Of a stretch of DNA of 64,000 bases, positions 1-64,000 are shown piece after piece (within the stretch, counting starts at the first letter, position 1; each line of letters begins with the position of its first letter). The stretch is from Shimia aestuarii (lineage in GTDB: Bacteria; Pseudomonadota; Alphaproteobacteria; Rhodobacterales; Rhodobacteraceae), in NCBI RefSeq assembly GCF_022814865.1, contig NZ_JAKVRD010000007.1, positions 62,001-126,000 of the forward strand. Direction: 5' to 3'. The translations under genes were made by a program, and so were the position numbers. The notes under the pieces are model-generated. The model did no database searches. It was given only the letters and a program-made list of their open reading frames with translations, and was not told where the DNA came from.

Positions 1-285
1 GAACAAGAAGGCTGGACGCATGAACATGACGACCAGCACACAGACGAAACCCTTGCCCTCGTCGCTGCGCTCTACGCGGCGCCGTTCCCACTGCTTACAG
101 AGGAAGTCGAACAACACGATGACGGCCGGTCATACTTTGCCTTCATGGACCCTTGGCCAGCGAGCTGGGACAGTAGCTGGGATAGGAGAAGCGATCACAG
201 CCGCCGGCGCCAGCTTGTGATCGCAGGGGCGCTGATCGCGGCGGAAATTGATCGCCTGGACCGTGAGGGGGCGAGAAATGCCTGA
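1..285 (+). CDS. Phage-type hypothetical protein (5' truncated)
   Basis: An open frame runs from base 1 to a TGA at 283-285, giving 94 visible residues; the start lies outside the window. The C-terminal part contains DPWP, then a run rich in W, R and D, then AGALIAAEIDRLDRE. I recognise this pattern from small uncharacterised phage and prophage proteins encoded next to integrase modules; no function is known to me. Its last codons overlap the start of the next gene (ATG at 278), which indicates translational coupling in one operon. It belongs to the integrated element that ends at the tRNA-Leu gene. Confidence 0.6.
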   Translation, partial: EQEGWTHEHDDQHTDETLALVAALYAAPFPLLTEEVEQHDDGRSYFAFMDPWPASWDSSWDRRSDHSRRRQLVIAGALIAAEIDRLDREGARNA

Positions 286-949
286 CAAACCGATCCTCTT
301 TTCCGGCCCGATGGTGCGCGCGCTTCTCGATGGTCGCAAGACGCAGACGAGGCGGGTGGTGAAACCGCAACCGAAATGGACCAGTGATGCGTGGCATTGG
401 CAGTCGTCCCGCTATGACAACGGCTTGGGGGCTGACTACTTTCACACACCGCACGTCGCCGGGATCATGTCAGCATGGGTCAAGGCTATGCCCTACGCCA
501 TAGGAGACCGCCTCTGGGTGCGTGAGGCCCACTACCTCACCGACGATGGGGAAAGCGAATATGCCGTTTTTGCCGAAGATGAGGCAGGCGTGGCAGAGCA
601 CTTGCAGAACATGCAGACCACCATGACCAGCCACCCGCAGATTGACTGGTCAAAGCATATTCGCCTACGCCCCTCTATCCACATGCCCCGCTGGGCCTCG
701 CGCCTGACGCTGGTCGTCACCGATGTGCGCGTGCAGCGGGTGCAGGAGATCAACCGAGGCGACGCAATGGAGGAAGGGTGCCCATTCCCGAACATGGCGG
801 ATGGCCAAAATCCCCGCGATTGGTTTCGCGCCCTCTGGGACAGCCTGAACGCATGTCGCAACTTCGGATGGGACGCAAACCCGTGGGTCGCCGCCTACAC
901 CTTCGCCGTCCAAAAGTGCAACATCGACCAGATGGAGATCGCAGCATGA
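278..949 (+). CDS. Phage-type hypothetical protein (RRV-motif, ASCH-like)
   Basis: This 223-residue protein starts at the ATG at 278, preceded by a GAGGGGGCGA ribosome site; the longer upstream frame lacks such a site. Near its N-terminus it has ILFSGPMVRALLDGRKTQTRR and then GDRLWVRE. Both are typical of a conserved family of prophage proteins, some annotated as morphogenetic or ASCH/PUA-like, possibly RNA- or nucleotide-binding. The exact function is unknown. It overlaps the preceding gene by 8 bases and the following gene by ATGA, so the three small genes form one operon pointing at the convergent integrase. Confidence 0.6.
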   Translation: MPDKPILFSGPMVRALLDGRKTQTRRVVKPQPKWTSDAWHWQSSRYDNGLGADYFHTPHVAGIMSAWVKAMPYAIGDRLWVREAHYLTDDGESEYAVFAEDEAGVAEHLQNMQTTMTSHPQIDWSKHIRLRPSIHMPRWASRLTLVVTDVRVQRVQEINRGDAMEEGCPFPNMADGQNPRDWFRALWDSLNACRNFGWDANPWVAAYTFAVQKCNIDQMEIAA

Positions 950-1182
950 GCAAGACACTGATCGCCGTAGACGAAGATCGCCTTGATCGCATCGAGGCAC
1001 AACAAAAGGCCATTCTTGCAGCCCTTCAGGGCGCCCGAGTGCAGCCCGCTCCGGAGTGGGTCAGCATCACGGAGGCCAAAGCGATACTTGGCGTCTCCAA
1101 GAGCACGATCTACCGGAAGATCGAGGATGGTGAAATCGAAGTAAAGGGCCGTGGAAAGACCAGGAAGGTGCGGATCGGCTAG
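946..1182 (+). CDS. Excisionase/AlpA-like helix-turn-helix protein
   Basis: A 78-residue protein whose ATG at 946 overlaps the previous stop (ATGA). The N-terminal half, rich in D, E and R (DEDRLDRIEAQQKAILAAL), looks like a short coiled coil. The C-terminal half, SITEAKAILGVSKSTIYRKI followed by GEIEVKGRGKTRKVRI, is a winged helix-turn-helix of the MerR/excisionase (HTH_17) type. Lying directly beside and convergent with the integrase, it is most likely the recombination directionality factor or a small element regulator. Stop codons of the two genes are separated by almost nothing (1182 against 1179). Confidence 0.6.
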   Translation: MSKTLIAVDEDRLDRIEAQQKAILAALQGARVQPAPEWVSITEAKAILGVSKSTIYRKIEDGEIEVKGRGKTRKVRIG

Positions 1183-2141
1183 TCCAGCCGCCGCGCCAGA
1201 TCCTCCGCGCTCTCGTTGTAATAGACCTGCAGCATGGCGATGTTTCGATGCCCTACCGCCCGCGCAAGAGCCAGAACATCCAGCTTTCGAGAGAGCCTTG
1301 TAATCGCGGCATGACGAGAGTCGTGAAACGTCAGACCATCGACCCCTGCTTTTCCCTTCACCTTCCGAAATAGCGCATCGAGCTGCTGAGAGGTCAGATC
1401 AAAGATCGGATCCGCATCAGGCAGATCCCGCAATAGTCGCACCGCTTCAGATGACAGAGGAACCTCCCGCGCAATCCCGCTCTTGGTCTTCTCGAGCCGC
1501 GCAACGCGCCGCGCTAGGTCAACCCTGCCCCATTCCAACCCGACGATCTCGCCCGCCCGCATAGCTGTCTCACAGGCAAACAAGAACGCGTGAAACGCTC
1601 GCGCCGTTGCATTGGTGAGATCCTTTCCCGCGACATGACTCATTCGCTCGAGCTCGTCATCGGTCGGCAGCCGATCCCTCGGAGGTGGTGATGCCGGCTT
1701 CCTGACATCGGCCATAGGATTGACCTGCATCAGCCCCCACTCCTTACGGGCCTGAGTGAGAACGGCCGCGATCAGCACCATTTCACGCCGCACGGTCCCT
1801 GAGGAGACCTCCTGAAGCCGTCGATCGCGCCAAGCGGCGAAGTCCTTTGGCGCCAGGTCGCCGAGCCGGATCCGTGCGATCGGATCGCGCTGGAGCTTCT
1901 CGAGGCGGATCACTTCCCACCTGTGCCCGCGCTTGCCTGGAGACGCTTCCCGCGCGTATCGGTCCATCAGCTCGCCAAAGGTGAGTGCGGCCGCATATTT
2001 ATCCCCGTTCAGGATCTTATACTCTTCCCGCGCAGCCCAATCCTTTGCTTCTTGCTTGCTGGCAAATACCTTCGATCTGCGAATCCCCTTTCGCTCGATC
2101 AGCGCGCGCCATCCTTTGTTGTGTCTGATAATCGACGCCAT
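1179..2141 (-). CDS. int: Tyrosine recombinase / phage-type integrase
   Basis: A 320-residue site-specific recombinase. The N-terminal part has an arm-binding-like region (SIIRHNKGWRALIERKG) and a core-binding SAM-like domain. The catalytic domain shows the expected residues: Arg in AMRAGE (about 195), Lys in EKTKSG, His and Arg in FHDSRH (273 and 276), His in VGHRN (298) and Tyr in VYYN (307/308), so it looks active. The start was set at MASII because AGGTGAGGG lies just upstream (2144-2152); a frame to 2216 exists but has no such site. The gene points away from tRNA-Leu, whose 3' end is the likely attachment site. Confidence 0.9.
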   Translation of the reverse strand: MASIIRHNKGWRALIERKGIRRSKVFASKQEAKDWAAREEYKILNGDKYAAALTFGELMDRYAREASPGKRGHRWEVIRLEKLQRDPIARIRLGDLAPKDFAAWRDRRLQEVSSGTVRREMVLIAAVLTQARKEWGLMQVNPMADVRKPASPPPRDRLPTDDELERMSHVAGKDLTNATARAFHAFLFACETAMRAGEIVGLEWGRVDLARRVARLEKTKSGIAREVPLSSEAVRLLRDLPDADPIFDLTSQQLDALFRKVKGKAGVDGLTFHDSRHAAITRLSRKLDVLALARAVGHRNIAMLQVYYNESAEDLARRLD

Positions 2142-2176
2142 ATCCCTCACCTGTGCGTGATCCGTGAGGGATATGG
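2138..2176. promoter_or_regulatory. 13-bp perfect inverted repeat over integrase start
   Basis: CCATATCCCTCAC at 2138-2150 is repeated in inverted orientation as GTGAGGGATATGG at 2164-2176 with a 13-base spacer. The left arm contains the integrase start codon and its ribosome binding site. It could be an operator or an mRNA hairpin that hides the start; which one cannot be told from sequence. Confidence 0.6.
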
Positions 2177-2281
2177 TGCGTGAATTTGGGAGCGGTTTGC
2201 AATCAACCATTCCCAAAAGCGTATATTTTTCTCAAGTGTGGGAAAATTTGGGAGGCAGTTAGTCCCGCCTATTCTCAGTGG

Positions 2282-2330
2282 TGGTGCCCAAGGTGGGACT
2301 CGAACCCACACGATGTTGCCATCGGGGGAT
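2282..2330. other. Probable attachment site (att) of the integrated element
   Basis: The 3' half of tRNA-Leu is the likely core of the attachment site because a tyrosine integrase gene starts 141 bases from it and element-type genes lie on that side only. The second copy of the repeat would be at the far left end of the element, outside this window, so the exact core cannot be defined here. Confidence 0.4.
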
Positions 2331-2367
2331 TTTGAATCCCCTGCGTCTACCATTCCGCCACTTGGGC
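2282..2367 (-). tRNA. tRNA-Leu (anticodon CAA)
   Basis: The minus strand folds as a class II tRNA: acceptor stem GCCCAAG pairing with CUUGGGC, anticodon stem GGGGA/UCCCC with loop UUCAAAA (anticodon CAA), a long variable arm, and TPsiC loop GUUCGAGUC. The discriminator A and an encoded CCA are at 2282-2285. The integrase gene lies beyond its 3' end, the usual arrangement of tRNA-targeted elements. Confidence 0.95.
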
Positions 2368-2428
2368 CTTGTCCCTGATCTAGCCGGGAGCGCGCGGAGG
2401 GTCCAGCCCCAAAAAGCGCCGGACCCTA

Positions 2429-3781
2429 TCAAAACATAATCTGTACGAGCCAGAGCGTGATTGGCGGAAACGCGACGAGCAAAAGCACCCGCACAAGGTC
2501 AGAGGCGATGAACGGTGCGACGCCGGCATAGGTCCGCGTGATCGGGATATCGGGCGCCACGCCGTTGATGATAAAAAGATTCATCCCCACGGGCGGCGTG
2601 ATGAGCCCGACCTCCACCACGATCAGCGCCAGCACCCCGAACCAGATCGCGGTTTCCTCAGGCGTCAGCCCGAAATCAAGCACCTCAATCACCGGCAGGA
2701 AGATCGGCACCGACAAGAGGATCATCGACAGCGAATCCATGACACAGCCAAAGACGAGATAGGCCAGAAGCATCACCGCAAGCACAATGAGCGGCGACAG
2801 ATCGGCAAGCTGCACCCAATCGGCCAGCAATGCGGGCGCGCGCGTCAGGGCAAGAAAACCTTTGAAAAGCTCCGCCCCAAGCAGGATCAGAAAGATCATC
2901 GCCGTGGCCTTGGCCGTCTCGAGGATCGACTCCCAAAGACCCGCCCAAGACAGGCGACGCCCGATCACCCCATAAAGCGTTGTCGCCACCGCCCCAAAGG
3001 CCGCGGCCTCATTCGGGGTAAAGAGGGCCTGTGCGCCGGGTTTGACCCAGTTCCAATCGCCGACGATCCCGCCCATGGTCAGGCCAAAGATCGCCAGAAC
3101 CGGCCATGTGGCGGCCAGCGTCTTGAGCCGCGCCTTCATCGGAACGGAGGGCGCGGTATCCGCCGATCCGGGCCGCAACCTGACATAGAGTGCCACCGTA
3201 ATCATATAGCCAAGCGCCGCGAGAAGACCTGGAATGAGCGCCGCCATGAACATCTTGACGATGTTCTGCTCGGCCATGATCGCATAGATGACAAGGATGA
3301 CACTCGGCGGGATCAGGATACCAAGCGTGCCGCCCGCCGCGAGAACCCCGCTAGAAAGCGCATCGGAATAGCCGCGCTTGCGCATTTCCGGCAGCGCCAC
3401 CTGCCCCATCGTCGAGGCCGTGGCCAAAGACGAGCCACAGATCGCGCCGAACCCCGCGCAGGCCCCGACCGAGGCCATCGCCACACCGCCACGCAGATGG
3501 CCAAGCCAATCGCTCGCCGCACGAAACAGGGCCGAGGACATGCCTGTCCGCGTCGCCACCTGCCCCATGAGGAGGAAGAGCGGCACGATGGAGAGGCCTT
3601 GGTTGGAGAAAGTTTCGTAGCTCATGGTCTTGAGCTGGGCCATCGGCGCATTGGCCGTACCCATAATAAACCACGTACCAAAGAACCCGGTCATCGCCAT
3701 GGCAATGGCAATCGGCACCCTGAGGAAAATGCCAAGAAGCATGAGGCCAAAGGCCGAAAGAGCCAACTCAATCCCGGTCAT
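2429..3781 (-). CDS. dctM: TRAP transporter large permease (DctM family)
   Basis: A 450-residue, very hydrophobic protein of the DctM subunit family, which forms the ion-coupled channel of tripartite ATP-independent periplasmic transporters in the inner membrane. Family signatures include VPLFLLMGQVATRTGMS, GGVAMASVGACAGFGAICGS and GTLGILIPPSVILVIYA. The start at 3781 overlaps the dctQ stop by ATGA. It is the last gene of the operon monooxygenase-dctQ-dctM. No DctP-type binding protein is encoded in the window next to it, so the substrate and the cognate receptor are unknown. An imperfectly looped inverted repeat (2398-2404 with 2421-2427) follows the stop. Confidence 0.92.
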   Translation of the reverse strand: MTGIELALSAFGLMLLGIFLRVPIAIAMAMTGFFGTWFIMGTANAPMAQLKTMSYETFSNQGLSIVPLFLLMGQVATRTGMSSALFRAASDWLGHLRGGVAMASVGACAGFGAICGSSLATASTMGQVALPEMRKRGYSDALSSGVLAAGGTLGILIPPSVILVIYAIMAEQNIVKMFMAALIPGLLAALGYMITVALYVRLRPGSADTAPSVPMKARLKTLAATWPVLAIFGLTMGGIVGDWNWVKPGAQALFTPNEAAAFGAVATTLYGVIGRRLSWAGLWESILETAKATAMIFLILLGAELFKGFLALTRAPALLADWVQLADLSPLIVLAVMLLAYLVFGCVMDSLSMILLSVPIFLPVIEVLDFGLTPEETAIWFGVLALIVVEVGLITPPVGMNLFIINGVAPDIPITRTYAGVAPFIASDLVRVLLLVAFPPITLWLVQIMF

Positions 3782-4362
3782 ACCGCATCCTCTCGGCCCG
3801 TGGCGCACCAGTTGAGGCTCCGCCAGACCGTATAAAGCGAGACCAGCGCGAAGAGCGTCGCCCCCAGAAGCGCAAAGCCATAAGGAATCCAGACCGGGAT
3901 TTCCAATTCATAGGTGGTTTCAGGGTAGAACGGCTTATAGCCCATGGAAAGCGCCTCGCGCAGCGCATCGCTGCCATAGGGGAATTTCTCGGCAAAACCG
4001 AACCAGAGCTGGCGCAGGATCACCAGTGCCGCGAGCGTGATCAGAACATCCCCAAGCAGCCCCATCAACGCCCGCGCCCGCGCCGGGAAATGATCAGTGA
4101 GGATGTCGACCGTGACGTGGCCGCGTTTAAGTTGGCAATAGGGAAGAAAGGAAAACACCGCCAGCGCACAGCCATTGGCGACAAGTTCGTAGTCCCCCGG
4201 CACCGGCTGAAGACCATAGCCAACCCCGGCCCGCCCGATGATCGACACCACGGTCATGGCCGAGATCGCAAGCAGGACCAAGCCGCCGCCATAGGCCATG
4301 ACCCTTGCAAGCATATCAATGACGCGGCCCATGCGTTTCTCAAGACGGGGGGCGAAATACAT
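3778..4362 (-). CDS. dctQ: TRAP transporter small permease (DctQ family)
   Basis: A 194-residue protein with four hydrophobic segments (roughly residues 20-45, 65-80, 100-120 and 155-180), matching the DctQ small membrane subunit of TRAP transporters. QLKRGHVTVDIL is the conserved loop motif of the family. The start lies one base after the monooxygenase stop and its own stop overlaps the dctM start, so the three genes are co-translated. It partners DctM in the inner membrane. Confidence 0.88.
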   Translation of the reverse strand: MYFAPRLEKRMGRVIDMLARVMAYGGGLVLLAISAMTVVSIIGRAGVGYGLQPVPGDYELVANGCALAVFSFLPYCQLKRGHVTVDILTDHFPARARALMGLLGDVLITLAALVILRQLWFGFAEKFPYGSDALREALSMGYKPFYPETTYELEIPVWIPYGFALLGATLFALVSLYTVWRSLNWCATGREDAV

Positions 4363-4363
4363 A

Positions 4364-5617
4364 TCAGGGCTCCAGAAGCGGACCGCGCGCGTTCAGCGCG
4401 GCAATATCCATGCCTGCGATCTTCTTGTATCCGGATGCAAGCTCTTGCCGTTCGGAAAGCGGCATCACGGTTTCAATATCGTCAAACCCGTCCGGCGCGC
4501 GCGCCTCCACGATGTCGAGAACCTTGTCCGGACCGTCGCCGCGATTGCGCAGGACGAGCGCATTGACCGTCTCGCGGCGCGCCTCCTCATAGGATTTGAG
4601 CGCCGCTTGCGTGGCCCCATGCGCCTTGATCTCGCGGGCCAGGATGCGCGCATCGATGATCCCCTGGCTCGCCCCATTCGAGCCGATCGGATACATCGCA
4701 TGCGCCGCATCCCCGAGAAGCGTCAGCGGTCCAAAGCTCCATTGCGGCAGCGGGTTGCGATCCACCATCGGGAATTCATAGATCGCCTCGGCATCGCGGA
4801 TGATTTGCGGCACGTCGAGCCAGTCAAAGGTCCAATCCTCGAACGCCGGCAGAAAATCCTCGAGCTTACCGGGGCGATTCCAGTCCTGTTTGCGCCAATC
4901 GTAATCCTCGGGCATGGTCAGATCCGCGATCCAGTTCAACAGGCTGCCGCCGTCTTCTGTATCGCCGATTGGATAGATGACGAACTTGCACCGTTTCACG
5001 CCCGCCATCGCCATCGACCGTCCCGTCAGGAACCGCGGCCCCTTGGTCACGCCGCGCCACATCATCGTGCCGCCCCAATGGGCCGGACCCTCGTCCGGAT
5101 ATTGCCCGGCGCGTAGGACCGAGTTAATCCCATCTGCCGCGATAAGAAGGCTCCCCTCCTCTGCGCCAAGCGCCGTCCCGGTCTTGCGATCTTCGAGACT
5201 GACCAACACGCCGGTCTCCGTTTCCTGCCATCCCGTGACCGCATGGCCCATCTTCACCACGTCGGCCCCGCAGCGTTCGATCAACGTCTCCAGAAGGAGC
5301 ATCTGCAAACCGCCGCGATGGATCGAGAACTGTGGCCAATGATAGCCCGCATCCATACCGCGCGGCTCGGACCAGATCAGTTTGCCCTGACGCGAGAAAT
5401 AAGCGACCTCTTCGGTGCGCAGCCCCACCTTATCGAGCCCATCCTCAAGCCCCATCTCGATCAATTCGCGCGTCGCATGCGGTTGCAGGTTGATACCGAC
5501 GCCAAGCGGCTTGATCTCGCGCACCGCCTCGTAAATCCGGAACGGCACACCGATCTGGTGCAAGGAAAGGCCAAGGCTCAGACCGGCAATCCCGGCGCCT
5601 GCAATCAATACGGTCAT
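4364..5617 (-). CDS. FAD-dependent monooxygenase (PhzS / aromatic hydroxylase type)
   Basis: A 417-residue class A flavoprotein monooxygenase. The N-terminus MTVLIAGAGIAGLSLGLSL is the FAD-binding Rossmann fingerprint, and GDAAHAMYPIGSNGASQGI is the second FAD motif in the form found in PhzS and salicylate-hydroxylase relatives. Such enzymes hydroxylate aromatic or heteroaromatic acids using NAD(P)H and O2. The ATG at 5617 was preferred to a GTG nine codons upstream because the fingerprint begins there. It is the first gene of an operon with a TRAP permease, so it probably acts on the imported compound; the substrate is unknown. Confidence 0.82.
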   Translation of the reverse strand: MTVLIAGAGIAGLSLGLSLHQIGVPFRIYEAVREIKPLGVGINLQPHATRELIEMGLEDGLDKVGLRTEEVAYFSRQGKLIWSEPRGMDAGYHWPQFSIHRGGLQMLLLETLIERCGADVVKMGHAVTGWQETETGVLVSLEDRKTGTALGAEEGSLLIAADGINSVLRAGQYPDEGPAHWGGTMMWRGVTKGPRFLTGRSMAMAGVKRCKFVIYPIGDTEDGGSLLNWIADLTMPEDYDWRKQDWNRPGKLEDFLPAFEDWTFDWLDVPQIIRDAEAIYEFPMVDRNPLPQWSFGPLTLLGDAAHAMYPIGSNGASQGIIDARILAREIKAHGATQAALKSYEEARRETVNALVLRNRGDGPDKVLDIVEARAPDGFDDIETVMPLSERQELASGYKKIAGMDIAALNARGPLLEP

Positions 5618-5801
5618 CTGTCTCTTGGTCTCCGGCCATCCCACGAATGCTTGGACAGTGGATTCCTTTACCCATCGCCAGAGGTCAACCCCTTATCCTG
5701 TCGCGGTTGTGATGTGACTTCGCCGAAAACAAAGATTCGGGGCTTGAATTTCGCGGCCAATTGCGGCCCAAGAGAGGAAACCAACCGGGATCCGCGCCGA
5801 T

Positions 5802-6380
5802 ATGCTCAATTCGCTTTATCAATGGACGCTTCGCCTTGCCGATCATCCCCGCGCGCTCTGGGCGCTGGCCCTGATCAGTTTCGTCGAAAGCTCCTTCTTC
5901 CCGATCCCGCCCGATGTCCTGATGATCCCGATGATCCTGGCACGACCCTCGCGCGCGTGGCTGATCGCGACCGTTGCGCTCGTCGCCTCGGTGCTTGGCG
6001 GTTTGCTGGGCTATGCAATCGGAGCCTTTGCCTTTGAACAGATCGGCCAACCGATCCTGACCAGCCTCGGCAAAGCCGACGCCGTGGCCGAGTTCAACAC
6101 CCGGTTCAACGATTTCGGCTTCTGGGCCGTGCTCGCTGCCGGGGTGACGCCCTTCCCGTTCAAGGTCATCACCATCATGTCGGGGTGGACGGGCATGCCG
6201 CTCGCGACCTTCGTTGTGACCTCGATCCTCGCCCGCGGCCTGCGCTTCTTCATCGTCGCCGCGCTCTTGTGGAAATATGGCGCACCGATCCGAGACTTCA
6301 TCGAGAAGCGCCTCGGCCTGATGGCAACGCTCTTTGTCCTGCTGCTTTTTGGCGGCTTCTTCGTCACGAGGTATCTATGA
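5802..6380 (+). CDS. DedA/YqaA-family membrane protein
   Basis: A 192-residue integral membrane protein of the VTT (SNARE-associated/DedA) superfamily, closest in look to YqaA. It shows the acidic-proline signature SFVESSFFPIPPDVLMIPM near residue 26-45 and the Gly-rich GGLLGYAIGAFAFE segment. DedA proteins are implicated in membrane lipid homeostasis and proton-motive-force maintenance. Its stop overlaps the dsbB start (ATGA), so the two are expressed together. It is divergent from the monooxygenase operon with 184 bases between. Confidence 0.8.
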   Translation: MLNSLYQWTLRLADHPRALWALALISFVESSFFPIPPDVLMIPMILARPSRAWLIATVALVASVLGGLLGYAIGAFAFEQIGQPILTSLGKADAVAEFNTRFNDFGFWAVLAAGVTPFPFKVITIMSGWTGMPLATFVVTSILARGLRFFIVAALLWKYGAPIRDFIEKRLGLMATLFVLLLFGGFFVTRYL

Positions 6381-6847
6381 CCCGTTCGTTTCTGACCCTG
6401 CTCCTGACCGCATTCTCCGTGCTCTCGATCCTCGGGGCTTGGGGGTTTCAGTTCATCGGCGGGCTTGATCCTTGCGCCATGTGCTTCTGGCAACGCTATC
6501 CGCACTGGGCCGCCGCCGGCTTCGGGCTCCTGATGCTTGCGATGCACAAACGCCTTTTCGCACTGCTTGCCGCCCTTTCCACCTTCACCACCGCCGCCAT
6601 CGGCGCCTACCATTCCGGCGTCGAGCGCAAATGGTGGGATGGCCCGGCGAGCTGTACCGGGCGTGGGCTCACGAATGACGGCTCGGGCAATCTCCTCGAT
6701 TTCGCCAATGCCAAACCGCCCGCGCTTTGCGATGAAATCCCGTGGGAAATGTTCGGCGTCACCATGGCGAATCTGAACGCCATCGGCTCTTTCGTCGTGG
6801 CGCTTCTATGGATCTACGTCGCCTTCATGCCCAAAGACGCCCGCTAG
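6377..6847 (+). CDS. dsbB: Disulfide bond formation protein B
   Basis: A 156-residue inner-membrane protein of the DsbB family, which reoxidises periplasmic DsbA and passes electrons to quinone. The first redox pair is CAMC (Cys33 and Cys36); the second pair is Cys93 and Cys118 in the second periplasmic loop. Hydrophobic segments flank both loops. The start was placed at the ATG overlapping the preceding stop. The pairing with a DedA-family gene is seen directly; any functional link is inference. Confidence 0.85.
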   Translation: MTRSFLTLLLTAFSVLSILGAWGFQFIGGLDPCAMCFWQRYPHWAAAGFGLLMLAMHKRLFALLAALSTFTTAAIGAYHSGVERKWWDGPASCTGRGLTNDGSGNLLDFANAKPPALCDEIPWEMFGVTMANLNAIGSFVVALLWIYVAFMPKDAR

Positions 6848-6852
6848 ATTCT

Positions 6853-7278
6853 TCACCCCGCCTTGCGCGTCGACAAGAGGAGGCTCGTCTCGCTCGTCGC
6901 GACGCCTTCGAACTTGCGGATGCGCGCCAGAACCGCATCCAGCGCCTCGAGCGTGTCCGTGCCAATCTCCACGATCAGATCCCAACGCCCATTGGTCGAA
7001 TGAATAGCGCGTACCTCCGGCAGACCGCCAAGCTGGCGGGTGATCCGCTCTGCGCCGCGCCCCTCGATCCCGATCATCATCAGGCCCCGCACCGAGTCAC
7101 GATGCGCATCCTGACGCAGCACAACCGTAAACCCCACAATGTCGCCCCGCGCCCGAAGCCGCTCGATCCGTCCCCGTACCGTGGTGCGTGACACCCCGAG
7201 CAAGAGCGCAAGATCCGAAAGAGAGGCCCGTGCATCATGCCGTAGAGCCGAAACAAGCTTGCGATCCAGATCATCCAT
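6853..7278 (-). CDS. Lrp/AsnC-family transcriptional regulator
   Basis: A 141-residue regulator with an N-terminal helix-turn-helix (LSDLALLLGVSRTTVRGRIERL) and a C-terminal RAM/AsnC ligand-binding domain (GGLPEVRAIHSTNGRWDLIVEI). The ATG at 7278 begins MDDLDRKLVSALRHDARAS, the standard start of the family. It is divergent from the arginase and ornithine cyclodeaminase genes, so it most likely controls them in response to arginine or ornithine. Its own stop lies 5 bases after the dsbB stop, convergently. Confidence 0.9.
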   Translation of the reverse strand: MDDLDRKLVSALRHDARASLSDLALLLGVSRTTVRGRIERLRARGDIVGFTVVLRQDAHRDSVRGLMMIGIEGRGAERITRQLGGLPEVRAIHSTNGRWDLIVEIGTDTLEALDAVLARIRKFEGVATSETSLLLSTRKAG

Positions 7279-7319
7279 TTTGGCGCAACCCACCTCCGTT
7301 ATGTCAGGTTGAGGCCCAG

Positions 7320-7329
7320 TTTGCGCAAA
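7320..7329. promoter_or_regulatory. Palindrome in the regulator/arginase intergenic region
   Basis: TTTGCGCAAA is a perfect 10-bp palindrome in the 118-base divergent region between the Lrp-type gene and arginase. AsnC-family proteins bind short AT-flanked palindromes, so this is the candidate operator. Confidence 0.4.
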
Positions 7330-7396
7330 ATGTCGGCTGTTATTCAACCCATTTCGCACGCATCTTCGCGTCAGACCCGGAAAATGGAAACGCGAC

Positions 7397-8323
7397 ATGA
7401 CCACCAAACCCATTCATCTGATCGGGGTGCCTATGGATTGCGGCAAGCGGCGACGCGGCTGTCTCATGGGGCCCGACGCCTATCGCACCGCAGGCCTCTC
7501 CGAGAGCCTCATCGACCTAGGCCATACCGTCACCGACACAGGCAATGTTCAGCCCGGCGCTTTTGCTCCCGAGGCCAAAGACACCCATCTGCACGCGCTC
7601 AATGAGACCGTCGCCTGGACCCGCGCGCTACAGAAAAGCGCCGAGGCGGCGATGGCCGACGGTTTGCCGATTTTCATGGGCGGCGACCATGCGCTCTCCG
7701 CTGGCACGGTGAGCGGAGTCGCGGCTCATGCGGCGCGCGAAGGCCGTCCGCAATTCGTGCTCTGGCTGGATGCCCATACCGATTTTCACACCCCCGGCAG
7801 CACGGATTCCGGCAATCTCCACGGCACCCCGGTCGCCTATATCAGTGGTCAGAAAGGTTTCGACGCCTTCCCGCCCCTGCCCGCTGCCGTGCCAGAAGAG
7901 AACATCTGCCTCCTCGGGCTGCGCTCGGTCGACCGCGCCGAACGTGCCGCGATCGAAAAGACGGGAATCCACGCCCATGACATGCGCGAGATTGATGAGC
8001 ACGGCATCGCCCGTCCCCTCGCCGCCTTCCTCGACCGCGTCGCAGCAGCCAAGGGTATGCTGCATGTGAGCCTCGATGTGGACTTTCTCGACCCCGATGT
8101 GGCCCCTGCCGTCGGCACGACCGTTCCCGGCGGCGCTACGGTGCGCGAGGCGCATCTGGTGATGGAAATGCTCTATGACAGCGGGTTGATGACCTCTCTC
8201 GACCTCGTGGAATTGAACCCTTTCCTCGATACCCGCGGCCGCACCGCCAAACTCATGGTGGACCTCGCCGCGTCGGCCCTTGGCCGCAACATCTTTGACC
8301 GCGTGACCCGGAGCTACTCATGA
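7397..8323 (+). CDS. rocF: Arginase
   Basis: A 308-residue ureohydrolase that converts L-arginine to ornithine and urea using a binuclear Mn centre. All three metal motifs are present: GGDH (His98), DAHTDFH (Asp125, His127, Asp129) and SLDVDFLDP (Asp227 and Asp229). Length is normal for the family. The stop overlaps the ornithine cyclodeaminase start (ATGA), giving a two-gene arginine-to-proline pathway. A divergent Lrp-type regulator lies upstream. Confidence 0.93.
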
Positions 8324-9366
8324 TCCAACCCTCTCACAAAGCCCTCGTCCCCTTCGTCAGCGTCGAAAACATGATGCGCCTCGTGCATCATGTCGGCCTT
8401 GAGAAGATGCTCACCGACCTCGCCGCCTATATCGAGGACGATTTCCGCCGATGGGAGCTTTTCGACAAGACCCCGCGCGTCGCCTCGCATTCCGATGTCG
8501 GCGTGATCGAATTGATGCCGACCTCGGATGGCGAGGCCTATGGCTTCAAATACGTGAACGGCCACCCCAAGAACACCTCCGAAGGGCTTCAGACCGTGAC
8601 CGCCTTTGGCCTGCTTGCCAATGTCTATACCGGTTACCCAACGCTCCTTACGGAGATGACGCTGTTGACCGCACTGCGCACCGCCGCCACCTCAGCAATG
8701 GTCGCCAAGCATCTGGCGCCAAAGGGGTCTTCGACCATGGCCATGATCGGCAACGGGGCGCAGTCCGAGTTCCAGAGCCTCGCCATGAAGGCCATCGTCG
8801 GCATCGACACCGTGCGCCTCTTTGACCGCGATCCAAAGGCGACCGAGAAATGCGCAGCGAACCTCGAAGGCACCGGCCTCACCGTGATCCGCTGCACCTC
8901 GCCGGAAGAAGCCATCGAGGGCGCGCAGATCCTCACCACCTGCACCGCCGACAAGCAATATGCCACCATTCTCAGCGACAACATGGTCGGCGCCGGCGTG
9001 CATATCAATGCCATCGGCGGCGACTGTCCGGGCAAGACGGAACTGGCCAAGGGCATCCTCGAGCGCTCTGACGTCTTCGTCGAATACCCGCCTCAGACCC
9101 GCATTGAGGGCGAGATCCAACAGATGCCCGAGGACTTTGCCGTGACCGAGCTTTGGGAAGTCATCACCGGCGCGAAACAAGGCCGCCGCGATGCGCGCCA
9201 GATCACGCTCTTTGACGGGGTCGGCTTTGCCATCGAGGATTTCTCGGCCCTGCGCTACGTGCGCGACACGGTGCTCGAGACCCCGTTTCACCAGGATCTC
9301 GATCTTCTTGCCGATCCCGACGATCCGCGCGATCTCTTCGGGATGCTGACCCGCGCGGCGGGCTAG
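8320..9366 (+). CDS. ocd: Ornithine cyclodeaminase
   Basis: A 348-residue member of the ornithine cyclodeaminase/mu-crystallin family. It deaminates and cyclises ornithine to proline using NAD+. The Rossmann dinucleotide site is seen as MAMIGNGAQSEFQ (about residues 143-155), with VRLFDRDP following, and INAIGGDCPGKTEL is a family signature near residue 230. It is translationally coupled to arginase. It converges on the permease gene, the two sharing the palindromic stop CTAG at 9363-9366. Confidence 0.92.
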   Translation: MIQPSHKALVPFVSVENMMRLVHHVGLEKMLTDLAAYIEDDFRRWELFDKTPRVASHSDVGVIELMPTSDGEAYGFKYVNGHPKNTSEGLQTVTAFGLLANVYTGYPTLLTEMTLLTALRTAATSAMVAKHLAPKGSSTMAMIGNGAQSEFQSLAMKAIVGIDTVRLFDRDPKATEKCAANLEGTGLTVIRCTSPEEAIEGAQILTTCTADKQYATILSDNMVGAGVHINAIGGDCPGKTELAKGILERSDVFVEYPPQTRIEGEIQQMPEDFAVTELWEVITGAKQGRRDARQITLFDGVGFAIEDFSALRYVRDTVLETPFHQDLDLLADPDDPRDLFGMLTRAAG

Positions 9367-10337
9367 GCCACCATCGCCGCCAGCCATGCATAGAGCGGCA
9401 GGCCAAGCGTCAGGTTGAACGGGAAGGTGATCCCGAGCGAGGCGGAGAGGTAGACCCCCGCCTTCGCCTCGGGCAAGGCAATGCGCATGGCGGCGGGCAC
9501 GGCGATATAGGAGGCCGACGCCGCCAGCGTCATCATCAGGAACACGCCCCCCTGCGACAGGCCGATGGCCACCCCCGCGCCGAGGCCGAGGACGCTGCCG
9601 ATCACCGGCATGAGACAGCCGAAGGCAAAGAGCCCGAGGCTCAGTTCGCTGCGATGGCTGAGAAGGCTGCGCCCTGCCGAAAGGCCCATGTCGAGGAGGA
9701 AAAGGCAAAGTACGCCGGTAAAGGGCACGACGATGAATTCATCAACCTGTTCAAGTCCCGGCTTGCCCGTCACCGCGCCGATCACGAAGGCCCCGACAAG
9801 AAGAACGATAGAACCGTTGGCAAGGATATCGCGCAAGAGCGTCGCGTCGAGCTTGGTGCCCGGGCGGCTCCGCGCCGCGAGCCAGAGCGCCGAGAGGATC
9901 GCCGGAACCTCCATCACCGCGGCCACCGCCACGATGTAGCTCTCCGAGGAAATCCCTTGTGTTTCCAGAAGGTTCGACGCCGTCACGAAAGTCACGATGG
10001 AGATCGAGCCATAGTGCCCGGCAACCGCCGCCGCATCGAGCTGACCAAGCCGCGTGAGCGCGCGCAGGAGGATATAGGCGAGGAACGGCATCAGGAGCGA
10101 GAGCACCGCCCCCGCAAAGAGCGTCGCGATGAGCTTGCCAGAGGCCCCGGACTCGGAGACACCCACACCGCCTTTGAAGCCGATGGCAAAGAGGAGGTAG
10201 ATCGACATGACCTTCGCCGCGCCCACGGGAATCGAAAGGTCGCTGCGCATGACCGCCGCCACGAGGCCGAGCGCGAAGAAAAGGATTGTCGGAACGAGAA
10301 GATTGTCCGCCAGCATGGTCAGGGCCGTATCCATCAC
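9363..10337 (-). CDS. SbtA-type (DUF897) sodium-dependent permease
   Basis: A 324-residue membrane protein with about ten hydrophobic segments, matching the sodium-dependent bicarbonate transporter SbtA family (Sbt_1). GHYGSISIVTFVTA and MTLAASASYIAVPAAMR are recognisable family stretches. In proteobacteria the substrate is usually unproven, so bicarbonate is a family-based guess. No SbtB PII-like partner gene is adjacent. It is divergent from a LysR regulator that may control it. Confidence 0.8.
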   Translation of the reverse strand: MMDTALTMLADNLLVPTILFFALGLVAAVMRSDLSIPVGAAKVMSIYLLFAIGFKGGVGVSESGASGKLIATLFAGAVLSLLMPFLAYILLRALTRLGQLDAAAVAGHYGSISIVTFVTASNLLETQGISSESYIVAVAAVMEVPAILSALWLAARSRPGTKLDATLLRDILANGSIVLLVGAFVIGAVTGKPGLEQVDEFIVVPFTGVLCLFLLDMGLSAGRSLLSHRSELSLGLFAFGCLMPVIGSVLGLGAGVAIGLSQGGVFLMMTLAASASYIAVPAAMRIALPEAKAGVYLSASLGITFPFNLTLGLPLYAWLAAMVA

Positions 10338-10423
10338 GGGCCTCCTTATTTTTCGTTATTTCACTGGGCTGGCGGTATGGCTTGAACCAAATCATATCTC
10401 CAATATATTGTTTCAACGATTTT

Positions 10424-10440
10424 GATAGTTTTGGACTATG
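10424..10440. promoter_or_regulatory. LysR-type operator candidate
   Basis: ATAGT-TTTGG-ACTAT (arms 10425-10429 and 10435-10439) is a T-N11-A dyad typical of LysR-family sites. It ends four bases before the regulator's ATG. A second perfect palindrome, CAATATATTG, lies at 10411-10420. Both are in the 106-base divergent region between permease and regulator. Confidence 0.45.
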
Positions 10441-10443
10441 TAA

Positions 10444-11352
10444 ATGCGCCCAACCCTGCGCCAGCTTCAATATCTCGTCGAAGTCGCGGATTGCGGGCGT
10501 TTCGGACTCGCCGCCGAGCGGCTCAATATCAGCCAGCCAAGCCTCTCGACCCAGATCGGAGAGGCCGAGGCCGATCTCGGCGCGCGGGTCTTCAACCGGG
10601 GGCGCCACGGCGCGACACTGACCGAGGCCGGGGTCGAGATCGTGCGCCGGGCGCGGCGCATCCTGAACGAGATGGAAGACCTGCGCGCCTCCGTGACGGG
10701 CGACGGGATTTTTGACGGGCGCCTGCGCCTCGGCGTGCTGCCGTCCATCGGCCCCTACCTCCTGCCCGGCGTGGTGCGTGAATTGCACCGCGACCACCCG
10801 AGTTTTCGCCTCGTGATCCGCGAGGAGGCCACGACGGATCTTGAGCAGGGACTGCGCGCGGGACGGCTCGACATGATCCTGTCCACGCCAGAGGATCACC
10901 CCGGCACGCTTCAGACGCCGCTCTTTCACGAAAGCCTCTGGGCCGCGCTCGCCCCGGATGACCCGCTTGCCGCAACTGACGCGCCTCTCGCCCCCGACGC
11001 GCTCGCCGGGCGCAGCCTGCTGACCATCGGGCCGCGCCATCGTCTCTCCGGGATCGTCGCGGAGCTCGCCGCGCAGGCCAATGCCCATGTGCCGGATGAG
11101 TATGAAGGCACGAGCCTCGCCGCGATCCGTATCATGGCGGCGGCGGGAAATGGGGTCGCGGTCCTCCCCCGGCTCTATGCCGCCGCCGAGGCGCGCCGGA
11201 TCGGCGATACCGTCATGCGCCGGATCGACGCCCCGCGCACGCAGCGCACGATCGCCCTGATCCAGCCCGCCGCGTTCGAACCCCGCCCCGGCACCGACAT
11301 CCTCGCCGGCGCGCTGTCGCGCGAGGCCAACCGCCTCATGGATGATCTCTGA
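10444..11352 (+). CDS. LysR-family regulator, OxyR-like but without redox cysteines
   Basis: A 302-residue LysR-type regulator. The N-terminal winged helix (LRQLQYLVEVADCGRFGLAA, then ISQPSLSTQI) resembles that of OxyR. The effector domain follows from about residue 92. OxyR senses peroxide through two cysteines in this domain; here the only cysteine I find is Cys17 in the DNA-binding domain, so peroxide sensing of that kind is unlikely. There is no good ribosome binding site before the ATG. It is divergent from the SbtA-type permease, its likely target. Confidence 0.87.
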   Translation: MRPTLRQLQYLVEVADCGRFGLAAERLNISQPSLSTQIGEAEADLGARVFNRGRHGATLTEAGVEIVRRARRILNEMEDLRASVTGDGIFDGRLRLGVLPSIGPYLLPGVVRELHRDHPSFRLVIREEATTDLEQGLRAGRLDMILSTPEDHPGTLQTPLFHESLWAALAPDDPLAATDAPLAPDALAGRSLLTIGPRHRLSGIVAELAAQANAHVPDEYEGTSLAAIRIMAAAGNGVAVLPRLYAAAEARRIGDTVMRRIDAPRTQRTIALIQPAAFEPRPGTDILAGALSREANRLMDDL

Positions 11353-11937
11353 TCACGCCTCAAGCTCGGCATCCCAGTAGAGAAAGTCGAGCCAGCTTTC
11401 GTGCAGGTAGCCCGGCGGAAAGCGCCGCCCCATATTGCGCAGCTCTTCTGAGGCTGGCTGCCGGGGCGGCTTGCGCAGGTGCATCCCTGCCTGACGCAAG
11501 GATTTTGACCCCTTGCGCAGGTTGCAGGGACTACAGGCTGCAACCACGTTCTGCCAGCTCGTGACCCCGCCCGCCGCGCGCGGCACCACATGGTCAAAGG
11601 TCAAATCGCCCTTCGCGCCGCAATACTGACAGCGGAATTCATCCCTCAGAAACAAATTAAAGCGCGTGAAGGCCACGCGCTTTTGGGGTTTGACATAGTC
11701 TTTGAGGACGACGACGCTCGGGATCCTGATCTCGGTCGAGGGGCTTCGCACGACCGCATCATATTCCGCCACGATATCGACCCTGTCCATGAACGCCGCC
11801 TTGACCGCATCCTGCCAAGGCCAAAGAGAGAGGGGGTAATAAGAAAGCGGCCTGTAGTCCGCATTGAGCACAAGCGCCGGGTGCTGACGCATCCCCGCCG
11901 GTTGCCGTGTGAATTCTGTCCTGAAATCGCCGTCCAT
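11353..11937 (-). CDS. HNH endonuclease-family protein
   Basis: A 194-residue protein with an HNH/McrA-like nuclease fold: a zinc ribbon CQYC...CSPC surrounds FDHVVPRAAGG and a conserved Asn, in the order expected of the family. It starts at MDGDFRTEF; relatives in Rhodobacteraceae that I recall begin alike. The region before the nuclease fold (HPALVLNADYRPLSYYPLSL) is highly conserved in this family. The cellular substrate is unknown. Its promoter carries a palindrome close to the one before nrdJ, suggesting control by NrdR. It directly abuts the convergent LysR stop. Confidence 0.85.
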   Translation of the reverse strand: MDGDFRTEFTRQPAGMRQHPALVLNADYRPLSYYPLSLWPWQDAVKAAFMDRVDIVAEYDAVVRSPSTEIRIPSVVVLKDYVKPQKRVAFTRFNLFLRDEFRCQYCGAKGDLTFDHVVPRAAGGVTSWQNVVAACSPCNLRKGSKSLRQAGMHLRKPPRQPASEELRNMGRRFPPGYLHESWLDFLYWDAELEA

Positions 11938-12011
11938 TGTTCCGAGTCGCCCTTCGCCTCGCCTGCCCAGTCTCATGGCACCGAGGCGGGCGAACCCGCC
12001 CCTGCCTGTAC

Positions 12012-12041
12012 CCACTATATCTCGTGGCAAGCATCTGACAA
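12012..12041 (-). promoter_or_regulatory. Promoter of HNH gene with NrdR-like box
   Basis: On the minus strand TTGTCA (12036-12041) and TATAGT (12014-12019) are separated by 16 bases, a good sigma-70 promoter. The -10 lies inside the palindrome CCACTATATCTCGTGG (12012-12027), which matches the NrdR box pattern. A weaker copy (10 of 16 positions) sits 31 bases away at 12043-12058. The start codon is about 75 bases downstream. Confidence 0.5.
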
Positions 12042-12114
12042 GCCTCATGATATATGCGGATGACAACAGGGATAGAGTGTGTCCGTAACGCCCATATGAC
12101 AGGCAGACGCGCAG

Positions 12115-12146
12115 AAAAAAGGCCGACACCCCAAGGGCATCGGCCT
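12115..12146 (-). terminator. Rho-independent terminator of the outer-membrane protein gene
   Basis: The minus strand reads AGGCCGA, a 13-base loop region with further pairing, TCGGCCT, then six T. It follows the stop of the gene at 12179 by about 33 bases. Confidence 0.85.
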
Positions 12147-12178
12147 ACGATCTGTGGCTTTGCGTCGTCGAAAGGGCT

Positions 12179-13828
12179 CTAACGGAACCCGCGCGCGTCA
12201 AGCGCCAGCGTGATACCAAGCGATACGCGCACATCCGATTGCCCGATCATCGACCCAAGCGCTTCGCTGCCAATGGCATTCGTCGCCGAAAGATCGATGC
12301 TCGCACTGCTGTTCTTCGGATAATAGCGCAGGCCCGTCGCCCACACAGTGCGCTGTCCTGCACTGACCGGTGTCACTTCGCCGATGACCTCAAGGCCCGG
12401 CGCGATCTCATAGTTCACACCAAGACCGAGACCATAGTACTCTTTCGAGCTAAAGGCAGCCGCCTTCGGACTTGCCATAAGGGCGAGTTTCGGGCTCGCC
12501 TTATACATCATCGGCATCGCAATGAAGAACGTCCCATTCTTCGACCCGGACCGATCACGACCCAACTTCGCCAGCATCGAGAGAGAGAACGGGCTACCGT
12601 TGTTCTGATCCATGAAGCGCAGCTTCAGACCCAGCGCATAGCTTGCGGCGCGGCTCGGGATCGTGCCAACCGGCACCGAGCCGTCATTGGCAAATTTCTC
12701 ATAGCTGACATCGATTTGCCCGTCATAGTCGGGGCTGAACTGAAGCTCGCCAGCATAGGCGCCATCCGATCCGCCGCTCGCGCGCCCAACGAATATCCCG
12801 GGCGTGAGCGTATCCGCGGATGCAAGGGTAAAGCCGTCGCGCTGCAAATGGCGTTGCCGCATGGTCAGCGGTTCGGCTGCAAGACCGCGGTAGTTCGGCC
12901 GATAGGCCGGACCGCGCCCCGGCGTATAGGTCATGGTCGCACCAACCATAAACTGATCGCCATCGGGGAACATGGTCATGATCCGCGTCGCGGGAGACAC
13001 CCCAAGCCCGTTGGTCACAAAAACATCAAGCGCCCCTTTGGGAGAGATGTTGAACCGCGCCCCAAGTGTTAGAACCGGTTTCTTCTCAATCGCGCCCGCG
13101 CTCGAGATCGAATTGCCTCCCGAGAGCGGAACATTCACCGCCCCATAGGTGGTCCAACGCAGCGACGGTTTATAACTAAACCCAGCCCCGAGGCTCGCCA
13201 CCGTGCCATAGAACGGCAGCCCGCCAATCGTATCGGGCAGCGCGCTGACCCCCGGCGTCACATGAAGTTGCAACGCATCGGACACAGAATAGCTCACCGG
13301 TACGTGCAGCGAACCCACCACATGCGAATTGCTCGCCGCAGTTGGGATGCCGAAATAGGGAGAGCGGAAGATGAACTGCTCGACCGAGCCTTGCACAGCC
13401 ACTTTCCAAGGGCCGGATTCGACAAGGCCAACCTTGCCCTCAAGGCTCGTGGTGTGGAACCGAATCTGCGAGGTCACACCGCCAATCGGTGACACGGGCG
13501 GATCATGAAACTCCGAGTGTCCGATCCCGATCTGGAACCGGGGACTAACCGCATAGGTCACACCGCCGTAATAGGTCTGGTTCGCGGTGCCAACTGCGGC
13601 CTTGCCCGGCGCGGTCTGGTGCGATCCAACCCAAAGCCGAAGCGTGCCAGCCGGCAAAAGGTTCGCGGTGGTGAAATTGACAAAGCGATCCGGATGCATC
13701 TCGACGGGGGTGCGCAATCCGGTCCCTTGGGCCGCAACCGCCCCCGCGGTCATCACGAGCCCCGCTGCGAGGCCGAAAAGCCTCTTGTTGTTGGACGGTT
13801 TGAAAGGCGTTTTGGTAAATACGGTCAC
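12179..13828 (-). CDS. Outer-membrane beta-barrel protein (unknown family)
   Basis: A 549-residue secreted protein starting at a GTG at 13828 behind GGAG. A signal peptide is clear: NNKRLFGLAAGLVMTAGAVA followed by AQG. The mature part consists of alternating polar/hydrophobic strands with many Gly, Ser and aromatic residues, ends in strand-like sequence (VRVSLGITLALDARGFR), and has no globular motif that I recognise, so a large porin-like or YjbH-like barrel is likely. Two barrel-like halves meet near residue 320 (PGRGPAYRPNYRG). It is monocistronic with its own terminator. Confidence 0.6.
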   Translation of the reverse strand: MTVFTKTPFKPSNNKRLFGLAAGLVMTAGAVAAQGTGLRTPVEMHPDRFVNFTTANLLPAGTLRLWVGSHQTAPGKAAVGTANQTYYGGVTYAVSPRFQIGIGHSEFHDPPVSPIGGVTSQIRFHTTSLEGKVGLVESGPWKVAVQGSVEQFIFRSPYFGIPTAASNSHVVGSLHVPVSYSVSDALQLHVTPGVSALPDTIGGLPFYGTVASLGAGFSYKPSLRWTTYGAVNVPLSGGNSISSAGAIEKKPVLTLGARFNISPKGALDVFVTNGLGVSPATRIMTMFPDGDQFMVGATMTYTPGRGPAYRPNYRGLAAEPLTMRQRHLQRDGFTLASADTLTPGIFVGRASGGSDGAYAGELQFSPDYDGQIDVSYEKFANDGSVPVGTIPSRAASYALGLKLRFMDQNNGSPFSLSMLAKLGRDRSGSKNGTFFIAMPMMYKASPKLALMASPKAAAFSSKEYYGLGLGVNYEIAPGLEVIGEVTPVSAGQRTVWATGLRYYPKNSSASIDLSATNAIGSEALGSMIGQSDVRVSLGITLALDARGFR

Positions 13829-13962
13829 GGGTTTCTCCGGTCCTGAAATGGGCGCATCTGCCCCATCTATAGGCCATTGCGCGTGGCGCACGAAACCCAA
13901 AATGCCCCGCCGACGCAATCCCGCCGAGGAACACGATGGGCCGTGCATAAATGTCACGCGCT

Positions 13963-14628
13963 TCAGAGGCTAAGCTTGTCGCGCATGAAGGCAAGCGCCA
14001 CCGAAAGACCGTCCGGTGCAATACCGTGGCCAGTGCCTTTCATGATATGGGCGTAGACATCGGTCCACCCGGCCTTTTGAAGTGCCTCTGCCGCCTCCGG
14101 CAAGGACTGTACCGGCACCACATCATCGGCATCCCCATGCACAAGAAGCACCGGAGGACGGCAAAGCGCCTCATCCTCAAGCGTTTCCGGCGCAAGAAGC
14201 CGCCCGGAGAAAGCCACGATCCCCGCCACCGGGTCTTCCCGACGCGGAGCGACATGCAGGCTCATCATCGTGCCTTGGCTGAACCCGAACAGGACAACCT
14301 GCTCTGGCAGCACGTCCTCGTCGACCATTACACCATCGAGATAGGCATTGAGATCGTCGATCGCCGCCCGCATCCCGCGCTCGCTTTCTTCTTCCGACGA
14401 GCCGTCGATCCACGGGATCGGAAACCACTGGAACCCGAACGGCACCCCGGCACAGCTTTCCGGCGCATCCGGCGCAAGGAAAAGCGTGTCCGGCAAATGC
14501 TCGGCCAGCGGATCAGCAAGCCCGAGAAGGTCCGCCCCATTGGCGCCATAGCCATGCAGGAAAATCACCACCGAACGGGTGGTGCCCGATTGCGGCTCCT
14601 TGCGGCCACTGGTCAAAACACGAGTCAT
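13963..14628 (-). CDS. Alpha/beta hydrolase, carboxylesterase/phospholipase type
   Basis: A 221-residue esterase of the phospholipase/carboxylesterase family. It has the oxyanion-loop HGYGANGADL, the nucleophile elbow GFSQGT, Asp in HGDADDVVP and His in GTGHGI. Proteins of this size hydrolyse short acyl esters in the cytoplasm; no signal peptide is seen. The ATG at 14628 overlaps the stop of the DNA glycosylase gene, so both are co-translated. Confidence 0.85.
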   Translation of the reverse strand: MTRVLTSGRKEPQSGTTRSVVIFLHGYGANGADLLGLADPLAEHLPDTLFLAPDAPESCAGVPFGFQWFPIPWIDGSSEEESERGMRAAIDDLNAYLDGVMVDEDVLPEQVVLFGFSQGTMMSLHVAPRREDPVAGIVAFSGRLLAPETLEDEALCRPPVLLVHGDADDVVPVQSLPEAAEALQKAGWTDVYAHIMKGTGHGIAPDGLSVALAFMRDKLSL

Positions 14629-15257
14629 CTGATCCCTTCCCTGTCCTTTGCATGATGGTAGTAAGCCCACAAAAGCCGCGCTGCAACCGCCCGCCACGGT
14701 GCCCAGCCCTCGGCCAGCTCGCGAAAGGCGCGTTCCTTGGGGCGTTCGTCAAGCGCAAAGAGAACCCGCGCCGATTCCTGAAGCGCAAGATCGCCCGGCG
14801 CGAACACATCCGCCCGCCCAAGCGAGAACATCGCGTAGATCTCTGCCGTCCACACACCGATCCCGCTCACCTGCGTGAGGGTCGCGATCACCTCTGCATT
14901 CGGAGCATCTCGCAACCCTTTGAAATCAATGCGCGCTTCAGCCAAAGCACGGGCATAGCGCACCTTCTGACGACTCAGGCCACAGGCCCGCAACGCGTCA
15001 TCGCTCGCCCACATGATCTTGCGCGGCCCGGTCAGACGCGCCGCCCGCATCCGCTGCCAGATCGCCTCCGCCGCCGCCACGCTGACCTGCTGGCTCACGA
15101 TCGCGCTCAGAAGCGGCTCGAACCCGTCCTTCTTGCGCCGAAGCGGCAAGCTCCCGGTCACGGCAAGCGCCTCGGCAAAGCGTGGCTCTTGCGCAGCAAG
15201 CCACGCCGCCCCTTCCGCCACGCAGGCATCGCTCTCGATAATCCGTCCGACCGTCAT
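14625..15257 (-). CDS. DNA-3-methyladenine glycosylase (AlkA/HhH-GPD type)
   Basis: A 210-residue base-excision repair glycosylase. The helix-hairpin-helix LTQVSGIGVWTAEIYAMFSL is followed by the catalytic Asp in FAPGDLALQ. This matches AlkA-type enzymes that remove alkylated purines, without the N-terminal AlkA domain. The ATG at 15257 was chosen over a GTG 12 codons upstream because GGGGG lies at the right distance. It is divergent from the MFS gene. Confidence 0.85.
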   Translation of the reverse strand: MTVGRIIESDACVAEGAAWLAAQEPRFAEALAVTGSLPLRRKKDGFEPLLSAIVSQQVSVAAAEAIWQRMRAARLTGPRKIMWASDDALRACGLSRQKVRYARALAEARIDFKGLRDAPNAEVIATLTQVSGIGVWTAEIYAMFSLGRADVFAPGDLALQESARVLFALDERPKERAFRELAEGWAPWRAVAARLLWAYYHHAKDREGIR

Positions 15258-15315
15258 CTCATTCGCCCCCGCGTCCCGCTGGACGCGCTTCACATATCAA
15301 GCTAACGCTTTGTCC

Positions 15316-16524
15316 ATGATTCATACCGTAGACGATAGCACCGCCAAACGCAGCGTGATTGTGCTGGTCCTGGCACAGGCTTTTCTCGGCGCCCAGATGC
15401 CGATGATCTTCACCATTGGCGGCCTCGCCGGGCAATCGCTCGCCTCCAATCCCTGCTTCGCAACTCTGCCGATCTCGCTGATCGTCATCGGCTCCATGCT
15501 TGCCGCGACACCGGTCTCGATGATCATGCAGAAATATGGCCGCCGCGCGGGCTTCATGCTCGGGGCGATGGGCGGGGCGATCGGTGCGGCCATCGGCGCC
15601 TACGGCCTCTACCTCAACTCCTTCACCGTCTTCCTCATCGGCAGCCTGTTTACCGGCATCTACATGAGCGCGCAGGGTTTCTACCGCTTCGCCGCCGCCG
15701 ATACTGCCTCCGACGCCTTCCGTCCCAAGGCGATTTCCTATGTTATGGCCGGGGGCCTCGCCGCCGCCATCATCGGCCCACAACTGGTCAAGGTCACAAG
15801 CCAGTCGATGGTGATTCCCTTCCTTGGCACCTACCTCACCGTGATCGCCATCAACGTGGTCGGCTCCGCGCTCTTTCTTTTCATCCACATCCCCCGCCCT
15901 CAAGCCCCAAGCGCCGATGCCCCCTATGGCCGTAGCCGCTGGGAACTCATCACCACGCCGCGCATTGCCGTGGCCGTGATCTGTGCCATGGTCTCCTACG
16001 CGCTGATGAACCTGGTGATGACCTCAACACCGCTCGCAGTCGTCGGCTGTGGCTTTGAGGAAGGCATGGCTGCGGATATCGTCTCGGCCCACGTGCTGGC
16101 GATGTATATCCCCTCCTTCTTTACCGGCCACCTGATCGCCCGCTTCGGCACCGAGAAGATCGTCGCCCTCGGCCTGCTGATCCTCGCCGGGGCCGGGGTC
16201 GTCGCTCTGCAAGGCGTGGAGCTCGAAAACTTCTTCATCGCTCTGATCCTCCTGGGCGTGGGCTGGAACTTCGGCTTCATCGGCGCAACCGCCATGCTCG
16301 CCGGGGCGCATGAGCCGCATGAACGCGGCCGCATGCAGGGCCTCAACGATCTTCTCGTCTTCGGCGGCGTCACCATGGCCTCGCTCGCCTCGGGCGGCTT
16401 GATGAACTGCTCCGGCGGCACGGCAGAGGTCGGCTGGACCTCGGTGAACCTTGCCATGGCCCCGTTCCTGATGCTCGCAGGCGGCGCGCTGATCTGGCTC
16501 GTGCTGCGCCCCAAGGAAGACTGA
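15316..16524 (+). CDS. MFS transporter
   Basis: A 402-residue major facilitator with twelve predicted membrane segments in two halves. The loop 2-3 region reads MQKYGRRAGFMLGAMGGAIG, close to the MFS signature, and GHLIARFGTEKIVALGL is the matching loop in the second half. It resembles bacterial YbfB/Ynf-type or multidrug-type MFS members; the substrate is unknown. The ATG at 15316 gives the standard N-terminus; upstream codons in frame belong to the divergent gene's opposite strand. Confidence 0.82.
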   Translation: MIHTVDDSTAKRSVIVLVLAQAFLGAQMPMIFTIGGLAGQSLASNPCFATLPISLIVIGSMLAATPVSMIMQKYGRRAGFMLGAMGGAIGAAIGAYGLYLNSFTVFLIGSLFTGIYMSAQGFYRFAAADTASDAFRPKAISYVMAGGLAAAIIGPQLVKVTSQSMVIPFLGTYLTVIAINVVGSALFLFIHIPRPQAPSADAPYGRSRWELITTPRIAVAVICAMVSYALMNLVMTSTPLAVVGCGFEEGMAADIVSAHVLAMYIPSFFTGHLIARFGTEKIVALGLLILAGAGVVALQGVELENFFIALILLGVGWNFGFIGATAMLAGAHEPHERGRMQGLNDLLVFGGVTMASLASGGLMNCSGGTAEVGWTSVNLAMAPFLMLAGGALIWLVLRPKED

Positions 16525-16566
16525 GCAGGGCCTTTTCCTCTTGCCGAAAATATCCCGGGGTGAGCG

Positions 16567-16653
16567 TTGCTTTTGCTCCGGCAAAAGCAAGGTGAGGGGC
16601 TGGCCCCTTCCTCGCGCCAAAGGCGCTCATCCTGTGCGCGCCCTCGGGCGCGC
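16567..16653. repeat. Cluster of four consecutive perfect hairpins
   Basis: Between two convergent genes lie TTGCTTTTGC/GCAAAAGCAA (16567-16590), GGGGC/GCCCC (16596-16607), GCGCC/GGCGC (16614-16626) and GCGCGCCC/GGGCGCGC (16636-16653). The stretch is either a compound terminator or a member of a dispersed intergenic palindrome family. Confidence 0.6.
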
Positions 16654-16658
16654 GCCGC

Positions 16659-17435
16659 TTACCAACGGCCCGTGAGCGCCCGACGCATCAACCCGGCCTT
16701 GCGCGCAAATTCGCTCGCCGCCAAGTCGCCCGACGCCACACGGCCCGGGGCTTCAATCGCCCGACGCAGCACGCCTTCAGCCTGCCAACCCGCCAACAAC
16801 GCCTGACCAGCCGCGCGCGACACCGCGCCACGCTGCGCCCGCGCTGCCAATAGTCGCGCAAGCGCTTCGCGGGCAAGCTCCGCAACCGCCTCGGGGCGCC
16901 CATCGACAAGCGGGAAACATCCCCGCCCCTCAAGGTCAGGGATCGCCAAAAGCCAATTGGCCACACCAACCCCATAGGAGAAATCGCGCACGACACGCTC
17001 TTGCGCTGCGCCAAGCGCGCGCGCCGCGACCCCAAAAAGCCCGCCGGTCGTGGCGTCGATATGCGCGGCAAAGGCAGCCTCATCCTCGAACGGCTCGCGG
17101 TAAAGATCCCAACGCCGCGCTTCTACGGCCGCATCAAGCACCGCCGCGCCTTCTGGGTCGAGCCATGCGGCAAGCGGCGTCACAACCTCGTGGCGCCGCA
17201 CCCTGCCGCCGCTGCCGATCTCCTCGAGCGCATCGCGCCACCATTGCAGGCGCATCTCGCCGATCATCGCTTCCTGCGTGACCCACGGCGCGCGCGCGAT
17301 CTCGATGGCAAAGGCATGTAGCGGGAAAAGCACCTCGCGCGCCGCCGGATTCGCGGCCATCGTGGCAAGGAACCGATCCGGATCACCCTTCTGCACGATC
17401 AGCGCGCAAGCCCCAAGATCGTCCCCTGCGCTCAT
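16659..17435 (-). CDS. Squalene/phytoene synthase-fold protein (NDUFAF6-like)
   Basis: A 258-residue protein of the isoprenyl synthase superfamily. MRLQWWRDALEEIGSG near residue 61 corresponds to the first helix signature, but the aspartate-rich motifs (DXXXD) of true squalene/phytoene synthases are not evident, as in NDUFAF6, the mitochondrial complex I assembly factor. In alphaproteobacteria such proteins are best read as NDUFAF6-like rather than as carotenoid enzymes. It overlaps the upstream hydrolase gene by ATGA. Confidence 0.7.
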   Translation of the reverse strand: MSAGDDLGACALIVQKGDPDRFLATMAANPAAREVLFPLHAFAIEIARAPWVTQEAMIGEMRLQWWRDALEEIGSGGRVRRHEVVTPLAAWLDPEGAAVLDAAVEARRWDLYREPFEDEAAFAAHIDATTGGLFGVAARALGAAQERVVRDFSYGVGVANWLLAIPDLEGRGCFPLVDGRPEAVAELAREALARLLAARAQRGAVSRAAGQALLAGWQAEGVLRRAIEAPGRVASGDLAASEFARKAGLMRRALTGRW

Positions 17436-18427
17436 GACAAAAAGCCCCGGATCAACTCTGCGGTGCGCGCCGCGTCAACCACGCCGAGATGCGTCACCCC
17501 GTCGAGCACATGGTACTGCCCGCTGTCATTGACCGGCGCAAGAAGCGGCTCATAGCCTTGCGCAACAAAGCTCTCGTCATCCTTACCTACGACCAAAAGG
17601 AATTCGGGCAACGCGGCTGCATCCGCAAGATAGTCTCCGCGCGGCGCATAGGATTGGTTCAAGCGCCAGGAATAGGCCAGCGTCGCCTCGTTCCCGCGCT
17701 CCCCCTCACGGATGGCTTTCGGCATGGCAAACTGAATCACCGTCAGATGGTCGAGCGCGTGAATGCCCGCTGTATTCAGCATCGACAGGCCAATAATCCG
17801 CCGCAAGAGCACATGCGCCCACCCGCCGGATTTCGCCCGCGTCGTGGGCGCGTTGTGCTTGAGGAAAGGCGCGAGCAAAACCGCCTTGTCGATCATCCCG
17901 CCATGCGCGCCGCCTGCAAACCGCACGACAAGCCCGCCGCCAGAACTATGACCGAGAAGGACAACCTCCTGCCCCGGCTTGCGTTTGGCTGCGATCAGAT
18001 CGGCCAGATCGTCCTCCAACTGGCCCATATAGGCGATATCACCGCGCATCCCCGGCCCGTTGAAATGGCCACGTAGATTGACCGCCAAGACATCCGCCGC
18101 CCCCTCGAGCCGCGCCGCAAGACCGGCGAATTGCCCGCCATGCCAGCCCGATCCATGCACCATGACCACAAGCGGCACATCTTGGCGCGATGCGGGCAAC
18201 GACCAGGCGCTGAGTGTCTCGCCATCGCGCGCCTCGACCTGATCAAGCACCATTTCGGCGCGCGGCCTGTCGGCTGTCACATCATCAAAGCTCATCTTCC
18301 CCGCCGGGAGATCCTCTGGATCAACGGGCCTCTGCGACAGGATAAGAACGATCGGAATGATCGCGGTAATTGCGATCGAAATCAGGAGGAATTTCAAAAT
18401 CGAAAAAAACAAAAACAAGACTCCCAT
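17432..18427 (-). CDS. Membrane-anchored alpha/beta hydrolase
   Basis: A 331-residue hydrolase with an N-terminal hydrophobic anchor (about residues 4-32), followed by an alpha/beta-hydrolase domain. VMVHGSGWHGGQF carries the oxyanion loop, GHSSGGGL is the nucleophile elbow, GKDDESF the acid and VTHLGV the His. It looks like a lysophospholipase or esterase facing the periplasm. It is the first gene of a pair with the NDUFAF6-like protein and lies 5 bases after cimA. Confidence 0.8.
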   Translation of the reverse strand: MGVLFLFFSILKFLLISIAITAIIPIVLILSQRPVDPEDLPAGKMSFDDVTADRPRAEMVLDQVEARDGETLSAWSLPASRQDVPLVVMVHGSGWHGGQFAGLAARLEGAADVLAVNLRGHFNGPGMRGDIAYMGQLEDDLADLIAAKRKPGQEVVLLGHSSGGGLVVRFAGGAHGGMIDKAVLLAPFLKHNAPTTRAKSGGWAHVLLRRIIGLSMLNTAGIHALDHLTVIQFAMPKAIREGERGNEATLAYSWRLNQSYAPRGDYLADAAALPEFLLVVGKDDESFVAQGYEPLLAPVNDSGQYHVLDGVTHLGVVDAARTAELIRGFLS

Positions 18428-18432
18428 AGGGG

Positions 18433-20061
18433 TTAGATCTGAACCCGCGCATCCCGCGTGAGCTTCCAGTTGATCGCATCAAGAAGCGCATCGAAAGACG
18501 CATCAACGATGTTCGCCGAAACCCCGACCGTCGCCCAACGCCGCCCGGCGTCATCCTCGAAGTCTATGATGACACGCGTCACGGCCTCAGTGCCGCCATT
18601 GGTGATCCGCACCTTGAAGTCGACGAGTCGCACCGCGTCGATGCTGTCCTGATACGGGCCAAGGTCTTTCTTGAGCGCCTGCCAGAGCGCGTTGACCGGC
18701 CCCTCGTCGCTCATGTCATGCTCATGCTCGTTCTTGAAGAAGGAGGTGACCTTCGCCCCGTCCGGCATCTGCACGGTGATCACCGCCTCGGATTCCACGA
18801 CGAGCTGCCCGCGCGCATTCCGGCGGCGCTCAGAGATCACCCGGTAGCGCTCCACGTCAAAGTACACCTCGGTGAGGCCAAGCTCTTCGCGCGCCAAGAG
18901 CTCGAAACTCGCCTGCGCGGTGTCATAGCTGAACCCCTCGGATTCCCGCGCCTTGATACGGTCGAGGATACGCCCCAGCGCTGGGTTCCCCTTCTCGACC
19001 TCAAGGCCCGCATCCGCCAACCGCTTGCGCAGGTTCGACTGCCCGGCTTGGTTTGACATGGGGATGATGCGCTCGTTGCCGACAAGGCCCGGCTCCACAT
19101 GTTCATAGGTCGACGGGTCCTTGAGGATCGCGCTCGCATGAAGCCCCGCCTTGTGGGCAAAGGCCGAGGCCCCCACGTAAGGCGCCTGTTTCATCGACAC
19201 ACGGTTCAGGATATCGTCGAGCAATCGGCTCGCCCGCGTGATCCCTTTGAGCGCCTGACGCGTGATCCCGGTCTCAAACCTCGAGGCATAGGGCTCCTTA
19301 AGCAAGAGCGTCGGAATGAGCGTCGTCAGGTTCGCATTGCCACAGCGTTCGCCAAGCCCGTTGAGCGTTCCCTGCACCTGTCGCGCGCCCGCATCCACCG
19401 CCGCCAGTGAGTTGGCCACCGCGTGTTCGGTATCATTGTGGGTATGGATGCCCAGATGATCGCCCGGCACGCCCGCTGCGATGACCGCCTCGGTGATCGC
19501 CCGAACCTCGCCCGGTAGCGTCCCGCCATTGGTATCGCAAAGAACAACCCACCGCGCCCCAGCGTCATAGGCCGCTTTCACCGTCTCGATCGCATAGGCC
19601 GGATTGGCCTTGTAGCCGTCAAAGAAATGCTCGGCATCAAAAAGCGCCTCCCGGCCTTGCGCGACAAGATAGGTCAGGGATTTCGCGATGTTCTCGACAT
19701 TCTCCTCAAGCGTAATGCCAAGCGCGGTCGTGACATGGAAATCATGCGTCTTGCCGACAAGGCACACCGCCGGCGTGTGCGCATTCATGACCGCCGCAAG
19801 CACGTCATCGTTCTCCGCCGACATCCCCGCCCGCTTGGTCATGCCAAAGGCGGTGAACGTCGCGCGCATCTCGGGGCGGGCCTCGAAAAACTCGCTGTCG
19901 GTCGGGTTCGCGCCGGGCCAGCCGCCCTCGATATAGTCGATCCCCAACTGATCAAGCACCTTGGCGATCTGCATCTTCTCGGGCGTCGAGAATTGCACGC
20001 CCTGCGTCTGCTGCCCGTCGCGCAGCGTCGTGTCATAGAGATAGAGGCGGTCCTTGGTCAT
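18433..20061 (-). CDS. cimA: (R)-citramalate synthase
   Basis: A 542-residue HMGL-like/DRE-TIM enzyme that condenses pyruvate and acetyl-CoA to citramalate on a route to isoleucine. [13 protein letters not shown] is the signature loop, HTHND the metal site and GNANLTTL the second signature. The C-terminal LeuA-type regulatory domain is present (from about residue 430). The N-terminal residues and length match the CimA type better than 2-isopropylmalate synthase. The ATG overlaps the cysS stop by ATGA, so the genes are coupled. Confidence 0.88.
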
Positions 20062-21440
20062 AGCAGCCCCTCCAGCTTGGCCGGATCGAACCCCGCCGCC
20101 GGGAGCAACTCGACCCCTGCCTTGCTCATCCGTACCTCAACGCCCGCCGCAACCAGCGCCGCCTTGAGGCGATCTACTTCGGAGAAGTCCTTGGTTTCCA
20201 TGGCTTTGGCGCGGGTGTTGGCGAGCAGGATTTCATAGTTGGAAAGATCAAAGTCCGGGGCTTCGTCCCATCCACCCATTTCATCTGTTAACAAGCCAAT
20301 TAGTTGAGCTCCGCGGAGCAATGCCGCAGCTTGTCCTTCCTTTGCATACACCCTCAGGAAATACATTGCGCTGCCAAAGTTAAGGTCGTCGCACAGTGCT
20401 TCTAGAAAGCGAGGAGGCATTTCTTCTTGCGGAGTAACTCCGCGGCAAAGGGCACGCCACTTTCGCAATGTTCTCTCAGCCTGCGCTCGTTTGTTCTCGG
20501 TCCAGTTCATTGGCTTTCGGTAGTCGGTCGAGAGGAACACGAACCGGATCACCTCGCCTGGCACGCCCTGCTCCAACAGATCATGCACGGTAAAGAAGTT
20601 GCCCAGACTCTTGGACATCTTCTTGCCCTCGACCTGCAACATCTCATTATGCAGCCAGTAATTCGCAAACCCACCACCGTCCTCGGCATGGCCCGACGCA
20701 CAACAGCTTTGCGCGACCTCGTTTTCATGGTGCGGAAACTGTAGATCGTTGCCACCGCCATGGATATCAAAGGTCTCGCCCAATAGGTCCTTGGCCATGG
20801 CCGAGCATTCGATATGCCAGCCCGGACGCCCCCGCCCCCACGGGCTATCCCAACCGGGCAAATCCTCCGAAGACGGCTTCCAAAGCACGAAATCCATCGG
20901 ATCTTCTTTGTAAGGTGCAACTTCGACCCGCGCGCCCGCGATCATGTCATCGACCGAACGACCAGAAAGCGCGCCATAATGCTTGTAGGCCCGCACACGG
21001 AACAGGACATGCCCATCCTTGGCATAGGCAAAGTCATCCGCGATGAGCTTTTCAATCATCGCGATCATCTGCGGGATATAGGCGGTCGCGCGCGGCATCT
21101 CATTGGGATCCATCGCCCCAAGCGCACGCATGTCGTCGAGATACCATTGCGTCGTCTCCGCCGTGATTTCTCCGATCTCGCGCCCCGACTCCTTGGCGCG
21201 TGCGTTGATCTTGTCATCCACATCCGTGAAATTGCGCACATAGGTGACGTGATCCGCGCCATAGACATGGCGCAGAAGCCGGTAGAGCACGTCGAACACC
21301 ACCACGGGCCGCGCATTGCCGATATGGGCGCGGTCATAGACCGTCGGACCACAGACATACATCCGCACATTCTCGGGGTCGATCGGGGTAAAGACCTCTT
21401 TCTTGCGGGTCTTGGTGTTGTGCAGTTTGATCGTCGTCAT
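20058..21440 (-). CDS. cysS: Cysteinyl-tRNA synthetase
   Basis: A 460-residue class I aminoacyl-tRNA synthetase. The zinc-ligand motif [16 protein letters not shown] holds the HIGH signature, HHENE a further zinc site and KMSKSLGN the KMSKS loop. The start is the ATG at 21440 giving [16 protein letters not shown] stretch near 20281-20520, encoding the DALR/anticodon-side region, is much poorer in GC (about 52%) than the flanks (about 65%) and uses different codons. It is translated just ahead of cimA. Confidence 0.95.
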
Positions 21441-21655
21441 GTCTCGTCCTTCGGGCACGCAAAGAGAGCTTGCGCGGCGGGCTTAACAACTTCAGATCAT
21501 GTTTGGAATAGAAGAACGGCCCGCCGGAATGTCTCAGCAGGGAATGCAGCAAATAATGATGGTGCAGGTGATCTTCATGCGCCAGACCCTAGGCTGCCCT
21601 TTCGGAGCGGTCAAGACGCTTGACGCAGGCCAGCCTGCACCTCACCCTACGAGCC

Positions 21656-22000
21656 ATGAGCCGTGACACCGTCAATACGATCTGCGCCGCCCTGCCCGGT
21701 GCCGACTGGTCCGAACCTTTCGGGCCGGGGCATGATGTCTGGAAGGTCGGAGACAAGATCTTTGCCGCCATCGGCGCGCAAGGCACTGGTGTCTCCGTGA
21801 AGACCCCCGATGTCGAGACCGCGCAGATGCTGATCGACGCGGGCGTCGGCGTGAAGGCCCCCTATTTTCACAAGAGCTGGATTCACCTGCCACTGGATGC
21901 CGAGACCGAGGAACTGCGCCACCGCATCACCGCCTCCTACGACCTCATCCGCGCGAGCCTGACCAAGAAGGCCCAAGCCGCGCTCGCGCCGCGCGCCTGA
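21656..22000 (+). CDS. YjbR/MmcQ-family protein
   Basis: A 114-residue protein of the YjbR (CyaY-like fold) family. WSEPFGPGHDVWKVGDKIFA and VGVKAPYFHKSWIHLPL match the family pattern, in which the substrate or DNA ligand is unknown. The ATG at 21656 begins MSRDTVNTICAALPGA, the normal N-terminus. It stands alone, 141 bases before an aminotransferase gene. Confidence 0.8.
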   Translation: MSRDTVNTICAALPGADWSEPFGPGHDVWKVGDKIFAAIGAQGTGVSVKTPDVETAQMLIDAGVGVKAPYFHKSWIHLPLDAETEELRHRITASYDLIRASLTKKAQAALAPRA

Positions 22001-22141
22001 AATCTGCACTGACGCAATACCGACGTAATACCGACGCGATACATATCCCGGTTTTGATACCTCCCATCACACAATTGCATTTGACTTCCCCGCGTCGCTT
22101 TGGCCCTCTCTGGGCTCATTTTCACGCAGCAAGGACGCCCC

Positions 22142-23314
22142 ATGAAGCTCTCCCATCGCATCACGCACCTGACACCCTCCGGCTCTGACGGATGGGAGGT
22201 TTTCTACCGCGCCCGCCAGATGGTCGCCGCAGGTGAGGACGTGATCGAACTGACGATTGGCGAGCATGATATCGGCACCGATACCGTGATTCTCGACGCG
22301 ATGGACCGCGCCGCCAAAGGCGGGCACACGGGCTATGCCATGGTCCCCGGCATCCAGTCCTTGCGCGAAAGCGTAGCGCGCCGGATCGAGGAAAGAACTG
22401 GCGTGCCAACGACTTACGAGAATATCCTCATCACACCCGGCGGGCAATCAGCCCTTTTCGCCGCGCATCTTGCGGCCTGTGACGAGGGCGACACCGCGCT
22501 TTATATTGACCCCTATTATGCGACCTATCCCGGCACAATCCGCGGCATCGGTGCCAAGCCCGTCGCCATCCAAACCCGCGCCGAAGACGCGTTTCAGCCC
22601 CGCGCCGAGGATATCGAGGCGCACGCGAAAGGCGCGTCTTCGCTCCTCATCAACACGCCGAACAACCCCACTGGCACGATCTATTCCCGCCAAACCCTCG
22701 ACGGCATTGCCGAGGTCTGCCGCAAGCACGATCTCTGGCTAATCTCCGACGAAGTCTACGACACCCAAGTCTGGGAAGGCCAACACCTCTCCCCCCGCGC
22801 CCTCCCCAACATGGCCGACCGCACCCTCGTCGTCGGTTCCATGTCGAAGTCCCACGCCATGACCGGAAGCCGCGTCGGCTGGATTTGTGGCCCTGCCGAC
22901 GTCGTTCAGCACCTCATAAACCTCGCCACGCATACGACCTATGGCGTGCCGGGATACATTCAGGACGCCGCCGATTTTGCCATCGCGCAAGGCCCTGATC
23001 TCGAAGAAAAAATTGCCGAACCCTTCCGCCGACGCCGCGCCCTTGCACGGGATATTCTCGCACGGCACAACGCGGTCGGTCTGATCCCCTCGCAAGGCGC
23101 GATGTATCTCATGCTCGACCTTCGCGCGACGGGCCTGAGCGGGTTCGAATTCGCCAATCGCCTGCTGGATGCGCATCGCATCGCCGTGATGCCGGGCGAG
23201 AGCTTTGGCAAGGCCGCTGCGGGTCACGTGCGCGTCGCCATGACCATCGAAGACAAGGCCTTCGCCGCAGCGCTTGAAACGATCTGCACCTTCGCGGAAT
23301 CACTCTCGAAATAG
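22142..23314 (+). CDS. PLP-dependent aminotransferase (class I/II)
   Basis: A 390-residue fold-type I aminotransferase. NNPTG, DEVYDTQVW and the PLP lysine in SMSKSHAMTGSRVGW are present, as is the C-terminal Arg in GHVRVAMT. The sequence resembles aspartate/arginine:pyruvate-type enzymes; the natural amino donor is not evident. The next gene encodes an MttB-family methyltransferase. Confidence 0.88.
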   Translation: MKLSHRITHLTPSGSDGWEVFYRARQMVAAGEDVIELTIGEHDIGTDTVILDAMDRAAKGGHTGYAMVPGIQSLRESVARRIEERTGVPTTYENILITPGGQSALFAAHLAACDEGDTALYIDPYYATYPGTIRGIGAKPVAIQTRAEDAFQPRAEDIEAHAKGASSLLINTPNNPTGTIYSRQTLDGIAEVCRKHDLWLISDEVYDTQVWEGQHLSPRALPNMADRTLVVGSMSKSHAMTGSRVGWICGPADVVQHLINLATHTTYGVPGYIQDAADFAIAQGPDLEEKIAEPFRRRRALARDILARHNAVGLIPSQGAMYLMLDLRATGLSGFEFANRLLDAHRIAVMPGESFGKAAAGHVRVAMTIEDKAFAAALETICTFAESLSK

Positions 23315-23395
23315 CCATTCGCGACATTCTGTCGCTTTCCGCACAGATTTCGCCGCTTTTCCCGCCCAGACTTTCCCAAAACAGGGAGAGTTCAC

Positions 23396-23581
23396 ATGCG
23401 TCGGAAAATTTACCTGACGCGCCTTGTCATCGGGGCGGCCCGTGGCCGTGCTGCCCGTGGGCGGCCAAGCCCGTCCTGTCACCAACACAGATTCCAGACA
23501 GGACTTCAAAGGCTTAGATCCCATGACACAGATTCAACCCCGTCGCTCTGGTGGCCGCGCAGCACGCCACATCAGCCGTAG
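23396..23581 (+). CDS. Small hypothetical ORF upstream of the methyltransferase
   Basis: A 61-codon frame begins with an ATG behind AGGGAGAG, a good ribosome site, and overlaps the start of the methyltransferase gene by 59 bases in another frame. It codes for an Arg-rich peptide with no family resemblance that I recognise. It could be a coupled leader peptide or chance; the ribosome site is its only support. Confidence 0.25.
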   Translation: MRRKIYLTRLVIGAARGRAARGRPSPSCHQHRFQTGLQRLRSHDTDSTPSLWWPRSTPHQP

Positions 23582-25061
23582 CACCCCGCTCGCTTCCAAC
23601 GAACGCCCGATCCGTCCCGGTCTTGAAGGGGGGCGCTATAATCCCTTGGGCGAAACAGACATGGCCCGCATACACGCCGCCGCCCTGACCGCGCTTGAAG
23701 AGATCGGCCTCGCGGGCGCACCCGAAAGCGGTATCGCCGCCCTAACAGGCGCTGGCGCGGTGCTTGGCAGTGATGGCCGCCTGCGCTTCCCACGCGCGCT
23801 CGTCGAAGACACATTGGCCAACGCCAACCGAAGCGTAACGCTCTTTGGCCGCGATCCTTTGCAAGATATGCAGCTCTCCGGTGCACGTGTCCACTACGGA
23901 ACGGCCGGGGCTGCCGTGCACGTGGTTGATCCCGAGGGGCGGCATTATCGGGAAAGCACCCTGCAAGACCTCTTTGAGGCGGCAAAGATCACAGACCACC
24001 TCGACAACATCCATTTCCTACAACGTCCGATGGTCGCCCGCGATATCACGGATAACCGCGAAATGGATTATAACACGGTCTATGCGTGCTGTTCCGGGAC
24101 GCGAAAACATATAGGCACCTCTTTCTCTGATAAGGCCCATGTGGCCGACGCCCTTGAGATGCTTCACCTTATCGCGGGCGGCGAAGACGCTTGGCGTGCG
24201 CGACCATTTGTTAGCAATTCCAATTGCTTCGTTGTGCCACCCATGCGTTTCGCAACAGAGAGCTGCGAAGTGATGGAGGCCTGCATCGCGGGCGGCATGC
24301 CTGTCCTTTTGTTGTCGGCTGGCATGGCCGGGGCCACGGCGCCTTCCACCGTCGCAGGCGCCATCGTGCAATCGACCGCAGAGTGCCTTGCCGGTCTCGT
24401 CTATGTGAACGCCATCAAACCCGGTCACCCGGCGATCTTTGGCACCTGGCCTTTCGGCCTCGACCTGCGCACCGGCGCAATGAGCGTCGGGTCAGGCGAA
24501 CAGGCACTTCTGTCGTCGGGCTGCGCCCAGATGCACCGCTACTATGATCTCCCCGGCGGCTCAGCGGCCGGTGCGGCGGACTCCAAACTCCCAGATATGC
24601 AGGCCGGTTGGGAGCAGATGTGCTCGGCCGTGATGACCGGGCTTTCCGGTTGCAACATGGTTTATGAAGCTGCGGGAATGCATGCCTCTCTCCTAGGATT
24701 CTGTCAGGAGTCCCTAATCCTTGGGGACGATCTCATCGGGCAGGCGTTGCGCTGTGTACGGGGCATCGAGGTCGATGATGAAACCCTTGCCCTCGATCAG
24801 ATGCGCGAGGTTTGCTTGGAGGGACCAGGACATTACCTTGGAACCTCGCAAACCCTTGGGCGAATGGAAAAAGATCATGTTTATCCAAAACTTGGGGACA
24901 GAACCTCACCCAAAGAATGGGATGAAAAAGGGAAACCTGACTTGATTGCCAAGGCCACGGCTCGCAAGAATGACATCCTCGCCGCGCCAGGCCTTGCCCA
25001 GTTTGATCCGCGCATTGATCGGGAAATCCGGAAGCGGTTCAATATCCACCTGCGCCCCTAA
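23523..25061 (+). CDS. Trimethylamine methyltransferase (MttB) family protein, non-pyrrolysine
   Basis: A 512-residue member of the MttB superfamily, which moves a methyl group from a quaternary or tertiary amine to a corrinoid protein. RRSGGRAAR near the N-terminus, FGTWPFGLDLRTGAMSVG and the C-terminal RKRFNIHL are typical. There is no in-frame TAG, so the pyrrolysine of true MttB is absent; relatives of this kind act on glycine betaine or similar compounds. No corrinoid protein gene is adjacent in the window. Codon use and GC are somewhat lower than neighbours, consistent with acquisition by transfer. Confidence 0.82.
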   Translation: MTQIQPRRSGGRAARHISRSTPLASNERPIRPGLEGGRYNPLGETDMARIHAAALTALEEIGLAGAPESGIAALTGAGAVLGSDGRLRFPRALVEDTLANANRSVTLFGRDPLQDMQLSGARVHYGTAGAAVHVVDPEGRHYRESTLQDLFEAAKITDHLDNIHFLQRPMVARDITDNREMDYNTVYACCSGTRKHIGTSFSDKAHVADALEMLHLIAGGEDAWRARPFVSNSNCFVVPPMRFATESCEVMEACIAGGMPVLLLSAGMAGATAPSTVAGAIVQSTAECLAGLVYVNAIKPGHPAIFGTWPFGLDLRTGAMSVGSGEQALLSSGCAQMHRYYDLPGGSAAGAADSKLPDMQAGWEQMCSAVMTGLSGCNMVYEAAGMHASLLGFCQESLILGDDLIGQALRCVRGIEVDDETLALDQMREVCLEGPGHYLGTSQTLGRMEKDHVYPKLGDRTSPKEWDEKGKPDLIAKATARKNDILAAPGLAQFDPRIDREIRKRFNIHLRP

Positions 25062-25206
25062 GGAGCGCGCGCGGGCATCTTGCAAGGTGCTTTCCGTCAT
25101 CCCTTTGGAGTTTGCGCTGGCAACCGAGCTATGGGAATCCCGAACAAAAATATATAAATAATTACAATAACCTAAAGAACAAACCAGATCTTCCAACTGG
25201 CCCTCA

Positions 25207-25238
25207 AGGCCGGGCGTGCGGCAGTACACGCCCGGCCT
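25207..25238. terminator. 12-bp perfect hairpin between convergent genes
   Basis: AGGCCGGGCGTG (25207-25218) pairs with CACGCCCGGCCT (25227-25238). There is no long T-run on either side. It probably acts for both the MttB-family gene and the opposing EF-hand gene. Confidence 0.6.
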
Positions 25239-25293
25239 GATCGCTCCGGCCCTGGGGGGGGAATGAAAGGCGACCGGAGCTTTGTGCTTTGCG

Positions 25294-25533
25294 TCAGCCG
25301 TCTTTCTTGGCAAGCACGCCGGCTTCCACGGCCGCCTGATATTCTTCCTCCGAGACGCTCCCATCGGCATCCGCATCGATCGCGGCAAAGACCTCCTCGG
25401 TCACGTCGGGGTGCACCTGCTTGATTTCTTCCATGCTGATAGCCCCGTCGCCATTGGCGTCTGCGGTCATGGCGTAGGCGGGAAGAGCGGCACCGGTGAG
25501 GGTCAGGACGGTGGCAATCATTGCACGTTTCAT
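25294..25533 (-). CDS. Periplasmic EF-hand protein
   Basis: A 79-residue protein with a signal peptide (MKRAMIATVLTLTGAALPAYA) and two EF-hand calcium loops, DANGDGAISMEE and DADADGSVSEEE. It is probably a small periplasmic calcium-binding protein. The role is unknown. It is divergent from the ECF-like sigma gene with 277 bases between; a regulatory link is possible but not shown. Confidence 0.8.
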   Translation of the reverse strand: MKRAMIATVLTLTGAALPAYAMTADANGDGAISMEEIKQVHPDVTEEVFAAIDADADGSVSEEEYQAAVEAGVLAKKDG

Positions 25534-25810
25534 TTGATGTACTCCTATGTCGATCAGATTGATCTTGTTTCATTGTGAAGGCGCGTTGCTGATGCCTTCG
25601 AAACCATAGACGCGGGAAATCCCATTATCGTTCCTCGCCGCCGCCGTTTCCCCGGAACTGGCCGAAAACTGCCAAATTCGCCCTGCGCGACCGGCAAACC
25701 GGTGCCGAAAAAGCCCCCTTCCCGTTCCTCGGCGGAAAACCCCGGCCTTTTCAAAGGGTTCTGCCTCACCAATGTTCTGGACAAGACAACAGGCACGAAG
25801 GAAGCTCCCG

Positions 25811-26281
25811 ATGAAATGCACGAAAACACGCGAGAAAGAGGTCGATTTCGCCCAGCTTCGCACAAGGCTGCTTCGGAAATCGCGGCGCTATGGATCAGAG
25901 GCCGAAGACCTTGTGCAGGAGGCGATCCTGAAACTCTTCACGCATCTGGCAGAGGGGGCCGAGATCGACAATCTCGAGGCCTACGCCACGACAACGCTGC
26001 ACAATCTGGCCCGCTCCAGATGGCGAAAGATGGTCGCAACCGAAGAGTTTGACGAGGGAATGACAGTCACAGAGGCGGACGCCAGCGTCCATCTCGAAGC
26101 GAGAGAGACCCTCGCGGCCATAGACGCCTTGCCCGACCATCAGGCCAGCTTGCTGCGCCTCGTCGCCAAAGGGACACAGAGCCCCTATGACATTGCCTCC
26201 CGGACCGGTCTGCCGCTTGGAACCGTGAATTCTCGCCTCGCCCGTGCCCGCGCGCGGCTACGCGATCTTACGGATTCATAA
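25811..26281 (+). CDS. ECF-like sigma-70 family factor
   Basis: A 156-residue sigma factor with region 2 (YGSEAEDLVQEAILKLF, then NLEAYATTTLHNLARSRWRK) and region 4 (DIASRTGLPLGTVNSRLARA). No anti-sigma gene is adjacent, and the frame is short of linker, as in small ECF factors. The ATG at 25811 was chosen behind AAGGAAG. It is divergent from the EF-hand gene, so it may autoregulate or act on that promoter. A stem of 7 bp (26297-26314) follows the stop. Confidence 0.85.
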   Translation: MKCTKTREKEVDFAQLRTRLLRKSRRYGSEAEDLVQEAILKLFTHLAEGAEIDNLEAYATTTLHNLARSRWRKMVATEEFDEGMTVTEADASVHLEARETLAAIDALPDHQASLLRLVAKGTQSPYDIASRTGLPLGTVNSRLARARARLRDLTDS

Positions 26282-26296
26282 CCCGGTCAAAAAATA

Positions 26297-26314
26297 GGGG
26301 GGCTAACGCCCCCC
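26297..26314 (+). terminator. Hairpin after sigma factor gene
   Basis: GGGGGGC pairs with GCCCCCC around a TAAC loop, 15 bases after the sigma gene stop, followed by AGTTTCG, a poor T-run. It is a weak terminator or part of the structured region described separately. Confidence 0.45.
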
Positions 26315-26409
26315 AGTTTCGCCACTCAAGCTCACTCTATGTACCGCCCGTAGTTTTTGCCTGCGGCCTGAGCGTCGTCGGGGCGAGCGCACCCGCCCCG
26401 TGTTCTGGC

Positions 26410-26449
26410 GAGAGAAGGCGGCTGTCCGCCTTCTCTCTAGTTCTTTTTT
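26410..26449 (+). terminator. Strong terminator hairpin with T-run
   Basis: GAGAGAAGGCGG (26410-26421) pairs with CCGCCTTCTCTC (26426-26437), loop CTGT, then TAGTTCTTTTTT. It reads best on the plus strand and marks the end of whatever is transcribed from the sigma side, and its 3' end overlaps the stop codon of the DUF3892 gene. Confidence 0.85.
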
Positions 26450-26657
26450 AGCCGAGATTATCGCTCTCAGTCCCATTCGGGTTAGATGCGATTATCCTAC
26501 GACCTTCCACGCGACGGACGTGGTAACCATCGTGAAGACCTGCTTCAACTTCATTTGCCAATCGTCCTCGGGTGATTTCCCCCCGTCCTGGCACATTGAA
26601 GTGAGTGTTCAACCCGGTTTCGGTTTCACGTGTGACCGTGATTTTCTTTCGAGGCAC
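26448..26657 (-). CDS. DUF3892-family small protein
   Basis: A 69-residue protein beginning at a GTG behind a perfect AGGAGGTGA site. ITVTRETETGLNTHFNV, DGYHV and NPNGTESDNL match the DUF3892 pattern, a small domain of unknown function. The longer upstream frame lacks support. It is convergent with the sigma gene, its stop lying in the T-run of the shared terminator. GC is about 50%, below neighbours. Confidence 0.7.
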   Translation of the reverse strand: MPRKKITVTRETETGLNTHFNVPGRGEITRGRLANEVEAGLHDGYHVRRVEGRRIIASNPNGTESDNLG

Positions 26658-26828
26658 TAAATTCACCTCCTTTCCACTTTTCCACAGGTTGCGAGCTTTT
26701 CTTGGTGGCAAACCTGTGAGTAAGTCCGTGCGCTATTGATCGCCTCCTTCGGCTATGGTTCGTTGATATTCATCGACCCAACGGGGCCGAATTAGGTTGT
26801 TCCACCGCCCACACGGATTAAGCGGGGG

Positions 26829-26863
26829 AAAAGCCGGGGAGCGGTGTTGGCGCACCGTTCCCC
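26829..26863 (-). terminator. Hairpin after nrdJ
   Basis: The minus strand GGGGAACGGTG pairs with CACCGCTCCCC with one mismatch (26836-26863), followed by GGCTTTT. It lies about 14 bases after the nrdJ stop. Confidence 0.6.
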
Positions 26864-26876
26864 AACTCTCAATCTC

Positions 26877-29800
26877 TTAGCTACACCCGCTTGTCGCGCC
26901 GCAGGTGTTGCATTTCATGCAGGTGCCATTGCGCACCAGCGTGTAGTTGCCGCAATCGCCGCAAGGATCGCCTTCGTAGCCCTGCATTTTGGCCTTGGTG
27001 CGCGCATCCATCGACACGGTCCCTGTCGATACGGCGGTCGTGGTCGTGGTGGCGCTGACCGTCGCGCCGCCGGTTTCGGGCACGAGTGTCTGTAGCGCGA
27101 CCTCCGGGTCGACCGTATTGAGCGCCACCGCCCCGGCACCGCCGTTCAGCACCACAAGTTCTTGCGGAAGGCGCTTGCGCAGATAGCCGGTCGAGGAGAT
27201 CTGCTTAAGCACTTCGAGCGATTTCGACGCCGCGCTTTCGCTGAGTTCCTGCACGTTCGACACGCCCTCTTCCTCGCCACGACCGAGGTCATCGAAGGAC
27301 GCACCCTGCGGCTTCACATGTGCCAGGTCTGTTCGATCAAGATAAGAAACAGCCAGTTCCCGGAAGATATAATCGAGGATGGATGTTGCATTTTTGATAG
27401 AATCGTTGCCCTGGACCATGCCCGCCGGCTCGAATTTCGTGAAGGTAAAGGCGTCGACGAACTCCTCAAGCGGCACGCCATACTGAAGGCCAACAGAAAC
27501 CGCGATGGCAAAGTTGTTCATCATCGCCCGGAAGCCCGCGCCTTCCTTGTGCATGTCGATGAAGATCTCGCCAAGCGAGCCATCCTCATACTCTCCGGTG
27601 CGCAGATAAACCTTGTGACCCCCGACAACCGCTTTCTGGGTATAGCCCTTGCGGCGCTCTGGCATCTTGGTGCGCTGAGACTTGATGATCTCCTTGACCA
27701 CGACTTTCTCGATGATTTTCTCGGCGAGAACGGTGGCCTTTTCCTGCATCGAGCCGCTCTCGAGCACCTCGGCCGCCTCGTCGTCATCCTCGACCAGCGC
27801 CGCCGCGAGGGGCTGCGAGAGTTTCGAACCGTCACGATAGAGCGCGTTGGCCTTCACACCGAGCGACCAGGACAGCTCATAAGCCTTCTGGCAATCCTCG
27901 ATGGTCGCATCGTTGGGCATGTTGATCGTCTTGGAGATCGCGCCCGAGATGAACGACTGCGCCGCCGCCATCATGGTGATGTGGCTGTTGACCGAGAGAT
28001 ACCGCTTACCCTTCTTACCGCAGGGGTTGGCGCAGTCGAAGATCGCATAGTGTTCTTCCTTGAGGAAGGGCGCCCCTTCGAGGGTCATCGTGCCGCAGAC
28101 GTGGTCGTTCGCCGCGTCGATATCCTTCCGCGAGAACCCAAGATGGGTCAGCATGTCGAAGGTCGGATCGTTGAGCTTCTCCGCCGGGATGCCAAGCACA
28201 TTGGTGCAGAAGGCCTCTCCAAGGGTCCACTGATTGAACACAAAGCGGATGTCGAACGCGGTTTCGAGCGAGGCTTCGATCTTGTCGAGTTCCGCCTGAC
28301 CGAACCCATGCCCGATAAGCGAGGTGTGGTTGATGCCCGGCGCGTTGCCAAGGCTCCCATGGCCCACCGCGTAAGACACGATTTCTTCGATCTGCGAGGA
28401 AGAATAGCCAAGTTTCTCGAGCGCCGAAGGCACAGAGCGGTTGATGATCTTGAAGTACCCACCACCAGCGAGCTTCTTGAATTTCACCAGAGCAAAGTCC
28501 GGCTCGATCCCGGTCGTGTCGCAATCCATGACAAGGCCAATCGTGCCGGTCGGCGCGATGACCGAGGTCTGCGCGTTGCGATAGCCGTTCTTTTCGCCAA
28601 GGCGCAGTGCCTCGTCCCAGCTCGACTGTGCGAGCGCGACGAGCTTCTGATCCGGGCAGCTATCAAGATCAAGCGCGACCGGCTTCACCTCAAGCCCTTC
28701 ATAGCCTTCCGTTTCGCCATAGGCGGCCCGGCGGTGGTTGCGAATGACCCGGAGCATGTGATCGGCGTTGCGTTTGTAGCCCGAGAACGGCCCGAGTTCG
28801 CCCGCCATCTCCGCCGAGGTTGCATAGGCGACGCCGGTCATGATCGCGGTGAGCGCGCCGGTGAGCGCCCGGCCCTCCTCGGAGTCATAGCTCATGCCCA
28901 TGTTCATCAAGAGGCCACCGATGTTGGCATAGCCAAGTCCGAGCGTCCGGAAGTCATAGGACAGCTGCGCGATTTCCTTCGACGGGAACTGCGCCATCAT
29001 CACCGAGATCTCGAGGGTGACGGTCCAAAGACGCGTCGCGTGCATGTAGTCTTCGGCGTTGAACTTGCCGTCTTCAAGGAAGGTCAGCAGGTTCATCGAC
29101 GCGAGGTTACAGGCCGTATCGTCAAGGAACATGTACTCCGAGCACGGGTTGGAGCCGCGGATTTCGCCGTCTTCCGGGCAGGTATGCCAGGCGTTCACGG
29201 TGTCATGGAACTGAATGCCGGGGTCGGCACAGGCCCAGGCCGCGTGGCCCACGTCTTCCCAGAGCTTCCGCGCCTTGATGGTCTTGGCGACCGAGCCGTC
29301 CGTGCGACGGATCAGCTCCCAATCTGCGTCGTCCTTAACCGCCTTCAGGAAAGCATCAGTGACGCGGATCGAGTTGTTGGAGTTCTGACCGGAGACAGAT
29401 GCATAGGCCTCGCTATCCCAATCAGTGTCATAGGTCGGGAACTCGATGGAGCCATAACCCTGCTTGGCGTAATCAAGCACACGCTTGACGTAAGTCTCGG
29501 GGATAGCAACCTTTTTGGAGTCCCTGATCGCCGCCTTCAGGCCTTCGTTGACCTTCGGATCATAGGCGTCCTCTTCCTTGCCGTCCCAGGCACGGATCGC
29601 TGCGAAGATCGCATTGAGCTTCTCTTCGTGCATCTTCGAGCCGGCCACGATGGAGGCGACCTTCTGCTCTTCCTTGACCTTCCAGTTGATGTATTCCTCG
29701 ATATCCGGGTGATCGGCATCGACGATGACCATCTTGGCCGCGCGGCGCGTCGTGCCGCCGGATTTGATTGCGCCCGCCGCGCGGTCGCCGATCTTCAGGA

Positions 29801-30545
29801 ACCCCATCAGGCCCGAGGATTTCCCACCGCCCGACAGATTCTCGTTGGCCGCCCGTAGCGACGAAAAGTTGGTGCCGGTGCCGGAGCCGTATTTGAACAG
29901 GCGTGCCTCACGCACCCAGAGATCCATAATACCGCCATCGCCAACAAGGTCGTCGGCCACGGATTGAATAAAGCACGCATGCGGCTGCGGATGCTCATAA
30001 GCGGATTTCGAGCGGGTCAGCTTGCCGGTCTTATGGTCGACATAGTGGTGTCCTTGGCTCGGGCCATCGATGCCATAGGCCCAATGCAGGCCGGTGTTGA
30101 ACCATTGCGGAGAGTTTGGTGCCGCGCGCTGGGTCGCAAGCATGTAGCGCATTTCATCGAAATAGGCGCGGGCGTCCTTCTCGGTCGAGAAATAGCCCCC
30201 CTTCCAGCCCCAGTAGGTCCATGCGCCTGCGAGGCGATCAAAAACCTGCTTGGACGAGGTCTCGCCGCCCATCTCTGCGCCCTCGGCCGGAACCGAGCGC
30301 CAAAGGAACTCTGGCACGCCCTTTTCTTTGACCTTCTTGGTCTTCGAGGGCACGCCTGCTTTGCGGAAATATTTCTGGGCGATCACATCGCTTGCAACCT
30401 GGCTCCAGCTCGTCGGCACTTCGACATTGTCGAGACGGAACACGATCGTGCCATCCGGATTGCGAATCTCGCTCACAGTGCTTGCGAAATCCAAGCTTGC
30501 GTATGCGTCCTGCCCTGCCTTGGTGAAATTTCTTTCGATTTTCAT
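26877..30545 (-). CDS. nrdJ: Adenosylcobalamin-dependent ribonucleotide reductase
   Basis: A 1222-residue class II ribonucleotide reductase, which makes deoxyribonucleotides using B12 and needs no oxygen. The first redox cysteine is in PHACFIQS (Cys191), the NCE active-site segment is [12 protein letters not shown], the finger is [13 protein letters not shown], and the C-terminus has the swinging cysteines in [18 protein letters not shown]. Length is normal for the long NrdJ. No class I or III genes are in the window. Two NrdR-like boxes lie upstream, so NrdR repression is expected. Confidence 0.96.
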
Positions 30546-30721
30546 TGTTATGCCTCTGCTTCCCAGCGTGTTGTCGTCCCCAAGGGCGCCTGTGCGCCCT
30601 GTCCGCCGGTGGCTCTGGAGGAAGAGACAAGACAGCCCCGCGCGGCGCCCATAGGTGCGCCGGTCTCCCGAACCATCCCGCTGTTCGGATCGCTGTTTGG
30701 TGTTCTGTCCCTGCTCCAGCC

Positions 30722-30776
30722 TGCGTCACCACTATATGTTGTGGCGCTCTCGGCTGACCCCCACAACCTGACGCAT
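30722..30776 (-). promoter_or_regulatory. NrdR-type operator region of nrdJ
   Basis: CCACTATATGTTGTGG (30729-30744) fits the NrdR box. A second half-site, CCACAAC (30761-30767), begins a box position centred exactly 32 bp (three helical turns) from the first. The arms TGCGTCA (30722-30728) and TGACGCA (30769-30775) form an outer perfect inverted repeat. The first box contains TATAGT on the minus strand, a possible -10. Confidence 0.6.
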
Positions 30777-31082
30777 TCGGCACAAGACCGTCAAACATTT
30801 TATTTGGCTTCTGAGGGGATTTTTGATGTTGACCAGAAAGGCTGATTTTGACGCTCGCTGCCGTCGTCCGATTCCTTTCTTAACGCGAAGTCGCCGTCGA
30901 GTTGGCGCATCACTTCGGGAGCTTTGGCGAAGCGCCTAAAATTCAAGGAAAATCCGGAACGGGTCCGAAACGGTCCAAGATATCCACAACATCTAGCGAG
31001 ACCGAAAAGGTTAACACAATATATATGTCACCTTCATGCGAATGACATGAAAATCGAATCTTGCAAGAAGGTGATTCTTCGC
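30777..31082. other. Intergenic region with no gene seen
   Basis: Between the nrdJ operator region and the terminator of tRNA-Pro there are about 300 bases with no open frame that looks coding and no recognised RNA. AT-rich parts (30795-30840 and 31010-31040) may hold the nrdJ promoter; TTGACG on the minus strand (30789-30794) is a candidate -35 with a poor -10. Confidence 0.4.
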
Positions 31083-31103
31083 AAAAAGCGCCCGCAAGGC
31101 GCC
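31083..31103 (-). terminator. Terminator of tRNA-Pro
   Basis: On the minus strand GGCGCC, loop TTGCG, GGCGC, then five T; it lies about 60 bases after the tRNA 3' end. Confidence 0.75.
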
Positions 31104-31157
31104 AAAGCAAAAAGCAGTTGCCCGCTAAACAGGCGCCAAAGATGTGTCTTTGAAAAT

Positions 31158-31234
31158 TGGTCGGGGCGGCGAGATTCGAACTCACGACCCCCTGTACCCA
31201 AAACAGGTGCGCTACCAGACTGCGCTACGCCCCG
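31158..31234 (-). tRNA. tRNA-Pro (anticodon TGG)
   Basis: The minus strand gives acceptor stem CGGGGCG, D-arm GCGCAGUCUGGUAGCGC, anticodon stem CCUGU/ACAGG with loop UUUGGGU (anticodon UGG), TPsiC loop GUUCGAAUC, and an encoded CCA at 31158-31160. Confidence 0.95.
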
Positions 31235-31261
31235 AACCGAGGCTGGGTTTAGCGGCTTCGT

Positions 31262-31741
31262 CTAGCGCGAACAAGGCCAAACAGCGTTGCTTTCGGAAAT
31301 AGATGCATGACGCATCTCGCTGCCGACCGTGATCCCAAGCGCATCCGCCATCCCGCCGTTGATCTCGAGCACATAGCGCACAGGTGCGCGGCTTGGAATC
31401 TGGGTCCGGTCGCCGGGGATGGCCTCGTGGTGTATGCGAACGACCGCGCCAGCCTCATCGATGAAGAGCATGTCCAAAGGGATCAGCGTATTCTCCATCC
31501 AGAAACTGACCGGGCGCGTCCTGTCGAAGATGAAAAGCATGCCTGCCCCACGCGGCAGCGACTCACGCATCATCAATCCGCGCGCGCGTTCCGTCTCGTC
31601 ATCAGCGATCTCGACACGGAAATGAGCTTGCCCCCAAGCGCCGCGCAAACTGACACGATCTTCTCGGCAGGTGGTCTCAGCGGCCCCGCCCGTCACGGAC
31701 AAGAGCAGCCAAACCCCGGCGACAAGACCGCGTCGGATCAT
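31262..31741 (-). CDS. DUF192 family exported protein
   Basis: A 159-residue protein with a signal peptide (residues 1-21) and a DUF192 domain: ERARGLMMRESLPRGAGMLFIF, SFWMENTLIPLDMLFI and a C-terminal INGG...GI. The function of the family is not established. The ATG overlaps the stop of the cold-shock gene (ATGA). Confidence 0.82.
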   Translation of the reverse strand: MIRRGLVAGVWLLLSVTGGAAETTCREDRVSLRGAWGQAHFRVEIADDETERARGLMMRESLPRGAGMLFIFDRTRPVSFWMENTLIPLDMLFIDEAGAVVRIHHEAIPGDRTQIPSRAPVRYVLEINGGMADALGITVGSEMRHASISESNAVWPCSR

Positions 31742-32274
31742 ACGGTTTCCTTATCGAGCGCGTTTTCCCATGCGCTGACCTCGATGGCCATGAGGCCCCG
31801 TTTGCCTTCTATGGCGCGGATTGCAAGGGCTTCGCCTGGCTGCAGGTCCGCAAGACCCGACCGGCGCAGGACTTCTATATGCAAAAAGACGTCTTCAGGG
31901 CGCCCAAAGATATTGGCAAAGCCAAACCCCTTGCCCTTGTCGAACCATTTCACCCGCGCGGGTTCGAGCCGCGCATTGCGAATGTCTTCTTCATCCAGCT
32001 CGATGAAATCGGCGAGCGTATGCGACTCACTTGCGCCCGGCACTTCGATCCGGATCACTTCGACGGCCTGCACCCCGCGGTCGGTCTTTTGCGCATCAAT
32101 CTCGATCCGGGCGCTATCTGCGACGGTGCTCTGACCGAAATTTCGCAAAACGTTGGCGTGCAACAACACGTCCGGCCCGCCCTCATCGCTGACGACAAAT
32201 CCAAATCCCTTGACTGGATCGAACCATTTTACTTCCCCAATGATCCGAGTCAGCTCTCTTTTTGTATCACTCAA
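31738..32274 (-). CDS. Double cold-shock domain protein
   Basis: About 178 residues with two cold-shock domains. Each has an RNP1-like core: VKWFDPVKGFGFVVSDE and VKWFDKGKGFGFANIF; binding of single-stranded nucleic acids is expected. The start is uncertain. The frame extends to an ATG at 32382, but that has a poor site; a TTG at 32274 after AAGGTTAAGC gives the length usual in relatives, so it was used. It is coupled to the DUF192 gene. Confidence 0.82.
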   Translation of the reverse strand: MSDTKRELTRIIGEVKWFDPVKGFGFVVSDEGGPDVLLHANVLRNFGQSTVADSARIEIDAQKTDRGVQAVEVIRIEVPGASESHTLADFIELDEEDIRNARLEPARVKWFDKGKGFGFANIFGRPEDVFLHIEVLRRSGLADLQPGEALAIRAIEGKRGLMAIEVSAWENALDKETV

Positions 32275-32419
32275 CAGCTTAACCTTACGCCTTTCGTGAG
32301 TCGCGCCCCATGCGGGCGCCAGTCTGCGCGATTTTTCCAACTTGGGCAAGAAAAGCAGTAATTTGTTTTCAAGGACTTGCATTCCACGTTACGTGAATGA
32401 CGCGTCCTGCCTTGCCCCC

Positions 32420-33025
32420 TTAGGGGTTGAGCCGTGTCACGCTCCAAGCCTCGTCAAAGGAAGCGCGACGCCAGACAAAACGATCATGCAACCTGAAGGC
32501 GCCATCGGCCCAGAACTCCATCTCCAAAGGTGTGATCCGGTAGCCCCCCCAATAAGGCGGTCGCTTGGGATTCGTCCCCTTCTGCGCCGTGATCTTCGCC
32601 ACATCCGCCATCAGCGCCGCACGCGACGACAGTGGCTCGGATTGGCGCGAGGCCCAGGCCCCAAGACGGCTCTTGAGAGAGCGGGACTCATAATACTCAT
32701 CTGCTTGCGGCCCTTCTTCACGGCTGACAAGCCCGCGCACCCGCACCTGACGGCGCAGCGATTTCCAGTGCATCACGAACCCCGCCTTGCCCGCGCTCTC
32801 GATCTCCCGCGCTTTGGCACTGCCGTAATTGGTGTAAAAGACAAAGGCTGCGTCTTCGATTTCCTTGAGAAGGACCATCCGCACATTCGGCAGGCCATCC
32901 GCATCCACCGTCGCAAGGGCGATGGCGTTTGGGTCATTGACCTCGCTTGCCTCTGCCTCACTCAACCATGCGCGCGCGATGGCGAATGGATCATCCCCTG
33001 CGAAAATCCCGGTTCTGTCTGACAT
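32420..33025 (-). CDS. pdxH: Pyridoxamine 5'-phosphate oxidase
   Basis: A 201-residue FMN enzyme making pyridoxal 5'-phosphate. Signature residues include [19 protein letters not shown] near 48-67, [17 protein letters not shown], and the C-terminal [10 protein letters not shown] plus RLNP. The length is normal. It is divergent from fabI. Confidence 0.93.
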
Positions 33026-33121
33026 GGTGCAAAGCCTCTCTGCTGCGTCTCACCGCTCTTGATGCGATCATGCGGATCGCCTAAACGTCCCTCTAACCGA
33101 ATTGCGACGGAGACTGACGGA

Positions 33122-33940
33122 ATGTCAAACAATCTGATGGCGGGCAAGCGCGGCGTGATCATGGGCCTTGCCAATGACAAGTCGATTGCCTGGGGCATTG
33201 CAAAGGCTTGCGCCGATGCGGGCGCCGAGATGGCCTTTACCTATATGGGCGAGGCGTTCAAGAAGCGCGTGGCCCCGCTGGCCGAACAACTGGGTGTCGA
33301 GACGCTGATCGATTGCGACGTGTCCGACATGGCCTCCGTCGATGCGGCCTTTGCCGAGATCGAAGCCAAATTCGGCAAGATCGACTTCCTCGTCCACGCC
33401 ATCGGCTTTTCCGACAAGAACGAACTGCGCGGGCGCTATGTCGATACCAGCCGCGATAACTTCCTGATGACGATGGATGTGAGCTGCTACAGCTTCACCG
33501 CCGTGATGCAACGCGCTGAGAAGTTCATGAACGCGGGTGGCTCGGCCCTGACCCTGACCTACTACGGTGCAGAGCAGGTCATGCCGCATTACAACGTCAT
33601 GGGCGTCGCCAAGGCCGCGCTTGAGGCTTCTGTAAAGTATCTCGCCGAAGACCTCGGCAAGGACGGCATCCGCGTCAATGCGATCTCGGCCGGCCCCATC
33701 AAGACGCTCGCCGCCTCCGGCATCGGCGATTTCCGTTATATCCTGAAATGGAACGAGCTGAACTCGCCGCTGCGCCGCAATGTCACCATCGACGACGTTG
33801 GCAACTCGGCGCTCTACTTGCTCTCCGATCTCGGAAGCGGCGTCACGGGCGAAAACCTGCATGTCGATGCGGGTTATCACGTGGTCGGCATGAAAGCGGT
33901 CGATGCGCCGGATATCGACGCTGTCACCGGAAGGAAGTAA
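33122..33940 (+). CDS. fabI: Enoyl-[acyl-carrier-protein] reductase (NADH)
   Basis: A 272-residue short-chain dehydrogenase of the FabI type, reducing enoyl-ACP in fatty-acid synthesis. GVIMGLANDKSIAWGIA is the FabI nucleotide motif; YYGAEQVMPHYNVMGVAKAA carries the Tyr-x6-Lys pair. The ATG at 33122 gives the standard N-terminus MSNNLMAGKRGV. Three bases separate the stop and the gpt start, so the two are in one operon. Confidence 0.93.
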   Translation: MSNNLMAGKRGVIMGLANDKSIAWGIAKACADAGAEMAFTYMGEAFKKRVAPLAEQLGVETLIDCDVSDMASVDAAFAEIEAKFGKIDFLVHAIGFSDKNELRGRYVDTSRDNFLMTMDVSCYSFTAVMQRAEKFMNAGGSALTLTYYGAEQVMPHYNVMGVAKAALEASVKYLAEDLGKDGIRVNAISAGPIKTLAASGIGDFRYILKWNELNSPLRRNVTIDDVGNSALYLLSDLGSGVTGENLHVDAGYHVVGMKAVDAPDIDAVTGRK

Positions 33941-33943
33941 ACC

Positions 33944-34462
33944 ATGAGCGACCGCCTGCCCCACGAAAAAGGCTTTCACATCAGCTGGGACCAGATCCAT
34001 CGCGACTCCCGCGCACTTGCGTGGCGTCTTGACGGGCAAGGGCCGGACGACGGGGCTTGGCGCGCCGTGGTCGCCATCACCCGCGGTGGCATGGCGCCAG
34101 CAATGATCGTCAGCCGCGAGTTGGACATTCGCACCGTCGACACGATCAGCGTCAAGTCCTACCACTCCGGCGGTGGCAAGCAGGACCAGCAGCGCGAGGC
34201 GGAAGTCCTGAAATCCCCCGACGCAGACCTGATGGGCGACGGCACCGGCATCCTCATCATCGACGACCTTGTCGATAGCGGCAAAACGCTCGAACTGGTG
34301 CGGGAAATGTATCCCAAGGCACATTTTGCCACCGTCTATGCCAAGCCGAAGGGCCGTCCGCAGGTTGAGACCTTCATCACCGAGGTGAGCCAGGATACCT
34401 GGATTTTCTTCCCCTGGGACATGGCGCTGCAATATGTAGAGCCCTATCGCGGCACCGACTGA
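33944..34462 (+). CDS. gpt: Xanthine phosphoribosyltransferase
   Basis: A 172-residue type I phosphoribosyltransferase of the Gpt family (xanthine and guanine salvage). [18 protein letters not shown] is the PRPP-binding loop and [13 protein letters not shown] the C-terminal signature. A terminator (34488-34510) follows the gene. Confidence 0.9.
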
Positions 34463-34487
34463 GACCGGCGCTGGCGTCTAGGGCGGA

Positions 34488-34510
34488 TGCCTCCGGCGGG
34501 AGGTATTTTT
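34488..34510 (+). terminator. Terminator after gpt (rhodobacterial intergenic repeat type)
   Basis: CCTCC (34490-34494) pairs with GGAGG (34499-34503) and is followed by TATTTTT. The sequence around it is a short element that I recall as frequent between genes of Rhodobacteraceae. Further hairpins, GGGGC/GCCCC (34526-34540) and GAGCGGCCC/GGGTCGCTC (34547-34567), follow. Confidence 0.7.
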
Positions 34511-34596
34511 ACAGAGAAGAAGACAGGGGCGCATTGCCCCCGGTGAGAGCGGCCCTTAGGGTCGCTCTTGTTGTTTGAATCCCACGGAGAGCGCTC

Positions 34597-35781
34597 ATGT
34601 CCTTGCCCCGCACAGCCGCCAGTTTTGCCCCGCCTGTCATGGAGGCCCGGCGCTGGCTTGAGGGGGTGACCTTCCCGCAGGACCGCCCCCTCATCAACGT
34701 GAGCCAAGCCGCGCCCGTCGATCCGCCGCCGGAAGCCCTGCGCCGCCATATCGCTGACGTCGCACTCAACCTGCCGGAGGCGCATCTCTACGGTCCCGTA
34801 CTCGGCCTGCCCGGGCTGCGCGAAGAGGTCGCGACACAATTTGGCACGGCCTACGGCGGCGAGATCAGCGCCGCGCAGGTCGCCGTCACCGCAGGCTGCA
34901 ATCAGGCGTTTTGTGCTGCGATCACAGCCACTTGCGGCGAGGCAGACGAGGTTATCCTCCCGGTGCCGTGGTACTTTAATCACAAAATGTGGCTCGACAT
35001 GATGGGCGTCAAAGCCGTGCCGCTTCGCACCGGGGATGACCTTCTTCCGAATCCGGAAGCCGCCCGCGCGCTCATAACGTCTCGCACCCGCGCGATTGTG
35101 CTTGTGACCCCGAACAACCCCGGCGGCGTGGAATATCCCGCCGCGCTCGTGCGCGCCTTCTATGAGCTTGCGCGCGAAACCGGCCTGCGTCTGATCGTCG
35201 ATGAAACCTACCGCGATTTCGATGCGCGCAGCGGCGCGGCGCATGATCTCTTCGCCGATCCGGACTGGCCCGAGACCTTGGTGCAGCTTTATTCCTTTTC
35301 CAAAGCCTATCGCCTCACCGGACACCGCGTCGGCGCGATGATTGCCTCTGAAACGCTCTTGTCAGAGGTCGAGAAGTTCCTCGATACGGTCACCATCTGC
35401 CCCAATCAACTCGGCCAACATGCCGCGCTCTGGGGCATGCAGAACCTCTCGCAATGGCTCTCGGGTGAGCGCGCCGAGATTCTCGACCGCCGCGCCGCAA
35501 TTTCAGAGGCCATGCCCGCGCTCGAAGCGGAAGGTTGGCATCTCATGGGCGTGGGGGCCTATTTCGCCTATCTTCGTCACCCGTTTGCCATGTCCTCCCG
35601 CGATCTCGCCCCTGCGTTGGTGCGCGAGGCCGGGGTGCTCTGCCTGCCCGGCACGATGTTTATGCCCGAGGATCACGCAGCGGGCGGCGAACAGCTTCGT
35701 ATTGCCTTTGCAAATGTGGACCGGGCGGGCATTGCCGCGCTCTTTGACCGCCTTGCCGCGGTTTCCTTCGAGAAACGCTAG
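34597..35781 (+). CDS. PLP-dependent aminotransferase (class I/II)
   Basis: A 394-residue fold-type I aminotransferase. VTAGCNQAFCAAI, TPNNPGG, VDETYRDF, the PLP lysine in YSFSKAYRLTGHRVG, and the C-terminal QLRIAFANV Arg are present. It begins a monocistronic unit after gpt. The substrate is not clear; the second aminotransferase of the window is only weakly similar. Confidence 0.87.
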   Translation: MSLPRTAASFAPPVMEARRWLEGVTFPQDRPLINVSQAAPVDPPPEALRRHIADVALNLPEAHLYGPVLGLPGLREEVATQFGTAYGGEISAAQVAVTAGCNQAFCAAITATCGEADEVILPVPWYFNHKMWLDMMGVKAVPLRTGDDLLPNPEAARALITSRTRAIVLVTPNNPGGVEYPAALVRAFYELARETGLRLIVDETYRDFDARSGAAHDLFADPDWPETLVQLYSFSKAYRLTGHRVGAMIASETLLSEVEKFLDTVTICPNQLGQHAALWGMQNLSQWLSGERAEILDRRAAISEAMPALEAEGWHLMGVGAYFAYLRHPFAMSSRDLAPALVREAGVLCLPGTMFMPEDHAAGGEQLRIAFANVDRAGIAALFDRLAAVSFEKR

Positions 35782-35869
35782 GCCCCGGGGCTGCATCGCC
35801 CCTTGCTCCCCTTCTTCTTGCGTCGTAGACATCGCTCGATAAACGCAATGGAGAAGGCAGGGAGCCGTC

Positions 35870-37711
35870 ATGTCCAAGTCAAGCACGTCGAAAACCCTCG
35901 TCTGGATTCTGATGGCCATGCTCATCTTCGGTCTGGGCGGGTTCGGGATTACCAATCTCGGGGGTTCGGCAACCTCTGTCGGCTCTGTCGGCGACAAGGA
36001 AATCGACATCAACGAATATGCCCGCGCCCTGCAAAACGAGCTGCGCGCTGTCGAAGCACAGACCGGCCAATCGCTGAGCTTTGCCGATGCGCGCGCTATG
36101 GGTCTCGATCAGATCGTGCTTGGTAATCTTGTCACCACCCGCGCGCTTGACGCCGAGAATGATCGCCTTGGGATCTCGCTTGGCGACGCCCGCCTCGCAC
36201 AGGAACTTCGGGCAATTTCCGCCTTCAAATCGCCGGATGGCCAATTTGACCGCGAAGCCTATAAATTCGCGCTCGAGCAGATCGGCATGAGCGAAGCCGA
36301 GTTCGAAACCTCCATGCGCGAAGAAAGTGCCCGCGCCCTGCTTCAAACGGCGATTGTTTCTGGCCTTTCCATGCCGGTCTCCTACGGCGAGGTGATCTTG
36401 AACTTTGTCGGTGAAGAGCGCGATGTGACCATTGCACGTCTTGACGCCGAAGCGCTTGCCTACCCGGTTGCAACGCCGAGCGACGATCAACTCTTGGCCT
36501 ATTACGAGGCCAACATCGACGCCTTCACACGTCCCGCCATGCGCGAGATCACCTATGCATGGCTGTCGCCTTCGATGCTGATCGACACGGTTGAGATCGA
36601 CGAAGAGACCCTGCGCGCGCTCTACGAAGAGCGCAGCGCAGAGTTCAACACGCCCGAGCGCCGCCTCGTGGAACGTCTCGCCTTTGCCGACATGGACGCC
36701 GCAGAGGCGGCCCGCGCAAAGCTTGATGCAGGCGAAAGCAGCTTTGAAGATCTGGTCGCGGCGCGCGGTCTTGAGCTTTCCGATACCGATCTCGGCGACG
36801 TGAGCACCGCCGATCTTGGCGCCGCTGGTGAGGCCGTATTCTCCGCAGAGGTCGGAAGCGTTGCTGGCCCGATCCAAACCATCATCGGCCCGGCGCTGTT
36901 CCGTGTGAACGGTGTTCTGCCTGGCAACGAAGTCCCCTTTGACGAGGCCCTTCCCGAACTGCGCGAAGAACTAGCCGCTGAACGGGCGCGCCGTGTGATC
37001 GACTCCGAGATGAGCGCGATTGACGACCTTCTCGCGGCCGGGGCCACGCTCGAAGAACTCGCCAAGGAATCCGACATGCAGGTGGACCAGATTTCCTGGC
37101 ATGACGGGTTGGGCGATGGCATTGCGGGCTATGAAGAATTCCGCGCACTTGCCGCGACACTGACCGCCGAGGACTTCCCCCAGATCGAGACCCTCGAGGA
37201 TGGTGGCATCTTTGCCATGCGCCTTGATGGCGAAACCCCGGCCGCACCCGCCCCCTTTGACGAGGTGCGCGATGAGGTCGCCGCCGCGTGGACCCGTGAT
37301 GAAACCGTGCGCCGCCTTGAAGAGATGGCTGCAAACCTGACGCCGATGCTCGGCGGGGATGCGGACCTTTCGGTCTATGGACTCGCACCGCGTACCGAGA
37401 CCGGCATCCTGCGCAACGGATTTGTGCCCGATACACCCGCGACCTTCCTTGAGACCGTGTTCTCGCTTGAGGACGGTGCGGTTGCGACGCTGCCGCATGA
37501 CGATACCGTGCTGATCCTGCGTCTCGACGCAGTGCGTCAGCCGGACAAGGAGAACGAGGAAATCTCCTCCCTCGCCAATACACTCCTGCGTCAGGCGGCC
37601 GAAGGCATCGCACAAGATGTGTTCCAAGCCTACGCCACCGAGATTCAGGCGCAGAAGGGTGTCACCCTCGACCAGCCTGCAATCAACGCCGTGCACGCGC
37701 AATTCCAATAA
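35870..37711 (+). CDS. ppiD: PpiD/SurA-type periplasmic folding protein
   Basis: A 613-residue protein with an N-terminal membrane anchor (about residues 9-30), a SurA_N-3-type chaperone region (about 35-190) and a parvulin-like PPIC domain (about 245-370). It acts as a periplasmic chaperone or isomerase anchored in the inner membrane. It ends 25 bases before trpE, conserved in order among Rhodobacteraceae as far as I recall; the link to tryptophan synthesis is only genomic. Confidence 0.83.
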   Translation: MSKSSTSKTLVWILMAMLIFGLGGFGITNLGGSATSVGSVGDKEIDINEYARALQNELRAVEAQTGQSLSFADARAMGLDQIVLGNLVTTRALDAENDRLGISLGDARLAQELRAISAFKSPDGQFDREAYKFALEQIGMSEAEFETSMREESARALLQTAIVSGLSMPVSYGEVILNFVGEERDVTIARLDAEALAYPVATPSDDQLLAYYEANIDAFTRPAMREITYAWLSPSMLIDTVEIDEETLRALYEERSAEFNTPERRLVERLAFADMDAAEAARAKLDAGESSFEDLVAARGLELSDTDLGDVSTADLGAAGEAVFSAEVGSVAGPIQTIIGPALFRVNGVLPGNEVPFDEALPELREELAAERARRVIDSEMSAIDDLLAAGATLEELAKESDMQVDQISWHDGLGDGIAGYEEFRALAATLTAEDFPQIETLEDGGIFAMRLDGETPAAPAPFDEVRDEVAAAWTRDETVRRLEEMAANLTPMLGGDADLSVYGLAPRTETGILRNGFVPDTPATFLETVFSLEDGAVATLPHDDTVLILRLDAVRQPDKENEEISSLANTLLRQAAEGIAQDVFQAYATEIQAQKGVTLDQPAINAVHAQFQ

Positions 37712-37736
37712 GCACTCCGACGAAAAGGCCCCTGCC

Positions 37737-39245
37737 GTGGAACTGACCCCCTCCTACGAGACCTTCGCCGCCGCTTATGAGGCCGGTCACAATCAGGTCG
37801 TCTATGCCCGGCTGGCCGCCGATCTCGACACCCCAGTGTCGCTCATGCTCAAGCTGACGGGCGCACAGAAAGACGCGTTTGTCCTTGAATCGGTGACTGG
37901 CGGTGAGGTGCGTGGGCGGTATTCGATCATCGGCATGAAGCCGGATCTGATCTGGCAATGTCATGGAGAGACGGCCCGGATCAACCGCAATGCACGGTTT
38001 GACCCCGAAGGGTTCGTGGACCAGAAAGAAGACCCCCTCGCCGCCCTGCGCGCCCTCATCGCCGAGAGCCGCATCGACCTGCCCGAAGACTTGCCCCAAG
38101 CGGCGGCAGGTCTTTTTGGCTATCTCGGGTATGACATGATCCGCCTCGTCGAACACCTGCCGGATGTGAACCCCGACCCGCTCGGTCTGCCCGATGCCTG
38201 TATGCTGCGCCCCTCGGTGGTTGCCGTGCTTGATGGGGTCAAAGGAGAGGTCACGGTGGTAAGCCCGGCCTGGGTCACCGATGGCATGTCCGCGCGTGCC
38301 GCCTATGCGCAGGCCGCCGAGCGCGTGATGGACGCGGTGCGCGACCTTGAACGCGCCATGCCGCAGGCCGCGCGCGATCTTGGCAAAGCCCACGAAATCG
38401 CCCCGCCCCAGTCCAACTTTACCAAGGACGCCTATATGGCGGCGGTTGAAAAGGCCAAGAACTATATCCGCGCCGGCGACATCTTTCAGGTCGTGCCCGC
38501 ACAACGTTGGACACAGGAATTCCGCGAGCCGCCTTTCGCGCTCTACCGGTCCTTGCGGCGCACCAACCCCTCGCCCTTTATGTTCTATTTCAACTTCGGC
38601 GGCTTTCAGGTCATCGGTGCCAGCCCCGAGATCCTCGTCCGAGTTTTCGGCAACGAAGTCACGATCCGTCCCATCGCTGGCACCCGCCCGCGCGGCGCAA
38701 CGCCGGAAGAGGACAAGGCGCTCGAAGAGGATCTTCTGGCGGACAAGAAGGAACTCGCCGAACATCTCATGCTCTTGGACCTCGGGCGCAATGACGTGGG
38801 TCGCGTGGCCAAAATCGGCAGCGTGCGCCCGACCGAAAAATTCATCATCGAACGCTACAGCCACGTGATGCACATCGTCTCAAACGTGGTGGGCGAATTG
38901 TCCGAGGACCATGATGCGCTCTCGGCCTTTTTCGCCGGTATGCCCGCAGGCACTGTCTCGGGCGCGCCCAAGGTCCGCGCGATGGAGATCATCGACGAGC
39001 TGGAACCAGAGAAACGCGGTGTCTATGGCGGCGGCGTCGGCTATTTCTCGGCAGGCGGCGACATGGACATGTGTATCGCCCTGCGCACGGCGATCGTGCA
39101 GGATGAAAAGCTCTATATCCAAGCCGGGGGCGGCGTCGTCTACGACAGCGACCCGGAGGCCGAGTATATGGAAACCGTCCATAAATCGAACGCCATCCGC
39201 CGCGCCGCTGCGGACGCCTCGCGCTTTACCGGTGACGGGAACTAA
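37737..39245 (+). CDS. trpE: Anthranilate synthase component I
   Basis: A 502-residue chorismate-utilising enzyme. SPEILVRV, RPIAGTRPRGAT and RNDVGRVAK are catalytic signatures; FAGMPAGTVSGAPKVRAME and the Gly-rich C-terminus complete the family. The start is a GTG at 37737 behind AAGG; the open frame further upstream lies inside ppiD. It forms the first step of tryptophan synthesis with TrpG, which lies 1.6 kb away on the other side of a divergent gene. Confidence 0.94.
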   Translation: MELTPSYETFAAAYEAGHNQVVYARLAADLDTPVSLMLKLTGAQKDAFVLESVTGGEVRGRYSIIGMKPDLIWQCHGETARINRNARFDPEGFVDQKEDPLAALRALIAESRIDLPEDLPQAAAGLFGYLGYDMIRLVEHLPDVNPDPLGLPDACMLRPSVVAVLDGVKGEVTVVSPAWVTDGMSARAAYAQAAERVMDAVRDLERAMPQAARDLGKAHEIAPPQSNFTKDAYMAAVEKAKNYIRAGDIFQVVPAQRWTQEFREPPFALYRSLRRTNPSPFMFYFNFGGFQVIGASPEILVRVFGNEVTIRPIAGTRPRGATPEEDKALEEDLLADKKELAEHLMLLDLGRNDVGRVAKIGSVRPTEKFIIERYSHVMHIVSNVVGELSEDHDALSAFFAGMPAGTVSGAPKVRAMEIIDELEPEKRGVYGGGVGYFSAGGDMDMCIALRTAIVQDEKLYIQAGGGVVYDSDPEAEYMETVHKSNAIRRAAADASRFTGDGN

Positions 39246-39260
39246 CAACCACACGCGTAG

Positions 39261-39279
39261 GGTGGGTTTTCAACCCACC
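39261..39279. terminator. Hairpin between convergent trpE and deacetylase genes
   Basis: GGTGGGTT pairs with AACCCACC, loop TTC. The flanking GTAGGGTGGG sequence is a short palindrome common between genes in many bacteria. No T-run. Confidence 0.5.
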
Positions 39280-39287
39280 TTCCGACC

Positions 39288-40649
39288 TTAGTTCTCTTTG
39301 GCGCGCAACACCGCCGACACCGGCGCAAGCGCAACGGTGCGCGCCCTGTCTTGAATGCCCCAGACCAACAGCGCTGAAAGCGTCTCTTCGCGCACCCTCC
39401 CCACCATAATGACGCCACCTTCCTGATCGGCCTTGAACGCGGCTTGATCAAGGAAGCGGCGGATCACCGTCGCATTCTGGCCCTTGCCGTCGAAGTCGCG
39501 GAACACGGTCGCCGCCGGAACACCTTCGCGGCTGGCAAGCTTTTGCGCCGTGTTGAGACCGTTGGGGAACATCACGAGCCCATGCCCCGACGCAAGTAGC
39601 ACCTGTGCCACCTGATCGGACAATGCCCGCGCGCCCTGAAGCCCGTCTTCGCCCCCTTCCATCACGGCCACGGCCCCCGGCATCGCCTTGAGATGCGCTT
39701 CCATCGCGATCTCCACATCCGCCGGAGCGGCTGCGGCGGGAATATCCACCATGGCAAGCGTCTCGAACCCCATCTCGCGATAGGCCGCCTCGCGCGCCGC
39801 GGCATCAGGCGCCAGCGTATTGATCGCGAAACTCAGCGGATAGGGAAAGTCCGCGAAGGCAGTGACATCAACCGGTGCGCTGCCATCATCCACAAGGACG
39901 ATCGACATCAGAGGCTTGCCGTCTTCCGCCTCGAACGCCACTGCATTGACGTCGAAAGGACGCGGTGCGGCCTCATCGGCGCCCTCGTCGCCCACAGTGG
40001 GGAGCCGCGAGGACTTGTGCTGCGGAAAGCTCTCTTCGAGCGTTCCCGCCGGCTGCATAAGCGGCGCGGGCGTGTCGTTGCCAACCTCATCCGCCTCGGC
40101 CCCCGGTGTCAGGTCCGCATCCCCTTCGGGTGTCTCAAACGCACTGCCAACAGCAGGCACAGTCGGCGCGGCGGGTTGATCTGGATTGGTCGTGATCGAC
40201 GCCTCGGCCTCGGCTTCAGGCAGTGCAGCCACTTCGGCCTCGGGCGCTTCCGGTGCACGGGCCTGCGGGGCCGGGATCACGGGATTTTCCGCATCGCCCT
40301 CTCCTCCAAGACCGCTTTCCGAGGTCTCAAGGTCGGGGGCGGTCAGGCTATCCTGCGGAACGGCCGGGTCCGGTTTCGGCGCCGAGGCCGTGTCGGCAAG
40401 CGGCGAGTCATCATCCTCTGACGCCGCGGCTTCGACAGTGCCGCCCGCATCGCCGCCAAGGCTCTCATCGGCCTGCGACGGGCTTTCGATGCCGCCCGTG
40501 TCTTCCTTGTCAGAGCCAGTGGTCGTCTCCACGGCGCTGGTCTGCGGCGCAACGGTCGCCGGCAATGGTGCCAGAAGCGATGCCACAGCCACGACAAGGC
40601 TGACGAACACGCCGCCCCAGATCACACCGCCTAGAAACCCTCGAAACAT
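39288..40649 (-). CDS. Divergent polysaccharide deacetylase (YibQ/DUF610)
   Basis: A 453-residue protein: an N-terminal membrane anchor (about residues 4-25), a long acidic and Pro/Ala-rich linker (about 30-230), then a YibQ-type divergent polysaccharide deacetylase domain (from about 240: SIVLVDDGSAPVDV, LSFAINTLAP, GFETLAMVDIP). The function is unknown; catalytic residues of true deacetylases differ. It is transcribed against and inserted between trpE and trpG. The ATG at 40649 is behind GGAGGGCAGG. Confidence 0.75.
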   Translation of the reverse strand: MFRGFLGGVIWGGVFVSLVVAVASLLAPLPATVAPQTSAVETTTGSDKEDTGGIESPSQADESLGGDAGGTVEAAASEDDDSPLADTASAPKPDPAVPQDSLTAPDLETSESGLGGEGDAENPVIPAPQARAPEAPEAEVAALPEAEAEASITTNPDQPAAPTVPAVGSAFETPEGDADLTPGAEADEVGNDTPAPLMQPAGTLEESFPQHKSSRLPTVGDEGADEAAPRPFDVNAVAFEAEDGKPLMSIVLVDDGSAPVDVTAFADFPYPLSFAINTLAPDAAAREAAYREMGFETLAMVDIPAAAAPADVEIAMEAHLKAMPGAVAVMEGGEDGLQGARALSDQVAQVLLASGHGLVMFPNGLNTAQKLASREGVPAATVFRDFDGKGQNATVIRRFLDQAAFKADQEGGVIMVGRVREETLSALLVWGIQDRARTVALAPVSAVLRAKEN

Positions 40650-40824
40650 CTGCCCTGCCCTCCATTCGCCGCCAAACTGGTCTCTTGGTCCATTCCGGGA
40701 ACCGAAAAGGGGTCTTCGCGCCCCGTGGCCCCCTTGACCCCCAGCGTCAAGCCTGAGCATGTATACCGCGACCATGGCCGGGGTCTCCACCCCGTTTCAA
40801 GAACTTTGAGCGAAGAACTTCAAA

Positions 40825-41418
40825 ATGCTGCTCCTGATCGACAATTACGACAGCTTTACCTACAACCTCGTGCACTATCTTGGCGAGCTTGGCGCAGATG
40901 TGAGCGTCTACCGCAACGACGCCCTGACAGTGCAGGATGCGATGGCACTGCGCCCGTCCGGTATTCTGCTGTCCCCTGGTCCCTGCGACCCCGACCAAGC
41001 AGGCATCTGCCTCGCCCTGACACAGGCCGCCGCAGAGACCAAGCTGCCGCTGCTCGGTGTCTGCCTCGGACATCAGACCATCGGACAGGCCTTTGGTGGC
41101 AAGGTCATCCGCTGTCATGAGATCGTCCACGGCAAGATGGGCACCATGCATCATAGCGGCAAAGGCCTTTTCAAGGGCCTGCCCTCGCCCTTTGCCGCGA
41201 CGCGTTACCATTCCCTCGTCGTCGAACGCGAGAGCCTACCTGAGTGCCTCGAAGTCACGGCCGAGCTCGAAGATGGCACCATCATGGGCCTTGAGCACCG
41301 CACGTTGCCAATACAGGGCGTTCAGTTTCACCCCGAATCCATCGCATCCGAACACGGCCATGCGATGCTGAAGAATTTCCTCGACATGATGCCGGCCAAA
41401 GAAGGGGAACCCGCATGA
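40825..41418 (+). CDS. trpG: Anthranilate synthase component II (glutamine amidotransferase)
   Basis: A 197-residue class I glutamine amidotransferase. The nucleophile is Cys80 in LLGVCLGHQ; His and Glu are in [11 protein letters not shown]. It supplies ammonia to TrpE. The stop overlaps the trpD start (ATGA). Confidence 0.94.
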
Positions 41419-42437
41419 GCGATGCCATCAAACCGTTGATTGGCGCCGCCGCCGATCGCCCCCTGTCCCGTGACGAGGCTGAAACCGCCTTCGAAATCCT
41501 GTTCGATGGCGAAGCGACACCGTCGCAGATCGGTGGCCTGCTGATGGCGCTGCGCACGCGCGGTGAAACGGTAGACGAATATGCCGCCGCCGCCGCTGTC
41601 ATGCGCGCCAAATGCAAGCCGGTCAAAGCCCCCGCAGGTGCGATCGACATTGTTGGCACGGGCGGTGATGGCAAGGGCACGCTCAACATCTCGACCGCGA
41701 CCGCCTTCGTCGTCGCGGGCGCAGGCGTCCCCGTCGCCAAACACGGCAACCGCAACCTGTCGTCCAAATCCGGCGCGGCAGATGCCCTGACACAGATGGG
41801 TGTCAACGTCATGGTTGGCCCGGAAGTCGTTGAAAAGGCGCTCGAAACCTGCGGTATCGCCTTCATGATGGCGCCGATGCATCACCCGGCGATTGCCCAT
41901 GTGATGCCAACCCGACAAGAGCTCGGCACGCGCACGATCTTCAACATTCTCGGCCCGCTGACCAACCCGGCGGGGGTGAAACGCCAACTCACCGGTGCCT
42001 TCTCACGCGATCTCATTCGCCCGATGGCCGAAACCCTCGGCAAGCTCGGGAGCGAACACGCCTGGCTCGTCCATGGCAGCGACGGCACCGACGAACTGGC
42101 AATTTCCGGCGTCAGCTGGGTCTCTGCGCTCGAAACCGACGGCTCGGTGAAGGATGTAGAGATTCACCCCGAAGACGCGGGCCTCCCGGTGCATCCTTTC
42201 GAGGACATCCTTGGCGGCACGCCGGAGGAGAACGGCAAAGCCTTCCGCGCCCTCCTTGACGGCGCCCCGAGCGCCTATCGCGATGCGGTCCTGTTGAACT
42301 CCGCCGCTGCGCTCGTTGTCGCCGATGCCGTGAACGATCTGCGCGAGGGCGTTGAGAAGGCACGCGAAAGCATCGACAGTGGGAAGGCGCTCGCCGCGAT
42401 CCAAGGGCTCGCCAAGGTGACCTCCGCGGCAAGCTGA
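41415..42437 (+). CDS. trpD: Anthranilate phosphoribosyltransferase
   Basis: A 340-residue enzyme transferring the phosphoribosyl group from PRPP to anthranilate. [18 protein letters not shown] is the PRPP-binding signature and [17 protein letters not shown] the second. Length is normal. A strong hairpin without T-run (AGCGGT/ACCGCT with flanking GGGC/GCCC, 42443-42472) lies in the 57-base gap to ung and may be an intercistronic RNA stem. Confidence 0.94.
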
Positions 42438-42494
42438 ACCAAGGGCGGCAGCGGTTTCAATACCGCTTGCCCGCGCCAAGAGGAGAGCAACAGG

Positions 42495-43151
42495 ATGCCG
42501 ATCCCCGCGGCTTGGGCGCATCTGCCCTTCTTTGCAAACGACTACCCCGCCCTCAAAGCGGCACTGGTCGCCGAGACACGGGTCATTCTGCCTCCCGAGG
42601 CGCAACGCTTCGCCGCGCTCGACGCCTGCGCGCCCACCGACACGCGTGTGGTCATCCTCGGCCAAGACCCTTACCCGACGCCCGGCCACGCGCATGGCCT
42701 TGCCTTTTCGGTCGAACCGGACGTGCGCCCTCTGCCGCGCTCACTTGGCAATATCTACAAGGAAATGCGCGAAGACCTTGGCGACGCGCCCGAGAACGGC
42801 GACCTGCGCTTCTGGGCTTCTCAAGGCGTGCTCTTGCTCAATACCGCCCTGACCGTCCCTGCCGGAGAGGCTGGAGGCCATGCGAAACTCGGCTGGAACC
42901 GCCTTGTCGAAGAAGTGCTCACCGAAATCTCGTCCCGCCCCACCGCCTTTGTCCTCTGGGGCAAACAGGCACAGACCCTTGCGCGCCATATTTCAGCGCC
43001 TAAGAATGGGGGCCAACATCTGCTGATCGAATCCGCGCATCCCTCGCCGCTTTCGGCCCGGCGCGGTTTCTTCGGCTCTCGCCCGTTTTCACGGATCAAT
43101 TCATGGCTTGCCGCCCAAGGCCAGCCCGCAATCAACTGGACCCGCCCATGA
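42495..43151 (+). CDS. ung: Uracil-DNA glycosylase (family 1)
   Basis: A 218-residue family-1 uracil-DNA glycosylase. The water-activating Asp is in [27 protein letters not shown] is the second motif, and [14 protein letters not shown] the leucine-loop signature. It is inserted in the tryptophan cluster, its stop overlapping the trpC start (ATGA), so this repair enzyme should be made in step with TrpC. Confidence 0.93.
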
Positions 43152-43960
43152 CCGCTACCGTGCTCGACAAGATCAAGGCCTACAAGCTCGAAGAGATCGC
43201 CGCCGACAAGGCCGCCAAGCCTTTGGCCGAGGTCGAAGCCGAAGCCAAGGCCGCCGATCCGACCCGTGGCTTTGCCGAGGCCCTGCGCATGGCAAGCCGA
43301 GAGGGCTATGGCCTGATCGCCGAGGTGAAAAAGGCCTCGCCCTCCAAGGGGCTGATCCGCGAGGATTTCAACCCGCCCGCCCTCGCTCAGGCCTATGAGG
43401 CGGGCGGCGCAACCTGTCTCTCGATCCTGACGGACACGCCTTCGTTTCAGGGAGACAAAAGCTTCCTGACCGAAGCCCGCGCCGCCACGTCCCTGCCGGC
43501 CCTGCGCAAAGACTTCATGTATGACACCTATCAGGTTGCCGAGGCCCGCGCGCTTGGGGCCGACTGCATCCTCATCATCATGGCTTCTGTCTCCGACGCA
43601 CAGGCGCAGGAGCTTGAGGATGCTGCCTTCGGCTGGGACATGGATGTTCTGATCGAAGTGCATGACGCCGAAGAACTCGAACGTGCCGCGCATCTGAAAT
43701 CGCCCCTGATCGGCATCAATAACCGCAACCTCAAGACTTTCGAGACCACGCTCGACACCACCCGGCAGCTCTCGAAACTCGTTCCCGTGGATCGCCTCAT
43801 GGTCTCGGAAAGTGGCCTCAACACACCGCAAGACCTTTCCGAAATGGCCCGCTATGGTGCACGCTGTTTCCTCATCGGCGAAAGCCTGATGCGACAGGAT
43901 GACGTTGAGCTTGCCACGCGCACGCTCCTTGCCAACCCGCTGCGCCCGGGAGGCATGTGA
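43148..43960 (+). CDS. trpC: Indole-3-glycerol phosphate synthase
   Basis: A 270-residue TIM-barrel enzyme closing the indole ring in tryptophan synthesis. [13 protein letters not shown] is the phosphate-binding signature, [12 protein letters not shown] the catalytic Lys loop, and [11 protein letters not shown] the C-terminal one. The trpF step is absent here. The ATG overlaps the ung stop; the stop shares TGATG with moaC. Confidence 0.94.
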
Positions 43961-44445
43961 TGAGCGACGCCAAGGGCCTTACGCATTTTGACCAGAAGGG
44001 CGACGCCCATATGGTCGATGTCTCCGACAAGGCGGTCACCTCGCGCATCGCCACCGCCGAGGGCTGGGTCAAGATGGCGCGCGACACCCATGACATCATC
44101 GCCGAGGGCCGTGCCAAGAAGGGCGATGTGCTCGCCGTGGCCCGTCTTGCCGGGATCATGGGCGCCAAGCAATGTTCTAACCTGATCCCGCTTTGCCATC
44201 CCCTACCGATCACCAAGGTTGCCGTGGACCTCGTGCCAGACGCCGACCTTCCCGGCGTGCGGATTGAGGCGACGGTCAAGACCACGGGCCAGACCGGGGT
44301 CGAAATGGAAGCGCTCACAGCGGTCAATATCGCGGCGCTGACGGTCTATGACATGTCCAAAGCCGTGGACAAGGACATGGAAATAGGCGGCATCCGAGTG
44401 ATCCTCAAGGACGGCGGCAAATCTGGCCGCTACGAAGCGCAATGA
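43960..44445 (+). CDS. moaC: Cyclic pyranopterin monophosphate synthase
   Basis: A 161-residue protein of molybdopterin synthesis. [20 protein letters not shown] begins the family and [18 protein letters not shown] and [17 protein letters not shown] are signatures; they hold the active-site Lys and His residues. It follows trpC by a TGATG overlap and moeA follows by ATGA. Confidence 0.94.
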
Positions 44446-45617
44446 TCTCGGTTGCCGAGGCGCTCGACAAGCTTTTCGCGTTGGCGCGACCGCTTGAGAC
44501 GGAAACTGTGCCCCTTGCCCAAGGTCATGGCCGCGTGCTCGCCGCGCCGCTTGCCGCGCGCCTCACGCAACCGCCGTTTTCCGCCTCCGCCATGGACGGC
44601 TATGCGATTTGCGAAGAAGATGCTTGTCCAGAGATCCAATTGCGCGTGATCGGAGAAGCGGCAGCCGGGCACCGTTTCGAAGGCGCCGTCGCACGCGGCA
44701 AAGCAGTGCGCATCTTCACCGGCGCTCCGATACCCGCAGGCGCCAGCCGTGTCATCATTCAGGAAGATGTGATCCGCGACGGGGATATGATCACGCTCAG
44801 CGATACGCTCGACAAAGGCCCCCATATCCGCCCGGCCGGCGCAGACTTTGCCGAAGGCACGCCCTTTCACGCGCCCAAGCGCCTGACACCCGCCGATATC
44901 GCCCTTCTGGCCGCGATGAACCTCGCCGAGCTGCCGGTCATCCGCCGCCCCCGCGTCGCCATCATGTCGACGGGCGACGAGCTGGTCATGCCCGGCGAAA
45001 CGCCCGGCCCCGATCAGATCATCGTCTCCAACTCCTTTGGCCTTGCCGCGCTTCTCTCCGATCTGGGTGCGGAACCGCGCCTGCTGCCGATTGCCCGCGA
45101 TAACCATGACTCTCTCAGGACCGCATTTTCGCTCATCGAGGATGCCGATCTCGTGCTGACCATCGGCGGAGCCTCCGTGGGCGACCATGATCTCGTGGGG
45201 GAGGTCGCTGCCGATCTCGGCATGGAGCGCAGTTTCTACAAGATCGCCATGCGCCCCGGTAAGCCGCTCATGGCGGGCCGTTTGGCAACAGGCGCGATGA
45301 TGATTGGCTTGCCCGGTAACCCGGTCTCGGCCATGGTCTGCGGTCATGTCTTCGTCACTCCGGTGATCCGCGCGCTACAAGGCTTGCCCCCTGCACCGGC
45401 GACCGAGGCCACAGCCGGCCTCGCCGCGCCCGTCGCGGCCAATGGCCCGCGAGAGCACTACATGCGCGCCCGGATCGAGAACGGCCAGATCACCGCTTTC
45501 AATCGCCAAGACAGCGCGCTGCTTTCGGTGCTCGCCGCCGCCAATGCCCTCTTGATCCGCCCACCGAACGATCCGGCACGCGAGGCGGGCGAGACGGTCC
45601 GGTACATCTCGCTCTGA
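44442..45617 (+). CDS. moeA: Molybdopterin molybdenumtransferase
   Basis: A 391-residue Moe[12 protein letters not shown] is the N-terminal signature, [12 protein letters not shown] and [13 protein letters not shown] further ones; GGASVGDHD and [11 protein letters not shown] are in the MPT-binding domain. It inserts molybdate into molybdopterin, downstream of MoaC. Confidence 0.94.
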
Positions 45618-45649
45618 TCGCGTTTGTTTCCGCTCTGTTCGCGCCCCAG

Positions 45650-45678
45650 TTGACACAAAACGGGAACATGGGTAGAAC
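45650..45678 (+). promoter_or_regulatory. lexA promoter with LexA box
   Basis: TTGACA (45650-45655), 17-base spacer, TAGAAC (45673-45678) form a promoter. GAAC-ATGGGTA-GAAC (45664-45678) is a perfect alphaproteobacterial LexA box (GAAC-N7-GAAC) covering the -10. A degenerate second copy, GTTT-N7-GTTC, lies at 45626-45640. LexA is therefore likely to repress itself. Confidence 0.85.
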
Positions 45679-45708
45679 AAAAGGAAATATCCGACGCGGA
45701 GATGCCCC

Positions 45709-46419
45709 ATGCTGACCAAAAAGCAACTCGACCTGCTCGAATTCATCCACAAGCGCTTGCAACGCGATGGCGTCCCGCCAAGCTTTGACGAGATGAAAGA
45801 TGCGCTCGACCTGCGGTCGAAGTCCGGTATTCACCGCCTCATCACGGCGCTTGAGGAGCGTGGCTTTATCCGACGCCTTGCGCATCGCGCCCGCGCTATC
45901 GAGATTGTCAAACTGCCTGAATCCCTTGGCGGTACCTCCGAAGTGCAGGGCGGATTTAAGCCTCGCGTCATCGAAGGCCCGCACCCCTCGCCCTCGCAGC
46001 CCGCCAATATCCTGCCCGAAGAGGTCGTGCTGCATGCCCGCGAACTGCCCGTGATGGGCAAGATCGCCGCCGGCGTCCCGATTGAGGCCATCAGTCATGT
46101 GGACCACCACGTCGCAGTGCCGGGGCAAATGCTGCGCTCGGGGGGCTCGCATTACGCGCTCGAGGTCAAGGGGGACTCGATGATCGAGGCCGGGATCAAC
46201 GATGGTGACGTCGTCATCATCCGCGAAAGCGAAACCGCCGAGAATGGCGAAATCGTCGTCGCCCTCGTCGAGGATCAGGAAGCGACCCTGAAACGCTTCC
46301 ATCAGAACGGCAATTCCATTGCGCTCGAGGCGGCGAACCCATCTTACGAGACCCGCGTCTACCCCTCCGACAAGGTCAAGGTGCAGGGCACGCTTGTCGG
46401 GCTGATCCGCACCTACTGA
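45709..46419 (+). CDS. lexA: LexA repressor
   Basis: A 236-residue SOS repressor. The N-terminal winged helix starts [20 protein letters not shown]; the self-cleavage site is Ala121-Gly122 (KIAAGVPIE), Ser157 (KGDSMIE) and Lys195 (EATLKRF) form the dyad. The long middle region and length are typical of alphaproteobacterial LexA. A LexA box overlaps its own -10. It converges with comEC, with 7 bases of overlap, and its terminator lies in comEC antisense. Confidence 0.95.
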
Positions 46420-48458
46420 GGCCGAAGCGCCCTCGTATTCCACATGCGCCGCCCGCTGATGTCGCGGGCGGTTTTCATTTGCAGGCCATCCTTGCGCGCA
46501 TATAGCGCAACCGCGCCCGATTTGCGGAGCCGCGCCGGGGTCCACACATCACAGGGCAAGTCGGTGTCGGTGTCGTGGCTGAGCACCACAAGCGCGGTCT
46601 CCGGACAGTCTGCCAGCGCCGCGACCTCGCGTTTCCCAAACACATGCCAGAGCGCGAGACCGCCAAGCTCCACCTTGCGCACCCTGCCCTCGCCAGCCCC
46701 CCATCGCGCCGCCGCATCCGCCTGATCCGCCCCGTCGCCATCATTCTCGAGCCAGTTGCGCGCCACAAATCCGGCGCCGCGCGGCTTGCTCAGCGCGCGC
46801 GCGCCCGTCTCCTGCATCACCCCCACAAGGCCACCTGTATCCGCGATGAGCGCCAGAGGTCGCTCTGTTCCGATCCATAGGACGCCCGCGACAAGCACCG
46901 GCACCGCGCCAAGACACCGCGCCCGCCCCTGCCAGAGGATCGCCCAAAGCATGCCAAGCGCCAAGAGCGGCAGTACCGCAGCAGGCGGGCGCGGCACATG
47001 ACCGACCGCCCCCTCAAGCCCGGCAACCCACCGCGCCACCCATAGGATCGCATCAAGCCCAAGCCCCATCGGCACAAGCCCCACCGCCTCAAGCCCAATC
47101 GGCGCAAGACAGGCCGCAACCACAGCCGAAGGCACGACAACCGTCCCCATGATCGGCACCGCCAGAAGATTTGCCACAAGCCCATAATGCGACACCGTAT
47201 TGAAATGCGCCGCCCCGAACGGCGCGGTGGCCAAACCGGCCACCAATGACGACACCGCCACAGCAAAGACCGGACGCAAGAAGCGCGGAATCCTGAGCGG
47301 TCCACGCTTGCGCAGAATCTCAAACACCGCGACAAGCGCCGTTGTGGCGGCAAAGGACATCTGGAACCCCGGACCCAGCATCGCCTCGGGCCGCAACATC
47401 AGCACCACCATCGCCGCCACCGCGACCGCCCGCAGGCTGATCGCGCGCCGGTCGACCATGACCGCCAAGAGCGCCACGGCCGCCATGGCATAGGCCCGTT
47501 CTGTCGCCACGTTCCCGCCCGATAAGAGCAGGTAACCCGTCGCAGCCCCAAGCGCGACCATTGCGGCGATTTTTTTGGTCGGCAGGTAAAGCGCGCTCCA
47601 CTCATGCAGCGCCATGCCATAGCGCAGGCTGGCAAAGACAAAGCCAACCAAAAGCCCCATATGCAGCCCCGATATCGCCAGAAGATGCGCAAGGTTCGAC
47701 GCGCGCAGCGCCTCGAGCGTCGATTGAGGCACGCCACTGCGGTCTCCGGTCGTCACCGCCGCCGCGAGGGCGCCCGTCTCCCCGGAAAGGCGGTTTCGGA
47801 TGGCGTCGGACAGACGAAGCCGCAGCCGTAGCAAGCTCTGGCGGTCCGGCGCCGGGGCAAGCGCCAGAACCGGCACCCGCGTATAGCCGATAGCCCCGAT
47901 CCCCTGAAACCACGCGTGGCGTTTGAAATCAAAGCCCCCCGGCTCCACCGGGCCGGACGGTGGCGCAAGATGTCCGGTCAGAATCACGGTCATATGGGGT
48001 TTCGGGTCGATGAACCTTTGGTCTCCATGCAGGGCCACCCGGACCCGTTTCGGAACCTTCTCTGACACCACCCGCGCAAGCACCACCCTATCCAATGTCA
48101 GGCGCAACGCATCTGAGGCCGAACGATCAATGCCCACGATCCGCCCCTCGACTGGTCCGTAGTAGCGCCAGTCCAACACCGGCGCGGCAACCCGGTGCGC
48201 CCGTACCCCGGCGATGGCGACGCCTAACAAACAGAACGCCACCCCAAGCGCCAACGGCCGCGCGGCTTCCGGCAGAGCCCAGACGCCCCCAAGCCCGGCA
48301 AAAGCCATTGCCCCACAGACACCGAGAAAGAGGACGGATGGCTCTTCTCGGCTTAGGAAAAAGGCCCCGATCCCAAGCGCGAGGCACACCGGTGCCCAAG
48401 GGAAGAGATAGCCGCGTTGCCCCTGAAGGGCCGCCCCGATCCGCGCCAACAGTTGCAA
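46413..48458 (-). CDS. comEC: ComEC/Rec2 DNA-uptake channel
   Basis: A 681-residue polytopic inner-membrane protein. The N-terminal DUF4131 part precedes the Competence domain with [39 protein letters not shown] and [11 protein letters not shown]. The C-terminal extracellular lactamase-like domain seems truncated, as in many alphaproteobacterial members. It imports single-stranded DNA in transformation, and is needed for GTA-DNA uptake in Rhodobacter. Its 3' end overlaps lexA by 7 bases. Confidence 0.9.
46449..46475 (+). terminator. lexA terminator inside comEC 3' end
   Basis: CCGCCCGC (46449-46456) pairs with GCGGGCGG (46464-46471), followed by TTTTC. It lies 29 bases after the lexA stop and inside the antisense of comEC's last codons. 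Confidence 0.8.
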
Positions 48459-48537
48459 GCCTTGTCCTCTCTCGGGCAGGTCGCTAGACAGGCGCCAACG
48501 CTAGTCCAATCTTGGTTACGGAAAGGTTAACCCCCTC

Positions 48538-49962
48538 ATGACACGCCAGGTCGTCACCCGTTTTGCTCCCTCGCCCACCGGTTTTCTGCACATCGGTGGC
48601 GCGCGCACCGCGCTGTTCAACTGGCTCTATGCCCGGGGGCGCGGCGGCAAGTTCCTCTTGCGCATCGAGGACACGGACCGCGAACGCTCCACGCCCGAGG
48701 CCACGGCAGCGATCCTTCAGGGTCTCGACTGGCTTGGCCTCGACCATGATGGCGAGGTGATCTCGCAATTCGAAGGCGCCGACCGCCACGCCGAGGTGGC
48801 CCGTGACCTCCTCGCCCAAGGCAAGGCCTACAAGTGCTTCGCGACGCAGGACGAAATCGCCGCCTTCCGCGAGACCGCCCGCGCCGAGGGCAAGTCGACG
48901 CTTTACCGCTCGCCCTGGCGCGATGCCGATCCCGCGACACATCCGGACGCGCCTTATGTCATCCGCATCAAGGCGCCACAGGATGGCGCCACGGTGATCC
49001 GCGACGAGGTGCAAGGCGACGTGACGATCCGCAATGATCAACTCGATGACATGATCCTGTTACGCTCCGATGGCACGCCTGTGTACATGCTGGCTGTTGT
49101 CGTCGATGACCATGACATGGGCGTCACCCACGTGATCCGGGGCGACGATCACCTCAACAATGCCGCGCGTCAGATGATGATCTATGAGGCGATGGGCTGG
49201 GACGTGCCGGTCTGGGCCCATATCCCGCTCATTCACGGCCCCGATGGCAAGAAGCTCTCCAAGCGGCACGGCGCGCTCGGGGCACAGGAATACCAAGTCA
49301 TGGGCTATCCCGCGGCAGGCATGCGCAACTACCTCGCGCGTTTGGGCTGGAGCCACGGCGATGATGAGTTCTTTACCGATGCCCAGGCACTCGACTGGTT
49401 CGACCTTGATGGAATCGGCAAGAGCCCTGCCCGTTTTGACACCAAGAAGCTCGAAAACCTCTGCGGTCAGCACTTTGCTGTCGCAGAAAATGCTGCGCTG
49501 CTGCATGAGCTTCAGGCCTTTCTGACGGCCTCGGGCGAGACACCGCTCTCGGACGAAAAAATTGAGGGGATGGACCGGGCCCTCTACTGCCTCAAAGATC
49601 GCGCCAAGACCTTCCCCGACCTCATTGAAAAGGCTTACTTTATCCTGACTGACCGGCCTCTTCAGCCGGACCAGAAAGCGATGAAGAATCTCGATTCAGT
49701 ATCCCGTGGTATACTGAATGAATTGACGCCGCAGTTGCAAAATGCTAGCTGGACGCGAGACGGTCTGGAGGCTGTTACCAACGCTTTCGCAGAGGCGAAA
49801 GAAATCAAGTTTGGCAAGATGGCAGGCCCCCTCCGGGCAGCCCTCGCCGGACGCGCGGTGACCCCCAGTGTATTTGATATGATGCTTGTTCTGGGCCGCG
49901 ACGAATCCCTCGCCCGCCTGGAGGAAGCGGCTGATTTTGATCCGCAGGCCGGGGAGGCCTAA
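48538..49962 (+). CDS. gltX: Glutamyl-tRNA synthetase
   Basis: A 474-residue class I synthetase. [20 protein letters not shown] has the HIGH signature; KLSKRHG the KMSKS-type loop. It charges tRNA-Glu (and possibly tRNA-Gln in bacteria without GlnRS). A stretch (49621-49800) in the anticodon-binding region has about 51% GC, falling to 43% in 49681-49740, and holds a 9-bp inverted repeat. The flanks are about 62% or more. Confidence 0.95.
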
Positions 49963-50032
49963 TCCCCTGCCTGCGTTATGAGACGAACCGCCCGACGCGC
50001 CACGCCGAGGGAACGAGAGGAAGGGAACACGT

Positions 50033-51328
50033 ATGACCGATAGCCAGAGAACTGCGACTTTGACCATTGGAGACAAGTCGTTTGATTTGCCGATCCATTC
50101 GCCGACGGCGGGGCCAGACGTGCTCGACATCCGCAAGCTCTATGCTCAGGCTGGTGTCTTTACCTACGATCCGGGCTTTACCTCGACCGCGTCCTGCGAC
50201 TCCACCATCACCTATATTGATGGCAACGAGGGCGTCCTGCTGCACCGCGGCTATCCGATCAGCGATCTCGCAGGCAAATCGCACTATCTCGAAGTCTGCT
50301 TCCTGCTGCTCTACGGCTACCTGCCCTCCGCGGCAGAGCTTGAGCAGTTCGAAGACACGATCACGCGCCACACCATGGTGCACGAGCAGATGCACACCTT
50401 CTTCCGTGGCTTCCGCCGTGACGCGCACCCGATGGCGATCATGGTCGGTGTTGTCGGCGCAATGTCGGCCTTCTACCACGACTCGACCGACATCTCGGAT
50501 CCGCGTCAGCGTGAAATCGCATCGCACCGCCTAGTTGCGAAGATGCCGACCATCGCGGCGATGGCCTATAAATACACCATCGGCCAGCCCTTCGTGTATC
50601 CGCGCAATGACCTCGACTATGCGTCGAACTTCCTGCGCATGTGTTTCGCCGTACCGGCCGAAGACTATGAAGTGAACCCGATCCTCGCCCGCGCGATGGA
50701 CCGTATCTTTACGCTCCATGCCGACCACGAGCAGAACGCCTCGACCTCGACCGTGCGTCTTGCATCTTCGTCGGGCGCCAACCCGTTTGCCTGCATCGCA
50801 GCGGGCATCGCCTGTCTTTGGGGCCCCGCACATGGCGGCGCCAACCAGGCTTGTCTCGAGATGCTCAAGGAAATCGGCTCGCCCGAGAACATCCCGGAAT
50901 ACATCGCCCGCGCCAAGGACAAGGACGATCCGTTCCGCCTGATGGGCTTTGGCCACCGCGTCTATAAGAACTTTGACCCGCGCGCGACCGTGATGAAACA
51001 GTCCGCCGACGAGGTGCTCGAACTGCTCGGCGTGGAAAACAACCCGATCCTCGCGACCGCCAAGGCGCTCGAAGAAGCAGCCCTCGCCGATCCCTATTTC
51101 GCTGAGAAAAAGCTCTTCCCGAACGTCGACTTCTACTCGGGCATCATCCTCGAGGCGATGGGCTTCCCGACCTCGATGTTCACCCCGATCTTCGCGCTGT
51201 CGCGCACCGTCGGCTGGATCTCGCAGTGGAAAGAACAGTTCTCGGATCCGGCCCACAAGATCGGCCGCCCGCGTCAGCTTTATCTCGGCGAAACCGAGCG
51301 CAGCTACACGGACATCGAAGACCGCTAA
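50033..51328 (+). CDS. gltA: Citrate synthase
   Basis: A 431-residue type II (hexameric, NADH-sensitive type) citrate synthase. [29 protein letters not shown] and [13 protein letters not shown] include the catalytic His, His and Asp region. It begins the TCA cycle. Length and start ([17 protein letters not shown]) are typical. It is monocistronic with a strong terminator. Confidence 0.96.
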
Positions 51329-51353
51329 GGCGCGATTCAACCCACATTCAAAG

Positions 51354-51385
51354 ACGCGCCCCGGCCTTGCCGCGGGCGCGTTTTT
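51354..51385 (+). terminator. gltA terminator
   Basis: ACGCGCCC (51354-51361) pairs with GGGCGCGT (51374-51381), with internal CGGC/GCCG pairing, followed by five T. It lies 25 bases after the stop. Confidence 0.9.
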
Positions 51386-51569
51386 CGTTGGGTTTTTGGT
51401 GCTAACCCTTTCTAATTCTGACGCTTTCCTTGGATTGTTCGCAAACCGTAAACAACCGCGACTGTGATTTGACTTCTCTCACGACTCGGCGCAAATCTTA
51501 ACGCGCTGGGACACATTTCTGCCTCATTTCCCGATCTGCCAACACGCGCTTCGCGCCAAGGGGGCCTTT

Positions 51570-52571
51570 ATGCTCTACGCTGCCGCCATTCTCGGAACCG
51601 CCTTTCTTGGCTGGGGTCTCATCGAATTGCTTGGTGAAGACGATGACTCCGCGCCTGAAACCGTGGTCGAAGAACAAGAGTACGATACCGTCACCAAAGG
51701 CGACGCTGAAGACAACGACCTGACCGGCAGCACAGGCAATGACCTCCTGATCGGCAAGGGCGGCGACGACACGCTCACCGGCGGCGATGGCAACGACGAC
51801 CTGCGTGGATGGGCCGGGTTCGATACCCTCTTTGGTGGCGACGGCATGGATACGCTCGATGGCGGCTCTGCCGACGATAGCCTCCGAGGCGGCGATGGCG
51901 ATGACCTCCTGATCGGCGGCACCGGCGACGACCATCTCGAAGGCGGCGCCCAGAATGACCAGATGGCAGGCGGCGATGGCACCGATACGCTTTTTGGCGA
52001 ACGCGGCGATGACTCGCTGCTCGGCAATGCAGGCGATGATAGCCTAATCGGTGGCAATGGCGCGGATGCTCTGGCTGGCGGCAGCGGAGAGGACGTCCTT
52101 CTTGGTGGTGACGGCAATGACGTGCTCCTCGGGACCGATCCTTTCGCCCACGAGCTGACCTTCGATGACCTGGCACAGATCTCCCCCGACGCCTCCGCCC
52201 TCGCCGGTCTCTCCGCCGATGTCAGCGAAGACACAAGCGGCCCTGACACGCTTTATGGCGAAGCCGGAGATGATTGGCTGGTGTTCGGCGCGGGCGATCA
52301 GGTCTGGGGCGGCGACGGCGAAGATCTCTTCACCCTCTTTAATGACCAAACCGACGGCAGCGCCCCGGCATCTATCGTCGATTTCAACAACGGGTCGGAC
52401 GCGGAACAGATTGCCGTGATCTACAAAGGTGGCACCACACCCCCTGCCGTCACTGCCGAAAAGATCGGCGACGACACCCATGTTTCGCTGGATGGGGTCA
52501 AAGCACTGATCGTCGAGGATGAGGACGTGGCGACCGTTCTGGCCGCCATCGTCCTTGTCGAAAGCGCTTAA
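51570..52571 (+). CDS. RTX (hemolysin-type Ca-binding) repeat protein with N-terminal anchor
   Basis: A 333-residue protein. It starts with a hydrophobic segment (residues 2-21), a likely signal-anchor, then an acidic stretch, then about 15 tandem RTX nonapeptides (GGxGxDxLx) from about residue 52 to 185. A second short group (YGEAGDDWLVFGAGDQVWGGDG) follows near residue 230, then a C-terminal domain resembling the caps of RTX proteins. No protease, lipase or type I secretion gene is adjacent. It is the sole RTX protein here; the function is unknown. Convergent stops overlap with the hydratase gene (TTAA). Confidence 0.8.
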   Translation: MLYAAAILGTAFLGWGLIELLGEDDDSAPETVVEEQEYDTVTKGDAEDNDLTGSTGNDLLIGKGGDDTLTGGDGNDDLRGWAGFDTLFGGDGMDTLDGGSADDSLRGGDGDDLLIGGTGDDHLEGGAQNDQMAGGDGTDTLFGERGDDSLLGNAGDDSLIGGNGADALAGGSGEDVLLGGDGNDVLLGTDPFAHELTFDDLAQISPDASALAGLSADVSEDTSGPDTLYGEAGDDWLVFGAGDQVWGGDGEDLFTLFNDQTDGSAPASIVDFNNGSDAEQIAVIYKGGTTPPAVTAEKIGDDTHVSLDGVKALIVEDEDVATVLAAIVLVESA

Positions 52572-53347
52572 CGCCCCTCGTAATGCGCTGGCCGTTTCTC
52601 TAGGAAGGCGACAACGCCTTCTTGGAAATCGCGGGTCTTGCCGCATTTGCCCTGAAGCTTCGCCTCGAGCGAAAGCTGCTCTTCGAAATCATTCTCCGGC
52701 GAAGCCTGAATCGCGGCCTTGATATGCGCGTAAGCCTGCGTTGGCCCTTCTGCGAGCGTCTTGGCCCGGCCGCGCCACGTCTCTTCAAACGCCTCATCGG
52801 CGACCGCTTCCCAGATCATGCCCCAGCTTTCCGCCTGTTTCGCACTGATCTTCTCGGCGAAAAGCGACGCGCCCATGGCACGCGCCTGCCCGACAAGCCG
52901 CGGCAGCGCATAAGTGCCGCCCGCATCCGGGATCAGACCAATCTTGGAAAACGCCTGCATGAAATAAGCCCGCTCCGACGCGATCACCACATCCGCCGCG
53001 AGCGCAAGGTTGGCCCCTGCCCCCGCTGCCGCACCGTTGACCGCCGCGATGACAGGCACCGGACAATCCCGGATCGCCCGTAGCATCGGCGTATACTCAT
53101 CGCGCAACGCCCGCTCGAGATCGAGATTCGTGGCATTGCCCACGCCATCGCCAAGGTCTTGCCCAGAACAAAAGGCCCGCCCTGCCCCGGTAAGCACGAC
53201 GACGCGCGCCTCGCGTCCAGCTTCGATCATCGCATGCGTGATCTCGGCCCGCATCTGTGCGGTAAAGGCGTTCATCACATCCGGGCGGTTGAGCGCAATG
53301 ATCGCGATCCCGTCCGTGAGCTCATAGGTGATGGCTTGATAGTCCAT
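52568..53347 (-). CDS. Enoyl-CoA hydratase/isomerase (PaaG-like)
   Basis: A 259-residue crotonase-fold protein. GAGRAFCSGQDLGD and NGAAAGAGANLALAADVV form the oxyanion hole; KIGLIPDAGGTYALPRLVG is close to the PaaG pattern with an Asp in place of the second Glu. PaaG isomerises epoxyphenylacetyl-CoA in phenylacetate degradation. No other phenylacetate genes are near, so fatty-acid or other roles remain possible. Confidence 0.78.
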   Translation of the reverse strand: MDYQAITYELTDGIAIIALNRPDVMNAFTAQMRAEITHAMIEAGREARVVVLTGAGRAFCSGQDLGDGVGNATNLDLERALRDEYTPMLRAIRDCPVPVIAAVNGAAAGAGANLALAADVVIASERAYFMQAFSKIGLIPDAGGTYALPRLVGQARAMGASLFAEKISAKQAESWGMIWEAVADEAFEETWRGRAKTLAEGPTQAYAHIKAAIQASPENDFEEQLSLEAKLQGKCGKTRDFQEGVVAFLEKRPAHYEGR

Positions 53348-53418
53348 GGCGTTTCCCCGTCAGTTCGATTTGCCCAGAGCATACCCGGACACCCTTCGCA
53401 CCCAAGCGAAACCGCGCG

Positions 53419-53871
53419 TCATTCCTCGAGAATTTCTTTCAACCGCGCCTGTTCCTCGGCATCAAGCCCTTCTTCCGCCGTCTTCGGCGCGCTCTGGCGT
53501 CGGCGCAGGTAAAGCGCCGCCGTGCCAAGCGCGAGGAGGAGCATCACCGGCCCCGCAAGGTAGAGCACAAGGTTCGTCCCCCCTGCGCGCGGCTTGAGAA
53601 GGACATACTCACCATAGCGCGAAACGATGAAATCCACCGCCTCCTCATCCGTGTCCCCGGCGACAAGCCGTTCCCGCACCAAAAGCCGCAGGTCACGCGC
53701 CAGTTCGGCATTGGAATCGTCGATGCTCTCGTTGCGACACACAAGACAACGCAGGTCTTTCGACAGATCCCGCGCCCGTTCCTCGAGCACCGGATCATCA
53801 AGGATTTCGTCAGGCTGCACCGCCCAAACCGGCGCCGCGATCAGGGCAAGGATGACCAGAAGACGTTTCAT
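53419..53871 (-). CDS. ccmH: Cytochrome c maturation protein CcmH (thiol reductase)
   Basis: A 150-residue protein with a signal peptide (residues 1-17), the redox motif LRCLVC (Cys42, Cys45), and a C-terminal membrane segment (about 105-125). It reduces apocytochrome thiols for haem attachment. The ATG overlaps the ccmF stop (ATGA). It ends the ccmE-(lysis)-ccmF-ccmH group. Confidence 0.92.
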   Translation of the reverse strand: MKRLLVILALIAAPVWAVQPDEILDDPVLEERARDLSKDLRCLVCRNESIDDSNAELARDLRLLVRERLVAGDTDEEAVDFIVSRYGEYVLLKPRAGGTNLVLYLAGPVMLLLALGTAALYLRRRQSAPKTAEEGLDAEEQARLKEILEE

Positions 53872-55844
53872 TCCGCAGGCACTCCCGCACTCGGCACCGA
53901 TTTGCGCGCCCCTGCGGCGACGCGATAGCGCCGGTCGCTGAGGCTGAAGACACCGCCAATCGCCATCATCAAACACCCTAGCCAGATCCAGTTGGTCAGC
54001 GGCTTGATGTAAATCCGCATGGCCCAACCGCCATCATTCTGCGGATCGCCAATCACCACATAGACATCGCGCAGGAACCGGTAGTCGATCGAGGCCTCTG
54101 TGGTCGGCATCGACTGCACCGGATAGGCGCGTTTCTCAGGATGTAGCGTCGCGACGAAATTGCCATCGCGGCGCACGGTCACGTCGCCCATGGTCGAGAT
54201 ATAGTTTGGCCCCTGCACGCGCTCGACGCTGTTGAGCGTGAACTCATAGGCGCCCACTGTCCACGGCTCGCCCGTCTGCACAACGCGGATATCTTCCTGC
54301 TCCCACGCCATCAGACCGGCAATCCCGACCATCGTCACGCCAAGCCCGGCATGGGCCACCGCCTTGCCCCAATCCGCGCGCGGCAGGCGTTTGAGACGAC
54401 CAAGACGCTGACCGAACGCGCCGCGCCCGGTGCGGCTAAAGATATCGACCATCGCACCGACAACGATCCACGTCCCAAGGAAGACCCCGACCGGACCAAG
54501 AAGCGACTTTTCGCTCTGCACCGACCACGCGAGCCCGGCCAATGCAAACGCCAGCAAGAGCGCCGGCAGGAGCGGACGCGCCGCGCGCAGCACATTGGCC
54601 CGCTTCCAAGGCAGCATCGCACCCACCGGCAGAAGCACCCCGAGCAAGACCATGAACGGCGTGAACGCCATATTGAAGAACGGCGCCCCAACCGAGAGCT
54701 TGCGGGTAAAGAAGATCTCCGACACCAGCGGCCAGATCGTGCCGATAAACACCACGAAACAGGCCACCGCGAGAAGAATGTTGTTCATCACGAGAACGCT
54801 TTCGCGACTCACGATGCTAAAGACGCCCTTGGCCTCCATGGCGCTTGCCCGCGCGGCGAAAAGCATAAGCGCCCCGCCCATGAAGATCGCAAGAATCGCA
54901 AGGATAAACACCCCGCGCTCCGGGTCATTGGCAAAGGCATGCACCGAGGTGATGACGCCCGAGCGCACGATGAACGTCCCAATGAGGGAGAATCCAAAGG
55001 CCAGAATGGCAAGCAGGATGGTCCAGCTTTTCAACGCCTCGCGCTTCTCGACCACGATGGCCGAATGCAAGAGCGCCGCCGCAAGAAGCCACGGCATGAA
55101 CGAGGCATTCTCGACCGGATCCCAGAACCAGAACCCGCCCCAGCCAAGCTCGTAATAGGCCCACCAAGACCCAAGCGCGATACCAATGGTGAGGAACACC
55201 CATGCCGCCAGCGTCCAAGGCCGCACCCACCGCGCCCATGCCGCATCGACACGGCCCTCGATCAAGGCTGCCACAGCAAAGCTGAACGCCATCGAAAGGC
55301 CCACATACCCGAGATAGAGAAACGGCGGATGGAAGGCGAGACCGGGGTCTTGCAAAAGCGGGTTGAGCCCGTTGCCATCAAACGGCGGCACGCCTTCGCG
55401 AAGGAACGGGTTCGAGGTAAAGAGGATAAAGGCGTAGAAGGCCACCGACACAAGCGACTGCACCGCAAGCGCCCGCGCCCGCAGGCTTGGCGGCAAGTTG
55501 TTTCCAAACCACGCCAGCGTCGCCCCGAACAGCGTCAGGATCAACACCCAAAGGAGCATCGACCCCTCGTGGTTGCCCCAGACGCCCGAAATCTTATAGA
55601 GCATCGGCTTCATCGAATGCGAGTTGTTCGTCACCAGCGTCACCGAGAAATCAGAGACCACGAAGGCATAGGTCAACGCGCAAAACGAGAAGGCGGTGAG
55701 AAGGAACTGAATGCCCGCCGCCGGTTCAGCAACCGCCATCCAGGCGGGCCAGCGTTTATGAGCACCAATGAGCGGAACCACCGCCTGCACCACGGCGGTG
55801 AGGGCGGCGAGTATAAGGGCGAAGTGGCCGAGTTCTACTATCAT
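53868..55844 (-). CDS. ccmF: Cytochrome c haem lyase subunit CcmF
   Basis: A 658-residue polytopic haem lyase. WGNHEGSMLLWV and the Trp-rich GSWWAYYELGWGGFWFWDPV (WWD domain) are family hallmarks. It attaches haem to cytochrome c in the periplasm with CcmH. The ATG at 55844 gives MIVELGHFALILA. A perfect CRP-type site (55892-55909) lies 48 bases upstream, so it may have its own regulated promoter apart from ccmE. Confidence 0.95.
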   Translation of the reverse strand: MIVELGHFALILAALTAVVQAVVPLIGAHKRWPAWMAVAEPAAGIQFLLTAFSFCALTYAFVVSDFSVTLVTNNSHSMKPMLYKISGVWGNHEGSMLLWVLILTLFGATLAWFGNNLPPSLRARALAVQSLVSVAFYAFILFTSNPFLREGVPPFDGNGLNPLLQDPGLAFHPPFLYLGYVGLSMAFSFAVAALIEGRVDAAWARWVRPWTLAAWVFLTIGIALGSWWAYYELGWGGFWFWDPVENASFMPWLLAAALLHSAIVVEKREALKSWTILLAILAFGFSLIGTFIVRSGVITSVHAFANDPERGVFILAILAIFMGGALMLFAARASAMEAKGVFSIVSRESVLVMNNILLAVACFVVFIGTIWPLVSEIFFTRKLSVGAPFFNMAFTPFMVLLGVLLPVGAMLPWKRANVLRAARPLLPALLLAFALAGLAWSVQSEKSLLGPVGVFLGTWIVVGAMVDIFSRTGRGAFGQRLGRLKRLPRADWGKAVAHAGLGVTMVGIAGLMAWEQEDIRVVQTGEPWTVGAYEFTLNSVERVQGPNYISTMGDVTVRRDGNFVATLHPEKRAYPVQSMPTTEASIDYRFLRDVYVVIGDPQNDGGWAMRIYIKPLTNWIWLGCLMMAIGGVFSLSDRRYRVAAGARKSVPSAGVPAE

Positions 55845-55891
55845 GCCCTGCGTTATAAGTCGCACGCGTCCGGTGGCCAATGCATTTCGCG

Positions 55892-55909
55892 ATGTGAATG
55901 CGATCACAT
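55892..55909. promoter_or_regulatory. Perfect CRP-type binding site before ccmF
   Basis: ATGTGA-ATGCGA-TCACAT matches the CRP consensus TGTGA-N6-TCACA with both arms intact. It lies between the holin stop (55928) and ccmF start (55844). It differs from the FNR pattern (TTGAT-N4-ATCAA). Confidence 0.65.
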
Positions 55910-55927
55910 TGTCGCGGGGGCGGCGCT

Positions 55928-56488
55928 TTATCGCAGGTCGCCCGCATCAGGCAGCGCGGCTTTGCGCGCCTCTGCCCGCCACGCCCCGAGCGCCGGGTTT
56001 TGCACATCCACAACGCTGTCCTCGCCGCCCTGCCGCAGCGTATCAATCGCGCCCTTGACTTGTGGCACACGTGTCAAAGTTTCCGCGATAGATCGTTGAA
56101 ATTCCTGCCCTTTCGCTTGATGCCGCGCGCCGAAATAGAAGCTCACGATGACACCGAGAAGCCACCACAGGGGCTCCGGCACAAGCGCCAGCCCCGCCAT
56201 GCGTGCCGAGAACCAAACCGGGTCGATCATCGCAACGATGACAAGGCCAATACAGCCAAGCGCCATGACCGGGCGCGGCAGGCGATTGAGCCCATCCATG
56301 ATCCTGTCGAACGCGCCGCGCCGTGTGGCGCGAAACTCCGCCCCCTGTGCCGCCAGCGCCGCAAGCTGCACCTCCTTGGCCCGCGCCGCGCCGGCTTCGG
56401 CGTTCTCGCGAAACACCTCGACCGTCTCGCGCACCGCGTTGCGCCCGTCGCCGAAGATCATTGTGAAAATCCGCGCGATTAACCCCAT
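55928..56488 (-). CDS. Holin of the GTA 3TM type
   Basis: A 186-residue protein beginning MGLIARIFTMIFGDGRNAVR, an amphipathic region with a conserved family pattern (GTA_holin_3TM), then a hydrophobic part: about residues 70-90 and 105-125. A charged C-terminal tail follows. Such holins let the neighbouring endolysin cross the inner membrane to release gene transfer agent particles. Its start overlaps the endolysin stop by 10 bases. It is located between ccmE and ccmF, not with phage structural genes. Confidence 0.8.
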   Translation of the reverse strand: MGLIARIFTMIFGDGRNAVRETVEVFRENAEAGAARAKEVQLAALAAQGAEFRATRRGAFDRIMDGLNRLPRPVMALGCIGLVIVAMIDPVWFSARMAGLALVPEPLWWLLGVIVSFYFGARHQAKGQEFQRSIAETLTRVPQVKGAIDTLRQGGEDSVVDVQNPALGAWRAEARKAALPDAGDLR

Positions 56489-57090
56489 GCCGCCACCCTT
56501 TCCTGAAACGCCGCTTCGCTTAGGCGATAGCGCGGCTGCATGAAGGCTTCGGCCCGCGTGATCCATCCGCCCTTCCCGCCATCCCGGCGGCGCGCGTATT
56601 TGCGGCTCGCCGGGCGGCGGTCGGCCAAGGCGAAATAGTAATTGCGCCGCGCAATCGCATAGGCATCGCCAAGATGATCCGGCGCGGCCCTGTCGGCCTC
56701 CGCCGCGGCCTGCACCGTCTCGCCCCCGATCACCCCATCAACCGTCACCGACCAACCCATCTCGCAAAGGAGCCTTTGCAGAATACGCACCGCCTGCCCG
56801 CCCGCGTTGACATACATGTCAAAAACCGACGCACGAAGGCTCTCTGGCAGGCCCTCTATGCCGGGACGGCGATAGTAGTGTTCAAGGAAAATCTCGACCG
56901 CCTGCACCTCGCTCACGCGCCGCACGTCCTGCGCATCCACATCGCCATCCCCGTCGAGATCGAGCCCCAAACGACGCATCGTGTGCACTGTCACGCCATG
57001 TTTCGTCGCCCCGCCCGGATCGTCCAGGTCATTCACATAGCCCCCTTCTCGCGCCACGATCTCGCGCGCAATCGCTGCCACATCCTGCAT
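56479..57090 (-). CDS. Holin-associated N-acetylmuramidase (GH108 endolysin, GTA type)
   Basis: A 203-residue peptidoglycan hydrolase. The catalytic Glu is Glu15 in REGGYVNDLDDPGGATKHGV, the glycoside hydrolase 108 signature; an EF-hand-like DLDGDGDVDAQDV loop lies in the middle; a C-terminal peptidoglycan-binding part includes DGVIGGETVQAA. In Rhodobacter capsulatus a holin/endolysin pair like this, unlinked to the main GTA cluster, releases GTA particles. A 15-bp repeat upstream duplicates its start region. A terminator after ccmE separates it from that gene. Confidence 0.82.
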   Translation of the reverse strand: MQDVAAIAREIVAREGGYVNDLDDPGGATKHGVTVHTMRRLGLDLDGDGDVDAQDVRRVSEVQAVEIFLEHYYRRPGIEGLPESLRASVFDMYVNAGGQAVRILQRLLCEMGWSVTVDGVIGGETVQAAAEADRAAPDHLGDAYAIARRNYYFALADRRPASRKYARRRDGGKGGWITRAEAFMQPRYRLSEAAFQERVAAWG

Positions 57091-57124
57091 GATCGACCTC
57101 TATGCGTTGCCTGCATGATCGACC
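57084..57124 (-). repeat. 15-bp direct repeat duplicating the endolysin start region
   Basis: CCTGCATGATCGACC occurs at 57084-57098 and 57110-57124, period 26. The first contains the endolysin ATG (57088-57090); the second contains another ATG out of frame, opening a 27-residue decoy frame ending at 57033. Confidence 0.75.
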
Positions 57125-57168
57125 CTGCCGCGCCCGGGTTAACCGCGCCTCACACCACCGCACGGCCC

Positions 57169-57204
57169 AAACGCAAACGGCCCGCAGCATCTGCCACGGG
57201 CCGT
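57169..57204 (-). terminator. Terminator after ccmE
   Basis: On the minus strand ACGGCCCG pairs with CGGGCCGT (57177-57184 with 57197-57204), followed by TTTGCGTTT. It lies about 22 bases after the ccmE stop. Confidence 0.65.
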
Positions 57205-57226
57205 CCTTTTACACTGGTGCTCGGGA

Positions 57227-57670
57227 TCAGGAACCGGGTTCCTGATAAACCCCCTGCTCCTTGAGCGCATCCACCACTTCCTTAGGCATATAGGTCTCGT
57301 CATGCTTGGCGAGGATTTCCTCGGCCTCAAACACGCCATTGATATACCGCCCGGTGCCGATCATGCCTTGGTTTTCGTCAAACAGGTCCGGCAACACGCC
57401 AGTGAACACGACCGGGATCGACGCCCCGCCATCCGTCACCACGAAATGGATCGTCTCGCCCTGCCCGCGCTTGAGAGAACCTTCCTCGACAAGCCCGCCA
57501 ATCCGGAAAACCTCGTTCGGCGGCGGCGGCGCATCGGCCACCTCGCTGGGGCTGCGGAAGAAGTTGATCCCGTCCTTGAAGGCAAACCCGATCAACCCCG
57601 TCGACACCGCGAGCGCCACGAAGGCCAGCACGATGATCTGGATGCGCCGTCTCTTCTTGAGGTTCTTCAT
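57227..57670 (-). CDS. ccmE: Cytochrome c maturation haem chaperone CcmE
   Basis: A 147-residue periplasmic haem carrier with an N-terminal membrane anchor (about residues 9-30) and a beta-barrel domain. The covalent haem-binding His is His123 and Tyr127 follows in AKHDETYMP. The ATG at 57670 lies 16 bases after argC, so the two are probably co-transcribed. Its partners ccmF and ccmH lie beyond the lysis genes. Confidence 0.93.
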   Translation of the reverse strand: MKNLKKRRRIQIIVLAFVALAVSTGLIGFAFKDGINFFRSPSEVADAPPPPNEVFRIGGLVEEGSLKRGQGETIHFVVTDGGASIPVVFTGVLPDLFDENQGMIGTGRYINGVFEAEEILAKHDETYMPKEVVDALKEQGVYQEPGS

Positions 57671-57686
57671 TCTCTCATTCTCCGTA

Positions 57687-58715
57687 TCAGGGGAACACCG
57701 GCGCGAGCATAAGCCCCGCGGTCTCCTCTTCCCCAAGCATCAGGTTGGCGTTCTGAATCGCCTGCCCGCTGGACCCCTTGGTCAGGTTGTCGAGCACCGC
57801 CACAACGATGGTGCGGCCCTCAATCCGGTCGCCCACAACGCCGATATGGCAGAAGTTGGACGCCCGCACATGTTTCACATTCGGCGTCTCGCCAAGCGGC
57901 AAGACCTCGATGAACGGCTCCGCCTCATAGGCCCGCGCAAGCGTCGCGTGAACCGTCTCGGCATCCCCGTGCACATAGGCCGTCGCAAGAATCCCCCGGT
58001 TCGCCGGAAGAAGATGCGGCGTGAACTGAATCCGCACCTCGCGCCCTGCAACCGCGCTGAACTCCTGATCGAACTCGCCAAGGTGACGGTGCTTCCCGCC
58101 TACGGCATAGGCGTTGTAGCCTTCGCTCAGCTCGGCATGCAGCAGGTTTTCCTTCAACGACCGACCTGCACCAGAGACTGCGCATTTCAGGTCGAGAATG
58201 ATATGATCAAAGTCAATCACACCCTCGGCAATAAGCGGGCGCAGCACGAACTGCCCCGTCGCTGCGTTACAGCCGGTTCCGGCGACAAGCCGCGCCGATT
58301 TGATCTCATCGCGGTAGAACTCGGTCAGGCCATAGACCGCTTCTTTTTGCAACTCGACCGCATCATGTTCTCCGCCATACCACTTGGCGTATTCTTCCGG
58401 GTCGCGGAGACGGAAATCCGCCGAGAGATCGACCACTTTGACGGCCTCTGGCAGCGCCTTGATGACCTTCTGGCTCGTCGCATGCGGCAAGGCACAGAAA
58501 CACAGGTCCACTCCGTCAAAGTCGATTTCATCGATTTTACAAAGCGTTGGAAGCTCAAGATGACGTAGATGCGGGAACACTTCGGCCATCTCCATCCCGG
58601 CCTTACGATCCGCCGAAAGCGCGACGATCTCCATGCTGGGATGGGTTGCAATAAGGCGGACAAGCTCGGCTCCGGTATAGCCGCTGGCCCCGAGGATGGC
58701 GATTTTATGGGTCAT
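57687..58715 (-). CDS. argC: N-acetyl-gamma-glutamyl-phosphate reductase
   Basis: A 342-residue arginine biosynthesis enzyme. [16 protein letters not shown] is the NADP site; the catalytic Cys is in AGTGCNAATG, differing from the common GCYPTA motif but keeping the Cys; [10 protein letters not shown] carries the His. It precedes ccmE with a 16-base gap. The divergence at the motif is in a conserved position and could be a family subtype. Confidence 0.9.
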
Positions 58716-58822
58716 GTCTGGACCTCTTTCATCTGTGGGTTTCGCGCCCTTCCGGGGCGCGCCGTCCCAAACTTTGAGACGGTTATAATCATTCTAATTC
58801 AGGAATGCGAGAGACGCGCGGA

Positions 58823-59635
58823 TCACGCTTTTTCGAACGTGATCTTTCGTCGCAGGAACTGCGTCGCGCGGCTCGAGACTTTCGCCGGATCGCCCGTCGT
58901 CAGGAAAAGCGACTCCTCCCCCGCGCCGATCATCTTCGGATGCCGCACAAGGTAGTCGGCAAGCGACTCTGCAACGAGGTTTGCCTGACTATAAACAGCA
59001 ACGTCTGCGCCAAGTGCGTTCTGAAACGCTTCATGCATGAGCGGGTAGTGCGTGCAGCCAAGGATTGCCGCTTCCGGGTTTGGCATCTTGCGCTTGAGCG
59101 CATCGACATGGCTATTCACAAGCGCCTCGGCGAGGATCATGTCGCCCTCCTCGATGGCATCCACCACCCCGCCACAGGCCTGCGCCTCAACATCGACACC
59201 GATGGCGCGGAAGGCCAATTCACGCTGAAACGCACGGCTCGCCACGGTCGCGGGCGTCGCGAAAAGCGCCACGTGTTTGACTGCAACCTCGCGCGGTGGC
59301 GAGTTATCGCCCCAGCTCCGCTCGGTCAGCGCTTCAATCAAAGGCACGAAAACCCCCAAGACCCGCTTATCCGTCGGGATCCAGCTTTCTTGCATCCGTC
59401 TGAGGGCCGCCGCACTTGCGGTGTTACAGGCAAGGATCACGAGATCACAGCCCGCCGCCCACATCCGCTCCACCGCGGCGGTGGTGAGGTTGTAGACGTC
59501 ATCCGCATCCCGCACCCCGTAAGGCGCATGCGCGTTGTCTCCGAAATACACGAAGGGCACATCCGGCAACCGCTTGGTCACCGCGTCCAGAACCGTCAGC
59601 CCACCAAGGCCACTATCAAAAATGCCGACTGCCAT
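58823..59635 (-). CDS. murI: Glutamate racemase
   Basis: A 270-residue racemase supplying D-glutamate for peptidoglycan. [23 protein letters not shown] (first Cys) and GCTHYPL (second Cys and His) are the active-site motifs. The start is typical. A palindrome CGCGCCC/GGGCGCG lies 60 bases after the stop (58743-58761). Confidence 0.94.
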
Positions 59636-59665
59636 GATCTCTCGCCACTACCCTCGGGGCCTGTC

Positions 59666-60544
59666 TCAGGCCTTGTATTTCTCTTCAAATTCAAACCCGT
59701 ATCCCTCAAGCGGAATGGGTTCTGGAGACAGAGCATAGGTCTGCATCCTGAGGAAGTCCATCAGCGCCTTGGTATCCTTGCTACGTGCATCAAGCGCGGC
59801 GCGGTCAATCGGCTCTCCTATCACCACGCGCACCGGCGTATCGACCCGTTTCTTGAACTCCCGAATGAGGAATCCCATCCGAAGCGTGACATGCAAATGG
59901 CTGGCAAGTTGGAACAGGCGGCTTGTCGTGCCATCAAAGAAGACCGGCACCACCGTCGCTTTGGATTTCGCCACCATCCGCGCCGTAAACCCACGCCAGC
60001 CCGGATCGAGCGGCAAGCCAAAAGGCGTCTGCGCCGTCGACACCGTGCCGCCCGGAAAAATCCCGATCGCACCGCCCTGCGCAAGGTAGTCGAGCGCCGT
60101 CTTGCGGGTTTGCAGGTTGAGCTTCACCGCCTCTTTCGTCTCGTCAAACGAGACCGGCAGGATGATCCGGTTGAGATCTTCAGCCTTACGAAACACCTGA
60201 TGCGCGAGAATGCGGAAATCGCCCCGCGTCTCCGACAGGATATGGCCAAGCATCAACCCATCGAGAATCCCATAAGGATGGTTGGCAATGAGGATCAACG
60301 GCCCCTCGCGCGGGATATTGTCGAGCGAGCCGCCCACCACCTCGAGCTTGAGCCCGTAGCGTTCGGTCATCACCTCCCAGAAATCGCGCCCCTGCGCGAC
60401 CTCGTGCTCATAGCCCTTGGCCCGCTTGATAAGCCCGATCCGCCCGGTCGCGTTCTCTAGGACACGGATCATCGCCCGCCCGCCCTTGGTCGCGGCGGAA
60501 TGGGCATAGCTGATTTCTCTGGCAACGTCTTTCTGGTGCGCCAT
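59666..60544 (-). CDS. Lysophospholipid acyltransferase family protein
   Basis: A 292-residue PlsC-superfamily acyltransferase. NHPYGILDGL holds the His and Asp of the active site in the HX5D form, and GGAIGIFPGGTVS is the second motif. Members of this form are linked to ornithine lipid or hemolysin-like acyltransferases. The ATG at 60544 is behind GGAAAG; the frame before it has no support. It ends 31 bases before murI. Confidence 0.82.
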   Translation of the reverse strand: MAHQKDVAREISYAHSAATKGGRAMIRVLENATGRIGLIKRAKGYEHEVAQGRDFWEVMTERYGLKLEVVGGSLDNIPREGPLILIANHPYGILDGLMLGHILSETRGDFRILAHQVFRKAEDLNRIILPVSFDETKEAVKLNLQTRKTALDYLAQGGAIGIFPGGTVSTAQTPFGLPLDPGWRGFTARMVAKSKATVVPVFFDGTTSRLFQLASHLHVTLRMGFLIREFKKRVDTPVRVVIGEPIDRAALDARSKDTKALMDFLRMQTYALSPEPIPLEGYGFEFEEKYKA

Positions 60545-60633
60545 GGCTGTGTCTTTCCGGCTTCTCACGCGTCACATAATCCTGTTCCGCGCCTCTGGAA
60601 AGACCTTATGACACTGCCGTGACAGCCAGATGA

Positions 60634-60659
60634 CCCGGCGGCAACACTCTGCCGCCGGG
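60634..60659 (-). terminator. 10-bp perfect hairpin after the ferredoxin oxidoreductase gene
   Basis: CCCGGCGGCA pairs with TGCCGCCGGG, loop ACACTC, 17 bases after the stop. The T-run is poor (TCATCT), so it may need Rho. Confidence 0.6.
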
Positions 60660-60676
60660 ATCTCTTCGTCCCGCGC

Positions 60677-63600
60677 TTATTCCGCCGCCTCAGGAAGCGC
60701 CTCGCCACTCTTCAGAACCGCAAGGATTTCCTCCCGGCGCTTAGCGGCCTTCTCGGCGTTCTCCGCCTTGACCGGACCAAAGCCCCGGATCGAGAGCGGC
60801 AGTTCGGCAAGCGCAATCGCTGCGTCCGACGCCTTGTCACCATGCTCAGCAAGAAGCGCCTTCATATCGGCCTCATACTGCTTGATGAGCGCGCGCTCCA
60901 TCTTGCGTTCTTCGGTGCGGCCAAAGGGATCAAGCGGCGTACCGCGCAGCCCTTTGAGCTTGGCAAGGATTTTGAACCCGCGAAGCATGCCCGGCCCAAA
61001 GGTCTTTTTCTCCGGCCGACCGTTCGCCCCCATCTTCGACAGGATCGGCGGCGCAAGGTGGAACTTCATCTTAAAGTCCCCCTCGAACACCTCTTCCGCC
61101 TTCGCCCGGCTCTCAAGATGCAGGCGCGCGACCTCATATTCGTCCTTATAGGCCAGAAGCTTGTGATACCCCTTCGCCACCGCCTCCTTGAGGCGTTCGT
61201 CTTGGATTCCCTCGACCATCTTGCGATACCGCTTGGCAAGGCCCTTGCCCTGATACTTCACCAGGTGGTCGGCCCGAAACGCGATCTTCTCCTCAAGGGA
61301 CTTCGGCAAGGACACCACGTTCGGCGTGACCATTTTGCCCGCCTCTTCCGGGTAAAGCACGGCCCAACGCCCAATCTCAAACGCGCGCAGGTTCTTCTCG
61401 ACCGCCGCACCATTAAGCTCGATCGCCGATTTGAGTGCTTCATGGCTGACCGGGACAAGCCCCTTCTGCCACGCCGCGCCAAAGATGATCATGTTGGAAA
61501 AGATCGAATCCCCAAGCACGATCCGCGCAAGCTCCGACGCATCAAACATCGAAAGCCCCTCCTTGAGCCGCGCCTCAAGCGCCACCTCAAGCCGGTCGGT
61601 CGGCAGTTTGAACTCTGTGTCGCGGGTAAAATCGCCGGTGATGATCTCGTGGCTGTTCACAACAGCCCCCGTGCGCCCCGTCGATGTAAGGCCAAGCGTC
61701 TTCGCCCCGGCGCTCACCACAAGGTCGCCCCCGATCAGCGTATCGCATTCGCCCGTGGCAACGCGGATCGCGCTGATGTCTTCCGGCGTCTCAGCAAGGC
61801 GACAATGGATATGCACCGCACCGCCCTTCTGCGCGAGGCCCGCCATCTCCATCATGCCTGCGGCCTTGCCGTCGATCTGTGCCGCCTGTGCAAGCACCGC
61901 GCCGATGGTGACAACACCCGTGCCGCCGACGCCGGTAATCACGACGTTATGCGTGCCTTCGATCGTCTTGATCTCAGGGCCGACCATCTCCGGCAGGTCC
62001 AATTCCGCCGTCGCCTCCTTGCGGATCTTCGCCCCTTCCACGGTAAGGAAGCTCGGGCAGAACCCATTCAGACAAGAGAAGTCCTTGTTACAGGAGGATT
62101 GGTTGATCGCCCGTTTGCGGCCAAGCTCGGTCTGCACCGGCTCGATAGAGATACAGTTCGACTGCACCCCGCAATCGCCGCAGCCCTCGCAGACATCGGT
62201 GTTGATGAACACCCGCTGATCCGGGTCCGGGAAAAGCCCGCGCTTGCGGCGGCGGCGCTTCTCTGCGGCGCAGGTCTGGATGTAAAGAATGACCGATACA
62301 CCCTTGTGATCCCTGAATTTTTCCTCAACCGTGAGCAGTTCTTTGCGCTCATGAAAGTCTAGCCCGGTCGGGAAACCGGCACGGTCGACCTCTTCCTTCT
62401 CGTCATAAACCACGGCCACATGCTCAACCCCCATCGCCTTCACTTCGGCGGCGATCTGCTGGGGCGAAAGATCGCCCTCGTTGGCCTGCCCGCCGGTCAT
62501 CGCGACGGCATCGTTATAGAGAATCTTGTAGGTGATGTTGGTCCCCGCCGCGAGCGCAGCACGGATCGCCTGAATGCCAGAGTGGTTGTAGGTGCCATCG
62601 CCGAGGTTCTGGAACACATGCGCGCGTTTGGAGAACGGCGCCTCCCCGATCCAGTTCGCGCCCTCGCCGCCCATATGGGTAAAGCCCACGGTATCGCGAT
62701 CCATCCACTGCACCATGTAGTGACAGCCAATACCCGCATAGGCCCGGCTTCCATCCGGAAGCTTGGTGGAGCTGTTATGCGGACAGCCCGAGCAGAAATA
62801 CGGGATACGCGCAGCGATTTCCTCGGCATTGTCGGCGCGTTTCGCTTCGGCGATCTGCGCCAGCCCCGCCTTGACGGCTTCGGTTCCACGGCCCTCTTCA
62901 ATGAGGATTTCGCCAAGCTTCTCGGCAATCATGATCGGATCAAGCGCCGCCTTGGTCTGGAACAGTTCCGGCCCATGCATCGAGCCCGCACCGCCGCCCT
63001 TGTGCCAGCCATAGACCCGGCGGCCCCGACGGTCGTCAAAGATCGCTTCCTTGACCTGCACCTCAATGAGCTTGCGCTTTTCCTCCACCACGACAATCAG
63101 GTCGAGCCCCTCAGCCCAATCGTGGAACCCCTTCATATCCAAGGGGAATGTCTGACCGACTTTGTAGGTCGTGATGCCAAGACGCTCGGCCTCCGCCTCG
63201 TCGATCCCGAGAAGCGAGAGCGCATGCACAAGGTCGAGCCAGTTCTTGCCCGCCGCCACGAACCCGATCTTCGCGCCGGGCTTGCCCCACATGCGCTTGT
63301 CCATCTTGTTGGCATGGCTAAAGGCTTCGGCGGCAAAACGTTTATAGTCGATCATCCGCGCTTCCTGCGCGTGCGGCGTGTCGGTCAGGCGGATATTGAG
63401 ACCGCCCTCTGGCATCTCGAACTCCGGCGTCACGAAACTCAAACGGTTCGGATCGCCATTGACGACCGCCGTCGCCTCGATCGTGTCCTTCATCGTCTTG
63501 AGGCCGACCCAGACGCCGGCAAATCGCGACAACGCGATACCGTAAAGACCGTAATCGAGAATTTCCTGCACCCCAGCGGGCGATACAACCGGCATATAGG

Positions 63601-64000
63601 CATCGACCATGGCCCATTCTGATTGATGCAACACGGTCGAGCTTTCGCCCGTGTGGTCATCGCCCATCGCCATCAGCACACCGCCATGCGCCGAAGTGCC
63701 CGCCATATTGGCGTGGCGCATCACGTCACCGGTGCGGTCCACCCCCGGCCCCTTGCCATACCAAAGGCCGAACACGCCATCGAACTTACCTTCACCGCGC
63801 AGCTCGGCCTGCTGGCTACCCCAAAGCGCCGTTGCCGCAAGGTCTTCGTTGAGACCCGCCTGAAAGGTAATGTCATTTTCCGTCAGATGCTTTTCGGCGC
63901 GCATCATTTGGCTGTCCACTGCACCAAGCGGCGAGCCGCGATACCCGGTCACAAGCCCCGCCGTATCAAGCCCCGAGGCCCGGTCGCGCGCCTTTTGCAT
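60677..64000 (-). CDS. Indolepyruvate ferredoxin oxidoreductase, fused alpha-beta (5' truncated)
   Basis: At least 1107 residues are visible and the N-terminus lies beyond the window, probably about 30 residues. The protein fuses TPP-binding POR/KOR domains (LGDGTYNHSGIQAIRAA and NDAVAMTGGQ), an internal ferredoxin domain (CEGCGDCGVQSNCIS and CNKDFSCLNGFCPS), and a gamma-type domain (VITGVGGTGVVTIGAVLA). It oxidises aryl-pyruvates to aryl-acetyl-CoA and CO2. Genes of this long form occur in aerobic alphaproteobacteria. Confidence 0.93.
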   Translation of the reverse strand: MQKARDRASGLDTAGLVTGYRGSPLGAVDSQMMRAEKHLTENDITFQAGLNEDLAATALWGSQQAELRGEGKFDGVFGLWYGKGPGVDRTGDVMRHANMAGTSAHGGVLMAMGDDHTGESSTVLHQSEWAMVDAYMPVVSPAGVQEILDYGLYGIALSRFAGVWVGLKTMKDTIEATAVVNGDPNRLSFVTPEFEMPEGGLNIRLTDTPHAQEARMIDYKRFAAEAFSHANKMDKRMWGKPGAKIGFVAAGKNWLDLVHALSLLGIDEAEAERLGITTYKVGQTFPLDMKGFHDWAEGLDLIVVVEEKRKLIEVQVKEAIFDDRRGRRVYGWHKGGGAGSMHGPELFQTKAALDPIMIAEKLGEILIEEGRGTEAVKAGLAQIAEAKRADNAEEIAARIPYFCSGCPHNSSTKLPDGSRAYAGIGCHYMVQWMDRDTVGFTHMGGEGANWIGEAPFSKRAHVFQNLGDGTYNHSGIQAIRAALAAGTNITYKILYNDAVAMTGGQANEGDLSPQQIAAEVKAMGVEHVAVVYDEKEEVDRAGFPTGLDFHERKELLTVEEKFRDHKGVSVILYIQTCAAEKRRRRKRGLFPDPDQRVFINTDVCEGCGDCGVQSNCISIEPVQTELGRKRAINQSSCNKDFSCLNGFCPSFLTVEGAKIRKEATAELDLPEMVGPEIKTIEGTHNVVITGVGGTGVVTIGAVLAQAAQIDGKAAGMMEMAGLAQKGGAVHIHCRLAETPEDISAIRVATGECDTLIGGDLVVSAGAKTLGLTSTGRTGAVVNSHEIITGDFTRDTEFKLPTDRLEVALEARLKEGLSMFDASELARIVLGDSIFSNMIIFGAAWQKGLVPVSHEALKSAIELNGAAVEKNLRAFEIGRWAVLYPEEAGKMVTPNVVSLPKSLEEKIAFRADHLVKYQGKGLAKRYRKMVEGIQDERLKEAVAKGYHKLLAYKDEYEVARLHLESRAKAEEVFEGDFKMKFHLAPPILSKMGANGRPEKKTFGPGMLRGFKILAKLKGLRGTPLDPFGRTEERKMERALIKQYEADMKALLAEHGDKASDAAIALAELPLSIRGFGPVKAENAEKAAKRREEILAVLKSGEALPEAAE

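Follow-up and report, generated by a model that had tools for sequence, protein, structure and literature searches.

An orphaned gene-transfer-agent-type lysis cassette between ccmE and ccmF in Shimia aestuarii

The lysis functions of the gene transfer agent (GTA) of Rhodobacter capsulatus, RcGTA, offer the closest described parallel to the locus considered here. The R. capsulatus lysis promoter is bound by GafA, and CtrA is required for induction of the endolysin, according to PMC6363796; putative CtrA half-sites at this promoter are reported in PMC9638019. Residues 609-1302 of the RcGTA megatron comprise the end of the peripheral domain together with the central and fibre-binding domains, as these are named in PMC7296036.

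The window analysed is a 64,000-nucleotide stretch of Shimia aestuarii DNA. Open reading frames and profile matches place six genes on its minus strand in the order argC (57687..58715; TIGR01850, 373.7 bits), ccmE (57227..57670; PF03100, with the start inferred from the translation, the listed frame opening at 57736), a GH108 endolysin, a GTA-type holin, ccmF (53868..55844; PF16327 and PF01578) and ccmH (53419..53871; PF03918, 166.1 bits). The endolysin, an N-acetylmuramidase of 203 aa (56479..57090), matches PF05838, PF09374 and the endolysin family phrog_315, and scores 347.6 bits against the NCBIfam model NF040573, 'holin-associated N-acetylmuramidase' (cut-off 240). The holin, of 186 aa (55928..56488), belongs to PF11351, GTA_holin_3TM (103.1 bits, cut-off 24.8), and starts inside the end of the endolysin gene. 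The overlap of exactly 10 bases (56479-56488) is identical in each of the 25 species examined from the genus. When 10 proteins around the cassette were scanned against PHROGs, the endolysin matched its endolysin family and a second family whose function is unknown, the enoyl-CoA hydratase showed a single marginal hit, to a protease family, and the remaining eight, the holin among them, gave no match at all; no phage structural family was found among the ten. The gene order, the overlap and, for the proteins scanned, the lack of nearby phage structural genes thus agree with what the original prediction had read from the DNA.

The same prediction had called the location within the ccm genes unexpected, a view that comparison of gene order across the Rhodobacteraceae does not bear out. 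Of the 86 holin-positive genera sampled, 82 have the holin close to ccmE or ccmF, and 52, Shimia included, have it close to both within the stretch fetched; an endolysin stands beside the holin in 85 of the 86 (all genus counts here and below are raw, ignoring shared ancestry, with GTA classes assigned by hand). The six-gene order is common to 25/25 species of the genus, and its recurrence across the family exceeds chance. Of the 12 loci read in relatives lacking the lysis genes, 6 are empty sites at which ccmF follows ccmE directly. The ccmE-ccmF-ccmH genes are also called cycJ-cycK-cycL. A fresh insertion of the pair into the ccm genes is ruled out by the shared order, and the location is the norm for the family. 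A literature search, with subscription journals mostly outside its reach, returned no recognisable earlier report either of this location or of the terminase::megatron chimera described below.

The original prediction took the two genes for the unlinked lysis pair of a GTA, and named the absence of a GTA structural cluster from the genome as grounds for rejecting this. That cluster is indeed absent. The genome (99.99% complete, a draft of 70 contigs) gives no profile match to portal PF04860 or capsid PF05065, and PF13547 is matched over its last third only. The GTA locus is reduced to one in-frame chimera joining the N-terminus of the terminase to the C-terminus of the megatron (gp15). It occupies the position of the GTA cluster in relatives, flanked on either side by the usual neighbours, inside a contig of 201,602 bases; it lies 47 kb beyond the window and some 54 kb from the lysis pair, on the same contig. 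In comparison with an intact relative, the locus shows no match to the terminase beginning at residue 186, to the megatron up to residue 645, or to anything in between. The terminase, portal, capsid and tail genes expected of a functional GTA are accordingly not all present. This refutes GTA production by this genome and leaves the identity of the cassette standing: the pair belongs to GTA lysis families and is unlinked from GTA structural genes, as proposed, but it does not serve a working GTA here. It is a GTA-type lysis module, now orphan. In 22 of the 25 species of the genus, terminase and megatron matches fall in separate genes (in 21 of them some 12 kb apart on a single contig; in G119 on two contigs), so the loss is placed on the branch of this genome itself, and is therefore perhaps young.

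The gaps flanking the cassette carry several candidate regulatory signals, all on the minus strand. Between ccmE and the endolysin gene, TTAACC (57137..57142) is a putative CtrA half-site of the lysis promoter; TTAAC occurs in 19 of 25 such gaps within the genus (1.4 expected) and in 41 of 68 from other genera (2.5 expected). Alignment of the genus also picks out a CGTGCGGTGG element (57155..57164) as a possible activator site, NCGGTGG being found in 8/25 gaps of the genus (0.5 expected) and in 0/68 of other genera. A terminator-like hairpin with a weak T tail follows ccmE (57177..57204). Within the genus, 15 of 25 species pass a strict terminator test and 20 pass when longer loops are permitted (0.9 and 1.6 expected, respectively, in mononucleotide shuffles); the copy in this genome fails, apparently because of its weak T tail. 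Terminator insulation as a feature of the whole family is ruled out, since outside the genus no more than 5 of 68 gaps pass the strict test, and it is instead a trait of the genus. Ahead of ccmF, alignment of the genus predicts a promoter (55852..55880) consisting of TTGGCC (55880-55875), a 17-base spacer and TATAAC (55857-55852). A general sigma-70 scan detected no promoter; outside the genus, the specific pattern recurs in 34 of the 51 gaps, where mononucleotide shuffles would give 0.3. Taken together, the half-site, the genus terminator and the conserved ccmF pattern make control of the cassette look separate from that of its ccm neighbours.

The reading preferred here, to which a probability of roughly 0.7 is given, is that the pair is an RcGTA-type lysis cassette, passed down at one constant position between ccmE and ccmF, which most likely still works as an inducible lysis switch independent of any GTA. 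The pair would be expressed from its own promoter in the ccmE-endolysin gap, by analogy with R. capsulatus, where GafA with CtrA activates; the holin would open the inner membrane and the GH108 endolysin would cut the peptidoglycan. If ccmF is read from its own promoter and the cassette from another, sharing the ccm locus should be harmless unless the regulon fires. Deletion of the particle genes in this species would have left the chimera, with the gafA-family gene and the lysis pair intact. The genome does hold a PF20057 match in an open frame of 372 aa; gafA was marked by this match alone, with orthology assumed. In the genera that have no complete GTA, PF20057 occurs in 15/15 that have the holin versus 1/7 that lack it (Fisher p = 9e-5, shared ancestry ignored), although the G003 match is interrupted by a stop, and G013 and G055 have only short frames. 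The link between holin and GTA is not absolute, since in seven genera GTA genes occur without the holin family. The pair may have been kept by selection, if lysis of a few cells sets free nutrients or DNA, or it may still be there because the loss is young.

This last possibility shades into a different account, in which the particle genes were lately lost and the pair, with no present role, awaits decay. The placing of the loss on this branch favours it, as does a neutral simulation at 0.05 hits per site, which left the two genes still open in 0.60 and 0.69 of 1000 runs. The endolysin branch has a dN/dS of 0.23 in this genome compared with 0.09 in the nearest relative (a triplet comparison from which the terminase part was left out, owing to stops in the aligned stretch), a value that could reflect mild relaxation; the genus has two further species without a GTA, and these give a mixed picture, G122 being slow and G104 fast. 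Against mere pending decay, 14 of the 15 sampled genera with a holin and no complete GTA retain a full-length endolysin, while a contig end truncates the remaining one; in Ruegeria, seven chimeras with 72-87% identity (from a protein list, which shows open frames only) look old; and G043 holds a chimera and a full-length pair together. A remnant of this kind is a serious but rather unlikely alternative to a retained lysis switch.

Other accounts fare worse. The pair might help another resident phage or phage-like element, as the other portals and capsids carried by some GTA-less relatives (such as G092) would allow, but this genome has no portal or HK97 capsid family match, and a phage collection yields 29 records that carry an endolysin relative, every one below 60% identity, which makes such a use improbable. 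That a GTA cluster exists unassembled is conceivable for a draft of 70 contigs, and is very improbable given the position of the chimera within a long contig, between its usual neighbours, and the presence of the same junction in G055 (a single-contig genome, where it is frameshifted) and G128 (3 contigs). Least credible of all is a prophage of which only the lysis genes survive: GH108 endolysins are known in phages, but the place shared by 82/86 genera, the absence of phage structural families from the ten proteins scanned and the conserved signals of the cassette itself all speak against it.

The chimera is not peculiar to this genome. The same fusion, at the same junction codon, recurs in at least 12 of the 295 family genomes. 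Of the 120 best public relatives, 116 are chimeras, and 115 of these fit one junction pattern. In Roseovarius pacificus the chimera likewise occurs together with the lysis pair, the latter seen in strain DSM 29589. The fusion appears in public records as 'phage tail protein', 'Terminase-like family protein' or 'megatron', and single-gene surveys can therefore miscount GTAs. The deletion allele, at 2.6 kb, would fit a GTA particle of about 4 kb, for which the intact cluster is too large. A direct repeat at the junction as the cause of recurrence was unsupported in the four scorable clusters of five tried (G102 was dropped, its megatron site not being matched): by ungapped scoring of present-day relatives, 1246 to 4723 of 4728 to 5145 diagonals scored above the junction. 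Nor is a single ancestral chimera clade supported for the Shimia chimera, which nests within its own genus in a tree whose intact genera were drawn from best-scoring hits only. Eight other chimeras group together there, with one intact sequence among them, and support is good for the pairs G092/G161 and G079/G240; inheritance may thus account for part of the distribution. In a comparison aimed at a donor tract around the junction in this genome, native relatives are the closest in 7 of the 10 intervals; upstream, other chimeras come slightly closer over the initial 30 and 60 bases and over the 150-300 interval. A single structure model (mean pLDDT 76) is confident in the megatron domains, and drops below 50 in two stretches, residues 132-173, which start at the junction, and residues 203-241; the model thus lends no support to a new folded unit at the junction. 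It is tempting to suggest, tentatively and at somewhat short of an even chance, that many roseobacters keep a 'post-GTA' regulon of GafA, ccm lysis pair and chimera after losing the GTA, the exact chimera being either selected as a new protein or a short deletion allele that spreads by homologous recombination, perhaps GTA-borne, and silences GTA production in its recipients.

The presence of a lethal module inside an essential locus would be explained by a switch of its own and a neighbour with its own promoter. The locus indicates that control of GTA lysis can outlive the particle. Should the pair prove to be selected without a GTA, regulated self-lysis would be valuable in itself, which bears on why costly GTA production survives; and the recurring chimera provides a testable route of GTA loss.

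Set beside the known systems, the Shimia pair resembles the rcc00555/rcc00556 cassette of R. capsulatus in comprising an endolysin and a holin apart from the head-tail cluster, with a CtrA half-site, here a putative TTAACC, in the promoter region, and differs in that the head-tail cluster is gone; their kinship rests on shared families. It combines a GH108 plus PG_binding_3 endolysin, a PF11351 holin directly downstream, the putative half-site, and a head-tail remnant about 54 kb away. That remnant aligns to residues 609-1302 of the RcGTA megatron (PDB 6TBA) from the head-tail cluster rcc01682-rcc01698, whereas most of the stretch from terminase to megatron, judged against an intact relative, is without match. 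The alphaproteobacterial ccmE-ccmF-ccmH order is unbroken in the six lysis-less relatives, whereas in most of the family the lysis pair splits ccmE from ccmF.

The lysis cassette of Shimia aestuarii is of a known kind and occupies its usual place; what is unusual here is that it is an orphan. The gene content and order of the original prediction (argC, ccmE, endolysin, holin, ccmF, ccmH on the minus strand) were borne out by open reading frames and profile searches. The endolysin contains GH108 and peptidoglycan-binding domains and satisfies the NCBI model NF040573, and the holin, which overlaps it by 10 bases, satisfies the Pfam model GTA_holin_3TM. Among the relatives of the endolysin in the PDB are chains of 2NR7 and 7DNP, and those in the phage collection amount to 29 records, each at less than 60% identity. 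Elsewhere in the window a predicted protein (51570-52571), with RTX-like glycine-aspartate repeats discerned by eye, adjoins a presumed citrate synthase gene.

The holin family (PF11351) was found in 86 of 100 genomes, representing 100 genera of the family with one genome each. Up to 5 kb either side of every other holin place above the cut-off was fetched, giving 91 loci from 85 genera (the second holin places of genomes G010 and G042 fell below the cut-off and were left out), and these loci were searched for genes of the window. Counting the best locus per genus, the holin lies near both ccmE and ccmF in at least 51 genera, some stretches stopping at contig ends, near ccmE alone in 18, near ccmF alone in 12, and near neither in four. 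With S. aestuarii included, it is near at least one of the two in 82 of 86 genera, and the six-gene order is kept in all 25 species of the genus, so that the place once called unexpected proves to be the ordinary one. The holin has an endolysin match next to it in 85 of 86 genera, the exception being G040, where none was found at the score used. The holin family is missing from 14 genera; 13 of them have a ccmF match, and 12 of these loci were read: ccmE directly precedes ccmF in six (G094, G029, G045, G014, G059, G090), the two are separated by other sequence of some 0.9-2.5 kb in three (G048, G083, G017), and ccmE was not found within the stretch read in three (G004, G054, G019). In G094 (locus L152) GTA genes are present and the site between ccmE and ccmF is empty; G048 (L151) also has GTA genes, and the approximately 1 kb between its ccmE and ccmF is perhaps a different lysis pair.

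Control signals were sought in the gaps flanking the pair. The spacing ahead of the endolysin is 127-151 bases across the 25 species. In 19 of them it contains TTAAC, described in the literature as a CtrA half-site, where shuffled sequence would give 1.4; for other genera the motif is present in 41 of 68 gaps, against an expectation of 2.5. Downstream of ccmE, 20 of the 25 species have a hairpin ending in a T tail (1.6 expected), its arms varying from species to species; that of S. aestuarii folds strongly (-42.7 over the first 80 bases) and fails the terminator test, of which a stricter first version was passed by just five of 68 gaps of other genera. A pattern derived from the genus alignment, TTGG(C/A)-16..19-TA(T/C), was looked for ahead of ccmF in other genera and is present in 34 of 51 gaps, where 0.3 would be expected. 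From these sequence signals, the cassette therefore appears to be under a switch of its own, with ccmF served by a separate predicted promoter. In R. capsulatus the lysis promoter is bound by GafA, and induction of the endolysin depends on CtrA (PMC6363796; PMC9638019). A ACAATGTGATC-like element at 55895-55915 of the window, upstream of the ccmF promoter, is conserved in the genus alignment. The holin-ccmF gap is 582 bases in G122 (L302), against 57-87 elsewhere in the genus, and by eye seems to hold a small additional reading frame.

The main GTA cluster that the original prediction proposed to look for elsewhere in the genome was not found: the portal and HK97 capsid families have no match in this genome, and the GTA_TIM match covers only its last third. 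That match falls inside a single open frame at 173192-175774 of contig NZ_JAKVRD010000007.1 (L035:7192-9774), 47 kb past the window end, an in-frame chimera that begins with a terminase N-terminus (Walker A and B by eye) and continues as a megatron C-terminus. Comparison with a relative whose cluster is intact shows that the locus keeps terminase 16-185 and megatron 646-1304, together with a small gene behind the megatron and a serine-acetyltransferase-like gene (neighbours named by eye). Terminase and megatron are separate genes in 22 of the 25 species, lying some 12 kb from each other on a single contig in 21 of these, the genes between them having been inspected in some species only. The exceptions are S. 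aestuarii; G104 (L324), where another deletion has left a frame of 552 residues that runs from the portal N-terminus into the megatron C-terminus and the terminase gene matches along its whole length; and G122, with the locus in broken pieces. All three retain a full-length lysis pair and an open gafA-family frame.

This coexistence extends beyond the genus, and it is unusual that the pair has been retained alongside a gafA-family gene in genera lacking a complete GTA. The 100 genera were classed by hand, G028 (86% complete, unclear) being dropped and fragmented assemblies that gave partial matches (G021, in which no capsid matched, G061 and G069) being scored as GTA-bearing. Where a GTA is present, 70 genera have the holin and seven do not; where it is absent or incomplete, 15 do (G000, which is S. 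aestuarii, and G003, G013, G018, G030, G032, G036, G043, G055, G070, G071, G076, G079, G092, G095) and seven do not, one of the latter, G033, being just 74% complete (Fisher p = 0.013 for the whole cross-table). The gafA family (PF20057) is matched in 15/15 of the former and 1/7 of the latter (p = 9e-5); both p-values are guides only, because genera share ancestry. The endolysin is full-length in 14 of the 15, the G095 copy being cut by a contig end; the PF20057 match contains a stop in G003, and the frames are short in G013 (256) and G055 (300). Where the GTA locus was inspected, a partial cluster is kept in G036 and G071, tail genes are kept in G003, and the cluster is damaged in G013.

Measured against six reference genes on a fixed tree, branch lengths in S. 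aestuarii are 1.67 for endolysin and 1.39 for holin; they are 0.69 and 0.70 in G122, and 2.21 and 2.72 in G104, and the remaining species span 0.21-4.19 and 0.27-3.22. On the S. aestuarii branch dN/dS is 0.23 for the endolysin, 0.15 for the holin and 0.12 for the megatron part of the chimera (0.09, 0.13 and 0.09 on the G112 branch). In 1000 neutral simulations with point hits only, at 0.3 hits per site, the endolysin stayed open in 8% of runs and the chimera in 0%. Constraint therefore seems to have held through most of this branch, which late loss of the GTA and retained function explain equally well.

Also unusual is the repeated loss of the GTA by way of one exact chimera. At least 12 of the family's 295 genomes searched have a single match that covers both parts, a lower bound in that the E-value was strict and broken copies are under-counted; all 12 have open frames and the same junction codon, and there are further chimeras in G055, where a frameshift interrupts it, and in G032, where the contig ends within it. 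Among the best 120 of 3335 public relatives, ranked by likeness to a chimera and thus in favour of chimeras, 116 are chimeras by domains and length; a loose junction pattern fits 115 of these 116, and a stricter one 82 of the 120. Named sources include Ruegeria (seven entries), Sulfitobacter, Roseovarius, Tateyamaria and Roseivivax; records label the chimera phage tail protein, Terminase-like or megatron. In the megatron tree the S. aestuarii chimera groups with its own genus; G043, G070 and the pair G092/G161 sit among intact sequences, and the other chimeras cluster together. No direct repeat explaining the junction was found. According to Redfield and Soucy (PMC6209664), small capsid capacity bars the selfish spread of intact GTA clusters, and RcGTA, the GTA of Rhodobacter capsulatus, packages about 4 kb of DNA (PMC9638019). 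By inference, a short deletion allele would escape that bar. Compared with RcGTA itself, the chimera aligns by sequence to residues 609-1302 of the megatron (6TBA).
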